Notes under the pieces: model-generated | Databases searched by the model: none | What the model saw: only the letters and a program-made list of their open reading frames with translations | What the model was told of the DNA's origin: nothing | Made by a program: the position numbers and the translations under genes | In this document: in pieces, positions 1 to 55,758 of the stretch | Layout: the number at the start of each line of letters is the position of its first letter | How positions within the stretch are numbered: the first letter of the stretch is position 1 | Source of the DNA: Pseudomonadota bacterium | GTDB taxonomy: Bacteria; Pseudomonadota; Gammaproteobacteria; Burkholderiales; Burkholderiaceae_C | Length of the DNA stretch: 55,758 bases | NCBI GenBank assembly: GCA_019351955.1 | Contig: JABBOE010000008.1 | Coordinates: 1 to 55,758 of the forward strand | Direction of reading: 5' to 3'

Positions 1-55
1 TGCGCCGCTCATGAAGTTGCTCCAGTGTTTGCTTTCTTGCGTTTTCTTTTTCCAT
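1..55 (-). CDS. Partial transposase, N-terminal 18 codons (IS630-like suspected)
   Basis: An open frame starts with ATG at 55 on the minus strand and runs off the window. It reads MEKENARKQTLEQLHERR. This charged, glutamine-rich start resembles from memory the N-terminus of IS630-type transposases, just before their helix-turn-helix, but 18 residues are too few to be certain. The AT-rich 47 bases in front of it (56-102) contrast with the GC-rich neighbours and would fit an IS terminal inverted repeat plus leader. The identification is an inference; the open frame and the composition change are direct observations. Confidence 0.45.
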   Translation of the reverse strand, partial: MEKENARKQTLEQLHERR

Positions 56-102
56 GGTCAATAGATCAAGAAGCTTGCAGAAAGTTCATATTTTATGGGG
101 CC
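56..102. mobile_element. Probable end of an insertion sequence
   Basis: This AT-rich stretch lies between the transposase-like start codon and the stop of the DUF2007 gene, and it includes the run ATATTTTATGGGGCC when read on the plus strand. Its position fits the end of an IS element whose outer border is near 102-110, next to TA-containing sequence. The matching far end is outside the window, so neither the inverted repeat nor a target duplication can be confirmed. Confidence 0.35.
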
Positions 103-423
103 TTATCTATAGGAGTCCGCGGGGCGTTGTGATCCGCAATTCCAGCATTGGCTGAATGAGCCAGTGTGGCGTTCGCCACACCCAGTGCAGATCCATGGTG
201 GACTGGCGCAGGGGCGCTCGAGCGCGTCCAAGAAGGCCAGTGCGGCCAAAGCCTGTCGGGCATCCATCACCCATACGGTGGGCAACGCTTGGTCAGGCGG
301 TATCTCGCCGGCGATGCTGGAGAGATACCGGGAAAACACCTGGGCTGGATACCCGGCTGCGTTGAGCGCGTCGGCCCACATGGTGGCGACGACAAGATTC
401 GGCGCCGCGCGCAGGCGTTTCAT
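103..423 (-). CDS. DUF2007-type protein with C-terminal zinc ribbon
   Basis: This 106-residue protein begins with a DUF2007-like fold, the putative signal-transducing family in which one half resembles a PII/ACT-like sandwich. It ends in a zinc ribbon with two CxxC pairs, CTGC and CWNC, at about residues 79-96. The start ATG (423) overlaps the rsgA stop codon in an ATGA, so it is translationally coupled to rsgA and is the last gene of the M48-phhB-rsgA unit. No reaction is known for the family. The last residues and the TAA stop lie at the suspected IS border, so the native C-terminus may have been altered by insertion. Confidence 0.7.
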   Translation of the reverse strand: MKRLRAAPNLVVATMWADALNAAGYPAQVFSRYLSSIAGEIPPDQALPTVWVMDARQALAALAFLDALERPCASPPWICTGCGERHTGSFSQCWNCGSQRPADSYR

Positions 424-1400
424 GGCGCCGCCTTCGTGCTGGAAGTGCCGAGCAACTCATCCAGGACACGCAGATACAGAGCGTAGCGCGACGCATCGAG
501 ATTGCCAGCCTCTACGGCAGCACGCACGGCACACCCCGGCTCCTGTCTGTGCGTGCAGTTATTGAAACGGCAGGTGCCGTTCAGTTTTGCGATCTCCGGC
601 AAGGCGTGCTGCAACTGCGTCACCGAGAGGTGGTTCAAGCCGAATGCCTGGAAACCGGGAGAGTCAAGCAGGGCGCTTCCGGGGCCGAGCCCAGGTACTT
701 TGTATAGGCGTGTGGCCGTGGTGGTGTGGCGCCCCGCGTTGAGGGCAGCCGAGATCGCCTGAGTATGCACCTGCACACCCGGTGCAAGCGCGTTGACCAA
801 GGTTGATTTGCCCACTCCTGAGGCTCCAATGAGCATCGTCGTACGTCCGTCGAGCCACGTTGAAAGGATGGCCGTTGCCTGTGCGGGGTCTTGGCGGGCA
901 GTAAGCTCGATAACTGCGTAGCCGGCACTCTGCAGGGGCTGCAGCTTCGCGCGCAGCGCAGGTGTGGAGGGAAGGTCACACTTGTTGAGGATGACGGCTG
1001 CGGGAATGCCCTCGGCCTGCGCCGCAATCAATGCACGGCCCACAAGCTCAAGATTTGGTGCGGGCTCCGAGGCGGTGACGACGAGAAGCAGATCCAAGTT
1101 CACAGCGAAGATTTTGCTGCGCCATGCATCTTGGCGCCACAGCACATTGGAGCGTGGGAGGATCGACGCTATGACTGCGGGCGTCCCCGATTGCAGCAAG
1201 ACATGGTCGCCACAGACGGCGACGCTGCGCTTGCCACGCGCCACGCACGGCAGCGGCTCGCCGACACCTGTATCGGCCAAATAGCTGCGGCCGAAGGTCG
1301 CAACGATTCGTGCCGGTCGAAGGGGCAGGCCCGGTGGGGGCGCGATCGGATTCAGATGAATGGCCTTTGCGCGTAGAGCGCCTCGACTTTCGCAGCGCAA
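420..1400 (-). CDS. rsgA: Ribosome small subunit-dependent GTPase A
   Basis: RsgA is a circularly permuted GTPase that checks late 30S maturation near the decoding site. An OB-fold region is followed by G4 (NKCD), then G1 (GASGVGKST), then DSPG as G3, and a C-terminal zinc knuckle of the form CxxxxCxH...C (CRFNNCTH, then PGC). No ATG precedes the GTPase domain in a sensible place; the only in-frame ATG upstream is at 1664, deep inside phhB. I chose TTG at 1400, which gives 326 residues, the usual length. ATT at 1361, or CTG at 1355 (overlapping the phhB stop, with AAAGG eight bases ahead), are alternatives. The gene is coupled to phhB upstream and the DUF2007 gene downstream. Confidence 0.9.
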   Translation of the reverse strand: MRCESRGALRAKAIHLNPIAPPPGLPLRPARIVATFGRSYLADTGVGEPLPCVARGKRSVAVCGDHVLLQSGTPAVIASILPRSNVLWRQDAWRSKIFAVNLDLLLVVTASEPAPNLELVGRALIAAQAEGIPAAVILNKCDLPSTPALRAKLQPLQSAGYAVIELTARQDPAQATAILSTWLDGRTTMLIGASGVGKSTLVNALAPGVQVHTQAISAALNAGRHTTTATRLYKVPGLGPGSALLDSPGFQAFGLNHLSVTQLQHALPEIAKLNGTCRFNNCTHRQEPGCAVRAAVEAGNLDASRYALYLRVLDELLGTSSTKAAP

Positions 1401-1696
1401 ATAAAATCGTTGTAAGAAATGCCTCCCACCGAGTGCGTGTTGAAGGTCACCACGCAGCGGTTGTGGTGCACTCCAAGGTCCGGGTGATGGTCTTCGCGAT
1501 ACACCATCCACGCCAGCGCGTTGACAAAGGCGATGGTGTCGAAATAGCCGCGAAAGCCATACGCGCGTTGGATGCGACCATCCTTGTACTGCCACTCGGG
1601 CAGCACCGCGAGCTGATCGCGTATATCGGACGCAGTCAGGGATCGGCCGACCTGCGGTTGGCAATGGGCCTGTAGAAGTTGCTCAAAAGACATCAT
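1352..1696 (-). CDS. phhB: Pterin-4-alpha-carbinolamine dehydratase
   Basis: This 114-residue protein dehydrates 4a-hydroxytetrahydropterin, the step that regenerates the pterin cofactor after aromatic amino acid hydroxylation; some homologues act in molybdopterin or folate contexts. The diagnostic EDHHPD segment is at about residues 68-73, followed by a second HH and a VTFNTHS segment, which match the active-site histidines of the family. Length is normal. The start is ATG 1696 or the adjacent ATG 1693; neither has a strong ribosome site. No phenylalanine hydroxylase gene is in the window, so the physiological substrate is not shown by context. It overlaps the start of rsgA. Confidence 0.92.
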   Translation of the reverse strand: MMSFEQLLQAHCQPQVGRSLTASDIRDQLAVLPEWQYKDGRIQRAYGFRGYFDTIAFVNALAWMVYREDHHPDLGVHHNRCVVTFNTHSVGGISYNDFICAAKVEALYAQRPFI

Positions 1697-1745
1697 CGCA
1701 GGTTGTTCAAAGTCGAGTGGTCACGAGTGGATACAGGCAATTCGG

Positions 1746-3068
1746 CTAGGGCTGTGTTCCGGCAGCCTGGGCATGTTGCTGTTCGGTGGGGCCTGCCAGC
1801 GCGGTCAGCGCTCCCATACGAGCCAAGCGCTGCAAGGCCGGAGGGTGGCTATAGTAAAAGCGAACATACAGAGGGTCAGGCGTGAGCGTGGAGGCGTTGT
1901 CCCGATACATGCGTACGAGGGCAGCCCCGAGCTGACGAGCGTCGCTGTGTTCGGACGCATAAGCGTCAGCTTCGAACTCGTGCTTACGCGACCAACTCGC
2001 TGACAGTGGGCTGAAGAACACGCCGAAAACAGGCACGGCCAGCATGAATAGGATCAGTGCCGCCGCTGTATTGCCGCCGAGCATGTTCGGCATATAGCCA
2101 AGACCGGTGTAGAACCATACCTGCTTGGAAAGCCAGCCAATCAGCGCAAAACCCGCCAAACTGAGCACCAGGGTGACGATGAGGCGCTGCTGGATATGGT
2201 GGCGCTTGTAATGGCCCACTTCGTGCGCAAGCACGGCTTCGATCTGGGCCGCGTTGAGCTGTTTGAGCAGGGTGTCAAACAAGACCACACGTCGCGCAGC
2301 CCCCAGGCCGGTGAAATAGGCATTGGCATGGGCGCTGCGGCGCGAACCGTCCATCACGTAAAGCCCCTTCAGTGCAAAGCTGCAACGCTGCATCAGGGCC
2401 TGCGCGCGGCTTTTGACCTCGCCGTCGGCCAATGGGTCGAAGCGGTTGAAGAGCGGGGCAATGAACATTGGGAATGCGACCATCATTGCCAGGCTGAAGA
2501 CGGCGAAGGCTGCCCAGGACCAAAGCCACCATAGCGCAGTGGCTTGCATGAGCCAAAGTACGAGCAGGCCAAGTGGCAGCAGGAGCAAGGCCGACACGAT
2601 TAGGTTTTTCAGCATATCGGCGATGAACAATGCAGGCGTGTTGCGATTGAACCCGAAGTGTGCCTCCAGCCGGAACGTCTGCCACAGGGTCCACGGCAGC
2701 TCGATCACGGCGCCGACGAGCGCAAACTCCACCAGCAACAGCAGTTGCGCAAGCAGGCCTGCTCCGAAGTGCGCGGCGGACCAGTCAGCCAGGGCTTGAA
2801 GCAGGCCCAGAAAGGTCCAGCCCAGGAGTACTGCTGCCGAAAAAAGCGTATGCCACATTCCAAAGCGCGTTCGCGCCACCGCGTAATCCGCGGCCTTTTC
2901 ATGCGCTGGCAGCTTGATGACCGCAGCAAATGCGGCGGGGACTTTGGCGCGGTGCGCCCGGACATGGCGGATCTGTCGCGTCGCCAGCCAAAGCTTGAGG
3001 CCGGTGCCGGCCACGAGAGCGGCGGCAAACAGGGCCGACCATAGTAAGGTGATGTTTTGAGGGCTCAT
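1746..3068 (-). CDS. M48 family membrane metalloprotease (Ste24-like)
   Basis: This 440-residue protein is an integral-membrane zinc protease of the Ste24/CAAX protease 1 type. Several hydrophobic segments lie in residues 5-30, 70-125 and 155-205. The zinc motif HEVGH is at 282-286, two more hydrophobic segments follow (about 297-350), and the third zinc ligand is E364 in EFEAD. Bacteria have no prenylated CAAX proteins, so its role is probably membrane protein quality control, which is inferred. It heads the minus-strand run leading to phhB, rsgA and the DUF2007 gene, and is divergent from orn across about 160 bp. Confidence 0.88.
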
Positions 3069-3231
3069 GCGAGAATCGTGCTCCAGCGCAAGGCGCCTGA
3101 CCCTAGGTGGGCAATCCTCAGCCTTGCAGCGGCCGCATTATTCCACCCGGGCTGCACTCGTGCAGGCTACGCGTACCGTAGACCCTGTCGACGTCATCCG
3201 GACCCCATCTCCATTTTCGAGAAATTTGCGC

Positions 3232-3831
3232 ATGAGCCTGCCGATTGAATCCGCGAAAATCACCCCGCATGAGTCAAACCTTTTATGGGTGGACATGGAA
3301 ATGACCGGGCTGAACCCTGAGTCCGACCGCATCATCGAGGTGGCCATTGTCGTCACCGATCCCCAAGTGCGCACGCGGGTGGAAGGTCCAGTGCTGGTGG
3401 TGCACCAAACGTCAGCAGTGATGGACGCGATGGATTCGTGGAACAAGGGGACCCATGGGCGCTCGGGCCTGATCCAGAAAGTGGCCGAGAGCACTCTGAA
3501 CGAGGAGGGCGCCGAGCAACAGTTGCTGGATTTTGTCGCCCGTTATGTTCCTGCCGGCAAGAGTCCCATGTGCGGCAACAGCATCTGCCAAGACCGGCGT
3601 TTCATGGCGCGCTGGATGCCGCGGCTGGAAGCGTATTTTCACTATCGCAACCTCGACGTGAGTACGCTCAAGGAGCTCGCGCGGCGTTGGCGCCCGGAGG
3701 TGTGTGCGTCGTTCAAGAAACGGCAGGAGCACACGGCGCTCGCCGATATTCACGAATCCATCGACGAGTTGCTCCACTACCGAGAGCATTTCATCCAGGC
3801 GCCATTGTCCTTTGAGCCGGAAGTGCCCTGA
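3232..3831 (+). CDS. orn: Oligoribonuclease
   Basis: Orn is a 3'-5' exoribonuclease that finishes RNA decay by degrading 2-5 nt oligoribonucleotides, including the linear dinucleotide from cyclic-di-GMP breakdown. The DEDDh residues are visible: D and E in [11 protein letters not shown] in CQDRRFM, and H and D in [10 protein letters not shown]. The open frame extends 55 codons upstream of ATG 3232, but homology begins at MSLPIES and the product from there is 199 residues, close to family length, so the later start was chosen. It is divergent from the M48 protease gene, a pairing typical of Burkholderiales. Confidence 0.95.
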
Positions 3832-3867
3832 ACGCGCCTCTTACTCTTATATTGAAATTGCGGCGAT

Positions 3868-5574
3868 TCACCGGCGCAGTTCCGGAAAGTCCTCCTCCCA
3901 GAATTCCATTGGTCGGCGGGTGCTCCCGATCCGCGGCGCCTGTTCCAGTGCACGCAGTTGGACGCGACGGATCTTGCCTGAGATCGTCTTCGGCAGTTCG
4001 TAAAATTCGATGCGCCGCACGCGTTTATAAGCAGCGAGGTGTTCGCGCGCGTAGCGAAGCACATCCAGGGCCAGTTCGGCACTCGGGGAATAGCCCGCGC
4101 GGCAGGCGATGAATGCCTTGGGCACAGCAAGGCGCGTAGGATCGGGGCTCGGTACGATGGCAGCCTCTGCTACTGCGGCGTGCGCCACCAGCACGCTTTC
4201 GAGCTCGAAGGGACTGATGCGGTAGTCGGAGGCTTTGAAAACGTCATCAGTGCGCCCGACAAAGGTGAAGGTGCCGTCGGAATTGCGCTGGGCCACATCA
4301 CCAGTGTGGTAGAAGCCAGCGTGCATGACCTGGGCAGTCTTCTCGGCATCGCCCGCGTAGCCGGCCATTAAGCCTACCGGGCGCGGTTCGAGGGCAACAC
4401 AGACTTCGCCTTCCTCCGCAGGGTTTCCATCCACATCGAGCAGTTCGATCTGCCAACCCGGCAATGGCCGGCCCATTGCACCGGGGGTCACTTGCTGTCC
4501 AGGGGCATTGCCGATCATGCAGCATGTTTCGGTCTGGCCATAGCCGTCGCGAATGGTGATGCCCCAGGCCGCTTGCACGCGGGCGATGATTTCCGGGTTC
4601 AATGGTTCACCTGCGCCGACAAGCTCCCGAAATCGTACCGGAAAGCTCTTGAGGTCTTGCTGGACAAACAGCCGCCAAACGGTGGGCGGCGCACACAGCG
4701 TTGTCACGCCATAGCGGGCAGCCGCGGCGAGCGCTGCCTGCGCGTCGAAGCGCCCTTGATTGAAGGCGAACACGCAGGCACCAGCGTTCCAGGGTGCAAA
4801 AAAGCAGCTCCAAGCATGCTTTGCCCATCCGGGGGAGCTGATATTCCAGTGGACGTCGCCAGGTTGCAAGCCGATCCAGTACATCGTGGACAGGTGACCG
4901 ATGGGATAGCTGATGTGGGTGTGCTGCACCAGTTTCGGGCGCGAGGTCGTGCCCGACGTAAAGTAAAGCAACAACGGATCAGACGCTGCCGTCGGACCGT
5001 CAGGCGTGAAATTGGTGCTCGCCGCGTCAGCGCCTGCGAGGTCGACCCAGCCAGTGCGCGGTGCCGTTGCAAAGCGCCCTCGCACTCGGCCCATCGCGGT
5101 CAGGGGAAGGGCGTCGAACTTCGCTGCATCTTGCGCGGTTGTGACGATTTGCGCGATGTCGGCACGCTCAATGCGGTCAACAAGATCCTCTGCGGTGAGC
5201 AACGTGGTGGCCGGAATCATCACCGCCCCGATTTTGATGACGGCAAGCATGACCTCCCAAAGGGCCAGGCAATTGGGGAGCATGAGCATGACGCGGTCCC
5301 CGCGTTTCACCCCATGTTGCCGCAAGAAGGTCGCCATGCGCTGGCTGCGAAGGTGCATGTCCGCAAAACTCAGGCGCGTTTCGCTGCCATCCTCCTCCAC
5401 GATCCAGAGCGCTGTGGCAGGGTTGTCGCGCGCCATGGGGTCAAAATAGTCAAACGCCCAATTAAAGTGCTCTGGCTTCGGCCATTCGAACCGCCTTTGT
5501 GCGGTGGGATGGTCGGCACGCAGCGCAAACAAGGTGTCGCGCGCTTCCAGAAAGGCTCCTGCGGCCATGTTCAT
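3868..5574 (-). CDS. AMP-binding acyl-CoA synthetase
   Basis: This 568-residue ANL-superfamily enzyme activates a carboxylic acid to an acyl adenylate and then to the CoA thioester. Motifs occur in order: YFTSGTTSRPK (phosphate loop), DGYGQTE, YHTGDVAQRN, a GRTDDVFK hinge, and the C-terminal PKTISGKIRR with the catalytic lysine. The overall pattern resembles medium-chain acyl-CoA synthetases (MACS type) rather than acetyl-CoA synthetase, but the acyl chain cannot be read from sequence. The start was placed at ATG 5574 because GAGGAGATTGAC precedes it; a longer frame to 5670 lacks support. It is convergent with orn and stands alone. Confidence 0.88.
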   Translation of the reverse strand: MNMAAGAFLEARDTLFALRADHPTAQRRFEWPKPEHFNWAFDYFDPMARDNPATALWIVEEDGSETRLSFADMHLRSQRMATFLRQHGVKRGDRVMLMLPNCLALWEVMLAVIKIGAVMIPATTLLTAEDLVDRIERADIAQIVTTAQDAAKFDALPLTAMGRVRGRFATAPRTGWVDLAGADAASTNFTPDGPTAASDPLLLYFTSGTTSRPKLVQHTHISYPIGHLSTMYWIGLQPGDVHWNISSPGWAKHAWSCFFAPWNAGACVFAFNQGRFDAQAALAAAARYGVTTLCAPPTVWRLFVQQDLKSFPVRFRELVGAGEPLNPEIIARVQAAWGITIRDGYGQTETCCMIGNAPGQQVTPGAMGRPLPGWQIELLDVDGNPAEEGEVCVALEPRPVGLMAGYAGDAEKTAQVMHAGFYHTGDVAQRNSDGTFTFVGRTDDVFKASDYRISPFELESVLVAHAAVAEAAIVPSPDPTRLAVPKAFIACRAGYSPSAELALDVLRYAREHLAAYKRVRRIEFYELPKTISGKIRRVQLRALEQAPRIGSTRRPMEFWEEDFPELRR

Positions 5575-6090
5575 GTCAATCTCCTCGTCTTTGTAATTCA
5601 CCCTCAAGCCTGCAGCGTAAGCCTGACATGAAGCTGAAGCTTTGCCGGTGCATGCTTCGCTAACCGGCAATCAGGGTCCTGGCCGAACAATGGATCGGCG
5701 GGATCCATGCGCGTCACGCAGAGACCCTCCTTCGATGTTGCGCTGCCCAAGGAAGCTGCAAATCAGCCAGATGGACTCGGCCTTTGCCGTCGATCGCCAG
5801 GCGCCGTGTTGAGGACTCCACCTGCAGGACTCCAGCACACGGAAGATTGCTCAGCTTGTCCGCAGCTTTGCAAGAGGCCTGCTTGGGATCGGTGGCAACC
5901 GTCTTGCTCATGCATGCGCGCTGGATTGCGTGCCGCGCGGCTCTGCGAAGCAAACCGAAGAAGATCATGGGTCGCGGAGGCTTCGTGCCGAAAGCGCGTC
6001 GGCGTCCGACAAATGGCCGACGTGCTCCGGCGCAGCGACGCGACGCGTTTTGCGATCTCCCCTAGCGGTGGCGTGCCGAGTCAGCGAGAC
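5575..6090. other. 516-bp gap between acyl-CoA synthetase and trxB
   Basis: No recognisable gene is present. The minus strand has a 65-codon open frame from ATG 5911 to 5714 (start MSKTVATDPK), with no clear ribosome site and no family I recognise. A weak hairpin GAGTC/GACTC lies just downstream of the trxB stop (about 6075-6090) and lacks a U-run. The promoter for the synthetase gene must be here, but I see no convincing -35/-10 pair. Confidence 0.4.
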
Positions 6091-7994
<1,904 letters not shown>

Positions 7995-8000
7995 TACAGC

Positions 8001-10331
8001 TTGACCAATATCTTGCGCTGGTTCGCTTTCACTCGGGCAGCAGACGCCCCAAACATTGCACAAGGCGTGCGTAAAAGCCGGTTGCTGTCCGAAATCCGGC
8101 TGGCCGCCGGCGCTATTGGCTGGCTTTTGCTGGTGTTAGCCATGCTTAGCTACCACCGCAACGACCCGTCCTGGTCCACATCAGGAAACGCAGTCCGTGG
8201 CACCGCTAATCTGGTGGGCGCCGCTGGCGCCTGGACGGCAGATATCCTTTACTTTCTTTTGGGCTTTTCGGCGCTCTGGCTGCTGCCCATGGGCCTTTAT
8301 GCCTTACTGCGTGGTTGGCGCCGTTCACATGCCTCGTCCGACACCTGGCACCATCATGTTTTGGCCAAGGTCGGTGCGGTTGTCGGTCTGTGCCTTCTGC
8401 CTCTTTCCAGCGCGGCGCTGGAGGCCACGCGGTTGTATGGGTTGAAGAGCCATCTGCCGGGCGATGCTGGCGGCGTCATCGGTACTTGGCTGGGCGACCT
8501 GGCGCAGCGGTTGCTGGGGTTTACCGGCAGCGCGATCGTGCTGTTGGCGGTGTTCTTGTTGTCCATGTCGTGGTTTGCGCAAATGAGCTGGGCCGATGCC
8601 GCCGAGCGTGTGGGGATGGGCGCGGAATGGATCTGGCAACGTCTGCGGGAGCGCCGTGCACAGGCGCAGGATCGCCAGGCGGGTGTCCAGGCAATGCAGG
8701 AACGTGAGGCTGATGTGGTGAGTGAACAGGCGCGCGAAGCCGAGGAGGTGTTCGCACCTGTGTTCATCGAGCCGCCGGTGGCGCAGGTGCCGCAGTCACC
8801 ACGGGTTGAGCGCGAAAAGCAAAAGCCTTTGTTTCACGACATTCCAAGTTCAGGTCTGCCCACCTTGGATCTACTGGACCATGGCACCGCGCCGAAGGAT
8901 GCGATCGGCGCTGAGACGCTCGAGTTCACATCGCGGTTGATCGAAAAGAAGCTCAAGGACTTCGGCGTGGCCGTGCGCGTGGTGGCAGCATCGCCGGGCC
9001 CGGTGATCACTCGTTATGAAGTAGAGCCCGAGGCAGGCGTGAAGGGCTCGCAGGTTGTTGGCCTGTCGCGCGACTTGGCGCGGGCGCTGTCGTTGGTGAG
9101 TATTCGCGTGGTGGAAACCATCCCCGGCAAGAACACGATGGCCCTTGAGCTTCCGAACGCCAAGCGCCAGACCATTCGTTTGGCGGAAATCCTCGGCTCG
9201 CAGGTCTATAACGACGCGTCGTCCATGCTAAGCATGGGGCTGGGCAAGGACATCGTCGGTAACCCGGTTGTGGCCGATCTGGCCAAAATGCCGCATCTAC
9301 TCGTGGCCGGCACTACGGGCTCGGGCAAATCGGTGGGTATCAACGCGATGATTCTGAGCCTGCTGTACAAGGCGGAGGCCAAGCAAGTGCGCATGATCAT
9401 GATCGATCCCAAAATGCTGGAACTCAGCGTCTACGAGGGGATCCCGCATTTGCTTGCGCCGGTGGTCACTGACATGAAACAGGCAGCGCATGCATTATCG
9501 TGGTGCGTGGGTGAGATGGAACGGCGTTACAAGGTGATGAGCAAGCTTGGTGTGCGCAACCTGGCAAGCTATAACGCACGCATCCATGAAGCGACACAGC
9601 GGGGCGAACATGTACCCAACCCGCTGTCACTCACGCCGGAGAGTCCCGAGCCGTTGCAGCACATGCCCTTCGTGGTCGTCATCATCGACGAATTGGCTGA
9701 CCTCATGATGGTGGTCGGCAAGAAGATCGAGGAGCTCATTGCCCGTTTGGCGCAGAAGGCCCGCGCCGCAGGCATCCATCTGATCCTGGCCACTCAGCGC
9801 CCGAGCGTGGATGTCATCACAGGTCTGATCAAGGCGAATATCCCCACGCGCATGGCTTTCCAGGTCTCAAGCAAAGTGGATTCCCGCACAATTCTTGACC
9901 AGATGGGTGCCGAGAGCCTTCTCGGCATGGGTGACATGCTTTACCTTCCGCCCGGTTCCGGCGTGCCGCAGCGCGTGCATGGAGCCTTCGTGAGCGATGC
10001 CGAGGTACACCGCGTCGTCGAGCAGCTCAAAGCCCAAGGTGAACCCGATTACGTGCCTGGCTTGCTGGAGCCTGAATCGAGCGATGAAGGCGATGTCGGC
10101 AGTTTTGACGGTGGAGGCGGCGACGCCGAGGGCGATCCGCTGTATGACCAGGCAGTGCAGATTGTGCTGCAAAACCGCAAGGCTTCCATCTCGCTTGTGC
10201 AGCGCCATCTGCGCATCGGCTACAACCGCTCGGCGCGGCTGTTGGATCAGATGGAAAAAGCGGGGTTGGTCTCCACTTTGTCGGCCAGCGGCAATCGGGA
10301 CATTTTGGTTCCGGTCCGTGCCGAATCCTGA
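8001..10331 (+). CDS. ftsK: DNA translocase FtsK
   Basis: FtsK is a septal, membrane-anchored hexameric motor that pumps chromosome termini and activates XerCD recombination at dif. The 776-residue protein has about four transmembrane segments in residues 30-200, a charged linker, the RecA-like motor with Walker A GTTGSGKS and Walker [11 protein letters not shown], and a C-terminal gamma winged-helix domain (from about [10 protein letters not shown]) that reads KOPS sequences. The linker is short compared with E. coli FtsK, as is usual in this order. The start used is TTG 8001, six bases after the regulator stop; no good ribosome site is visible, so the exact start is uncertain. Confidence 0.94.
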
Positions 10332-10352
10332 AGCATTTTCGGAGTGGTATCA

Positions 10353-11075
10353 ATGAATGTGCGATTTAAATCTTTTGTGTTTCGACCGGTAACTGCGATT
10401 GGCCCCCTGCTGGTGTCAGCCCTCGCAATGGCGTTGGCACCTCAACTGCATGCGCAGGGCGCACCCTCTGCCACAGGCCAGCGGGCCCCGTCTGTTGTCC
10501 CGCATGCACAGGGTGTGACGTTGCTGAACCAATGGGTTCGGGAGACCCACAGCGCGCAATGCGATTTCACACAGACCGTGGTCGATGAAAAGAAAATGGC
10601 GGGCGCAGCGTCAAGCGGCAGTTTTGCGTTTGAGCGTCCGGGCAAATTTCGTTGGATTTACACCAAGCCCTATCGGCAGGACATCGTCAGCGATGGCCAG
10701 ACCATCTGGACGTACGACCACGATCTCGACCAAGTAACGGTCAGCCAGCAGTCGCAAGCGCTGTCTGGCACTCCGGCCTTACTGCTAGCTGGCGGTGACG
10801 TTGGGAGGCTCTTCACGTTGGCCCCATTGCCATCGGTCGGTGGGTTGCAGTGGGTCCAGGCCGTGCCGCGCGGCACAGACAATTCGTTTGACTGGGTGCG
10901 GATCGGTCTCAAATCAACGCCGCAAGGTCCAGAGTTGGTCCAGATGCAGTTGCGCGACGCCTTTCGGCGCACGTCGACCATTGTGTTCTCCAACATCCGG
11001 CGCAATCAAGAGTTCGCTGCCGGGAGTTTTCACTTCAAGGCTCCGCAGGGCGCATCCGTGATCCAGCAGCCTTGA
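10353..11075 (+). CDS. lolA: Outer membrane lipoprotein carrier protein
   Basis: LolA ferries lipoproteins across the periplasm from the LolCDE complex to LolB. The 240-residue product has a signal peptide ending near ALAPQLHA-Q (about residue 34) and the family features FTQTV, GSFAFERPGKFRW and a hydrophobic-cavity beta fold ending SFHFKAPQGA. Start ATG 10353 has GGAG nine bases upstream; an in-frame GTG at 10344 is less likely. The order ftsK-lolA-rarA is conserved in many proteobacteria and here runs with almost no spacing, so it looks like one operon. Confidence 0.93.
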   Translation: MNVRFKSFVFRPVTAIGPLLVSALAMALAPQLHAQGAPSATGQRAPSVVPHAQGVTLLNQWVRETHSAQCDFTQTVVDEKKMAGAASSGSFAFERPGKFRWIYTKPYRQDIVSDGQTIWTYDHDLDQVTVSQQSQALSGTPALLLAGGDVGRLFTLAPLPSVGGLQWVQAVPRGTDNSFDWVRIGLKSTPQGPELVQMQLRDAFRRTSTIVFSNIRRNQEFAAGSFHFKAPQGASVIQQP

Positions 11076-11126
11076 GTGCCTTGCGCGGATTTCGCTGCAA
11101 ACCCTCGAACGCAGGCACCTTATCGC

Positions 11127-12506
11127 ATGATGGATCAAACTCCGAGCCTTTTCGACGCAGAGCCGGCGGGCTCAGGGGCTTCAACGTCCATACCGCTCGC
11201 TGAGCGCTTGCGTCCGCGAGGTCTGGACGATGTGGTGGGACAGGAGCATCTCCTTGGAGCGGGCAAACCGCTTCGCGTGGCCTTTGAAACCCGCCGTATG
11301 CACTCCATGATCCTGTGGGGGCCACCGGGCGTTGGCAAGACCACGCTGGCGCGATTGATTGCGCAGCAGTTCAACGCACAATTCATCGCCATCTCAGCCG
11401 TTCTGGCCGGAGTCAAGGACATTCGGGACGCGGTGCTCCTGGCCGAGCAGGCTCGCGCAGCCGGGCGATCCACGCTGGTATTCGTCGACGAGGTACACCG
11501 CTTCAACAAGAGCCAGCAGGACGCCTTTTTGCCGCATGTTGAGTCAGGGCTCTTCACGTTCATCGGCGCAACAACTGAGAATCCCTCGTTCGAGGTGAAC
11601 AGCGCGTTGCTTTCGCGCGCTACGGTCTACGTACTGCAGCCACTGACAAGCGGGGAGTTGCAGGTACTCGCTGTGCGAGGGCTTGAGGCAAGTGGCGGGT
11701 TGGGCATCGAGCCCGATGCCTTGGCCCAGCTCGCCGCGCACGCAGACGGCGACGCGAGGCGGCTGTTTAATGCCATTGAAGCGGTGGCGGCTTGTGCGCA
11801 GGCGTCAAAGCGCATTGATGTCGACATGGGCCTTCTCCATGCGGCGCTTGCCGAGTCGCTGCGCCGCTATGACAAGGCTGGAGACCAGTTCTATGACGTG
11901 ATCTCCGCTCTGCACAAATCGGTGCGCGGAAGCAATCCGGATGCGGCGCTGTATTGGATGGCACGCATGCTCGACGGCGGCGTGGACCCGCTGTACATCG
12001 GACGACGCCTCGTGCGCATGGCAAGCGAAGACATCGGCCTGGCCGATCCGCGTGCCCTAGGGCAGACGCTGGACGCGGTCGCCGCCTTCGAGCGTCTGGG
12101 CAGCCCGGAAGGCGAACTGGCGCTTGTGCAGGCGGTTCTGTACCTTGCCATCGCGCCGAAGTCCAACGCGGTATACCTCGCCGCGGGTGAGGCACGGCGT
12201 TTTGTACGCGAGCACGGTACCGCTGCGGTGCCCATGCACTTGCGCAATGCGCCAACGAAGCTCATGCGCAGCCTTGGCGCCTCCGAAGGCTATCGGTACG
12301 CGCACGACGAACCGGGCGCCTTTGCTGCGGGCGAGCGCTATTTCCCCGAAGGCTTACCTGAAACACGGCTGTACCGTCCCACAGATCGCGGCCAAGAGGC
12401 GCGCATTGCAGAGCGCCTAGCGGAGTTACGCCGGTTGAACCGTCAGGCGCGCGCAGGCACCAAGGTGCCTGACCCTGCAAACTCTACTCCGAGCGCTCAG
12501 GACTGA
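11127..12506 (+). CDS. rarA: Replication-associated recombination protein A (AAA+ ATPase)
   Basis: RarA (MgsA) is a clamp-loader-like AAA+ ATPase that acts at stalled replication forks with SSB. The 459-residue protein has an SSB/LigB-proximal start, a conserved RPRGLDDVVGQEHLL segment, Walker A GPPGVGKTT, Walker B LVFVDEVHR, sensor GATTENPSF, and the C-terminal tetramerisation region (DQFYDVISALHKSVRGS). The frame opens at GTG 11076 immediately after lolA, but ATG 11127, or the next codon at 11130, fits the family start MxxxxSLF. It is the last gene of ftsK-lolA-rarA. Confidence 0.94.
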   Translation: MMDQTPSLFDAEPAGSGASTSIPLAERLRPRGLDDVVGQEHLLGAGKPLRVAFETRRMHSMILWGPPGVGKTTLARLIAQQFNAQFIAISAVLAGVKDIRDAVLLAEQARAAGRSTLVFVDEVHRFNKSQQDAFLPHVESGLFTFIGATTENPSFEVNSALLSRATVYVLQPLTSGELQVLAVRGLEASGGLGIEPDALAQLAAHADGDARRLFNAIEAVAACAQASKRIDVDMGLLHAALAESLRRYDKAGDQFYDVISALHKSVRGSNPDAALYWMARMLDGGVDPLYIGRRLVRMASEDIGLADPRALGQTLDAVAAFERLGSPEGELALVQAVLYLAIAPKSNAVYLAAGEARRFVREHGTAAVPMHLRNAPTKLMRSLGASEGYRYAHDEPGAFAAGERYFPEGLPETRLYRPTDRGQEARIAERLAELRRLNRQARAGTKVPDPANSTPSAQD

Positions 12507-12885
12507 GCCTGGGCCGTCAACGCGGGCAAGCGCGTGGGCGCCCGTTAAAGGGCGATGCGGGGCAGTTAGCGCCAAACCGAGGGAATCCCACAGGCTGGCT
12601 CGGCCCGGTGTGTGGTTATCATTCGCGGCCATACGGACAACAACGCACGACAGGGCGCACCCAAGTGGCTCGTCACGGGAGACTCATTAATACGCCGGAG
12701 CGGTCTCGCTCATCGGTATCCTCAATGCACCTAGCCGTCGCGCATGGTCCGGCGCCTTCATGCCCGGGAGATTTCTCCTGAGCACGAAACTTGCAAGCCC
12801 CTCGCAACCCGCTGCACTAGGCTCACAAGGCCAAGGCCGGGGAGTTGCAAACCGCAAGACCCTGAACCCATAAGGACATCTCGGG
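12507..12885. other. 379-bp gap upstream of the liv operon
   Basis: No gene is seen. A short hairpin CGCCC/GGGCG with loop GTTAAA lies about 12540-12555 but lacks a U-run. TATCAT at 12617-12622 could be a -10 box, without a good -35. An imperfect inverted repeat (TTGCAAgCCCC at 12791-12801 and GGGGagTTGCAA at 12839-12850) lies just upstream of the livH ribosome site AAGGA. Confidence 0.4.
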
Positions 12886-13815
12886 ATGGAAACCTTCATA
12901 CAGCAAATCGTCAACGGCTTGGTGCTCGGCAGCATGTATGCCCTTGTTGCACTGGGCTATACGATGGTGTACGGCATCGTCAATCTCATCAACTTCGCGC
13001 ATGGCGACGTGATGATGGTCGGCGCACTGACGGCCTACAGCATGTTCCTTCTGCTCGCGCACGTCGCTCCCGGTTTGCCCGGGTGGCTCACGGTGATAAT
13101 TGCCACCGCCGGAGCCATGGTTGTATGCGGCACGCTGAACTATTTCATCGAGCGTCTTGCGTACAGGCGACTGCGCAACGCGCCGAAGCTTGCGCCCTTG
13201 GTGACTGCGATCGGCATGTCCATCCTGCTTGAAACACTCGCCATGGTGATCTGGGGACGCGACTACAAAGTCTTCCCCAGTCTGCTGCCGAGCAACATCA
13301 TCACCATTCACGGCGTCGTCATCACGCCGGTGCAGATCATGATCTTGGTGCTCACCGGAGTGCTGCTCCTGGGCCTGACGATCCTCATTAACAAGACGAA
13401 GCTCGGCCGTGCGATGCGGGCAACGGCTGAGAATCCGCGGGTTGCAGGGCTCATGGGTGTGAACCCGAACATGGTGATTTCAGCCGCTTTTGTCATCGGC
13501 GCCATGCTGGCCGCCATAGCGGGAGTCATGTGGTACGCAAACTTCTCTACCGCCAATTTCTACATGGGCTTTACGCCGGGCCTGAAGGCTTTCACTGCCG
13601 CGGTGCTGGGCGGTATCGGCAACCTGACCGGGGCCATGCTTGGTGGTGTGCTTCTGGGTGTCATCGAAGTGTTGGGTGCAGGCTATATCGGAACCCTTAC
13701 GGGTGGGATGTTTGGCAGCAATTACCAGGACATCTTCGCCTTCATCGTGCTGATCCTCGTGCTCACCTTGCGCCCGCAAGGGTTGTTGGGCGAGCGCGTG
13801 GCCGATCGCGCCTGA
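12886..13815 (+). CDS. livH: Branched-chain amino acid ABC transporter, LivH-type permease
   Basis: This 309-residue inner-membrane permease is one half of the channel of a hydrophobic amino acid (HAAT family) importer. It has about eight hydrophobic segments and the family-typical start, QQIVNGLVLGSMYALVALGYTMVYG. The GIGNLTGAMLGG segment near residue 245 is the loop that contacts the ATPase. AAGGA precedes ATG 12886. It is the first gene of livHMGF. Related systems carry urea or amides, so leucine/isoleucine/valine is the likely but unproven cargo. Confidence 0.9.
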   Translation: METFIQQIVNGLVLGSMYALVALGYTMVYGIVNLINFAHGDVMMVGALTAYSMFLLLAHVAPGLPGWLTVIIATAGAMVVCGTLNYFIERLAYRRLRNAPKLAPLVTAIGMSILLETLAMVIWGRDYKVFPSLLPSNIITIHGVVITPVQIMILVLTGVLLLGLTILINKTKLGRAMRATAENPRVAGLMGVNPNMVISAAFVIGAMLAAIAGVMWYANFSTANFYMGFTPGLKAFTAAVLGGIGNLTGAMLGGVLLGVIEVLGAGYIGTLTGGMFGSNYQDIFAFIVLILVLTLRPQGLLGERVADRA

Positions 13816-13830
13816 AGCAGGAGACACGAC

Positions 13831-14976
13831 ATGTTGATGAACAAGCAAAGCCATCTACTTGGTTTTCTCATTGCGGCCGCTGCGCTGCTTGCGCTTCCTC
13901 TGGGCCTACAGGTTGTCGGTGACGCATGGGTGCGTATCGCAGCGTTTGCACTGCTCTACGTCATGCTTGCGCTGGGACTGAACATCGTGGTTGGCCTTGC
14001 CGGCCTGCTCGACTTGGGCTACATCGCGTTTTATGCGGTGGGTGCCTACATGTTTGCGCTTTTGTCATCCAACCAGCTCACAAGCAACTTTGATGCGCTA
14101 GGTGCCATGTTTCCCAACGGATTCGACGTGTCGATCTGGCTCGTGATCCCGCTGGGGGCCGGATTGGCAGCGTTGTTTGGCATCTTGCTTGGCACACCGG
14201 TGCTGAAGCTACGCGGCGACTATCTGGCGATTGTCACCCTGGGTTTCGGGGAGATCATCCGCATTTTCATGAACAACCTCAATGCGCCGGTGAACATCAC
14301 CAATGGGCCCCAAGGTGTTTCCGGCATCCACGGCGTTCGCATGTTTGGCTGGCATTTCAACCGCAATATCAACATTGGCAACTACACCATCAATTCGGTG
14401 ACGGAGTACTACTGGCTTTTCTTGGCACTGGTCACGCTCACCGTGATCGTGTGCTACCGCCTGCAGGACTCGCGTATTGGCCGCGCGTGGATGGCAATGC
14501 GGGAGGATGAGATTGCGGCCAAGGCCATGGGTATCAACACCCGCAATATGAAACTGCTTGCATTTTCCATGGGCGCCACGTTCGGCGGGGTGGCGGGCGT
14601 CATGTTCGCCGCGTTCCAGGGCTTTGTCTCGCCCGAGTCGTTTTCTCTGATGGAGTCCGTGAACGTCTTGGCCATGGTGGTTATCGGCGGCATGGGCAAC
14701 ATCCCCGGCGTGATTCTCGGTGCCATCCTGCTATCTGTGCTGCCCGAGGCACTTCGTTACATGGGGTTCATCTCGGATTGGCAGCAGCAAATGTTCAATC
14801 ATGTCTACATCGACAGTGGCATCCTTCGCCAGCTCATTTACTCGATGGCCATGATTTTGGTGATGCTCATTCGGCCCAAAGGCTTATGGCCAGCACCTGA
14901 GCATGGCAAAGGCATTGCAGCGCTGAACATGGGCAACGGTACTGCTGTGCCCGCCGTTGCCAAGGAGGGTGTGTGA
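13831..14976 (+). CDS. livM: Branched-chain amino acid ABC transporter, LivM-type permease
   Basis: This is the second permease subunit, 381 residues with about nine or ten hydrophobic segments. Typical LivM features are LGLNIVVGLAGLLDLGYIAFYAVGAY near residue 50, LRGDYLAIVTLGFGEI near 130, and VVIGGMGNIPGVILGA near 290. AGGAGACACGAC precedes ATG 13831. The stop overlaps the livG start (GTGATGA), which indicates translational coupling within the operon. Confidence 0.9.
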   Translation: MLMNKQSHLLGFLIAAAALLALPLGLQVVGDAWVRIAAFALLYVMLALGLNIVVGLAGLLDLGYIAFYAVGAYMFALLSSNQLTSNFDALGAMFPNGFDVSIWLVIPLGAGLAALFGILLGTPVLKLRGDYLAIVTLGFGEIIRIFMNNLNAPVNITNGPQGVSGIHGVRMFGWHFNRNINIGNYTINSVTEYYWLFLALVTLTVIVCYRLQDSRIGRAWMAMREDEIAAKAMGINTRNMKLLAFSMGATFGGVAGVMFAAFQGFVSPESFSLMESVNVLAMVVIGGMGNIPGVILGAILLSVLPEALRYMGFISDWQQQMFNHVYIDSGILRQLIYSMAMILVMLIRPKGLWPAPEHGKGIAALNMGNGTAVPAVAKEGV

Positions 14977-15755
14977 TGAGCACCTCCGCACCCATTACTC
15001 TCAAAGTTGCTGGCGCATCCAAGCGGTTCGGGGGCCTGCAGGCTCTATCGGATGTTGGGATCGAGATTCGTCGCGGACAGATTTACGGCCTGATCGGTCC
15101 CAACGGCGCAGGCAAGACTACTTTTTTCAATGTCATCACCGGCATGTACACGCCCGACAGCGGCGAGTTCTCGCTGGAGGCCAAGCCTTATCGGCCGCAG
15201 GCCGTGCATCAGGTTGCGCGCGAGGGCATTGCGCGGACGTTCCAGAATATTCGGCTCTTTCCCGATATGACGGCGTTGGAAAATGTCATGGTTGGGCGCC
15301 ACGTGCGCACCAACAGCGCTTTGCTCGGAGCTGTGTTCCGGACTCGCCGGTTTAAGGCCGAGGAACATAGCATCCGCGCCAAGGCCTATGAATTGCTGCA
15401 GTATGTCGGTGTCGCGCACTACGCCGATTTCCGGGCGCGCACCTTGTCCTATGGTGATCAGCGACGGCTAGAAATTGCGAGGGCTCTGGCCACCGATCCC
15501 AAGCTGCTGGCTCTTGACGAGCCAGCAGCAGGGATGAATGCGACTGAGAAGGTCCAGTTGCGCAATTTGCTGGCCACCATTCGCGGTGATGGCCGGACCA
15601 TTCTGCTTATCGAGCATGATGTGAAGCTGGTGATGGGCCTTTGCGACCGCGTGACCGTGCTGGACTATGGAAAGATCATCGCCGAGGGTATTCCGGCCGA
15701 TGTACAAAAGGACTCCAAAGTGATCGAAGCGTACCTGGGTACGGGGGGGCATTGA
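14976..15755 (+). CDS. livG: Branched-chain amino acid ABC transporter, LivG-type ATPase
   Basis: LivG is one of two cytoplasmic ATPases of the HAAT importer. The 259-residue product has Walker A GPNGAGKTT, the family-specific ARTFQNIRLF segment after the Q-loop, a signature region around LSYGDQRRLEIARAL (LSYGD instead of LSGGQ is normal for LivG), Walker B LLALDEPAAG and the H-loop in LIEHDVKLV. ATG 14976 overlaps the livM TGA and is preceded by AAGGAGG; a GTG one codon earlier is a less likely start. Confidence 0.92.
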   Translation: MSTSAPITLKVAGASKRFGGLQALSDVGIEIRRGQIYGLIGPNGAGKTTFFNVITGMYTPDSGEFSLEAKPYRPQAVHQVAREGIARTFQNIRLFPDMTALENVMVGRHVRTNSALLGAVFRTRRFKAEEHSIRAKAYELLQYVGVAHYADFRARTLSYGDQRRLEIARALATDPKLLALDEPAAGMNATEKVQLRNLLATIRGDGRTILLIEHDVKLVMGLCDRVTVLDYGKIIAEGIPADVQKDSKVIEAYLGTGGH

Positions 15756-15756
15756 G

Positions 15757-16551
15757 ATGAGTGAATCGCAAGGCCTCCCGAAACAAAGCGAACTCCGTAC
15801 TGAAGGCGCCGCACGCGGCACGTCGGAAACGCCGAAGAGCGACGCACTCCTTCAGGTCAGGGGCTTGAAGGTTGCCTACGGCGGCATTCAAGCCGTCAAG
15901 GGAATCGACTTCGAGGTGCGCAAAGGTGAACTGGTGAGCCTTATTGGCGCCAATGGTGCGGGCAAAACGACCACGCTCAAGGCAATTACCGGAATGCAGC
16001 CCATCACCGACGGCTCCATCATGTATGGGGGGCATGCGGTCAAGGGCAAGGGCTCATTCGATCTCGTGCGCATGGGTTTGGCTATGGTCCCTGAAGGGCG
16101 CGGAGTGTTTACCCGCATGACGATCCACGAAAATCTTTTGATGGGCGCGTTCATCCGCAAGGACAAGAAGGGGGTCGAAGCTGACGTCGAACGGGTATTC
16201 ACCATTTTCCCCCGATTGAAGGAGCGGCGTACTCAGCTTGCGGGCACGATGTCCGGCGGTGAGCAACAAATGCTTGCCATGGGACGGGCGTTGATGTGTC
16301 AGCCAAAACTGCTGCTGCTCGATGAGCCGTCCATGGGCTTGTCGCCCATCATGGTTGACAAGATCTTCGAGGTTGTTGCGGACATCGCCAAGCAGGGCGT
16401 GACGATTCTTCTGGTTGAGCAAAATGCCAAGCGCGCGCTAGAGCTGGCACAGCGTGGCTACGTGATGGACTCCGGCAACGTCACCATGACGGGCTCCGCC
16501 CATGAGCTTCTGCACGATCCACGCGTGCGCGCTGCTTATCTCGGTGAGTAG
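15757..16551 (+). CDS. livF: Branched-chain amino acid ABC transporter, LivF-type ATPase
   Basis: LivF is the second ATPase. The 264-residue product has Walker A GANGAGKTT, signature MSGGEQQMLAMGRAL, Walker B LLLLDEPSMGLSP and the H-loop region ILLVEQNAK, all typical of LivF. It carries an N-terminal extension of about 25 polar residues before LLQVRGLKVAYGG, longer than in E. coli LivF. The ATG follows the livG stop by one base. No substrate-binding protein gene (livK/livJ type) is adjacent, so the binding protein must be encoded elsewhere. The last codons form the left arm of a long inverted repeat. Confidence 0.92.
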   Translation: MSESQGLPKQSELRTEGAARGTSETPKSDALLQVRGLKVAYGGIQAVKGIDFEVRKGELVSLIGANGAGKTTTLKAITGMQPITDGSIMYGGHAVKGKGSFDLVRMGLAMVPEGRGVFTRMTIHENLLMGAFIRKDKKGVEADVERVFTIFPRLKERRTQLAGTMSGGEQQMLAMGRALMCQPKLLLLDEPSMGLSPIMVDKIFEVVADIAKQGVTILLVEQNAKRALELAQRGYVMDSGNVTMTGSAHELLHDPRVRAAYLGE

Positions 16552-16568
16552 AGCACACGTGGATCGTG
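16513..16568. repeat. Inverted repeat spanning the livF stop codon
   Basis: CACGATCCACG (16513-16523) pairs exactly with CGTGGATCGTG (16558-16568). After one mismatch the pairing continues for four bases (GTGC with GCAC), leaving a 24-nt loop that contains the TAG stop. No U-run follows, so it is not a standard intrinsic terminator; mRNA end protection or bidirectional termination against the convergent reductase gene are possible roles. Confidence 0.8.
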
Positions 16569-16722
16569 ACGAGGCGCTTGCTGACATGGATCTACAAGTT
16601 GTGCGGGCCGCTGGCAGGGTTGCGTGAGGCGACTTTGCTCACCCGCGCAATGATGCGCTTTCGCGGCGCGCCGCATGAGCCCTTGCAAGAGCCAGTGCGG
16701 CGTGAACGCTCCAAACTTGAAC

Positions 16723-17760
16723 TCAGGCGGTTGGGCCTGCCTTGTCCGCTTCGGTTGTGAAGGCGTCGGCGTAGAAGGCATCCTCGGGCAGATGACACTG
16801 TGTCGTGAAGTCCGCCTTGGCCGCATCCACCATGACCGGCGCACCGCAAGCGTAAACCTCGTGGGTCGAAAGGTTCGGAATGTCGCGCATCACCGCGTGG
16901 TGCACGAATCCAGTACGGCCACTCCAAGCGTCGTGATCCTTGGGTTCTGACAGCACCGGCACATAGTCCAGCCAAGGCAGCGCAGCGGCCTGTGCCTGTG
17001 CCCAACCGTGTAAATACAAGTCTGCCTTGCTGCGACAGCCCCAATACAGCACCGCGGGGCGAGTATTGCCTTGGGCTTGCATGGCTTCAATGATGGCTTT
17101 GATCGGCGCCAACCCGGTGCCCGAGGCCAGCAGCACGAGGGGCTTTTTACTATCCTCGCGCAGGTAAAAGCTGCCAAAAGGGCCTTCCAGGCGCAAGATA
17201 TCCCTGTCCTTCAATGCACCAAAGACGTGGTCAGTGAATTTGCCTCCGGGCATGTGCCTGACATGCAGTTCAATCTGCTTGTCGTCAGCCCCGTGCGCGT
17301 TTGCCATCGAGTAGCTGCGCCGGGTGCCGTCGCGTAGGATAAGCTGCACGTATTGGCCGGCGTGGTAGTCGAGTCGGTCGTTTGCGGGAAGCTGCAGATG
17401 GATGATGGCCACATCCGGCGTTGGCCGCACGATGGAGGTGACGCGACAGGGCATCTTTTTCACTGGAAACATGCCCGCAGCAGGCAGTTCGTGGCTTTCG
17501 ATCACGAGATCCGTTTTCGGTGTTGTACGGCAGGCGAGGATGAAACCCGCTGCGCGTTCGGCTTCCGAAAGGGCCTTAAGCTGATGCGCGCCGAGTTCGA
17601 ATTCGCCCGATATCCAGCGGCATTTGCATGAACCGCAGGCACCATCTTGGCAACCATAGGGGAGTCCCACACCCTGCCGAATGGCGGCAGCCAATACGGT
17701 TTCGCCGCTGCCGACTCCAAATTGGTGTTCGCTTGGTAAAACTCTCACTGTCAGGCTCAT
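16723..17760 (-). CDS. 2Fe-2S/FAD/NAD(P) reductase (annotated in relatives as CDP-6-deoxy-glucoseen reductase)
   Basis: This 345-residue electron-transfer protein joins three domains. A plant-type ferredoxin lies at about 1-90 with the cysteine pattern CxxxxCxxC (GCQDGACGSC) and a fourth cysteine in LACRT. An FAD domain with RSYSMAN is near 145, and an NAD(P) domain has LLASGTGLAPIKA near 215. The layout matches oxygenase reductases and AscD-like proteins; the sugar-reductase name used for relatives is by similarity only, and no deoxysugar genes are nearby. It could serve a ring-hydroxylating or other oxygenase encoded elsewhere. Its start is only 15 bp from the divergent epimerase-like gene. 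Confidence 0.85.
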   Translation of the reverse strand: MSLTVRVLPSEHQFGVGSGETVLAAAIRQGVGLPYGCQDGACGSCKCRWISGEFELGAHQLKALSEAERAAGFILACRTTPKTDLVIESHELPAAGMFPVKKMPCRVTSIVRPTPDVAIIHLQLPANDRLDYHAGQYVQLILRDGTRRSYSMANAHGADDKQIELHVRHMPGGKFTDHVFGALKDRDILRLEGPFGSFYLREDSKKPLVLLASGTGLAPIKAIIEAMQAQGNTRPAVLYWGCRSKADLYLHGWAQAQAAALPWLDYVPVLSEPKDHDAWSGRTGFVHHAVMRDIPNLSTHEVYACGAPVMVDAAKADFTTQCHLPEDAFYADAFTTEADKAGPTA

Positions 17761-17775
17761 GATTGACTTGATTCC

Positions 17776-18729
17776 ATGTTGATGCGTGTGTTTCGTAAAC
17801 CTCGGTTGCTCATCGTCGGTTGTGGCGACGTCGGGATGCGTCTGGCTGAGCTTGCGCGACCGCGCTTTCGCGTTATCGCACTGACATCAAACCCGGAGCG
17901 CGTAGCGATCCTGCGCCAAGCGGGTATCGTTCCTTTGCTTGGCAATCTGGACGATGTAAACAGCCTTTGGCGCCTGGCCGGCTTGGCGCGCTGGGCGGTC
18001 ATGTTGGCGCCGCCACCGGGCGCCGGGTTGCATGATCCGCGCTCAATGCATCTCACCACAGTATTGCGAAACGGAATGATAGGTGCAGCGCGGGCCCAGC
18101 CGATGCGCATGGTTTACGCCAGCACCTCTGGAGTCTATGGCGACTGCGCGGGTGCACGGGTGTACGAGACGCGCCCGCCCCATCCCCAGTCCGACCGCGC
18201 CCATCGACGTCTGGACGCGGAGGCACGTTGGCGCGGGCTTGGTCGAGGCGGCCATGCGCGTGTCGGCATTCTGCGTATCCCTGGAATTTACGACGCGCGT
18301 GGGCGGTCGCCCGCGAAGCGATTGCGCCAAGGCATCCCGGCCCTATGCCCGCGGGATGATGTCTACACAAACCATATCCATGCGGATGATCTCGCCCGCA
18401 TCGTCCTGTTTGCCCTGTTTCGGGCCGACCCGAACCGTATTTACCACACAAGCGACGATAGTTGCATCAAGATGGGCGAGTACCTTGATCTTGCTGCGCA
18501 AGAGTATGGAATGCAGCCGCCTCCCCGGGTGGCGCGTGCGCAGGCGCTGGCAAGCGGTATCTCACCCATGGCTTTGAGCTTCATGACCGAGTCGCGCATA
18601 TTGGACAATACGCGCTTGCGCACTGAACTCGGTGTGGCCTTGTGTTACCCCCAAGTTGCGCAAGGGCTCCGGGGCGAGTGCGCGCGCGCCCTGCCAGAAA
18701 GGTCAGGCGCAAAAAAACGGGCAGGGTGA
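17776..18729 (+). CDS. NAD-dependent epimerase/dehydratase-like protein (YeeZ-like SDR)
   Basis: This 317-residue Rossmann protein starts with LLIVGCGDVGMRLAEL (GxGxxG at about residues 15-20) and has the YASTSGVYGD segment usual in extended and atypical SDR proteins near 115. A clear YxxxK catalytic pair is missing; the corresponding region reads SDRAHRRLDAEAR, as in YeeZ-type proteins. A redox or epimerase activity is therefore not assured. The start is ATG 17776, with an in-frame ATG two codons on. It is divergent from the reductase gene and convergent with rne, whose stop is 29 bp away. Confidence 0.8.
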   Translation: MLMRVFRKPRLLIVGCGDVGMRLAELARPRFRVIALTSNPERVAILRQAGIVPLLGNLDDVNSLWRLAGLARWAVMLAPPPGAGLHDPRSMHLTTVLRNGMIGAARAQPMRMVYASTSGVYGDCAGARVYETRPPHPQSDRAHRRLDAEARWRGLGRGGHARVGILRIPGIYDARGRSPAKRLRQGIPALCPRDDVYTNHIHADDLARIVLFALFRADPNRIYHTSDDSCIKMGEYLDLAAQEYGMQPPPRVARAQALASGISPMALSFMTESRILDNTRLRTELGVALCYPQVAQGLRGECARALPERSGAKKRAG

Positions 18730-18758
18730 CCTGCCCGTTGCAGCGTCGGCGCGCAGGA

Positions 18759-21700
18759 TCAGCCCGCCGAGCCGTTGTTTTCTGGGATGTTCAAAGTTGG
18801 CAGTGCCTTGCGTGTTTCGACGAGCATCAACGGCCCCTCGTCCGCCAGCGCTAAGGGCTTGCGCTCGCGCGGCGCATGCTTTGGCACGCTCATCTGGCGC
18901 AAAGCACGTTGGGCCTGCTCGACACGGATGGGATCCGACTGCACCCATTGCAGTCCGGCAGCCTGCACCACAGCGTTGAGGGCCGGTATGGGCAGGGACT
19001 CGGGCGCCGGCTCCAAGACAGCGGCCGTGGCACTTGCCACTTGAGCGCTGGGGACCACGGGCTCTGCCTGCGCAGGAGTTACGGCAATTGCCGGCGCGAT
19101 CAATGCAGGCTGTGCGACTGGAGCCGGTGCGGCACGAGCAGACTCAGCAAAAGCGGCGGGTGGTTGCCCGGCATTCTCGGCTTGACCGCCGGCATGCATC
19201 TCCATCATTGCCGCGCCAGCGCTCGCCACAGAAGTCGGTGCATGGGGAACATGGGGCTCGAGGTTTGGCAAGAGTGATTCGTCAGCGGTGAACTGTGAAG
19301 TCGATCTTTGATCGGTGTCCGTCGCTTCCTGCTCAACCGGTTCGTGGTGCTCCTCAGGGTTGACGGCATCGCTGATCGTCGCTTCCTGCGATCGGCCACC
19401 GCGGCCTCCGCGGCGCCGGCGGCCGCGGTTGCGACGCGTTGCCGCGTCGCCACTGGCACCCTCCAGCGGCGGCGCGGCTTCATCGAGCGCCGGCGATGGT
19501 GTGATATCCGCGAGCGCCACGGGCGGCGTGATCGCTTCATTCGGCACGGATGCGCCGGGCTCTTCGGACGGCGCGGGCGCGGGCGCTGGCAAGGTCAGGC
19601 CGAAGCTTTCCCAGGTCTCTTCGCCTGCGGCAGGAGCCTGAGCCGGGCGCGGTGGCTGGCGGCCATTGCGTGGTCCGCGCTCCTGGCGTTCACCGCGATC
19701 CGCACGCTCTGTTCGCTCAGGGCGGGCAGGCTGCGTTTCCCCCGATTGTGCGGACCGAGTGCCTTTGGCGGGTTGCTGGGCAAGGCCTCCCCCAGCCGCG
19801 CTGCGCTCACCGCGACCGGAGCGGCTCTTGCCCGCTGCGGCATCAGAGGCGCCCTCGCCTTGCCCTTGGCGGCGTCCCTCGCTCAAGGCAGCGGGTTCAC
19901 GTGCGCTGCGTTCGTTACCCTTGGTTCCCTGCCGGCTGCCATCGCGCCCGCGGCCGCGATTGCTTCGGGACGTGCCATTGCTATTGCGGCTCGTCGCGCT
20001 GCCTGGCGCGGATGGGGCGGATGATGCTGCAGGTGCCGCGGCGGGCTGAATAGTGGCGTGCGTCTCACTGCCCCCGAAGACCTTGCGCAGCCAGCTGAAG
20101 AAGCCAGCGCCGCCAGAGGTGGTAGAGGTCTCGGCCTTGACGGCCGGCATAGCAGCAGAGGGTGCGCGAACTGGCGGGCTTGATGGAACAGGCGCCGACG
20201 GCGCAGGTCCTTCGGGCGTGACGCCACGAACCAAGGCTTCCTGGCGCGGGCGCTCATCCTTTTCGCTGCGCAGGATGGTGGTTTCCTGCTCGAATTCTTC
20301 CGCCATGCGGTAGCTTACGGGAAGGTTTTCCAGGCGTGGATCGTCGTGCTTGAGGCGTTCAAGCTTGTAATTCGGCGTTTCGAGCTGCTTGTTGGGCGCC
20401 AATAGCACCGAGGCACGCTGACGCAACTCGATTTTTGTGATCTCGGCGCGCTTCTCGTTGAGCAGGAAGGACGCAACCTCCACGGGGACTTGCACGTGCA
20501 CAGCTGCCGTGCCTTCCTTCATCGCCTCTTCCTGGATGATGCGCAGAATCTGCAACGCGCTGGACTCGGTATCGCGGATATGACCGGTTCCGTTGCACCG
20601 CGGGCACGTCACGTAAGCGCCTTCGGACAGGGCAGGGCGCAGGCGTTGGCGCGAGACTTCCAGTAAGCCGAACTTGGAAATTTTGCTTGTTTGCACGCGG
20701 GCGCGATCTTGTCGCAGGCAGTCGCGCAATCGGTCCTCCACAGCGCGCTGGTTCTTGGGCTCATCCATGTCAATAAAGTCCATGACAATGAGTCCGCCCA
20801 AATCGCGCAGGCGCATCTGCCGCGCGATTTCCTCCGCGGCTTCCAGGTTGGTGCGCAGTGCTGTGTCTTCGATTGCGCTTCCGCGCGTCGAGCGCGCCGA
20901 ATTCACGTCGACGGCCACAAGTGCTTCCGTGTGGTCTATAACGATAGCGCCGCCTGACGGCAGGTTGACCGTGCGCGAGTATGCGGTCTCGATCTGGTGC
21001 TCGATCTGAAAGCGCGAGAACAAAGGAAGGTCATCGCGGTAACGCTTGACGCGGTCCACGTTATCAGGCATGACGTGTGCCATGAACTGATGGGCCTGCT
21101 CGTACACATCTTGAGTGTCGATCAGAATTTCGCCGATGTCACTCGTGAAGTAATCGCGGATCGCGCGAATGACCAGGGATGACTCCTGGTAGATAAGGAA
21201 AGCACCTTTTTGCGACTCGCCGGCCTCTTCGATCGCTGACCATAGTTTGAGCAGGTAGTTCAAGTCCCACTGCAGTTCCTCAGCACTGCGCCCGATGCCA
21301 GCCGTCCGGGCGATCAGGCTCATGCCGTCGGGGTACTGCAACTGTTCCATAGTTTCGCGCAGTTCCTGACGGTCTTCGCCCTCAATGCGGCGGCTCACGC
21401 CGCCGCCGCGAGGGTTATTGGGCATCAGCACGAGATAGCGCCCGGCCAGTGAGATGAAAGTGGTGAGCGCAGCCCCTTTATTGCCGCGCTCTTCCTTTTC
21501 CACTTGGACCAGCATTTCCTGGCCTTCGCGGATCACGTCCTGGATGCGTGCCTGCGAGGGGGCCACGCCTTCCTTGAAGTAGCGGCGCGAGATCTCCTTG
21601 AACGGGAGGAACCCGTGGCGTTCCTCGCCGTAGTCGACGAAACATGCTTCGAGCGATGGCTCAACCCGAGTGACGACGGCACGGTAGATATTGCCCTTGC

Positions 21701-21809
21701 GCTGCTCGCGCCCGACCTGCTCGATGTCGATGTCCAGAAGCTTCTGACCTTCGACGATGGCGACGCGAAGCTCTTCGGCCTGCGTCGCATTAAACAACAT
21801 GCGTTTCAT
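18759..21809 (-). CDS. rne: Ribonuclease E
   Basis: RNase E is the main endoribonuclease for mRNA decay and for tRNA and rRNA processing, and the scaffold of the degradosome. The 1016-residue protein begins [10 protein letters not shown], as in E. coli. It has an S1 domain (about 35-120), a 5'-sensor/RNase H-like region, the catalytic Asp segments [13 protein letters not shown] and [11 protein letters not shown], and the zinc link CPRCNGTG. From about residue 510 it is a low-complexity tail rich in Pro, Ala, Arg and Gly with basic blocks ([14 protein letters not shown]), the expected disordered scaffold. GGAGATATTGAA precedes ATG 21809. It is divergent from rluC, an arrangement also seen in E. 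coli. Confidence 0.96.
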
Positions 21810-21810
21810 T

Positions 21811-22008
21811 TCAATATCTCCATCCCACCCATCGGGCGGGCTGCGTGACTGCAACGGGGTCACTTGGACCCAACTCGCGCAGCAGGCACGGTGCCAGACT
21901 GGAGAATGACCACAAGGTGGCGAGCAAGCTCGCCACCTCCTTCAGGACAAAAGCCTCGTGAGTGAGGCGCAGCCACCCGGATCTGGGCATGGATGCATGC
22001 TCAGGCAC
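21811..22008 (-). CDS. Possible upstream ORF in the rne leader
   Basis: A 65-codon frame (GTG 22008, or ATG 21990) ends in TGA exactly one base before the rne start codon (TGAAATG), sharing the rne ribosome site region. The product, ending ARWVGWRY, matches nothing I recognise. The tight junction would allow translational coupling to rne. It may be chance, since no strong ribosome site precedes the uORF. Confidence 0.25.
21915..21938 (-). promoter_or_regulatory. Stable hairpin in the rne leader holding a Shine-Dalgarno-like sequence
   Basis: AGGTGGCGAG pairs perfectly with CTCGCCACCT around a four-base loop. On the rne strand the sequence AAGGAGG (21942-21936) is partly buried in the stem. 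The hairpin lies about 110 nt upstream of the rne start codon. Confidence 0.6.
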
Positions 22009-22441
22009 GGATAAGCTTCACACGTTCCATCCGCGAACCACAGCCCCAGACGACGCGCCGCGCGGCATGTGATGCCGACAGCGGGCGCAGTGCGCGAGCC
22101 GGGATAAAGGCAGTTGGGAATGGGCACGTTATGCGTTTTGTCATGGACCGCGGCCTGGGGCCGGGTCATATGGGGCATTCTGTTCGTTCAGACTTCGAGC
22201 TTGCTGATCCAGCAGCAGGCCAGACAACCGCTTTGGTCTGGGCCGCTGGACGTGCGGACTTCGGCGCAGCGCAGAGACCATGCCCATCGGTTGGGTTGCC
22301 GCTTCGGGGCTCCCATTGGCGGAGTCCTCGAAAGCGGCACGGATGCGGACCTAAAATGCCAGAGCAATGGGCGTGAATCCTTCAGTTTGATTCAGGCCCC
22401 ACGGCATTCAGATGCACATCCCTCCACTCAGCCGGCCTCTG

Positions 22442-22471
22442 TTAGCACGCGCTTCGTACGCCAATTATATG
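22442..22471 (+). promoter_or_regulatory. Possible rluC promoter overlapping a divergent rne -10 box
   Basis: TTAGCA (22442-22447) is followed, 17-18 bases later, by TTATAT/TATATG (22465-22471). The same bases read TATAAT on the minus strand. Both are weak matches in the -35, so this is tentative. Confidence 0.25.
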
Positions 22472-23482
22472 CACCGTCCTACTCCAGCAGCTTCCACCAT
22501 GCTCCCCGTGGGCGAATCGGGGGCAGGCCAACGCTTGGACAACTTTCTTGCGCGCGTGCTCAAAGGGGTGCCTCGCAGCCATATTTATCGCATCGTGCGT
22601 TCGGGCGAAGTGCGCGTCAATGGCGCGCGCGCCGAGGCGTCGCAGAAGCTGAACGAGTCTGATCAGGTGCGTGTGCCGCCTATCCGCACCGCACCGCCAG
22701 GGACGGCAGTGCCGGCTCGGCAATACCCCATTTTGCATGAGGACGCGTGGCTACTGGCCATCAATAAGCCGGCGGGAATCGCAGTGCATGGTGGCTCAGG
22801 CCTGAGTTTCGGGGTGATCGAGTCCATGCGTGCGGGCCAGGAGGGGCGTTTTCTGGAGTTGGTTCATCGGCTCGATCGTGACACTTCCGGAGTGTTGTTG
22901 TTGGCCAAAAAGCGCAGTGCCCTGACTGCCGTGCACGCCAGTCTGCGCGAACGCGAGGCTGACAAGCGGTATTTTGCACTCGTGGCCGGGTTGTGGAAGG
23001 GTGATGCAGTCACGGTTAACACGCCCTTGCATAAATTCCTCACAGCCTCAGGCGAGCGGCGTGTAAGGGTGGCGGCGGCTGGCGAGGGCCAACCGGCTCG
23101 AACCCAGTTTCGTCCCCTGCAGCGCTACCCTTGGCCAGATTCTGCGCTGGTCGCAGCGACGGGCATACCGGGCATGACCCTGTTTGAGGCGCGAATCCAC
23201 ACGGGGCGCATCCATCAGATCCGCGTGCATCTACAAAGCTTGGGGTTTCCGATTGTGGGCGATGAAAAGTACGGGTCCGAGGCCTTCAACCGGGCTCTGG
23301 CACGAGGCGGCCTGCTGCCGGGGTTGCCAGGCAACGCCCGCATGTTTTTGCACGCGGCCAGGCTGGCGCTCAATCACCCACATGGCGGTCAGCCGTTGGT
23401 GCTGACGGCCGACTGGCCGGAAGATGACGCACGATGGTTGCGGAGTCTCAGCGAACGGTGTCGGCAATCACCCCAATCCTGA
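22469..23482 (+). CDS. rluC: 23S rRNA pseudouridine synthase RluC
   Basis: RluC makes pseudouridine at positions 955, 2504 and 2580 (E. coli numbering) of 23S rRNA. An S4 RNA-binding domain (AGQRLDNFLARVLKGVPRSH) is followed by the RluA-type catalytic motif HRLDRDTSGVLLLAKK, with the nucleophilic Asp in HRLDRD, and the conserved GRIHQIRVHLQSLG. The start is uncertain: ATG 22469 gives 18 residues before the S4 motif, as in E. coli; ATG 22412 and ATG 22499 are in frame, and none has a clear ribosome site. The product is about 337 residues. The order rluC-gph-sppA is common in Burkholderiales. Confidence 0.93.
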   Translation: MHRPTPAASTMLPVGESGAGQRLDNFLARVLKGVPRSHIYRIVRSGEVRVNGARAEASQKLNESDQVRVPPIRTAPPGTAVPARQYPILHEDAWLLAINKPAGIAVHGGSGLSFGVIESMRAGQEGRFLELVHRLDRDTSGVLLLAKKRSALTAVHASLREREADKRYFALVAGLWKGDAVTVNTPLHKFLTASGERRVRVAAAGEGQPARTQFRPLQRYPWPDSALVAATGIPGMTLFEARIHTGRIHQIRVHLQSLGFPIVGDEKYGSEAFNRALARGGLLPGLPGNARMFLHAARLALNHPHGGQPLVLTADWPEDDARWLRSLSERCRQSPQS

Positions 23483-23490
23483 ACACCCAT

Positions 23491-24153
23491 ATGTCCCTTG
23501 CACGAACCGCATATTCCCTCCTGGTCTTCGATTGGGATGGGACTTTGATGGACTCCACCGCCGTCATCACCCGGTCGATCCAGGCTGCCTGTCGGGATTT
23601 GGGCCTTGCCGTGCCCAGCGATGTTGACGCGTCCTATGTGATCGGCCTGGGCCTCGGCGATGCCTTGCGCTACGCCGCACCAACGCTGGACCCTGGTGAT
23701 TACGACAAGCTCTCGCAGGCCTACCGCTGTCACTACTTTGCGCACGACAACGACCTTACATTGTTTCCCGGCGCGCTCGACATGCTGCTGGCACTCAAAT
23801 CCGCCGGGCATAGCATCGCCGTAGCCACTGGCAAGTCGCGGCTGGGACTGGACCGCGCGCTGGACCACGCCGACCTGCGCCATCTGTTCGATGCAACGCG
23901 TACAGCCGATGAGAGTGCGTCCAAGCCGCACCCGGCCATGCTGCAACAGATCATGGAGACGCTGGGCCATGGCCCCGAGCAAACCCTGATGATCGGCGAC
24001 ACGACCCATGACCTGCTCATGGCCCGTAACGCAGGCGCGGCAGCCGTTGCCGTCAGTTACGGTGCCCACGACGTTCGGGAACTGGCTGCATTGCAGCCCG
24101 TCTATGTGGCCGCTTCAGTCGCATCGCTGCAGCGTTTTCTTCTTGACGAATGA
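23491..24153 (+). CDS. HAD-family hydrolase, phosphoglycolate phosphatase-like
   Basis: This 220-residue HAD subfamily IA phosphatase has motif I FDWDGTLMDS, motif II in AVATGKS, motif III lysine in SASKPHPAM, and motif IV in MIGDTTHDLLMA. Similarity is to Gph-like phosphatases, but the substrate (phosphoglycolate or another small phosphate ester) cannot be assigned. The start ATG 23491 is eight bases after the rluC stop; a longer frame from 23434 overlaps rluC and is not needed. It lies in an operon with rluC and sppA. Confidence 0.88.
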   Translation: MSLARTAYSLLVFDWDGTLMDSTAVITRSIQAACRDLGLAVPSDVDASYVIGLGLGDALRYAAPTLDPGDYDKLSQAYRCHYFAHDNDLTLFPGALDMLLALKSAGHSIAVATGKSRLGLDRALDHADLRHLFDATRTADESASKPHPAMLQQIMETLGHGPEQTLMIGDTTHDLLMARNAGAAAVAVSYGAHDVRELAALQPVYVAASVASLQRFLLDE

Positions 24154-24238
24154 GCCCGCAGCGGCATGTGGTCAGCGCACACTGCTATTCTGCCCGCGCG
24201 CGCTTTTGTGCCGCCCCCGAGACGCTGCCTGAGAAGCC

Positions 24239-25240
24239 ATGAACGATAAGCATCCTGAAGACTTTCCACGAGAACCCGCGCTCGGCGATGCCGCGCATCC
24301 GCCTTCCGGTGCGTGGGAGCGCAGCGTGATGGAAAGGTTGGTGTTGGAAATCGTCGCCGAAAAGCGCCGAGCTCGCCGCTGGTCGATTTTCTTTCGCCTG
24401 GTCTTCCTTGGCCTGCTGGTAGCCGTGCTTGCTGGTGGCTACATCGCCGAGTACACGAGCGGGACGTCGATCGGCGCGCATACGGCGCTGGTCGAGATCA
24501 ACGGGGAGATTTCTGCCTCGTCGGTTGCCAGTGCGGACAACATCAACGCTGCGTTGCAGGATGCCTTTGATGATGCGAACACCAAGGCCGTGATCCTTCG
24601 TATCAACAGCCCCGGGGGCAGTCCCGTGCAGGCCAGCCAGATCAACGCGGAGATCTGGCGCCTGCGCGCAAGGCATAAAAACATACCGATCTACGCGGTT
24701 TGCGACGAAGTCTGCGCCTCGGCAGCCTATTACATCGCAGTGGCAACCGACAAGATCTACGTGAACCCGGCAAGCTTGGTTGGATCCATCGGCGTGTTGA
24801 TGGAGGGGTTTGGCGTATCAGGGCTGATGGACAAGTTGGGGGTAACCCGTCGCCTGCTCACCGCGGGCGCAAAAAAGGGATTCATGGATCCTTTTTCGCC
24901 CATGCCCGAAGACCAAAAGACCTACGCGTTGGCGATGCTCAAGCAGATCCACATGCAGTTCATTGCCGCAGTCGAGAAGGGGCGCGGCAAGCGATTGAAA
25001 ATTAACGACGATACCTTCTCCGGACTGGTGTGGACTGGGGAATCCGCGGTGAGGCAAGGTCTGGCGGACGGCTTTGGTGACACCGATAGTGTGGCGCGCG
25101 ACGTGGTGCATGAAAAAACGCTGGTGGACTACACCCGGAGTGAAAACGTGGTGGATCGCCTAGCCAAGCGTTTCGGTGCGTCTCTCGGCATGGGCGCCAT
25201 GCACGAGATGATGCAAAGCGGTGGTTGGTCGCTGCAGTGA
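24239..25240 (+). CDS. sppA: Signal peptide peptidase SppA, S49 family, short form
   Basis: This 333-residue membrane-anchored serine protease degrades cleaved signal peptides. One transmembrane segment (about 50-70, FFRLVFLGLLVAVLAGGYI) is followed by the S49 domain: LRINSPGGSP, the nucleophile in CASAAYYIA, and SLVGSIGVLM. The lysine of the Ser-Lys dyad is expected a little after SIGVLM, in the DKLG region. Ala-Ala after the Ser in place of Gly-Gly is seen in other proteobacterial members. The C-terminal half of the long E. coli form is absent, as usual in this clade. It is convergent with the rsmI-like gene 27 bp away. Confidence 0.9.
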   Translation: MNDKHPEDFPREPALGDAAHPPSGAWERSVMERLVLEIVAEKRRARRWSIFFRLVFLGLLVAVLAGGYIAEYTSGTSIGAHTALVEINGEISASSVASADNINAALQDAFDDANTKAVILRINSPGGSPVQASQINAEIWRLRARHKNIPIYAVCDEVCASAAYYIAVATDKIYVNPASLVGSIGVLMEGFGVSGLMDKLGVTRRLLTAGAKKGFMDPFSPMPEDQKTYALAMLKQIHMQFIAAVEKGRGKRLKINDDTFSGLVWTGESAVRQGLADGFGDTDSVARDVVHEKTLVDYTRSENVVDRLAKRFGASLGMGAMHEMMQSGGWSLQ

Positions 25241-25267
25241 CGCAGGAGCCTGCACCTTGCGAGCCGG

Positions 25268-26023
25268 TCAACCCGCCAAAAAGCCGAAGAGGGTCGGAAT
25301 TTTTTCGGGCATGGCGATCCCTTCGCGGCGCCATTGCTCCACGGTGCGTGTACGTACGAAGGCTTGCGGGCCTGTAAGGCCGCAAGCCACAGTCAGGCGC
25401 GTCGCCGGTTGCAGAACGCGCGTCATGGCTAGCAGCAGCGAAGCATTGCGGTAGGGTGTTTCGATGCACAACTGTGTCTGATGGCGCTGGGCGCTTTCGC
25501 GTTCGAGGGCCCGGATCGTCGCGTCGCGAGCCTCGGCCTGAACGGGCAGATAGCCCTGAAATGCGAAACGCTGGCCATCCAGACCGCTTGCCATGAGCCC
25601 GAGAAGAATGCTGCTTGGGCCGACCAGCGGCACGACTCTAATGCCCAGCTCATGCGCGGCCGCAACGACTGCTGCGCCCGGATCTGCGATGCACGGCGCG
25701 CCGGCTTCCGACAGCAGTCCGATGTCCTGCCCATTTTGCGCGGCCTGCAATAGCGCCCGTGTGGAAGCACGGTTCAGTTGTGAATGCTTGGGAAGCACCT
25801 CCATGACATGCTGTTGCAAGGGCACCTGCAGGGGCGAAACCGCATGAATTGCCCCCAGAAAGGCCCGTGCCGTCTTTGCGTTCTCAACGATCCAGTGGTG
25901 CAACGTGCTGGCTGCTTGGATCGTGGCCTGCGGCAAGCTATCGCTTAAAGGCGTCTGCGACACATCGGCCAATGGCGTTGGAACTAGCAGGAGTCTGCCG
26001 TCCTGCGTCGTGGGCAGCTCCAT
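25268..26023 (-). CDS. SAM-dependent tetrapyrrole-methylase-fold methyltransferase (RsmI-like)
   Basis: This 251-residue protein of the RsmI/tetrapyrrole methylase superfamily has LLLVPTPL at the N-terminus, SEAGAPCIADPGAAVV at about 95-110 and VVPLVGPSSIL at about 120-130, typical of the family that 2'-O-methylates 16S rRNA C1402. It diverges from true RsmI, which has the start LYVVxTPIGNL, and resembles the second Burkholderiales paralogue often found next to maf. The substrate is therefore not certain. ATG 26023 overlaps the maf stop in TGATG. Confidence 0.85.
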   Translation of the reverse strand: MELPTTQDGRLLLVPTPLADVSQTPLSDSLPQATIQAASTLHHWIVENAKTARAFLGAIHAVSPLQVPLQQHVMEVLPKHSQLNRASTRALLQAAQNGQDIGLLSEAGAPCIADPGAAVVAAAHELGIRVVPLVGPSSILLGLMASGLDGQRFAFQGYLPVQAEARDATIRALERESAQRHQTQLCIETPYRNASLLLAMTRVLQPATRLTVACGLTGPQAFVRTRTVEQWRREGIAMPEKIPTLFGFLAG

Positions 26024-26637
26024 CACGCGACAGACCCCAATACGGGAAATCCCGCGGCGAGAAGCATGTCGCACAGGGCAATGAGTGGTAGCCCGACAAT
26101 TGCCGTTGGATCGTCGCTGCTGATGGCTTCAACGAGGGCGATTCCCAGACTCTCGGATTTGGCGCTTCCGGCGCAGTCATACGGTTGATCCGCGCGCAAA
26201 TAGGCCTCGATCTGCATGTCGCTTAGCAGCCGCATGCGTACCCGCGTCGGGACTTCCTGCACCTGCGTTCGGCCATCCGGCGCGACCAGTGCAATCGCCG
26301 TGTGAAACACTGAATCGCGTCCGCGCAGGAGGCGCAACTGCGCAGCGGCAGCACCATGGCTACCAGGTTTGCCCAGGACGCGCCCCTCGCATGCACATAC
26401 CTGGTCTGACCCGATGACCCAAGCCCCAGGTTCGAAGCACGCTACGGCGCTTGCTTTTGCCTTGGCCAATCGTAGGGCCATCTCGCGTGGCGCTTCACCG
26501 GGCAGTTGAGCTTCGTCGGTCTGGGGGTGGCGCACAGAGAAGGCAAGGCGCAGTCGCTGCAACAGCTCGCGTCGGTAGACCGAGGTCGAGGCGAGCACCA
26601 GGGGCGGATGGTCATGCGGCTGCGCAATGCCGTACAT
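26023..26637 (-). CDS. Maf-family nucleoside triphosphate pyrophosphatase (YceF-like)
   Basis: This 204-residue Maf protein hydrolyses non-canonical or modified nucleotides to monophosphates. It shows the Maf N-terminal motif LASTSVYRRELL, TDEAQLPGE, the IGSDQV segment, GKPGSHG and the C-terminal YDCAGSAKSE. The SDQV form, rather than SDTVV, and the YDCAGSAKSE region favour the YceF type acting on 7-methyl-GTP. In many relatives this gene sits directly beside yceD-rpmF; here two YeeE/YedE genes lie between. It overlaps the methyltransferase gene downstream. Confidence 0.9.
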   Translation of the reverse strand: MYGIAQPHDHPPLVLASTSVYRRELLQRLRLAFSVRHPQTDEAQLPGEAPREMALRLAKAKASAVACFEPGAWVIGSDQVCACEGRVLGKPGSHGAAAAQLRLLRGRDSVFHTAIALVAPDGRTQVQEVPTRVRMRLLSDMQIEAYLRADQPYDCAGSAKSESLGIALVEAISSDDPTAIVGLPLIALCDMLLAAGFPVLGSVA

Positions 26638-26642
26638 GTTTT

Positions 26643-27071
26643 TCAGTCCTTCTCGAAAAAACGGCCCTCAAGCCAGGCGCCAATCAGGATGCCCCCGATC
26701 ACATAAAGGAGTGGCCAGTTGCCAACGCCAAGCGCGGCAAGCGCAGGGCCGGGACACACACCGCTCAGGCCCCATCCCACCCCGAACAGCGCGGCCCCGA
26801 TAATCGTACGGGCGTTGAGGTCAGAGGGATGAACCCCCCAGCCCAGGCCGAACACTGGGGTGCGCATGAGTGTGGGGATGAAGCGATAGGCCAGCATCAC
26901 GACGAAAGCGGCGCCGGCCATTACCAGCAAAAGGCCCATATTTCTCAGGAGCAGGAACTGGATGATCGCCTCGGGTTTGACCATGGTTGACAAGGCCAAG
27001 CCGAATCCGAAGAGGCTCCCGGCGAGCAAGGCCGAGACGAGTACAGGCAGGGGACGTATGCGTTTGAGCAT
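26643..27071 (-). CDS. YeeE/YedE family (DUF6691) sulfur-transport half-protein
   Basis: This 142-residue membrane protein with about four hydrophobic segments carries the family hallmark SGVCPGPALAALG near residue 108. In two-gene versions of the YeeE/YedE thiosulfate transporter this is the second half (PmpB-like), whose cysteine handles thiosulfate or sulfane sulfur. ATG 27071 is one base from the stop of the partner gene. Neighbouring maf begins only a few bases downstream of its stop (26643 to 26637). Thiosulfate as cargo is inferred from the family. Confidence 0.85.
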   Translation of the reverse strand: MLKRIRPLPVLVSALLAGSLFGFGLALSTMVKPEAIIQFLLLRNMGLLLVMAGAAFVVMLAYRFIPTLMRTPVFGLGWGVHPSDLNARTIIGAALFGVGWGLSGVCPGPALAALGVGNWPLLYVIGGILIGAWLEGRFFEKD

Positions 27072-27072
27072 G

Positions 27073-27549
27073 TCAGAACCCCCCAAGCGCTCGCACCACA
27101 TGCGCGGTAACGATCGCGGTGAAGAGAAAGGTGATGACCGCCAAGAGTGATGGCAATTGCAGCGAGCCAAGGCCGCAGATGCCATGGCCTGATGTGCACC
27201 CACCGCCCATACGGGCACCGAAGCCGCCGATGACGCCCCCGACCAGAAGTTGCCAGGCCGGAACGCGAGTCACGAAACTCTGCCCGTGATTGAAGGCGAT
27301 CGTGAACAACAAGGCTCCCAGGATCATCCCAAACGCATAAGCGAGCCGCCAGTTGCGGGTGGCCATGAATTTCTCTTGCCGGAAGTGCGGCCGCGAGCTG
27401 AAATATGACCATACGGCGCTATAGGCAGTGCTCACTCCGCCAATGAACCCGGTGAGAAGAAACAGTAGGCTCACACCCGCGCCGATTGCAACACCTCCAG
27501 CGAGAAAGTGGGTCCAACCTGTAGGAAACAAGCGTGTAATCCAATCCAT
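27073..27549 (-). CDS. YeeE/YedE family sulfur-transport half-protein
   Basis: This 158-residue membrane protein with about four hydrophobic segments has the diagnostic RMGGGCTSGHGICG near residue 115, the first-half (PmpA-like) signature of split YeeE/YedE transporters. The cysteine in GGCTSGHG is the expected sulfur-contacting residue. ATG 27549 was chosen because homology begins at MDWITRLFP; the open frame continues far upstream through yceD as a shadow. The pair is divergent from yceD across about 160 bp. No sulfur-oxidation or sulfurtransferase gene is adjacent, so the physiological link is open. Confidence 0.87.
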   Translation of the reverse strand: MDWITRLFPTGWTHFLAGGVAIGAGVSLLFLLTGFIGGVSTAYSAVWSYFSSRPHFRQEKFMATRNWRLAYAFGMILGALLFTIAFNHGQSFVTRVPAWQLLVGGVIGGFGARMGGGCTSGHGICGLGSLQLPSLLAVITFLFTAIVTAHVVRALGGF

Positions 27550-27699
27550 GTAAGTATCCGGAAAAATCGAAAACTGGACCCGTCCCTTTCGCTGCATGGG
27601 CGCTTGCGGCACGCCGTGTACCGCGCGCAGGATCGAGCGGAAAACTCTTAAGTTTAGGAGTATTGCCAAGGTGGGCGGGTAAGCGAAAGTATGCGGGGC

Positions 27700-27711
27700 T
27701 ACACTGCGCCC
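27700..27711 (+). promoter_or_regulatory. Possible leaderless-type -10 of yceD
   Basis: TACACT (27700-27705) is followed by six bases and then the start codon ATG 27712. No ribosome site precedes the gene. TTGCCA at about 27664-27669 with AAGTAT 18 bases on is an alternative promoter pair. Evidence is weak for both. Confidence 0.3.
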
Positions 27712-28290
27712 ATGATGCGAGATGATCCTGCCAGTCCTGCGCGCACCGAGGAATTGCACCTGAATCTGCAAGAGTTTGCGCGGCAGAAGCGTGCGCTTGA
27801 GGGGTGGTTTGCCGTGCCTGATTTGCCACGCTTGGCGTCCTTGCTCATGGGCACACCCACATCCCTGAGTTCCTTGCGTGCAAACTGGAGCTTGCGTGGA
27901 TTCATGCGGCAACGAGCTGGCCAGCCAGCTCAGGCCGTGGTGGAGTTGAGGGTACAGGCGGTGCTGCCGATGCAGTGTCAACGCTGTCTGCAGGGTTCCA
28001 CGCAGGAAGTGCAGGACACGGCGCTGTTCCGGCTGGTTGAGCAGGAGCCCGAGTTGAACGTGGAGGAACTGGAGTCCGAGGAGGAGGCTTTGTGCGTGCG
28101 TGGAGTGACGGATGTACGCAGCTTGGTGGAAGACCAACTCATTCTTGCGCTACCGCTGGTTCCCATGCATGACGTGTGTCCTCAGCCCATCGTGGCCGAG
28201 GGCCTACAAAACCGAGCCACCGAGGCGCAGGTTCGCGGGACTCGCGAGTCACCCTTCGCGGCGTTGGCGCGCCTGAAAAAGCCGGGCTAG
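27712..28290 (+). CDS. yceD: YceD/DUF177 family protein
   Basis: This 192-residue DUF177 protein is the bacterial YceD family, always next to rpmF and linked to 23S rRNA or large-subunit accumulation in bacteria and plastids. Recognisable features are the cysteine pair MQCQRCLQ near residue 90, an acidic stretch (ELNVEELESEEEA) and VEDQLILALPLVPMHDVC. ATG 27712 or the adjacent ATG 27715 are possible starts; an in-frame upstream ATG at 27691 is less likely. It is 63 bp from rpmF and probably cotranscribed. Confidence 0.9.
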   Translation: MMRDDPASPARTEELHLNLQEFARQKRALEGWFAVPDLPRLASLLMGTPTSLSSLRANWSLRGFMRQRAGQPAQAVVELRVQAVLPMQCQRCLQGSTQEVQDTALFRLVEQEPELNVEELESEEEALCVRGVTDVRSLVEDQLILALPLVPMHDVCPQPIVAEGLQNRATEAQVRGTRESPFAALARLKKPG

Positions 28291-28319
28291 ATTTTCGAGA
28301 CCCAAGAAGCCTGCGCGTG

Positions 28320-28325
28320 TACAAT
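28320..28325 (+). promoter_or_regulatory. Possible rpmF -10 box
   Basis: TACAAT lies about 29 bases upstream of the rpmF start codon. A good -35 is not visible, so an internal promoter for rpmF-plsX is only possible. Confidence 0.25.
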
Positions 28326-28353
28326 CGTTGGATTTTTCGCACGGGGTAGCACT

Positions 28354-28536
28354 ATGGCCGTCCAGCAGAACAAGAAATCGCCGTCCAAGCGCGGCATGCA
28401 TCGCTCGCACCAGCATTTGGGGCAGCCTCCTGTGGCGCTTGAGCCCACCACCGGTGAGGTGCATTTGCGCCACCACATCAGCCCAACCGGGTTTTACCGC
28501 GGACGCAAGGTCGTAAAGACCAAATCGGAAGAGTGA
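28354..28536 (+). CDS. rpmF: 50S ribosomal protein L32
   Basis: L32 is a small basic protein of the large ribosomal subunit. The 60-residue product begins [19 protein letters not shown] and ends with a lysine-rich tail, typical for betaproteobacterial L32. The zinc-type cysteines of some L32 forms are absent ([11 protein letters not shown] instead), as in most proteobacteria. It lies between yceD and plsX, the near-universal arrangement that ties ribosome and membrane lipid synthesis. Confidence 0.97.
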
Positions 28537-28684
28537 GCTGCCGGCACTCGCAGTTCATGTCGAGTTCTCGAGCGCGCCTGAGCGCCTACGGCAACGGTGC
28601 CGAGTGACCTGGCCCGGCCGGCCGATCGCCGCCTAGCCGAAGTTTGCGTCATGCATCTGTTCAACTCCGCCTTGCACCCTGTTC

Positions 28685-29758
28685 ATGGCCGCTAGTCTCG
28701 CCGTCGACGTCATGGGCGGCGACTACGGCGTGTCGGTCACCCTGCCAGCCTGCCGTGGCCTGCTTGATCGGCACGCGAGCTGTCAGATGCTGCTCGTGGG
28801 ACAGCCCGATGCCATGCAGGCGGGGCTTCGCCAGCATGGGCTGGACGGCCACCCTCGCGTTCAAATCGTGCCGGCTGCCGAGGTCATCACCATGGAAGAC
28901 TCTGTCGAGGTCGCGCTGCGACGCAAGAAGGATTCGTCCATGCGCCGCGCCATTGAATTGGTAAAGGACGGGACTGCCGATGCCTGCGTCTCGTCGGGAA
29001 ACACGGGTGCGCTGATGGCGGTTGCACGCTATGTGCTCAAGACTCTGCCCGGAATTGACCGTCCGGCCATCGCCACCTACCTGCCGAATGCGGCAGGTAG
29101 CGGCACGCTGATGCTGGATCTGGGCGCCAATGTCGACTGCGAGGCGGAGCATTTGCTGCAATTCGCCGTGATGGGCACCGCGTTCGCCGCGGCTGGGGGG
29201 CACCCGAACCCCCGGGTCGGGCTGCTTAATATCGGCGAAGAGTTGATCAAGGGCAATGAGATGATCAGGCGTGCGGGTGAACTGCTGCGCCAGGCTCACG
29301 CTGAAGGCCGGCTCAATTTTTTGGGGAACGTCGAGGGCAACGACATCTTCAAGGGCACCGCGGACATCGTCGTCTGTGATGGATTCGTGGGTAACGTTGC
29401 GCTCAAGACATCCGAAGGGCTGGCGCAGATGCTGACTGGGATGATCCGGCAGGAATTCACACGCAGCCCTTGGACCAAGCTCATGGCGCTGGCAGCCATG
29501 CCAGTGCTCAAGCGCTTTCGCAAGCGCGTCGATCACCGTCGCTACAACGGCGCGGCACTTCTGGGACTGCGCGGCCTGGTATTCAAAAGCCACGGCTCTG
29601 CAGACGCTTTCGCTTTTCAGCAAGCGCTGGAGCGGGCCTATGAAGCGGTGGAAGGCCAAGTTGTGCAGGAGATTGAACGCATCCTTGCTGCACTGCACTT
29701 GCAGGGCGAAAAAGCAGCGACCCCGCCCTCTGCACCGCTTTCCGCTGCCAGTCCCTGA
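28685..29758 (+). CDS. plsX: Phosphate acyltransferase PlsX
   Basis: PlsX converts acyl-ACP to acyl-phosphate, the donor used by PlsY to start phospholipid synthesis. The 357-residue protein begins with the family motif [10 protein letters not shown] (usually MGGDxGP; here the residue after Gly is Val), and has [10 protein letters not shown] near residue 103, [13 protein letters not shown], and [17 protein letters not shown] near 235. ATG 28685 is the only sensible start. It is followed by fabH 83 bp on. Confidence 0.95.
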
Positions 29759-29841
29759 GTCGCTTGGGCTGGGCGTCTATCCGCTTTCGATGCTGGGTTT
29801 AATCCCGGCTCCTTTCAATCCGAACATTCCATCCCGCTTCC

Positions 29842-30819
29842 ATGTCGCGCTATTCCCGCATCATCGGCACCGGCAGCCATCTCCCGCCCAACAAGGTTAG
29901 CAACGATGAGCTTGCCGCACGCCTGGCTCGTGATGGCATCGAAACTAGTGACGAATGGATCGTCGAGCGGACAGGCATTCGCCACCGCCACTTTGCTGGT
30001 GCCGACACAACGAGCGTGGATCTTGGTGAGCAAGCGGCTCGCCGTGCGCTTGAAGCAGCGGGTTTGGTCGCTCAGGACATTGACCTGATCATCGTCGCCA
30101 CGTCCACGCCCGATATGATCTTTCCCTCGAATGCCGCGCTCATTCAAGGTCGGTTAGGGGCTGCGGGTGGTGCAGCATTCGATGTGCAGGCGGTGTGTGC
30201 GGGCTTCGTCTACGCGTTGACCATTGCTGACCAGTTCGTTCGCGGCGGCCTAGCTCGTCATGCCCTTGTCATCGGAACCGAGGTCTTCTCCCGAATCCTT
30301 GACTTCAAGGACCGCAGCACGTGTGTGCTGTTCGGTGATGGCGCTGGGGCCGTGGTGCTGGCGGAGAGCGAGACGCCGGGCTTGCTGGCGTCCAGCCTGC
30401 ACGCCGATGGTCGCCAAGCAGGCATCCTGTGCACGCCTGGTCGGGTCGCCTCCGGCGAGATCAGTGGACACCCGTTCCTCAAGATGGATGGCCAAGCTGT
30501 ATTCAAGCAAGCCGTGCATGTGCTCGAGAATGTCGCGCGCGAGGTGCTGGCCAAGTCGGGCCGCAAGCCCGAAGATGTGGACTGGATGGTGCCCCACCAA
30601 GCCAACATCCGCATTATGTTGCACACGGCAAAAAAGCTGGGCATCCCGGCCGAGAAGGTGGTGCAGACCGTGGCCGATCATGGCAATACGTCAGCCGCTT
30701 CCATCCCCCTGGCGCTTGATACGGCTGTGCGGGCTGGCACCATACGCCGGGGTGACACCCTGTTGTTTGAAGCCGTGGGTGGTGGTTTGACCTGGGGCGC
30801 TGCGCTCCTCGACTATTAA
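29842..30819 (+). CDS. fabH: Beta-ketoacyl-ACP synthase III
   Basis: FabH condenses acetyl-CoA with malonyl-ACP, the first elongation step of fatty acid synthesis. The 325-residue protein carries the catalytic triad: Cys in DVQAVCAGF (about residue 117), His in VPHQANIR (about 252) and Asn in DHGNTSAAS (about 282). The length and the family start [13 protein letters not shown] are normal. It is part of plsX-fabH-fabD-fabG-acpP-fabF. Confidence 0.96.
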
Positions 30820-30908
30820 CCCATGGCTCTGCATGCTAGTTCGCGTTGTCGACAACCTTCAACGCCATTTGCCCGGACGTGCCGAAACCTTAATCAGCGC
30901 CATCATCA

Positions 30909-31847
30909 ATGAAAACCTTTGCCTTCGTCTTCCCTGGCCAGGGCTCACAAGCCGTCGGAATGCTGGACGGTGCTGCCGGTCACCCCGCTGTGCGCGAAAC
31001 CTTGCAAGAGGCCAGCGACGCGCTGCGCCAGGACATCGGCCGGCTGATCGCGGAGGGTCCCGCCGAAGCCCTTAACCTCACGGCCAACACTCAGCCCATC
31101 ATGCTTACTGCAGGCGTCGCGCTGTGGCGCCTATGGCGGGCTGAGGGTGGCTGCAAACCTCAGTGCATGGCTGGCCACAGCCTCGGCGAATACACCGCGT
31201 TGGTGGCCGGCGGCGCCATTACATTCGCAGACGCACTGCCGCTCGTGCGCTTTCGCGCTCAAGTCATGCAGGAGGCCGTGCCTGTGGGGAGCGGCGGCAT
31301 GGCAGCCGTCCTGGGTTTGGACGATGCAGCGGTGCGTGACGCCTGTGCCGAGGCTGCTACACAGGGGGGTGAAGTGGTCGAGGCGGTGAATTTCAACGCT
31401 CCCGGCCAGGTGGTCATTGCCGGCACCAAGGTAGCGGTGGAACGCGCATGCATTTTGCTAAAGGCCCGTGGCGCCAAGCGCGCTTTGCCCTTGCCTGTTT
31501 CAGCACCGTTTCACAGCAGCCTGCTTAAACCCGCGGCCGAGCGCCTGGCGCAGTACTTGAAGCAGGTGCCGGTGCGCAGCCCCGATATTCCCGTCATCCA
31601 CAACGTCGATGTCTCTCAACACCCCGAGCCACAAGCAATACGGCTTGCGCTCGCAGCCCAAGCGGCGGGCCCCGTCCGCTGGGTGGAGTGTGTACACGCC
31701 TTGGCCGCGGCCGGTTGCAGCCAAATTGTCGAGTGTGGGCCGGGCAAGGTGCTGGCGGGGCTCGCCCGTCGCATCGATCCAGCCCTGAGCGGTCATGCGC
31801 TGATCGACCGGGTCAGCGCTCAATCGATCATGGAGGCTTTAATATGA
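30909..31847 (+). CDS. fabD: Malonyl-CoA:ACP transacylase
   Basis: FabD moves malonate from CoA to acyl carrier protein. The 312-residue protein has FVFPGQGSQ at the N-terminus, the nucleophilic serine in GHSLGEYTALVA (about residue 91), the VNFNAPGQVVIAG segment, and the catalytic His region in VSAPFHSSLL (about 199). Its stop overlaps the fabG start in ATGA, so the two are coupled. Confidence 0.96.
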   Translation: MKTFAFVFPGQGSQAVGMLDGAAGHPAVRETLQEASDALRQDIGRLIAEGPAEALNLTANTQPIMLTAGVALWRLWRAEGGCKPQCMAGHSLGEYTALVAGGAITFADALPLVRFRAQVMQEAVPVGSGGMAAVLGLDDAAVRDACAEAATQGGEVVEAVNFNAPGQVVIAGTKVAVERACILLKARGAKRALPLPVSAPFHSSLLKPAAERLAQYLKQVPVRSPDIPVIHNVDVSQHPEPQAIRLALAAQAAGPVRWVECVHALAAAGCSQIVECGPGKVLAGLARRIDPALSGHALIDRVSAQSIMEALI

Positions 31848-32593
31848 CATCACCACAACTACCGTTGGCCGGGCAAGTCGCTCTGATCACGGGTGCCACC
31901 CGAGGCATCGGGCAAGCTATCGCAGCCGAGCTTGCTCGGCAGGGCGCGTTCGTCGTAGGCACGGCGACCAGCGAGGCTGGCGCTGCGCAAATTGCTGGGG
32001 CGCTGGGGAGTGCGGGCGAGGGTGTTGTGCTCGATGTGACCGATGCACATGCCGGCGAAGCGCTCATTGATCGTTTGGTGCGGGAGCGCGGCGGCTTGCA
32101 TATTCTGATCAACAACGCGGGCATCACCCGCGACACCTTGGCCCTTCGCATGAAGGACGACGATTGGGCGCTCGTGATCGAAACGAATCTGAGCGCCGTA
32201 TTTCGTCTGTGTCGTGCGGCGATCCGGCCCATGATGAAGCAGCGCGCGGGGCGGATTGTCAACATTACCTCGGTTGTGGGCGCCTCGGGTAATCCGGGTC
32301 AAGCCAATTACGCCGCGGCCAAGGCAGGTGTGGCCGGCATGACACGGGCGCTGGCGCAAGAACTTGGCAGCCGGAATATCACCGTGAACTGCGTCGCGCC
32401 GGGTTTCATCGACACCGACATGACACGCTCGCTGGGCGAGGCGGCCTCGCAGGCCCTTCTGACCCGCATTCCGCTGGGGCGTCTGGGGCAGCCCCACGAC
32501 ATCGCTCATGCGGTGGGTTTTCTCGTCAGCTCGAACGCCAGTTACATCACCGGTGTGGAGTTGCACGTGAACGGTGGCATGTATATGACTTGA
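31844..32593 (+). CDS. fabG: 3-oxoacyl-ACP reductase
   Basis: FabG reduces 3-oxoacyl-ACP with NADPH. The 249-residue short-chain dehydrogenase shows the cofactor loop TGATRGIG, the structural NNAG, the catalytic Ser in ITSVVGASG and the Tyr-Lys pair in NYAAAKAG. ATG 31844 has GGAGG ten bases upstream and overlaps the fabD stop; a longer frame from 31688 lies wholly in fabD. A hairpin begins three bases after its stop. Confidence 0.96.
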   Translation: MTSPQLPLAGQVALITGATRGIGQAIAAELARQGAFVVGTATSEAGAAQIAGALGSAGEGVVLDVTDAHAGEALIDRLVRERGGLHILINNAGITRDTLALRMKDDDWALVIETNLSAVFRLCRAAIRPMMKQRAGRIVNITSVVGASGNPGQANYAAAKAGVAGMTRALAQELGSRNITVNCVAPGFIDTDMTRSLGEAASQALLTRIPLGRLGQPHDIAHAVGFLVSSNASYITGVELHVNGGMYMT

Positions 32594-32595
32594 TC

Positions 32596-32626
32596 ATCCG
32601 GGCGTTCGCATCCGGATTGTTAGAAT
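32596..32626 (+). promoter_or_regulatory. Hairpin and possible -10 box before acpP
   Basis: ATCCGG (32596-32601) and CCGGAT (32612-32617) form a stem, extended inside by GCG/CGC with a two-base bulge. TAGAAT (32621-32626) follows and could be the -10 box of an acpP promoter; the -35 is poor. A T-run at about 32635 may help melt the region. Confidence 0.35.
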
Positions 32627-32653
32627 TCGATAGCCTTTTTTATGGAGAATTAC

Positions 32654-32893
32654 ATGAGTGATATTGAGCAGCGCGTCAAAAAGATCATTGCCGAGCAGCT
32701 GGGTGTGGCCGAAGATCAGGTCACGAATGAAAAATCCTTCGTCAATGACCTGGGCGCAGACTCGCTGGATACTGTGGAATTGGTGATGGCTTTGGAAGAT
32801 GAATTCGGCATCGAAATTCCTGATGAGGACGCCGAAAAGATCACGACCGTGCAACTGGCGGTGGACTACGCCAAACAGCACCACAAGGCTTGA
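32654..32893 (+). CDS. acpP: Acyl carrier protein
   Basis: ACP carries the growing acyl chain on a phosphopantetheine arm. The 79-residue acidic protein begins [10 protein letters not shown] and has the DSL motif in [16 protein letters not shown], the serine that AcpS modifies. GGAGAATTAC precedes ATG 32654; an in-frame ATG at 32642 overlaps the ribosome site and is not used. It is the fifth gene of the fab cluster, and acpS is about 12.7 kb downstream in this window. Confidence 0.97.
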
Positions 32894-33056
32894 GCATGGG
32901 TGCGCCCGCCTTTTGGCGGCGCGGGTGTGCTCCAGACTGCGGGCCGCGTTCGGCGCGCAGGGCCTTGAACTTGCAGCCTGAGCCCGTTCGGCTCGGGTGC
33001 ATGTGTGCGATACATTCCTTTTCCTTATTCGATTCTGCTTTGCGAACCCCTGTCCT

Positions 33057-34295
33057 ATGAGTCTGCGCCGTCGAATCGCCATCACCGGTCTGGGCATCAT
33101 CTCGCCCATTGGCAACACGGTCGAAGATGCCTGGAGTCATCTGCTTGCCGGAAAATCCGGGATCGGACGTATCACAAAATTTGACGCATCCACATTCGCT
33201 GCGCAGATTGCTGGCGAGGTGCGTGACTTTGATGTGGGCGCCTACATCCCTGTGAAGGAGGCCCGGCATATGGATACCTTCATTCATTACGGGATGGCAG
33301 CGTCCATACAAGCCGTGCGGGACAGCGGATTAGCCGATTCTTCGGGTGTCGACCCGGAGCGCATCGGCGTGATGGTGGGGTCCGGCATCGGTGGCCTGCC
33401 GATGATCGAGCAGACCTACCAGGAATTCATCGACCGCGGCGCGCGGCGGATCTCGCCATTCTTTGTGCCGTCGTCCATCATCAACATGATCTCGGGCCAC
33501 CTTTCGATCCAGTACGGATTTCGAGGGCCTAATCTTGCTGTGGTAACAGCCTGCACGACGGGATTGCACGCGATCGGCCTGGCGGCGCGCTTGATCGAAT
33601 CCGGCGATGCTGACGCCATGGTGGCCGGCGGTGCGGAAGCTACCGTCTGCCCTTTGGGGATCGGCGGTTTTGCGTCCGCGCGTGCACTGTCCACCCGTAA
33701 CGACGATCCAGCAACGGCCAGCCGCCCCTGGGACAAGGATCGTGACGGTTTCGTGCTGGGCGAGGGTGCAGGCATCATGATGCTCGAGGAATGGGAGCAC
33801 GCAAAAAGGCGCGGCGCCCGGATTTATGCCGAGCTTCTCGGTTTCGGCATGAGCGCCGACGCGCACCACATCACGGCCCCGAATGTTGACGGCCCGCGCA
33901 AGTGCATGTTGGCAGCGCTGCGCAATGCGGAGATTGCTCCTGAACAGGTGCAATACCTCAACGCGCACGGCACATCCACTCCGCTGGGTGATAAAAACGA
34001 AACGGATGCGATCAAGGCGGCATTCGGTGCGCATGCCAAGGAGCTCGTGGTCAATTCCACCAAATCCATGACCGGGCATCTGCTTGGTGGCGCAGGTGGA
34101 TTGGAATCGGTGTTCACGGTGCTCGCTCTGCATCATCAAGTTTCGCCGCCCACCATCAATTTATTCACGCCAGACCCGGAATGCGACCTCGATTACTGCG
34201 CCAATACGGCACGTGAGATGCCCATCGAGCACGCACTCAAGAACAATTTCGGTTTTGGCGGAACGAACGGATCACTTGTCTTTCGCCGAGCCTGA
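33057..34295 (+). CDS. fabF: Beta-ketoacyl-ACP synthase II
   Basis: FabF elongates acyl-ACP and adjusts membrane unsaturation with temperature. The 412-residue condensing enzyme has the catalytic Cys in VVTACTTGLHAIG (about residue 164), His in NAHGTSTPLGD (about 304) and His in STKSMTGHLLGGAGG (about 341). ATG 33057 was chosen as homology begins at RRRIAITGLG; an in-frame ATG at 32997 is not supported. A hairpin (CCTGAGCC/GGCTCGGG, 32977-32997) lies in the acpP-fabF spacer without a following U-run, so it may act as a partial attenuator or processing site. Confidence 0.95.
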   Translation: MSLRRRIAITGLGIISPIGNTVEDAWSHLLAGKSGIGRITKFDASTFAAQIAGEVRDFDVGAYIPVKEARHMDTFIHYGMAASIQAVRDSGLADSSGVDPERIGVMVGSGIGGLPMIEQTYQEFIDRGARRISPFFVPSSIINMISGHLSIQYGFRGPNLAVVTACTTGLHAIGLAARLIESGDADAMVAGGAEATVCPLGIGGFASARALSTRNDDPATASRPWDKDRDGFVLGEGAGIMMLEEWEHAKRRGARIYAELLGFGMSADAHHITAPNVDGPRKCMLAALRNAEIAPEQVQYLNAHGTSTPLGDKNETDAIKAAFGAHAKELVVNSTKSMTGHLLGGAGGLESVFTVLALHHQVSPPTINLFTPDPECDLDYCANTAREMPIEHALKNNFGFGGTNGSLVFRRA

Positions 34296-34311
34296 GTGCC
34301 TGCTCATCGGT

Positions 34312-34725
34312 ATGAACGTGACCCCGCAATTTCAGTTGCATGTCAAGCGTTTCGTGCGCTGGCATGCGCTGTTGACGGGTTTTGACTTGGCCGTGGCATT
34401 GGCCGCCGGTTGGAATGTCTGGGAGTGGCGTGGCGAACGCGAGCTTGCCGTCATGGGCGGACTGGCACTGGCGGTATTCCTCCTCGTGCTTGCTGCACAG
34501 TTTCCTTACTGGAAAATCTATCCGTTCACGCTGATCCACGGCGCGTCCGGATGGAAGCTCCTGCAGGGCCAGCGCCAAGAGGATCTTGCTGAAGTGCGGG
34601 GAATGAGGCTCCCGGGGCAACTCGTGGTGCTTGCTGTGACCAGCAAGGGCCGTGTGGTCTTGCCCGTGTCGGCCGACATCTCCCCCACGGCCTGGCGAGA
34701 GTTGCGCACCCGCCTTGCGCTGTGA
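34312..34725 (+). CDS. YgfX-like inner membrane protein
   Basis: This 137-residue protein has two hydrophobic segments (about 20-37 and 46-66) and a C-terminal globular half ending PTAWRELRTRLAL. The layout and the tail (W-x-x-LR-x-x-L) resemble the YgfX/DUF1434 family, which in gammaproteobacteria is encoded near SdhE and flavoenzyme genes. The match is moderate. It lies between fabF and rpoE, and its stop overlaps the rpoE GTG start (GTGA), implying cotranslation with the sigma factor. Function is unknown here. Confidence 0.6.
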   Translation: MNVTPQFQLHVKRFVRWHALLTGFDLAVALAAGWNVWEWRGERELAVMGGLALAVFLLVLAAQFPYWKIYPFTLIHGASGWKLLQGQRQEDLAEVRGMRLPGQLVVLAVTSKGRVVLPVSADISPTAWRELRTRLAL

Positions 34726-35336
34726 CTGCTCCCGTGGTTGAGTCGATTTCCGATCAACTGCTCGTCCAGCGGGTGCAAAGCGGCGACCAGAAGGCATTTG
34801 AGCTTCTGGTGATCAAGTACCAACGCCGCATTTTCAGGCTCATCTCCCGATTCATTCGCGATCAATCATTGGCGGAGGATGTGGCGCAGGAGACGTTTCT
34901 TCGCGCTTACCGGGCGATCGGCCAGTTCCGTGGTGACAGCCAGTTTTACACATGGCTCTACCGCATCGCCGTCAATACAGCCAAGAAAACCATTGCCGAC
35001 GGCGCGCGCGACCCGGTCGTGCGTGAGTCGTCAACCATTTCTGACGATGGCGAAACTTTTGTGCCGGGTGAGCAACTAATCGATATGGAAACACCCGAGG
35101 CTGTTCTCGGCGGGCGGGAAATTGCACGTACTGTGAACGCGGCAATGGATGCGTTGCCCGAAGATTTGCGCACCGCAATCGCGCTGCGCGAGATTGAAGG
35201 TATGAGTTACGAGGATATTGCGCAGGTCATGCGGTGCCCGGTTGGCACCGTGCGCTCGCGCATTTTTCGGGCGCGCGAGGCCATCGCAAAGCAGTTGCGC
35301 CCTTTGCTTGGTACGAAATCGGGCGAGCGCTGGTGA
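34722..35336 (+). CDS. rpoE: RNA polymerase sigma-E factor
   Basis: This 204-residue ECF sigma factor controls the envelope stress response. Region 2 includes SLAEDVAQETFLRAYRAIGQF and FYTWLYRIAVNTAKK; region 4 includes LPEDLRTAIALREIEGMSYEDIAQVM and CPVGTVRSRIFRARE. It is the AlgU/RpoE type. The start is GTG 34722 overlapping the YgfX-like stop. Its regulators rseA and rseB follow, and the mucD protease completes the module. I could not find a sigma-E type promoter (GGAACTT...TCAAA) in front of the genes here. Confidence 0.95.
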   Translation: MTAPVVESISDQLLVQRVQSGDQKAFELLVIKYQRRIFRLISRFIRDQSLAEDVAQETFLRAYRAIGQFRGDSQFYTWLYRIAVNTAKKTIADGARDPVVRESSTISDDGETFVPGEQLIDMETPEAVLGGREIARTVNAAMDALPEDLRTAIALREIEGMSYEDIAQVMRCPVGTVRSRIFRAREAIAKQLRPLLGTKSGERW

Positions 35337-35369
35337 GGGCGCAAGTGCAAGTTCATCTGGAGCGTTGAG

Positions 35370-36041
35370 ATGGAGCAGTTCAGTATGAAGCAGCCGATGA
35401 TGCCGGCACGGATTTCGGCACTGATGGATGGCGAGCTCGAGGGGGAAGGCTTGGCGTTGGATAGCGCCGCGCTGGATGGCGCGTGGCGCGAACTTTCAAC
35501 GCATGAGGCGGCGCGAGACGCTTGGCTGCAGTACCACCAGATCGGTGATCTGCTGCGCTCGTCTGAACTGGTGCCACTGGCCGATGAGCGCGGCTTTATC
35601 CAGAGGTTTTCCGAACGGCTCAGCCGCGAACCGGTGCAGTGCATGCCGCGTGCAGTTCACAACGCGCAGCGCGAGAGGGACCAAGCGTCTCCGCGCGGGC
35701 GCAGGCACTGGAGCGCAGTGGGCGCTGCAGTGGCGAGCGTCGCTGCTGTGGCTCTCGTGAGCTTCTCAACCTCGCCATCTCGGCATGATGAGCCAACCAT
35801 TGCGGGTCGAGTGGAATCGCGGTCGCAGGCATTGCCAACCCGGGTCATATCGCAGCGCACGGTGGGGCTAACGGCAACGCACTCAGCCGGTGAAGTACCG
35901 GTCATGCTTGGCGTGGCTGATCAGCGGGCAGGGTCTTGGGCGCAGTACCTGATGGCGCATCAGCAACTGGCGGGCAGCGTATTGCCTTACTCACTAGCCG
36001 ACATTCATGAAGCAGAATTCCGTGTGGCCGCGTCGCGCTGA
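35370..36041 (+). CDS. rseA: Sigma-E anti-sigma factor RseA
   Basis: RseA is a single-pass membrane protein that holds RpoE until site-1 and site-2 proteases cleave it. The 223-residue protein has a cytoplasmic RseA_N domain (ISALMDGELEGEGL; WLQYHQIGDLLRSSE), a transmembrane helix near 113-131 (WSAVGAAVASVAAVALVSF) and a periplasmic tail that would bind RseB. Start is ATG 35370 or the in-frame ATG 35385. Its end overlaps rseB by 35 bases, an unusually long overlap. Confidence 0.9.
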   Translation: MEQFSMKQPMMPARISALMDGELEGEGLALDSAALDGAWRELSTHEAARDAWLQYHQIGDLLRSSELVPLADERGFIQRFSERLSREPVQCMPRAVHNAQRERDQASPRGRRHWSAVGAAVASVAAVALVSFSTSPSRHDEPTIAGRVESRSQALPTRVISQRTVGLTATHSAGEVPVMLGVADQRAGSWAQYLMAHQQLAGSVLPYSLADIHEAEFRVAASR

Positions 36042-37131
36042 GTTTTCGCGTCTGCAAACATCGCGCCTGCGGCAGCTTGCCCTATGGGGCATGCTCAGCC
36101 TTGTGCCGCTATCGGCCAAGGCGGCCACCACGAACGTTTCAGCTGAGCAGATTGCCTCCCTGGCCAGCTCAGCGCAGCCCATGGCAGCCACCACCAAGCC
36201 GGACGTGGCCCCTGCTCTGAAGCCAGCTGCGGCGGAGGATTTGCAGGCATGGTTGGAGCGGGTGAGCCATGCGGCACAGCGGCGTAATTACTCGGGAATT
36301 TTTGTCGTGCAGTCGGGAGGGCGTATGGTCAGCTCGACGATCGATCACTATGTCACGAAGGGGAGCACGCTGGAGAAGGTTGAAACGCTCGACGGAGAGC
36401 GGCGTATCCTGCTGTGCCAGAATGAAAAAACGCGCACCATCCTTCCGGCTGAGCGGCTCGTCGTCGTCGAGGATCATCAAGCGGACTTTAGCTTTCCACG
36501 TGTTCTCAAGACACCGCGTGCCGAGCTTTCGGCGTTGTATTCCATGCAGCACGAGGGACAAGAGCGCTGCGCCGGTTATGTTTGTGAGGTTACGCGAATC
36601 ACTCCGCGCGACGATCTGCGCTACGGCTACAGGCTGTGGACGGAGCAGACCTCAGACCTCTTGGTGAAGGCACAGACCCTGGACAGTCAGGGCAATGTGC
36701 TCGATCAGGTGGCGTTCACGCAACTCAACCTCAATCCCGAACCCAAGCCTGATATGGTCGCGCAGGCGCTGCGCGGCACAGGAGGCTACCAGGTGGAGCA
36801 CATGCGGGCCACACCCACGACGTCCCGGGCACAGGGTTGGACGCTGAGCAAGCCTCCCCCCGGCTTCAAGTCGGTGGGCATCTATCAGCGCAGGTTGTTG
36901 CTGCGCGCCAAGCCGGTGGAAGTGACCCAATGGCTTTTCAGCGATGGGCTGGCCTCGGTTTCGCTCTTCGGCGGATCTACCGCCGATACGCAGCAGCACG
37001 GCGCAAGCCTGCACATGGGCGAGACCAATGCCTTGCTTGATCGCAAGGGTGCTTGGTCGGTCATTGCAATTGGTGCCGTGCCGACGAAGACCCTTCAGCT
37101 GTTCGCAGATTCGATTGCGCGGCTTCGCTAA
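36007..37131 (+). CDS. rseB: Sigma-E factor regulatory protein RseB/MucB
   Basis: RseB is a periplasmic sensor that shields RseA and is displaced by off-pathway lipopolysaccharide. The 374-residue product has a signal peptide (basic start, hydrophobic LALWGMLSLVPL, cleavage after SAKA). It then has a MucB/RseB N-terminal domain (SGIFVVQSGGRMVSS) and a C-terminal domain with GWTLSKPPPGF and SLFGG. No good ribosome site precedes ATG 36007, which lies inside rseA; coupling to rseA translation is likely. A shorter start at ATG 36091 would remove part of the signal peptide. Confidence 0.92.
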   Translation: MKQNSVWPRRAEFSRLQTSRLRQLALWGMLSLVPLSAKAATTNVSAEQIASLASSAQPMAATTKPDVAPALKPAAAEDLQAWLERVSHAAQRRNYSGIFVVQSGGRMVSSTIDHYVTKGSTLEKVETLDGERRILLCQNEKTRTILPAERLVVVEDHQADFSFPRVLKTPRAELSALYSMQHEGQERCAGYVCEVTRITPRDDLRYGYRLWTEQTSDLLVKAQTLDSQGNVLDQVAFTQLNLNPEPKPDMVAQALRGTGGYQVEHMRATPTTSRAQGWTLSKPPPGFKSVGIYQRRLLLRAKPVEVTQWLFSDGLASVSLFGGSTADTQQHGASLHMGETNALLDRKGAWSVIAIGAVPTKTLQLFADSIARLR

Positions 37132-37300
37132 GTCGAAATGGCAGTCAGGATGCGTTGCAGATTGGCGCATCGTTTATCCTGAGCGCGTTGCTTCCGTTTG
37201 ACGCCAGTGCAGGCGAGCCCGGCGGCCAGACGTTTTACCGCACCGCCGAGGTGGTTGGCGTGCCCAACCGGCGGGCGCGGACCCATCAATGGAGTTATTC

Positions 37301-38764
37301 GTGAATACACGTTTTGCCGCACTCGTCTTCTGTCTGGGCTTGGTTGCCCCGGTTGGCCCCATTGCCGCCGCGGCTCCCGCGACGGGGGCGAATTGCCCTG
37401 GCTCTTGCGGGTTACCTGACTTCACAGGTCTTGTGGAGAAGGTCGGCCCTTCCGTGGTCAACATCCGCACGTATAAGAACGTAGCGGTCGATCAGTCTCC
37501 GCAGATGGACGACCAGACGCGTGAATTCCTGCGCCGCTTTTTCGGGATTCCCGTGCCGCCCGCGGCCCCACCGGGGAGCGGTTCCGCGCCCAAGGGCGAG
37601 GGTCAGGAGCAGCCCACGGGCGTTGCATCAGGGTTCATCCTCAGTGCCGACGGATACGTCATGACCAATGCCCATGTGGTCGACGGCGCTGATGAAGTCA
37701 TGGTCACGCTCACCGACAAGCGAGAGTTCAAGGCTAAGGTGATCGGCACTGACAAACGCACGGATGTGGCGGTCTTGAAAATCGACGCCAAGAATTTGCC
37801 AATCGTGAGCATCGGCGACTCGAAGAAAATTAAGGTCGGCGAATGGGTGGTGGCCATCGGATCGCCGTTTGGGCTGGAGAATACGGTGACAGCCGGCATC
37901 GTCAGCGCCAAGGGCAGAGATACGGGCGACTATTCGCCGTTCATCCAGACCGACGTGGCGGTGAACCCAGGCAATTCGGGAGGGCCATTGATCAACATGC
38001 AGGGGCAGGTCGTCGGCATCAACTCGCAGATCTACAGCCGAACAGGCGGTTTCATGGGGATCTCCTTCGCGATTCCGATCGACGAGGCCATCCGTGTAGC
38101 GAACCAGCTCAAAACCACCGGCTATGTCGTGCGCGGCAAGATTGGTGTAGCCATTGACGGCGTTAGTCGCGAGCTGGCCGAGTCGATCGGATTGGGTAAG
38201 CCCATTGGGGCTCTGGTGCGCAGCGTGGAGGCCGGCGGCGCTGCCGACAAGGCGGGCATTCAAGATGGAGACATCATTACCAAGTTCGACGGCAAGACTG
38301 TCGAGCGCGCCACTGACTTGCCGCGCATCGTTGGGGAGGTCAAGCCAGGTACGCGTGTGCCGTTGCAGGTATTCCGCCGCGGGGCCGAGCGCACTTTGCA
38401 GGTGACCGTGGGCGCGTGGGCCAAGGACTCCGAAGTGGCAACCGCGAAACCCGCGCCGGCACCGAAGACGGGGGCCGAGAAAAGTCCACTTGGCGTGGCG
38501 GTCGTGGATTTGAACGATGCGCAGAAAAAGGAACTGGGCGTGAGATCTGGCGTTTTGATCGAAGCCTTGCAGGCCTCAGCTAGCGGCGACGGCCTGCGGG
38601 TCGGTGATGTGGTGACGGTGATGAACAATGTTGAAATCACCAGCGCCAAGCAGTTCAAGGAAATCGCGAACTCTTTGCCACCGGGAAAGCCCGTTGCATT
38701 GCTGGTGCGCCGCGGCGGTACAGCACAATTTATCTTGGTCAGGCCTAGCCCTCTCGTGAGGTGA
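37301..38764 (+). CDS. mucD: Periplasmic serine protease MucD (DegP-like)
   Basis: This 487-residue DegP/HtrA-family protease degrades misfolded envelope proteins. It has a signal peptide (about 1-26), the trypsin-like domain with catalytic His in TNAHVVDGA, Asp in RTDVAVLKI and Ser in NPGNSGGPL, and two PDZ domains (about 275-365 and 390-480). The start is GTG 37301, because GGAG lies six bases upstream of it; the in-frame ATG 37289 has no ribosome site. It is downstream of rpoE-rseA-rseB, as in other proteobacteria, with a 170-bp spacer that holds no recognisable gene. Confidence 0.93.
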   Translation: MNTRFAALVFCLGLVAPVGPIAAAAPATGANCPGSCGLPDFTGLVEKVGPSVVNIRTYKNVAVDQSPQMDDQTREFLRRFFGIPVPPAAPPGSGSAPKGEGQEQPTGVASGFILSADGYVMTNAHVVDGADEVMVTLTDKREFKAKVIGTDKRTDVAVLKIDAKNLPIVSIGDSKKIKVGEWVVAIGSPFGLENTVTAGIVSAKGRDTGDYSPFIQTDVAVNPGNSGGPLINMQGQVVGINSQIYSRTGGFMGISFAIPIDEAIRVANQLKTTGYVVRGKIGVAIDGVSRELAESIGLGKPIGALVRSVEAGGAADKAGIQDGDIITKFDGKTVERATDLPRIVGEVKPGTRVPLQVFRRGAERTLQVTVGAWAKDSEVATAKPAPAPKTGAEKSPLGVAVVDLNDAQKKELGVRSGVLIEALQASASGDGLRVGDVVTVMNNVEITSAKQFKEIANSLPPGKPVALLVRRGGTAQFILVRPSPLVR

Positions 38765-38841
38765 CGTGGATCTCGTGACTGCATGCTCTTGGTTGATATG
38801 TCGCTAGTCGACCTCGGCTACGCCGTCAATCGCACTGTGTT

Positions 38842-38870
38842 GTGACAATATGATCAATTTTTCGTCTAAT
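38842..38870 (+). promoter_or_regulatory. Strong sigma-70 promoter upstream of a structured RNA
   Basis: GTGACA (38842-38847) and TCTAAT (38865-38870) are separated by exactly 17 bases. Each matches the consensus at five of six positions, the best promoter in the window. The expected start of transcription is near 38877. The surrounding sequence is markedly AT-rich. Confidence 0.7.
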
Positions 38871-38876
38871 TTGGAT

Positions 38877-38996
38877 GCGGGTGGTGTGGTCTTGAGCGGG
38901 TTCGAACGCCAGGCGCGCTTAAAATAGAGGTCCAACAAGCAGTTGCCAAACGATTTTTGTTGGTAGGCGCGACCTGAATTGCCGCGCCTTTTTTTT
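38877..38996 (+). ncRNA. Candidate small RNA or lepA leader attenuator
   Basis: A transcript from the promoter at 38842-38870 to the intrinsic terminator at 38966-38996 would be about 120 nt. It contains a CCAACAA/TTGTTGG stem (38932-38938 with 38957-38963) and the terminator stem. GGCGCG occurs twice (38912-38917 and 38966-38971), and both copies are able to pair with CGCGCC (38983-38988), so two mutually exclusive structures are possible. AGGT (38928) can also pair with ACCT (38972). It lies between mucD and lepA, 130 bases ahead of lepA, where other Burkholderiales often have a small glutaredoxin-like gene. I do not recognise it as a known family. Confidence 0.55.
38966..38996 (+). terminator. 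Rho-independent terminator upstream of lepA
   Basis: GGCGCG pairs with CGCGCC across an 11-base loop, followed directly by eight T. It is the clearest intrinsic terminator in the window. The sequence ends the mucD transcript or the candidate small RNA. Confidence 0.8.
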
Positions 38997-39126
38997 GGTC
39001 TGTCCTGTGGCGCCGTAAGCCACAACCCCTCCTGCCCGCGAGGCCCATGCCTACACTGCCGGTCGCGCGGTCGCAGGGCCATATAAGTCCAAGCCGCAGG
39101 CTGCCTGCGAGTCGAACCGAGGTTGC

Positions 39127-40917
39127 ATGCAACTGATCCGCAATTTTTCCATCATCGCCCACATCGACCACGGCAAATCCACATTGGCCGATCGCCTGAT
39201 CCAGCGTTGCGGCGGTCTGTCGGACCGCGAGATGGAAAGCCAGGTCCTCGACTCCATGGACCTCGAGCGCGAGCGCGGAATCACCATCAAGGCACAGACA
39301 GCAGCGCTTTCCTACAAGGCCCGCGACGGGCAGATCTACCAACTCAATCTCATCGACACGCCCGGTCACGTGGACTTCAGCTACGAAGTGAGCCGCTCGC
39401 TCTCCGCCTGCGAGGGCGCGCTGCTGGTGGTGGACGCCAGTCAGGGCGTGGAGGCGCAGACGGTCGCCAACTGCTATACGGCAATCGAGCTGGGTGTGGA
39501 AGTCGTGCCGGTGCTCAACAAGATGGATCTTCCCCAGGCGGATCCCGATGCTGCGCGGCAGGAAATCGAGGATGTGATTGGGATTGACGCCTCCGATGCC
39601 CTTTTGGCTAGTGCCAAGACCGGCATGGGGATCGACGACATCCTGGAGGCCGTGATTGCACGCATTCCTCCGCCCAAGGGTGACCCGGACGCACCGCTCA
39701 AAGCATTGGTGATCGACTCCTGGTATGACAGCTACGTCGGCGTGGTGATGCTCGTGCGTGTCGTGGATGGCGCGCTCAAAGTGCGCGACAAAATCGCGCT
39801 CATGGCAACCGGTGCGCAATACAGCTGCGAACAGCTGGGTGTGTTCACGCCCAAGTCCGTCGCTCGTCAGCAACTTGCCGCGGGCGAGGTGGGCTTCGTT
39901 ATCGCGGCGATCAAGGAACTCAAGGGCGCGCGCGTGGGCGACACGGTCACGCTGGCGAACAGGCCTGCGGCGCAGGCTCTGCCGGGATTCAAGGAGGTAC
40001 AACCGCAAGTGTTTGCAGGGCTTTACCCGATCGAGTCCAACCAATATGACGCCTTACGCGATGCGCTTGAAAAGCTTCAGCTCAACGATGCGGCGCTGCA
40101 GTTTGAGCCTGAAGTCTCGTCAGCGCTTGGGTTTGGCTTCCGTTGCGGCTTTCTGGGGCTGCTGCACATGGATATCGTTCAAGAGCGCTTGGAGCGTGAG
40201 TACGACATGGACCTCATCACCACCGCGCCCTCGGTGGTCTACATGGTCCAGTTGCGCGATGGCACAGTGCTGACTGTGGATAATCCGTCCCGAATGCCAG
40301 ACGTGGGACGCATCGAGCAAATCCGCGAACCGATCGTCGAGGTCAAGCTGTTCATGCCACAGGAATACGTGGGGCCCGTCATGACCTTGTGCAACGCGAA
40401 GCGCGGGGTGCACAAGAACATGGCTTACATGGGGCGGCAGGTGCAACTTACGTATGAGATGCCGCTAGCGGAGATTGTTTTGGACTTCTTCGACAAGCTC
40501 AAATCCATCTCCCGCGGCTACGCCTCCATGGACTACCATTTTCTCGAGTATCGAGCGGCCGACGTGGTGAAGGTGGATATCCTGATCAACGGTGAACGGG
40601 TCGACGCGCTATCCATCATCGTGCACCGGGCGCAAAGCCAATACCGTGGCCGCGAGGTCACAGCAAAAATGCGCGAACTCATACCCCGGCAGATGTTCGA
40701 CGTCGCCATTCAGGCGTCAATCGGGGCGAACATCATCGCGCGTGAGACAATCAAAGCCATGCGCAAGAACGTGCTTGCCAAGTGTTATGGCGGCGACATT
40801 TCGCGCAAGCGCAAGCTCCTGGAAAAACAAAAAGCTGGCAAAAAACGCATGAAGCAGATCGGCACCGTTGAGGTGCCTCAGGAAGCGTTTCTGGCCATTC
40901 TCAAAGTCGAAGACTAA
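39127..40917 (+). CDS. lepA: Elongation factor 4 (LepA)
   Basis: LepA is a ribosome-bound GTPase that acts in translation initiation or elongation and under stress. The 596-residue protein has the GTPase domain (AHIDHGKST for G1, RGITIK for G2, DTPGHVDF for G3, NKMDLP for G4), EF-G-like domains II, III and V, and the LepA-specific C-terminal domain with [25 protein letters not shown]. The family start [14 protein letters not shown] fixes ATG 39127. It is cotranscribed with lepB, 17 bp downstream. Confidence 0.97.
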
Positions 40918-40934
40918 AGCAAACCCCCCACCAC

Positions 40935-41855
40935 ATGGAAGCGCCGGCTGTCAATTTCACCCTCCTGCTGTTCATCCTCCTGCTCGTCACGGGCGCATTC
41001 TGGATCGCCGAGAAATTCCGGTTTTCACGTCAGCGCATTGCTGCTGCGAATGCAGTTGGGAACACCTTGCGTACACGGCGCGAGGAACTGCGCAAACAGG
41101 GGATCGCGCCCGATGCCAGCTTGAGTGACGAGCAGATCGCAGCCACGCGTGAGCGGCTGCTGCGCCAGCCTTGGTGGCTGGAGTGGACAGCAGGGCTGTT
41201 TCCGGTCATTGCGTTCGTCTTCTTGTTGCGCTCATTCGTGGCCGAGCCGTTCAAGATCCCCTCGGGTTCCATGGAGCCTACCCTCGTGCCCGGCGACCTA
41301 ATCCTTGTCAACAAGTTCGTGTACGGGCTGCGCTTGCCACTCATGCATGACCGTGTCACGCCCGGCGAAAACCCGCAGCGCGGCAACGTCATTGTGTTCC
41401 GTCTTCCCAAAGATCCTGCCATCGACTACATCAAGCGCATTGTGGGTACACCAGGCGACACGGTGTCTTACGAAAACAAGCAGCTCGTGATCAATGGCAA
41501 ATCCGTTGCCGAGAAGCCAGACGGCGAATGGTTTGATCCGCGGTCCATGGTGTACTACCAACAATATATTGAGACGTTGGGCGACACGGCGCACCGGATT
41601 TTGATCAATCCTCAGGCTCCACCCTACGTCATCGGTGGCCCCGACGATTTTCCGCACCGGGACCACTGCCACTACAACGCCGATGGCTTCGTGTGCAAGG
41701 TGCCAGCCGGAATGTACTTCGTGATGGGCGACAATCGCGATAATTCGCTCGATTCGCGTTATTGGGGCTTCGTGCCTGAGCGCAATATCGTCGGGAAGGC
41801 CTTCTTTGTCTGGATGAACTTCGGTGGCTTGAAGAACATCGGGCCGATCCACTGA
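40935..41855 (+). CDS. lepB: Signal peptidase I
   Basis: LepB cleaves signal peptides of exported proteins at the periplasmic face. The 306-residue protein has two hydrophobic segments (about 6-22 and 85-105), the serine nucleophile in IPSGSMEPT (about residue 113), the general-base lysine in YIKRIVGTPGD (about 170) and the conserved MGDNRDNSLDSRYWGFV. The loop between first and second helices is short. It follows lepA and precedes the DUF4845 gene. Confidence 0.95.
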   Translation: MEAPAVNFTLLLFILLLVTGAFWIAEKFRFSRQRIAAANAVGNTLRTRREELRKQGIAPDASLSDEQIAATRERLLRQPWWLEWTAGLFPVIAFVFLLRSFVAEPFKIPSGSMEPTLVPGDLILVNKFVYGLRLPLMHDRVTPGENPQRGNVIVFRLPKDPAIDYIKRIVGTPGDTVSYENKQLVINGKSVAEKPDGEWFDPRSMVYYQQYIETLGDTAHRILINPQAPPYVIGGPDDFPHRDHCHYNADGFVCKVPAGMYFVMGDNRDNSLDSRYWGFVPERNIVGKAFFVWMNFGGLKNIGPIH

Positions 41856-41922
41856 ACCGATCGCGCCTGATGCTGCTTGCCCGCAACGCTATTGTTCGTA
41901 TTTTTTCGACGAGGTTTTTTTC

Positions 41923-42273
41923 ATGACCCGTGCAGCAAAACAACGTGGCATCACCCTGATCGGCCTGATTTTTTGGGGGGCCATCATTGCTTTTCTTGTC
42001 GTCATCGGCATGCAGGCCGTGCCGGCCGTGCAGGAATCCTTTGCCGTACAGCGCGCGGTCGATGACGCGGCCAAGGCCGGACCCACCGTGGGCGATATCC
42101 GCAATGCCTTCGACAAGATGGCGGCGGTTGACTACATCAACACGGTGTCCGGCAAGGATCTGACGATCACCAAGGTTGATGGGAAGGTGGTGGTCTCTTT
42201 CGCCTATGACAAGGAAATCCATTTGGCCGGGCCTGCCTATCTGGTGCTGAAGTTCGCCGGAAAATCCCACTAG
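41923..42273 (+). CDS. DUF4845 membrane protein
   Basis: This 116-residue protein starts with a basic segment and QRGITLIGLIFWGAIIAFLVVIGMQAVP, a hydrophobic anchor that resembles a type IV pilin-like leader without the full prepilin site. The rest is a small globular domain ending IHLAGPAYLVLKFAGKSH. It belongs to DUF4845, which is regularly found between lepB and rnc in Betaproteobacteria; function is unknown. A T-rich stretch lies just upstream of the start. Confidence 0.85.
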   Translation: MTRAAKQRGITLIGLIFWGAIIAFLVVIGMQAVPAVQESFAVQRAVDDAAKAGPTVGDIRNAFDKMAAVDYINTVSGKDLTITKVDGKVVVSFAYDKEIHLAGPAYLVLKFAGKSH

Positions 42274-42289
42274 TCGCGCAGACGAGGCA

Positions 42290-43036
42290 TTGTTGCGCGT
42301 GATACCTTCTCCCGGTCTTTCCGAATTGCAGGCACGACTGCATTACGCGTTCCGAGATCAGTCCCTTTTGCGTCAGGCACTCACGCATCGCAGCTATAGC
42401 GCGCGCAATAACGAAAGGCTGGAATTCATCGGCGATTCCGTGCTTAACCTTGCCGTGGCATCGCTGTTATATGCGGATGGTCAAGCCAGCGAAGGCCATC
42501 TCTCCTACCTGCGTGCAAGCCTCGTGCGAGAGGAAGCGCTCGTCGAACTTGCACAGGATTTGGGCCTTGGTCAGTGCCTGTTGCTGGGTGAGGGGGAGCA
42601 GCGCAGCGGCGGCGGCACACGTGCATCCATCCTCGCCGATGCGTTGGAGGCGATCGTGGGCGCCGTGTACCTCGACGGTGGTTTCGTGCAGGCGCAGGCG
42701 CTCGCGGAGCGTTTATACCGCCCACGCCTGGATACGCTTGACATGCAGGCGAGCGCCAAGGACCCCAAGACGCGCCTGCAGGAGATCCTGCAGGGGCGCA
42801 AACTCAAGGTGCCGACCTATCATGTGGTGACCACCAGTGGACCTGCACACCAGCAACAGTTTCAGGTGCAATGTGATGTTGCCGAGTTGGGCCTGCGAAC
42901 TCTGGGTGAGGGGGCAAGCAGAAGAGCAGCTGAGCAGCAGGCAGCCGAGCGCATGCTCCCTTTGTTGAAGGCAGCGCCCGCGTCGGCGGGCAAGCCCGCT
43001 CACAAGGGTCGCTCATCCCAGGAGCCGCGCACATGA
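42290..43036 (+). CDS. rnc: Ribonuclease III
   Basis: RNase III cleaves double-stranded RNA in rRNA processing and antisense regulation. The 248-residue protein has the signature [16 protein letters not shown] near residue 40, the second metal-site segment with [15 protein letters not shown], and a C-terminal double-stranded-RNA-binding domain from about [11 protein letters not shown]. No ATG start is available: TTG 42290, TTG 42293 and GTG 42299 are all in frame, and GAGG at 42284-42287 fits TTG 42293 best. Its stop overlaps the era start (ATGA). Confidence 0.94.
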
Positions 43037-43953
43037 AGGGCACAGCAACGACGTCGTCGGTACCATCTGCAGCCAAGCGTTTCGGTACCATTGCTATCGT
43101 CGGGCGACCGAACGTGGGGAAGTCAACCTTGCTCAACGCCCTCGTCGGGCAAAAACTGAGCATCACGTCCGATAAGCCGCAGACCACTCGCCACCGGTTG
43201 CTTGGCCTGCGCACGGAGGGGGTTGTCCAGTACGCGTTCGTCGATACGCCTGGCTTCCAGGTTCGTCACACACGCGCGATCAATCGTGCGATGAACCGAA
43301 CGGTGACTGCGGCGTTAGCCGAGGTAGACCTTGTGCTTTGGGTCGTGGAGGCAGGTCAGCTCAATCCCGACGACGAGCGCGTGGGCGATCTCATTCCCGC
43401 GGGAAAGCCGGTTATTCTGGTTGCCAATAAGCTCGATCGGGTCCTGTCGCGCATGAGCCTGCTGCCTTGGCTGCAGGCGCTTGGTACGAGAAAACCGCTT
43501 GCGGAAATCGTCCCGCTTTCGGCACGCAAGCGCAACGATGCCGAGCGCCTGCTGAGCATTATCGCGCCCTACCTCCCAGAGACTGAGTGGGCTTTCGACC
43601 CCGAGCAGCTCACGGATCGAAGCGAGCGGTTCCTGGCTGCGGAAATTCTGCGTGAAAAGCTATTTCGCCTTACGGGCGACGAACTGCCCTACAGCAGTGC
43701 GGTGTTGATTGAGCGTTTTGAACAGGAGGGTGAACTGCGGCGCATCGCTGCTGCCATCGTGGTCGAGCGCGAGGGCCACAAGGCCATGGTCATCGGGGCC
43801 AGCGGCGAGCGGCTCAAACGCATTTCCACCGAAGCACGATTGGAAATGCAGCGCCTGTTCAATGCGCCGGTTTTTCTCGAGGTGTGGGTGAAGACCCGCT
43901 CGGGTTGGGCTGACGACCAGCGCGCCGTACGAGCTTTCGGGTATGAAGATTAG
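43033..43953 (+). CDS. era: GTPase Era
   Basis: Era is an essential GTPase in 30S assembly that binds the 3' end of 16S rRNA. The 306-residue protein has G1 [11 protein letters not shown], the switch segment [10 protein letters not shown]3 DTPGFQ, G4 NKLD and a C-terminal KH domain with [16 protein letters not shown] 43033 overlaps the rnc stop, so the two are translationally coupled. It is part of the conserved rnc-era-recO run. Confidence 0.96.
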
Positions 43954-44001
43954 CCTGCACTTGCTGCGCTTTCCCGAAAAGTCCGGGTCACGCTTCATGA
44001 T

Positions 44002-44835
44002 ATGGAGATAACGGGCTTGACGTCCTCGCCGATGGAGGCGCCGGGCGGGCACGCTGGACCATCCACTCCGCATGCGCGCGTTCGACGCGTCGCAGGACGC
44101 ATCGAACGCGCGCATGATGAGCCGGCCTATGTGTTGCACGCACATCCCTGGAAGGAAACGAGTCTCGTCCTTGACGTGTTCAGCCGTCACCACGGGCGTT
44201 TGGCGTTGGTCGCCAAGGGTGCCAAGCGGCCTACCTCGCAACTACGCACCGTACTTCTGGGTTTTCAGCCTTTTGCAGCCAGCTGGAGCGGGCGAGGCGA
44301 GGTACGCACACTCACGCGTGCCGAGTGGAGCGGAGGTGTGCCGCCGCTGACAGGGCTGTCACTTCTTTGCGGGTTCTACTTCAACGAGTTGCTGGTGCGC
44401 CTGTTGGCAAAGGAAGACGCACACGAGGCACTCTTCGACGCGTATCACCAGGCGGTGGCCCAATTGGGGGCAGACGCACATGCGCTGACGGCGGGGGTGG
44501 AGCCATTGCTGCGGCGCTTCGAGATCACTCTTTTGCGCGAACTTGGCCATCTGCCGCCGCTGGATCGCGAGAGTCAATCGGAAGCGCGCGTGCAGGGCGG
44601 AGCCCAATATGCGGTGGATCCGCAACTCGGTGTGTTGCCCATGCCTGCGGGCCAGGCGCATGGTCAGGTTGGCGTCTACCCGGGAGCGCAGCTGTTGGCC
44701 ATTGAGGCTGGCGACTGGGGTCAACCCGGTGCAGCTCGCGCAGCCAAAAGCCTGATGCGCGAGCTGCTTCACTATCATCTCGGCACACAACCCCTGCGTA
44801 CGCGCCAGTTGTTGATTGACCTGCACAAGCTATGA
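44002..44835 (+). CDS. recO: DNA repair protein RecO with N-terminal extension
   Basis: RecO loads RecA onto SSB-coated DNA with RecR and RecF. The conserved part starts at about residue 40 (DEPAYVLHAHPWKETSLVLDVF), an OB fold with the family segment HGRLALVAKGAKRP, followed by a helical domain to LIDLHKL. The 277-residue reading has about 38 extra residues at the N-terminus (MEITGLTSSP...). That extension contains a 46-nt palindrome (44071-44116). Other starts are ATG 44032 or a GTG at 44131 inside the conserved region. No zinc-cysteine cluster of the Gram-positive RecO type is seen. The stop overlaps pdxJ (ATGA). Confidence 0.9.
   Translation: MEITGLTSSPMEAPGGHAGPSTPHARVRRVAGRIERAHDEPAYVLHAHPWKETSLVLDVFSRHHGRLALVAKGAKRPTSQLRTVLLGFQPFAASWSGRGEVRTLTRAEWSGGVPPLTGLSLLCGFYFNELLVRLLAKEDAHEALFDAYHQAVAQLGADAHALTAGVEPLLRRFEITLLRELGHLPPLDRESQSEARVQGGAQYAVDPQLGVLPMPAGQAHGQVGVYPGAQLLAIEAGDWGQPGAARAAKSLMRELLHYHLGTQPLRTRQLLIDLHKL
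44071..44116. repeat. Near-perfect 46-nt palindrome in the recO 5' region
   Basis: CATGCGCGCGTTCGA (44071-44085) pairs exactly with TCGAACGCGCGCATG (44102-44116). After one mismatch, GCGTC pairs with GACGC around a GCAG tetraloop. Together that gives 20 base pairs with one mismatch. If translated, it encodes residues near 24-38 of RecO, which read HARVRRVAGRIERAH, a roughly mirrored peptide. Confidence 0.85.
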
Positions 44836-45620
44836 ACCCCCTTGTCTCCAACATCGTGCCCGGGCCCTTGCTGGGGGTGAATATCGATCATGTGGCCACG
44901 CTGCGCAATGCGCGCGGTGACAGCTTTCCGGACCCTGTGCGCTTGGCGCAGATGGCAGTGGACGGCGGGGCCGACATTATTACCTTTCACCTGCGCGAAG
45001 ATCGACGCCACATCCGTGACGCCGACGTGCAGCGAATGAAGGCCGAGATCGCGGTGCCGTTGAATTTTGAGTCCGCCGTAACTGAGGAGATGCTGGGCAT
45101 CATTGCGCAGGTCCGGCCGCAGAATGTCTGTCTCGTACCAGAGCGCCGGCAGGAGATCACGACCGAGGGCGGGCTGGACGTAGTCGGTCAGCTTGCGCGC
45201 GTGCAGGATGCTTGTGCCACGCTTGCTGCCGTCGGCTGCCGCGTCTCGCTGTTCATCGAGGCGAGCCGGCAGCAAATCGAGGCTGCAGCGCAAGCTGGAG
45301 CGCCTTGTGTGGAGCTGCATACAGGTGCGTACGCTAACGCCTATGAAGCGGGCGATGCAGCAAAAGTCGAGTCCGAGCTGACGCGCATCCACGAAGCCCT
45401 CGCGCTGGCACGCTCGCTCGGCCTGCAGACCAACGCCGGCCACGGATTGACGTTGGCCAGCACCCCTTCGATTGCCGCGCAACCATGGGTGCAGGAGTTG
45501 CATATCGGTCATGCTCTGGTCGGCCATGCCTTGGCTGTGGGAATGGAGCGCTCGGTTCGTGACTTCAAGGCCGTGATTGCTCGCGCCCGAGCAACGCAGC
45601 CTCTTGTTCCGTCTCGATGA
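44832..45620 (+). CDS. pdxJ: Pyridoxine 5'-phosphate synthase
   Basis: PdxJ condenses 1-deoxyxylulose 5-phosphate with 3-amino-2-oxopropyl phosphate, the last ring-closing step of the DXP-dependent vitamin B6 route. The 262-residue TIM barrel has [15 protein letters not shown] near residue 15, HLREDRRHI near 53, the catalytic Glu segment VPLNFESAV, and the phosphate loop NAGHGL. ATG 44832 overlaps the recO stop. recO-pdxJ-acpS is a conserved block. Confidence 0.96.
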
Positions 45621-46024
45621 GCGGGATTTACGGCATTGGCACAGACATTTGCGATGTCAATCGCATCCGCCGCGCTTGGCAGCGGCATGGCGAGCGCTTT
45701 GCCGAGCGCATCTTGGGGGACCAGGAACTGGAAGTCTTCGCGACGCGCCAGGCGCGGGCCCCCGCACGCGGCGAACGCTACCTTGCCACCCGCTTTGCGG
45801 CCAAGGAGGCCTTTTCCAAGGCCATCGGATTGGGCATCCACATGCCGATGACTTGGCGCGCCTGCCAAATTCTCAACGGCCCAATGGGATCGCCCATCAT
45901 CGTCCTTCAAGGCGAGCTGGCGGATTGGTGCGCCGAGCGGCGGCTGCGCTTCCACGTCTCAGTCTCTGACGAGACGATCTCGGCAACCGCATTTGTGGTG
46001 GCCGAGACGTGCGATCGCGGCTGA
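45617..46024 (+). CDS. acpS: Holo-[acyl-carrier-protein] synthase
   Basis: AcpS attaches 4'-phosphopantetheine from CoA to the serine of AcpP. The 135-residue protein has [12 protein letters not shown] at the N-terminus, with the magnesium-binding Asp, and [15 protein letters not shown], with the metal-binding Glu and the conserved Lys. [18 protein letters not shown] is the normal C-terminal strand. ATG 45617 overlaps the pdxJ stop. It serves the fab cluster elsewhere in this window. Confidence 0.95.
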
Positions 46025-46070
46025 GCGAGATCCAACTCTTACCGTTCTGGCAGTCCGCACATTGCACACC

Positions 46071-47126
46071 ATGCTCCACGCCCCCCTAATCATCGACGTT
46101 GCAGGCACTTCGCTTACCTCGCGGGACCGGCGCCGCCTAAAGAATTCACAGGTTGGCGGCGTGATTTTGTTCACCCGCAACTGGGCCTCGCGCGAGCAGC
46201 TGGTCGCACTCGTTGCCGCCATCAAGTCGGCGCGGCCTGACTTGTTGGTGAGCGTGGATCACGAGGGCGGGCGCGTGCAGCGCTTCCGCGAGGGGGGCTT
46301 CACGTCATTGCCAGCAATGGAGGCGCTTGGCCGGCTTTGGATGCGAGATCCCATGGGAGCTGTGCAGAGCGCGGCGGCCTGCGGTTATGTCATGGGTGCG
46401 GAGTTGCGTGCCTGTGGCGTGGATCTGAGCTTTGCCCCGGTGCTCGATTTGGATTGGGGACGCTCAGGCGTGATGGCCACCCGTACCTTGCACGCGGACG
46501 CGCGCGTAACCAGCTTGCTGGCGCAAAGCCTGATCGGTGGCATGCAGCGTGCAGGCCTTGCACATTGCGCCAAACATTTTCCAGGCCACGGCTGGGCTGG
46601 GGCGGATTCGCATGTGGACACTCCGCGCGATACCCGTGGGCTGCGAGCCATCTTGCGACACGACGCGGCCCCCTACGGCTGGCTGTGCCATGGCTTGCAG
46701 GCGGTAATGCCCGCGCATGTGGTTTACCCCAAGGTGGACGATCTTCCGGCTGGGTTCAGCGCCCGTTGGCTGCAGGACATCCTCAGGTGCGGGCTGGGCT
46801 TTACCGGTGCCATCATCAGCGACGACCTCAGCATGCAGGGTGCACGCGCGCAGGCCCGGAACGATACCTCCGCCGCCCTGATGGCCCTGCAAGCCGGGTG
46901 CGACCTGGTCATGCTGTGCAACCAAAGCGTGGCTGACAAGGGTGCGGCAATCGATGCCGTGCTGCATGGGTTGGAACAAGCCGTCATCTCGGGGGCTTGG
47001 CACCCGGACCCGTATAGTGCCCAACGCAGGTTGGCGTTGCTGGCCACTCGCGCGCCGTTGCCTTGGGACGTCCTTGTACGCACATCCGCATACACGGGAG
47101 CTCTGGATGACCTGGCGCGGGTTTGA
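46071..47126 (+). CDS. nagZ: Beta-N-acetylhexosaminidase NagZ
   Basis: NagZ is a cytoplasmic family 3 glycosidase that removes GlcNAc from anhydro-MurNAc peptides in peptidoglycan recycling. The 351-residue protein has VDHEGGRVQRF near residue 62, the signature AKHFPGHG near 166 that includes the His of the acid/base dyad, and the nucleophile Asp in IISDDLSMQ near 245. ATG 46071 was chosen because homology starts at LHAPLIIDVAG; an in-frame ATG at 45993 lies in acpS. It is convergent with the DUF3426 gene 20 bp away. Together with mpl it gives the window two recycling enzymes. Confidence 0.94.
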   Translation: MLHAPLIIDVAGTSLTSRDRRRLKNSQVGGVILFTRNWASREQLVALVAAIKSARPDLLVSVDHEGGRVQRFREGGFTSLPAMEALGRLWMRDPMGAVQSAAACGYVMGAELRACGVDLSFAPVLDLDWGRSGVMATRTLHADARVTSLLAQSLIGGMQRAGLAHCAKHFPGHGWAGADSHVDTPRDTRGLRAILRHDAAPYGWLCHGLQAVMPAHVVYPKVDDLPAGFSARWLQDILRCGLGFTGAIISDDLSMQGARAQARNDTSAALMALQAGCDLVMLCNQSVADKGAAIDAVLHGLEQAVISGAWHPDPYSAQRRLALLATRAPLPWDVLVRTSAYTGALDDLARV

Positions 47127-47146
47127 ATTGCCCGAGGCAGCTGCGA

Positions 47147-48985
47147 TCAGGGGTAGAAGGCATACAGCGTGTACCCGCTGGCCTGGTCTTTGCTGAGGTG
47201 CAGATTGAGTTGAATGCTCAGTTCGGCGCCGCCAGCCAATCCATACAGGATATGCTGGCGAGCAGCAACTGCATTGCCAGGGGGGGGGCGGAGATAGTCC
47301 CCCGGCTCAATGATTTTGCGCGCGACGATGTGGTCCTGAGTGTCAGTCAACGTGAGTTCCAGTGCGGGATAGGCGACGGGCTCGGCGCTGCGGTTGCGCA
47401 GCGAAGCCCGTAGCTTGAGGACGCCTTGCGCGTCGGGTGCCATGGATGAAGTGTCAATGACGAGATCCTGCGGCCGGCGCGGCGCCGCGAGCGTGCAGCC
47501 GCTTATCGCACAGAGCCGGGCTAGGGCAGGCTGCGTCTGAGGCCAGCGAGCGGCGATGGCGTCCCTCCACGTCCATGCCCCCTGCGTGGCGCCGGCCGCG
47601 ACAAGCAGTAGGGAAAGCACGGCAAGCAAGGCGCGGATGGCGGGTCGTTGCCATCGTTCCCTTGCCCGCGCCTGACGCAAGAACTGCGGTTCGGGCAGGG
47701 AGGCGGCTGGGGCTACATCCAGAACTGACGCCAGAGAGGCCGAAGCCGCATGCTCAACGTCCTCTGCACGTGGTGCTAGGGCGCCCTCGGCCAGCGCCGG
47801 TGCCGGGTCGTTGTTTGCGGGCGCAGCATGCTGGCTGTCCTTCGCATCGGCATCGAGCGTTGGTTCAAGTTCGGGTTCGAGTGCGGGTTCTGGTTCGAAT
47901 TGGTAATGGAGCGCGGCGCCGAGGTCAAAGCGCGACTCCTCATCCAGTTCCTGATCCGGCGCAATGTCAAAACTGGTCCGAGATCGTTTTTCCACATGCT
48001 CAGCATCCAGGGGAACCCTGTGCGGATGCATGGCGTTCAGGCCATGTTCACCAAGCTCCGTGTTTGAGTCGATGAGCAGTTTTACGCTGACAGGAGGCGC
48101 AGGAAGGTGCGCCAAGGCTTCTTCCACCGGGCTCTGGGGCGATGCGGCCATACCACCATCCACGGTTGTCGGCGCCAGCGCTGGGCTTGAGTTGTGCAAG
48201 GCCGCTTCAGCCTCGGCTGAGAATGTGGCGAGGTCGTCATCGGTGGCGGTATGCGCGCATGACAACTCCGTCGTGGAAGGACCTGAAGACGGCGAAGCTT
48301 GTACTCCTTGGTCATGTATGGTCCTGCCGAGTTGATTGGCAGCATCAACTTCGGCGATCGGAGTCTTTGCAATGGCGCCATCCAACGTCAACCCCAAAGC
48401 GGTCGCTTCGCTGGCAAGCGCCTCCAACAGCCAGTCACGATCGTCTTCGGCCCCAAGGGGTATCAATCCGAGGTCTGCTGCCGCAATTGCCCCGGTTGCC
48501 CCCGTGGCCTGCACTTCGATCGGCTCGTCCTTCGCGTCATGTGCTGCGGGCACGGGCACGGGCGGGGGAGGAGGCGCTGCGGGGGGCTTGGGCGCGAACG
48601 GTGCATAGGCGAACGCCCCGACCTGCCATGGTGACGCGGTGATCGATGGCACTGCGCCGAGCATGCGTGGCGGCCCTGCAGCGGCGTGGGCCGACGTCAA
48701 CTCAGGGACGGTCGCCGGATCGGTGGACGAGGGGTGAGTCTGCCTGTCGCTGTACGCGTCATCCGGCCCGTGGCCCAGCAGCGTCGAGTTTTCCGCGTGG
48801 ACGGCGGAACCTTGGGAAGACGAATCGACGCCCCGAGGCGCCGGTTCAAACGTGAACTGCCGTTCGGCCGCATTGAAGGCCTCACCGCAGCGTCCACATC
48901 GTACCCAGCCTTGGCTGAGGAGTAACTGGTCACGCACCAGCCGGAAGGCGGTGTTGCAGTGGGGGCAGCGTGTGGCAAGGGACAT
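47147..48985 (-). CDS. Zinc-ribbon and DUF3426 membrane protein
   Basis: This 612-residue protein starts with an MJ0042-type zinc ribbon (CPHC near residue 8 and CGRC near 30). It then has about 400 residues of acidic, Ala/Pro-rich low-complexity sequence and one transmembrane helix near 456-475 (AIRALLAVLSLLLVAAGA). A DUF3426 periplasmic-like domain follows, with a CAISGC pair and LRASLRNRSAEPVAYPALELTLTD. The order prmA then a zinc-ribbon DUF3426 gene is typical of Burkholderiales. Function is unknown. The linker is unusually long and includes repeated EPEPALEPELEP-type blocks. Confidence 0.85.
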   Translation of the reverse strand: MSLATRCPHCNTAFRLVRDQLLLSQGWVRCGRCGEAFNAAERQFTFEPAPRGVDSSSQGSAVHAENSTLLGHGPDDAYSDRQTHPSSTDPATVPELTSAHAAAGPPRMLGAVPSITASPWQVGAFAYAPFAPKPPAAPPPPPVPVPAAHDAKDEPIEVQATGATGAIAAADLGLIPLGAEDDRDWLLEALASEATALGLTLDGAIAKTPIAEVDAANQLGRTIHDQGVQASPSSGPSTTELSCAHTATDDDLATFSAEAEAALHNSSPALAPTTVDGGMAASPQSPVEEALAHLPAPPVSVKLLIDSNTELGEHGLNAMHPHRVPLDAEHVEKRSRTSFDIAPDQELDEESRFDLGAALHYQFEPEPALEPELEPTLDADAKDSQHAAPANNDPAPALAEGALAPRAEDVEHAASASLASVLDVAPAASLPEPQFLRQARARERWQRPAIRALLAVLSLLLVAAGATQGAWTWRDAIAARWPQTQPALARLCAISGCTLAAPRRPQDLVIDTSSMAPDAQGVLKLRASLRNRSAEPVAYPALELTLTDTQDHIVARKIIEPGDYLRPPPGNAVAARQHILYGLAGGAELSIQLNLHLSKDQASGYTLYAFYP

Positions 48986-49060
48986 GACTGGACAGTATAA
49001 GAAGCGGCTGACCGACAGGGGTTGGAACGGCCCTAAGGGTTCACGCTTGGGCGGTACTGC

Positions 49061-49969
49061 TCAGTCGTGCTCATGTGCCACGCCTGCAAGGCAGACCCAG
49101 CCGTCCTGCTCGCCGTAGATCTGCAGATGCGCAAAAGGCGCATAGACGGCGATCAGCTCCGAAGCTTGGCGGCTCAGAATGCCGGACAGGACGAGCCTGC
49201 CCCCGGGCTTGGCGCAGCCGGCCAGCATTGGCGCCAGCAGTCTGAGCGGCGCAGCCAGGATGTTGGCCAGTACCAGGTCGAAACGTTCGGCAGGCAGTGC
49301 GTCCACGTGGCAGCAGCGCGCCAATTGCACGGCATTCGCCTGCGCGTTAGCCAGAGTGGCATCGACCGCGACCGGATCGATGTCGACGGCGGTCGTCGCC
49401 TGCGCACCGAGACGCGCAGCGGCGATAGCCAGGATGCCGGAGCCGCACCCATAGTCCAGTACCGTCAGATCGTCAAGTGGCGCGTGTTTCACGAGCCAGC
49501 GCAGGCAGAGCTGGGTCGTGGGATGGGTGCCGGTGCCAAATGCCAGACCGGGATCGAGCTGAATGACCAGCGGCGCATCCGCGGGTGCCGCGTGCCAGCT
49601 CGGCGCGATCCACAGCCGGTCTTCAATGCATACAGGTACGAACTGCGATTGAGTCAGACGAACCCAGTCTTGCTCGGGAACGTCGCTTTGGTGTACGCCG
49701 GACAAGTCACGTAGCAGTCCGACACTCAGCAAGGTGAGCAGCGCCGCGTCCGCCTGTGCTTCCGTGTCGAAAAGCGCGCGCACGAGATTGTGCTGCCAGG
49801 CAGAGCGGGGCGCAGGCATGCCGGGTTCGCCGAACAAGGCCTGCTCGTCTGCAGTGCCGGCTTCCCGATCTTCGACTCCGACGCTCAGAGCGTGCTGTTC
49901 GAGCAAAGCATCCGATAGGGATTCGGCGAGGTCATCGTCTGCAGGAATTGTGACTTCACGGTAGGCCAT
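49061..49969 (-). CDS. prmA: Ribosomal protein L11 methyltransferase
   Basis: PrmA trimethylates several lysines of ribosomal protein L11. The 302-residue protein has an N-terminal substrate domain and a class I SAM domain with LDYGCGSGILAIAAARLG near residue 170, AVDIDPVAVDATLANA near 195 and LVLANILAAPLRLLAP near 235. The upstream LDPGLAFGTGTHPTT segment is typical of PrmA. It is between accC (upstream) and the DUF3426 gene (downstream) in one minus-strand unit. Confidence 0.96.
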   Translation of the reverse strand: MAYREVTIPADDDLAESLSDALLEQHALSVGVEDREAGTADEQALFGEPGMPAPRSAWQHNLVRALFDTEAQADAALLTLLSVGLLRDLSGVHQSDVPEQDWVRLTQSQFVPVCIEDRLWIAPSWHAAPADAPLVIQLDPGLAFGTGTHPTTQLCLRWLVKHAPLDDLTVLDYGCGSGILAIAAARLGAQATTAVDIDPVAVDATLANAQANAVQLARCCHVDALPAERFDLVLANILAAPLRLLAPMLAGCAKPGGRLVLSGILSRQASELIAVYAPFAHLQIYGEQDGWVCLAGVAHEHD

Positions 49970-50034
49970 AGCGGCGCAAGGGGCCAGATTGTGGCAGGCT
50001 TGAGTGCAAGCGGCGGACGCGACAGGAAGGGTGC

Positions 50035-51384
50035 TCAGACCTGGCGGGCCGCCATGTACTCTTCAAGGTAGTGAATATTGGTGCCACCTTCCATGAAGCG
50101 CGCGTCCACCAGCAACTCGCGGTGCAGCGGGATGTTGGTTGCAATGCCGTCCACGACCATTTCAGACAGGGCTGTGCGCATACGCGCCAGCGCTTGCTCG
50201 CGCGTCGCACCGTGGACAATGATTTTGGCAATCATCGAATCGTAGTTCGGTGGCACAAAATAGCCGGTGTAAACATGAGAATCGACCCGCACGCCTGGGC
50301 CACCCGGCACGTGCCAGGTAGTGATACGTCCGGGGCTGGGAACAAATTTCACCGGATCTTCGGCGTTGATGCGGCATTCGATGGCATGGCCATTGCAGAC
50401 AATGGAGCGCTGGCGAAGCGTGAGCTTTTCGCCCGCCGCCACAAGAATCTGCTGAACGACGATGTCTACGCCGGTCGTGAGTTCCGTCACCGGGTGCTCC
50501 ACCTGCACGCGGGTGTTCATTTCGATGAAATAAAACTCCCCGTTTTCATAGAGGAATTCGAAGGTGCCAGCACCCCGGTAACCAAGCTTGCGGCAGGCAT
50601 CGGCGCAGCGCGCCCCAATGCGCTCGATCAGTCGCCGGGGGATGCCCGGCGCCGGAGCCTCTTCCAGAATCTTCTGGTGGCGCCGCTGCATGGAGCAGTC
50701 GCGCTCGCCTAGCCACACGGCGTTGCCGTGCTCGTCGGCAAGCACCTGAATCTCGATGTGGCGTGGATTGGTGAGGAATTTCTCCATATACACGGCACCA
50801 TTGCCGAACGCAGCCTGTGCCTCAGCCTTGGTCGTGGCCACGGCGTTGAGCAATGCTGCTTCTGTATGCACCACTCGCATGCCACGCCCGCCACCGCCGC
50901 CGGCCGCCTTGATGATCACCGGGTAAGCGATGGCGCGAGCCATGCGGGTGATTTCCCGCGGATCGTCAGGTAATTCGCCGTCTGAACCGGGCACGCAGGG
51001 CACGCCCGCCTTGATCATGGTCTGCTTGGCTGACACCTTGTCGCCCATCAGGCGAATGGAGTCCGGACGTGGCCCGATGAACGTGAAGCCCGACTGCTCG
51101 ACTCGCTCGGCGAAATCCGCGTTCTCCGACAAGAAGCCATATCCAGGGTGGATTGCCTCGGCATCGGTGACTTCCGCAGCGGAGATGATTGCGGGCATAT
51201 TCAGATAGCTTTGCGCCGAAGGCGGCGGGCCAATGCATACCGCTTCGTCGGCGAGCTTGACGTATTTCGCATCGCGGTCGGCCTCGGAGTAGACCATCAC
51301 GGTCTTGATGCCCAACTCGCGGCAGGCACGCTGAATGCGCAGTGCGATTTCACCGCGATTGGCGATCAGGATTTTTTTGAACAT
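50035..51384 (-). CDS. accC: Acetyl-CoA carboxylase, biotin carboxylase subunit
   Basis: AccC carboxylates biotin on AccB using ATP and bicarbonate, the first step of malonyl-CoA formation. The 449-residue ATP-grasp enzyme has [12 protein letters not shown] at the start, the glycine-rich ATP loop [12 protein letters not shown] near residue 160, [14 protein letters not shown] near 287, with the catalytic Glu/Arg/Glu residues, and [12 protein letters not shown] near 330. It follows accB by 63 bp, as usual. Confidence 0.97.
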
Positions 51385-51447
51385 GGGTGATGGGGTAGGG
51401 GTATACGGCCCTGTAGAAGGGACAGCGTGCAGGACGGAACGCAGTTG

Positions 51448-51906
51448 TCATTCCAGTACAAAAAGCGGCTGGCCATACTCGACAGGCTGACCGTTTTCGG
51501 CCAGTATTTCTTTCACGATACCGTCAATGTCCGACTCGATTTCATTGAGGATCTTCATGGCCTCGACGATGCACACCGGTTGCCCCTGCTTGACGGAATC
51601 TCCCACTTCGACGAACGGCTGCGCCCCCGGGGACGATGCACGGTAGAACGTGCCAACCATCGGAGACTTGATCACCTTCGCACTGGGGGCTGCAGCCGGC
51701 GCAACGGCAGGCTCTGTGCCGGGTCCAGACGGCGCTGTCTGCGGCGCAGGCATCGGAGCCGTGACGTATTGCACCTGGGCCGGCTGGAGCGGTGCAGGTG
51801 GCGTCTTGACGATGCGGACTTTGCCTTCCGCTTCGGTAATCTCAAGCTCGGAAATATTGGATTCCGAGACCAGGTCAACGAGCGTTTTCAGTTTGCGCAA
51901 GTCCAT
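51448..51906 (-). CDS. accB: Acetyl-CoA carboxylase, biotin carboxyl carrier protein
   Basis: AccB carries biotin between AccC and AccAD. The 152-residue protein has an N-terminal helix ([16 protein letters not shown]), an Ala/Pro-rich flexible linker (about 50-70) and a C-terminal biotinyl domain with EAMKILNE, the lysine of which is biotinylated near residue 118. ATG 51906 fits the family start; the frame upstream overlaps the aroQ 3' end and is not used. The order aroQ-accB-accC is common in proteobacteria. Confidence 0.96.
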
Positions 51907-51953
51907 GATATGGATGTGATCTGTGGCGAATTGGGGTTGAAATACTACCAAAT

Positions 51954-52406
51954 TCAAGCTTTTGCCGACAATCTTTCCGCAGCGAAGCGCAGCGCAAACC
52001 CATAGCCAGCCGCCCCGCACCCTGTGATGACGGCTTCGGCAAGATCGGAAAAATAGGAGTGCTGGCGAAACGCCTCGCGGCGATGCACGTTCGAAAGGTG
52101 AACCTCGACAAACGGGCGGTCAAGAGCGGCGAGTGCGTCGCGAAGGGCGACGCTGGTATGGGTGAACCCGGCAGGATTGATGATCACGAAGCCTGTTCCG
52201 TCTTCGCGCGCGGTATGGATGCGGTCGATGAGAGCACCCTCGTGGTTGTTTTGGAAGGTCTGCACCTTGATCCCAAGCTCCGAGCCCAGCTCGCTCAGAC
52301 CTCGATCGATGTCGGAAAGTGTTGTGACGCCGTAAATCCCCGGCTCGCGCGTGCCAAGCAAGTTCAGGTTGGGACCATGGAGGATCAGAACGCTGGGAGG
52401 ATGCAT
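51954..52406 (-). CDS. aroQ: 3-dehydroquinate dehydratase, type II
   Basis: AroQ dehydrates 3-dehydroquinate to 3-dehydroshikimate in the shikimate pathway. The 150-residue dodecameric-type enzyme has [20 protein letters not shown] with the catalytic Tyr, [29 protein letters not shown] and [17 protein letters not shown] with the active-site His. Length and motifs are normal. It is upstream of accB in the same transcription direction. Confidence 0.96.
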
Positions 52407-52436
52407 AGATGGTTGTAAATAGCGCAGGGCGCGATT

Positions 52437-53027
52437 TCAGGGATTTGCGGACACGATCGTCTGCAGTGCATCGTAGGACGTCTGGCCAAGGTGCTGGTAC
52501 ACGACGCGCCCCTGCCCGTCAATGACCACCGTGAAGGGCAAGCCACCTTGAGCGTCACCCAGCTCCGTACTGAGATTCGCACCGTTCATCCCGCCGAAAA
52601 GTACAGGATAGCTGACTGGATGGTCTTTGAGGAAGTTGCGTACTGCGGTTGGATTATCGATTGCGATGCCGAGCATTTGGATGCGGTTGCTGGCATGATC
52701 AGTATAAAAACGGGAAAGATCGGGCATCTCTGCGATGCACGGCGGGCACCAACTGGCCCAGAAATTGACAATCAAGGTCTTGCCTTTGTAGCTTGCCAGT
52801 TTGACCGACTGTCCTCGAAGGTCGTCGAGGGTTGCGCTGAACAGCGCATTCGTGTTGCCGTGGAGCGGAGCTTCCCCCGGGGCATTTGTTGGTGCGAGGG
52901 CGGCGGCTCGAGCCATCGCCCGTTCGGCGTACGCGTTGGACTGTGTACGCATGCCATACCAGTAACCACCTGCGGCGCCAACGGCCGCGGCCAGCAGGGC
53001 AATCGCCCAGGATGTTGAAGATTTCAT
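52437..53027 (-). CDS. TlpA-like thioredoxin-fold protein
   Basis: This 196-residue protein has an N-terminal signal anchor (about 7-25, AIALLAAAVGAAGGYWYG) and a periplasmic TlpA/ResA-type thioredoxin domain with the redox motif FWASWCPPC near residue 97 and the cis-proline region GGLPFTVVIDG near 165. A role in reducing periplasmic cysteines, for example in cytochrome c maturation, is inferred from the family. ATG 53027 overlaps the stop of the upstream gene in ATGA. It precedes aroQ by 30 bp. Confidence 0.9.
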   Translation of the reverse strand: MKSSTSWAIALLAAAVGAAGGYWYGMRTQSNAYAERAMARAAALAPTNAPGEAPLHGNTNALFSATLDDLRGQSVKLASYKGKTLIVNFWASWCPPCIAEMPDLSRFYTDHASNRIQMLGIAIDNPTAVRNFLKDHPVSYPVLFGGMNGANLSTELGDAQGGLPFTVVIDGQGRVVYQHLGQTSYDALQTIVSANP

Positions 53028-53677
53028 CGTTCAATGTCAGGGTTGGAGGTGTGGGCAGGCCCGGCTTGTACCAACGCTCGTACTGCTTGCAAATTTCCCC
53101 GCTCGGCCTGCTTGCCAGAGGACCGAGGATTGCGCAGCAGCACGCCCCGCTCGTCTTTCAGCGGGTACAGGCTGAGCGCAGCAGCCACAGTCGGTGGCCG
53201 TCCCCGGACCTGGGGGCCCGGCAGAGGCCACTCGAACTCCAGGCGCTCCACCGGTTGCCGACCTGCATAGTGCGCGGCCTCACTGGCTCTGTATGCGATG
53301 TCCCGGTTGATGCAGTGAATCTCCACCGCTTTGCTGTCGTCGGCGAACAGAAGGACATGCAAGCCAGAATGAGCAGTCGCTGTTCCGTTCCATACGGCAC
53401 CCGCGAGATGCGGCCGGAATTCGGCAAATTCCTCCATCAGGCTCAACGCGGCTCTGCGCAGATTCCACAACAGGCGCGGGTGATCGTCGCCGTGAAACAG
53501 TGCGAGGTACAGCTTGACCTGATCCTGTATGTCCGCATTGTCCGGTTGCACTTCCACACGAGCGCCGGGTCCAAGAACCTGGCGCGTGGCCTTGCGCTTG
53601 GCATTCGCGTAGTCCAGCCCGTCTTCCACGATCAGTCGGGCCGCCACCGCGGCGAGTTCGTCCCGTAAAGCATCCAT
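53024..53677 (-). CDS. Conserved hypothetical protein next to mpl
   Basis: This 217-residue protein begins MDALRDELAAVAARLIVEDG and contains KRKATRQVLGPGARVEV and DIQDQVKLYLALFHG. I recall similar proteins encoded beside mpl in Burkholderiales, but do not know a function. No transmembrane segment or signal peptide is apparent. ATG 53677 was chosen because the long frame upstream (to 55297) is the antisense of mpl. It is divergent from mpl over 123 bp and overlaps the TlpA-like gene by four bases. Confidence 0.7.
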   Translation of the reverse strand: MDALRDELAAVAARLIVEDGLDYANAKRKATRQVLGPGARVEVQPDNADIQDQVKLYLALFHGDDHPRLLWNLRRAALSLMEEFAEFRPHLAGAVWNGTATAHSGLHVLLFADDSKAVEIHCINRDIAYRASEAAHYAGRQPVERLEFEWPLPGPQVRGRPPTVAAALSLYPLKDERGVLLRNPRSSGKQAERGNLQAVRALVQAGPAHTSNPDIER

Positions 53678-53788
53678 GCGAGACAGTGTACCCGCCGGAT
53701 CTGAGGCCACGCGCCCGGTGGGTATGCGCCTGGGCGGCGGCTCGCTATTGCAGGATCGAATGCTGATCGGAGCGCGAGACAGGCTTCC

Positions 53789-53800
53789 TACAATGCACCC
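53789..53800 (+). promoter_or_regulatory. Possible leaderless-type -10 of mpl
   Basis: TACAAT (53789-53794) matches the -10 consensus at five of six positions and lies six bases before the mpl start codon, which would place transcription start at or next to the ATG. No ribosome site is visible. The -35 is poor. Confidence 0.4.
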
Positions 53801-55168
53801 ATGCATATTCACATACTCGGCATTTGCGGCACTTTCATGGGGGGCATCGCCGCGCTGGCCCAAGCGGGTGGTCACCAAGTGACGGGCTGCGACAGTCATG
53901 TGTATCCGCCTATGAGCGACCAACTCGAGCGACTGGGGATCGGACTCATCGAAGGGTATGGCGCCGACCAGCTGGCGTTGCGGCCCGATCTCTGGGTGAT
54001 CGGAAACGCGATCTCGCGTGGCAATCCGCTGGTGGAGGCGATTCTGGATGCGGGCTTGCCTTACACGAGCGGCCCCCAATGGCTTGCTGAGCATGTCCTT
54101 CGCGGGCGCTGGACTCTGGCCGTGGCGGGCACCCATGGCAAGACGACCACGACATCCATGTTGGCTTGGATCCTGGATTGCGCGGGCCTGAAGCCGGGTT
54201 TTCTTGTGGGGGGCGTGCCGGCCGATTTCGACAAGTCCGCGCGGCTTGGCGAGGCGCCGTTTTTCGTCATCGAAGCCGACGAATACGATACCGCGTTTTT
54301 CGACAAACGCTCGAAGTTCGTCCATTACCGCCCACGCACCGCCGTGCTCAACAACCTCGAGTATGACCATGCAGACATTTTTCCCGATCTTGGCGCAATC
54401 GAATTGCAGTTTCATCACCTGGTGCGCACGGTACCCCGCAGCGGGCGGTTGGTTGTCCAAGCCGGGAATGCAGCGCTGCAGCGGGTGCTTGCGCGCGGGT
54501 GTTGGAGCGAGACCGAGCTTTTTGCGGCACCTGAAGGATGGATGGCGCAGGGCAGTGACCAGCAGTTCGAAGTGTTCTGGCAGGGTACGCGCCAAGGTGC
54601 CGTGGATTGGCGCATGATGGGCGAGCACAATCGGGCCAACGCTTTGGCTGCGATCGCCGCGGCAAGGCACGCTGGCGTGCCAGCAGCGGATGCTTGCGAC
54701 GCGTTGTCGGTTTTCCATGGGGTCAGGCGCCGCATGGAATGGCGAGGGATTGCCGCAGGTGTGACGGTTTATGACGACTTTGCCCACCATCCAACGGCGA
54801 TTGCGACGACGATTGCCGGGTTGCGCCGTGCCACAGAAGGGCAGGGACGCATCCTTGCGGTGTTCGAGCCGCGCTCGAACACCATGAAGCTGGGTACGAT
54901 CAAGAGTCGCCTGCCCGAGGCACTGCATGATGCAGAACTCAGCTTTGGCTACAGTGGCGGGCTGGAGTGGAATCTTGTCGAGGCCTTGGGGCCGTTGGGC
55001 GAGCGGGCCCACGTGCATGCTGAGCTGGATGCACTGGTGGCCGATATAGTGGCCCAAGCGCGCAGCGGCGACCATGTGCTCGTCATGAGTAACGGGAGCT
55101 TTGGCGGCATCCACGCCAAGTTGCTGCTGGCGCTTGAGCAACGCCAGAGTGCAGCGACCGTTTCCTGA
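53801..55168 (+). CDS. mpl: UDP-MurNAc:L-Ala-gamma-D-Glu-meso-DAP ligase
   Basis: Mpl reattaches recycled murein tripeptide to UDP-N-acetylmuramate. The 455-residue Mur-ligase-family protein has the nucleotide-binding start HILGICGTFMGGIAALAQ, Walker-type ATP site AVAGTHGKTTTTSM near residue 108, FFVIEADEYDTAFFDKRSK near 155, LEYDHADIFPD near 185, GEHNRANALAAIAAA near 270 and YDDFAHHPTAI near 322, matching Mpl rather than MurC. It is divergent from the hypothetical gene. Downstream is an AT-rich region before feoA. Confidence 0.95.
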   Translation: MHIHILGICGTFMGGIAALAQAGGHQVTGCDSHVYPPMSDQLERLGIGLIEGYGADQLALRPDLWVIGNAISRGNPLVEAILDAGLPYTSGPQWLAEHVLRGRWTLAVAGTHGKTTTTSMLAWILDCAGLKPGFLVGGVPADFDKSARLGEAPFFVIEADEYDTAFFDKRSKFVHYRPRTAVLNNLEYDHADIFPDLGAIELQFHHLVRTVPRSGRLVVQAGNAALQRVLARGCWSETELFAAPEGWMAQGSDQQFEVFWQGTRQGAVDWRMMGEHNRANALAAIAAARHAGVPAADACDALSVFHGVRRRMEWRGIAAGVTVYDDFAHHPTAIATTIAGLRRATEGQGRILAVFEPRSNTMKLGTIKSRLPEALHDAELSFGYSGGLEWNLVEALGPLGERAHVHAELDALVADIVAQARSGDHVLVMSNGSFGGIHAKLLLALEQRQSAATVS

Positions 55169-55386
55169 GGCCTCCAGGCCGGGTCGTGCATGCGGATCAG
55201 ATTTTTTTCGAAAACTCGGTATCTTTTCGGGACAAAGTGATACATTCAGTTGCTTATCGGATAAAATAAGAACGATTCGCATTTGATTGCTCTTCATTCA
55301 TCCTTCGCCGTAACCAGGTTTTCATTTGCAGGCGCTTCCGCTTGACTGTTTGTGGGAATGCTGCCGGCTCCGTAAGACGAACCCTC
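55169..55386 (+). promoter_or_regulatory. Intergenic region between mpl and feoA
   Basis: This 218-bp AT-rich spacer has a short GGCC/GGCC hairpin just after the mpl stop, a run of seven T near 55203, a possible -10 TAAAAT (55262-55267) with a weak -35, and a Fur-like site. It contains no other gene. Confidence 0.5.
55264..55284. promoter_or_regulatory. Fur box of feoAB
   Basis: AAATAAGAAC and GATTCGCATTT form an imperfect palindrome that matches the Fur-box pattern (AATGAGAATnATTCTCATT-like) at the outer AAAT/ATTT and the inner GAA/TTC positions. It overlaps the candidate -10 and lies about 100 bp ahead of feoA, where Fur repression of ferrous iron uptake is expected. Confidence 0.65.
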
Positions 55387-55665
55387 ATGCATTCGCTCGA
55401 TTCGATCGATCCAGGCCACTGCGCGGTTGTCACGCAGGTGCGCGCGCACGGGGCCTTGTTGCACCGTCTCGCCGCCCTGGGGCTGCGTGAAGGCAACACC
55501 CTGTATGTCGTGCGAAGGGCGCATCTGGGTGGTCCCATTCATGTGCGTATTGGGACCACAGAACTTTTCCTGCGTCGTAGCGATGCGCGACATGTGGAGG
55601 TACGCAGGCTCCAGGCTCTGGGACCGGGCGTGGCGGTATCTTTCACTTACGCGACACGGGCATGA
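55387..55665 (+). CDS. feoA: Ferrous iron transport protein A
   Basis: FeoA is a small SH3-like cytoplasmic protein that associates with FeoB during Fe(II) uptake. The 92-residue product has the family segment [21 protein letters not shown] and ends in a strand-rich region. ATG 55387 was chosen since homology begins near [10 protein letters not shown]; an in-frame ATG-type start at 55342 is not needed. Its stop overlaps the feoB start in ATGA. Confidence 0.92.
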
Positions 55666-55758
55666 AGCGACTTGCCTTGGTGGGGATGCCGAACACAGGC
55701 AAGTCCACGCTCTTCAACCGCCTAACCGGCGCATCGGCCCGGGTGGGAAACTGGCCTG
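55662..55758 (+). CDS. feoB: Ferrous iron transport protein B, N-terminus only
   Basis: FeoB is the GTPase-coupled inner-membrane Fe(II) permease. Only the first 32 codons lie in the window: [16 protein letters not shown] followed by [15 protein letters not shown]. The G1 loop GMPNTGKST and the following NRLTG are diagnostic of the FeoB G domain. ATG 55662 overlaps the feoA stop, and the gene continues beyond the right edge. Confidence 0.92.

Follow-up and report, generated by a model that had tools for sequence, protein, structure and literature searches.

That a conserved leader containing a terminator precedes lepA in the window (the whole stretch of 55,758 nucleotides of DNA that was analysed) is, at the level of sequence, close to certain. 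We consider it moderately probable that this element works in cis as an attenuator in the leader of lepA, and probably of a lepA-lepB-rnc operon, and it is likely that termination within it is regulated. This reading builds on the conservation of the parts, their order and their place, and on the fact that many relatives have no room for another promoter. According to the attenuator reading, transcription would start right behind a TAAAAT or TACAAT element and yield a short RNA; by default, polymerase would stop at the intrinsic terminator and release an RNA of approx. 65 nt, and lepA mRNA would be made only by polymerases that read through. In the window's family, the loop GCAGUUGCCA would be the most likely binding site of a modulator of read-through, whether protein, RNA or small molecule. 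The features of the locus are collected in Table 1.

Table 1. Positions of the leader, its predicted parts and the neighbouring genes in the window
Feature	Position	Strand	Basis or remark
Upstream neighbour, presumably a mucD/degP-like serine protease gene	37289..38764	+	ORF; tblastn matches in relatives
-35 place at 17-base spacing, weak	38897..38902	+	CGGGTT here; column frequencies, 147 sequences
-10 element TAAAAT (TACAAT in most other genera)	38920..38925	+	147/147 sequences
Leader RNA, predicted, approx. 65 nt	38932..38996	+	conserved block; z -3.5; model match 38926-38996
Stem 1, 5' arm CCAACAA	38932..38938	+	
Conserved loop GCAGTTGCCA	38939..38948	+	alignments and model loci
Stem 1, 3' arm TTGTTGG	38957..38963	+	
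Terminator hairpin GGCGCG...CGCGCC	38966..38988	+	stem kept
Terminator T-run, 8 T	38989..38996	+	conserved in alignment
Gene behind the leader, which we take to be lepA (translational GTPase LepA/EF4)	39127..40917	+	ORF; start from conserved N-terminus
Presumably lepB, a DUF4845-like gene and rnc	40935..43036	+	ORFs

The three genes behind lepA are probably co-transcribed with it; a lepA operon is stated for Bordetella pertussis in PMC8386462. The ORF list holds no convincing protein gene between the end of mucD (38764) and the start of lepA (39127), only mechanical minus-strand ORFs. Peptide-based solutions were considered and rejected: an upstream ORF overlapping the lepA start (TGATG) is short or lacks a start codon in several genomes, and a leader peptide starting at an ATG overlapping the -10 element would precede the predicted start site, with a frame that, by inspection, shifts relative to the loop between two sequence types.

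Judging from the alignments, the conserved RNA at this locus is real, but it is shorter than the sequence-only reading had proposed and appears to be served by another promoter. The most constant part of this promoter is the -10 element, which reads TA(A/C/G)AAT without exception in the 147 sequences compared (these comprise 115 distinct stretches, as certain genomes are represented twice) and was absent from the pattern of the collection scan that picked the loci. The commonest bases at the -35 place over the same 147 sequences are G-T/C-T-T-C-C. The 5' end of the leader RNA would lie near 38930-38933, with an uncertainty of a few bases, and the hairpin formed by CCAACAA and TTGTTGG (38932-38963) presents the loop GCAGUUGCCA. 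In the terminator, one pair varies among the G-C, G-U and A-U types.

Within the genus, 27 other genomes are available for comparison. Three of them (G021, G003 and G006) match most of the intergenic region, in two (G014 and G023) the match reaches past the terminator, and in 21 it is confined to a block within approx. 38907-39005; G016 has no match there, but a contig end truncates its lepA, and this case is therefore not counted as an absence. When the window's locus is aligned with 26 others of the genus and two from other genera, all 29 loci have in common either TAAAAT or TACAAT, followed by a short spacer, the region of the hairpin, the terminator and its T-run, whereas the flanks drift; stem 1 is weakened in L036 and L037. 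The loop GCAGTTGCC is invariant in 20 rows aligned by whole-region similarity, whereas in a second alignment its invariance arises by construction. Over all 147 sequences the loop bases CAAGCAGTTGCC are invariant; these bases were part of the selecting pattern for 118 rows, but the 29 others, found by region similarity, do not vary either. Among loci of the family and order samples that have lepA, GCAGTTGCC is found in 71 of 74 (L223, L224 and L254 differ), a figure to be read with the fact that these loci were found with a covariance model that itself contains the loop. A second sequence type, e.g., CCCAACTATCGCAGTTGCCATAGATTGTTGG, retains the loop with the remainder changed.

The conserved 66-nt RNA folds at -22.3 kcal/mol, compared with -13.6 kcal/mol in shuffles (z -3.5; none of 200 as good). 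In the alignment, 95.5% of cells in stem 1 and 96.6% in the terminator pair, and overall 96.1% of cells do so vs. 95.1% in column shuffles, none of 500 of which reached 96.1%. Two-sided changes amount to one pair and two cells, and at least as many occurred in 242 and 42, respectively, of the 500 shuffles; covariation is limited because the sequence is so conserved. The helices are supported by retained pairing and folding energy more than by covariation. Inspection revealed no antiterminator that would pair with the arms of the terminator.

These comparisons bear directly on the sequence-only reading, which had correctly recognised that an unannotated unit of promoter, RNA and terminator is associated with lepA; the stem CCAACAA/TTGTTGG that it described is present and conserved. 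The terminator that it named (GGCGCG...CGCGCC with eight T, 38966-38996) is also there. A simple scan, whose rules require an A as the second base of the -10 element and a loop no longer than 8, listed neither this terminator nor the proposed promoter, and its counts in the leader region equal those of shuffles. An alignment of relatives, which had been suggested as a check, confirmed the stems, the terminator and the T-run but not that promoter. GTGACA-17-TCTAAT (38842-38870) occurs in the sequence, yet it is not a conserved promoter: in the three nearest relatives (86, 89 and 92% identical), the position of TCTAAT is occupied by TCTCTT, ACGCAT and CCCGAT. The AT-rich GTGACA stretch (38835-38870) is partly kept, among relatives, in L010 and L011 only. 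Nor is the expected transcript of approx. 120 nt borne out, since the conserved block suggests approx. 65 nt. It had further been proposed that two copies of GGCGCG compete for CGCGCC. The second copy (38912-38917) exists and is kept in L010, but it is changed in L011, L012 and more distant relatives. Because two of the three nearest relatives have lost this left copy, and because its position is upstream of the predicted start site, the competition is rejected. A transcript that starts at approx. 38877 and switches between the two GGCGCG pairings must therefore be regarded as highly improbable; the pairing can form in the window sequence and one of the three nearest relatives, L010, keeps the left copy, but the -10 element of this model is changed in all three, and the 124-nt RNA that was folded for it has ordinary stability (z -1.1; 31 of 200 shuffles as good).

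The distribution of the leader within the family ties it closely to lepA. A pattern scan of a named genome collection gave at least 120 loci, of which L135 and L146 are chance matches. Among the at least 118 genuine loci, 116 have a same-strand lepA 2-420 nt downstream, at 87% identity or more except for L067 (65%); in L063 and L150, the sequence ends approx. 125-220 bases after the matched loop, before lepA would be reached. The genera among the matches listed include Roseateles, Aquabacterium, Leptothrix, Rubrivivax, Ideonella, Rhizobacter, Azohydromonas, Schlegelella, Thiomonas and others. The covariance search that had been proposed for related genomes was carried out with a model built from 48 sequences: at E 1e-4, it matches 130 of 150 sampled family genomes and 99 of 115 genera, and at least one of the 130 (L233 in G511, weak and without lepA) is a chance match. 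In an order sample of 399 genomes, the window and 13 other same-family genomes match, likewise with lepA downstream, and no same-family genome occurs among the listed 20 of 309 non-matching ones. Forty further places comprise 32 primary matches, 31 of them upstream of lepA, and 8 secondary matches, which are weak and none of which has lepA. Outside the family, none of the best 16 relatives under the model (L172-L187) exceeds 36.4 bits; they resemble plain terminators, with the exception of L184, which has a CAAGCAGTTGCC stem without a terminator and without lepA.

The 20 family genomes missed by the model all carry lepA, and GCAGTTGCC is absent from their available upstream stretch. Among the missed members with enough upstream sequence, 15 of 19 keep the -10 element and the terminator before lepA, with the loop altered or gone. 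Several such leaders (L257, L258, L266, L267, L269, L270 and L272-L274) have no GCAGTTGCCA loop and show GGGTTG shortly after the -10 element, often as GGGTTGACC; the GGGTTG leader perhaps contains a replaced recognition element. With a wider setting of the layout test described below, the family groups give 29/29, 106/115, 73/74 and 15/19, some genomes being shared between groups.

An argument for a role in cis comes from the spacing between the terminator and the gene. In 16 loci of the named collection (L044, L048, L049, L059, L065, L076, L081, L083, L088, L090, L091, L108, L123, L139, L142 and L147), the U-run directly precedes the lepA start codon (gap 2), which is fixed there by the conserved N-terminus. 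Since this leaves no space for a promoter, lepA mRNA in these loci must cross the terminator. Several of the 16 belong to Aquabacterium, other loci of which have gaps of 110-121 nt. In the window itself, the end of the T-run lies 130 nt before the start codon; the no-space argument is not directly applicable there, and a second promoter is possible. Six of the 16 loci were inspected at length and have no evident Shine-Dalgarno sequence. It could be argued from the adjacency of U-run and AUG, together with this lack, that the hairpin and U-run are not a terminator but a ribosome standby or S1-binding site controlling lepA translation, which we consider improbable, given that the hairpin stands 50-130 nt from the start codon in the window and many relatives. 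As a separate observation, AGA AAT recurs as lepA codons 5-6 in L160-L169, and several of these have an upstream stretch like TCAATCACTT; such features may point to low structure or to an additional element.

The layout, as distinct from the sequence, reaches beyond the family. It was scored as a terminator-like hairpin with TAnAAT 8-90 bases before it, within 180 bases before the start codon. Among 68 lepA genes from other families of Burkholderiales, whose leader sequence differs from that of the window's family, the hairpin is present in 37 and the full layout in 29, compared with 5.1 and 0.05, respectively, in the shuffled background (mean of 20 rounds of dinucleotide shuffling). The layout fails in 39 of the 68, but the test is strict on loop size and some misses may be false, e.g., L315, which has a long loop. 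As a control, 444 other genes, taken from the window and from the loci of 8 kb and 3 kb, include 29 with a hairpin and none with both; it should be noted that these genes form 77 protein clusters (the largest with 74 members) rather than an independent set, that most of them belong to the window's family and that their starts were chosen mechanically. Outside the order, where the 29 best-scoring genomes of 53 further matching ones were used, the layout occurs in 3. Among the 29 layout-positive genes of other families, 18 have a T-run that ends at most 20 nt before the start codon. The stem GGGCAC...GTGCCC occurs in 23 of the 68 leaders and is not found elsewhere in these loci (103,098 bases), which hold few terminators, so the stem may not differ from terminators at large. 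A terminator stem AAGGGCAC...GTGCCCTT recurs in lepA leaders across the other Burkholderiales families, e.g., L325, L331, L318, L363 and L366.

This order-wide comparison favours a cis leader of lepA, and a predicted promoter does lie upstream of a terminator that precedes the gene. Of the earlier suggestion of an attenuator or riboswitch, the leader part has gained ground; regulated attenuation is likely, and the conserved hairpin loop may be, at most, a candidate for the aptamer of a strict riboswitch. It might instead be that termination is partial and constitutive, with a hairpin that sets a low, fixed lepA level and ends the upstream mucD operon while nothing is sensed. We regard this as rather unlikely, yet several observations agree with it: an antiterminator was not found, many other families have a leader that seems too short to hold an aptamer, and the simple scan lists no other plus-strand terminator between mucD and that of the leader. 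What constitutive termination leaves unexplained is the conservation of the loop in the 71 of 74 sampled loci mentioned above, found with a model that contains it.

Conservation of the loop is also the starting point for the other main alternative, and the sequence-only reading was right to place the choice between an attenuator and a trans-acting small RNA at the centre. Hfq-binding small RNAs are typically compact and have a U-rich 3' end. The RNA described here resembles Hfq-dependent trans-acting small RNAs in its compactness, exposed conserved loop and U-rich 3' end, and a promoter of its own and a Rho-independent terminator are both predicted. It could pair with mRNAs via the exposed GCAGUUGCCA loop; its place before lepA would then be inherited, and read-through would supply lepA. 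The loop is conserved beyond the needs of pairing, the two hairpins are compact and end in eight U, and the RNA folds far better than shuffles, all of which would suit such a role. Nevertheless, this remains a minority possibility in our view, if a serious one. The RNA differs from Hfq-dependent small RNAs in that its location is locked to lepA: it was not convincingly found elsewhere, given that the 8 secondary matches are weak and without lepA. It also has no targets found by exact complement, as exact loop complements are not enriched in 28 genus genomes (27 further sites vs. 36 for the reversed control), and relatives without the loop mostly keep the promoter and terminator. Complements of an 11-mer in 40 family genomes number 156 vs. 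107, which is evidence neither way, as the leader's own copies are included and codon bias is not removed. Pairing of the loop with the lepA operon was rejected, the sole exact 10-mer complement in the window being the locus itself; with one mismatch allowed, the window has 11 sites vs. 7.8 expected.

Terminator-containing leaders of translation and ribosome genes are a known system, and the present target, a translation factor with rnc behind it, is similar, although an rRNA-like binding site is not established for this leader. Rfam 15 gave no match at the gathering score in the window or in the loci of six relatives. At a permissive threshold, ncr1241 and ar9 match weakly, through the terminator-like hairpin only, and differ from the leader in bits far below the gathering score (16.8 of 60 and 14.2 of 45, respectively). 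The leader would thus add an RNA family without an Rfam 15 match. A literature search, which covered titles and the starts of abstracts and few subscription papers, returned nothing on a lepA leader or small RNA here. In Burkholderia cenocepacia, 82 5'UTRs give short transcripts by processing or attenuation, and those due to attenuation have a promoter, a short leader and a terminator hairpin as here; for the present leader, in contrast, no ligand or antiterminator is known, and the main text of that paper does not name lepA (PMC5688073). Nor is lepA named in the available text of PMC4603805 and PMC10987360.

It is tempting to speculate, though we do so tentatively and with clear doubt, that in much of Burkholderiales premature termination puts an operon for ribosome maturation (LepA, RNase III and, downstream, Era) under the control of an RNA sensor not yet described, that in the window's family (approx. 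100 genera) the signal is received via the GCAGUUGCCA hairpin loop, and that the released 65-nt RNA may also act in trans. To our knowledge, neither the control of lepA expression nor the purpose of EF4 has been settled. A leader that is conserved over the family, and whose layout much of the order retains, offers a concrete handle on the control of lepA.
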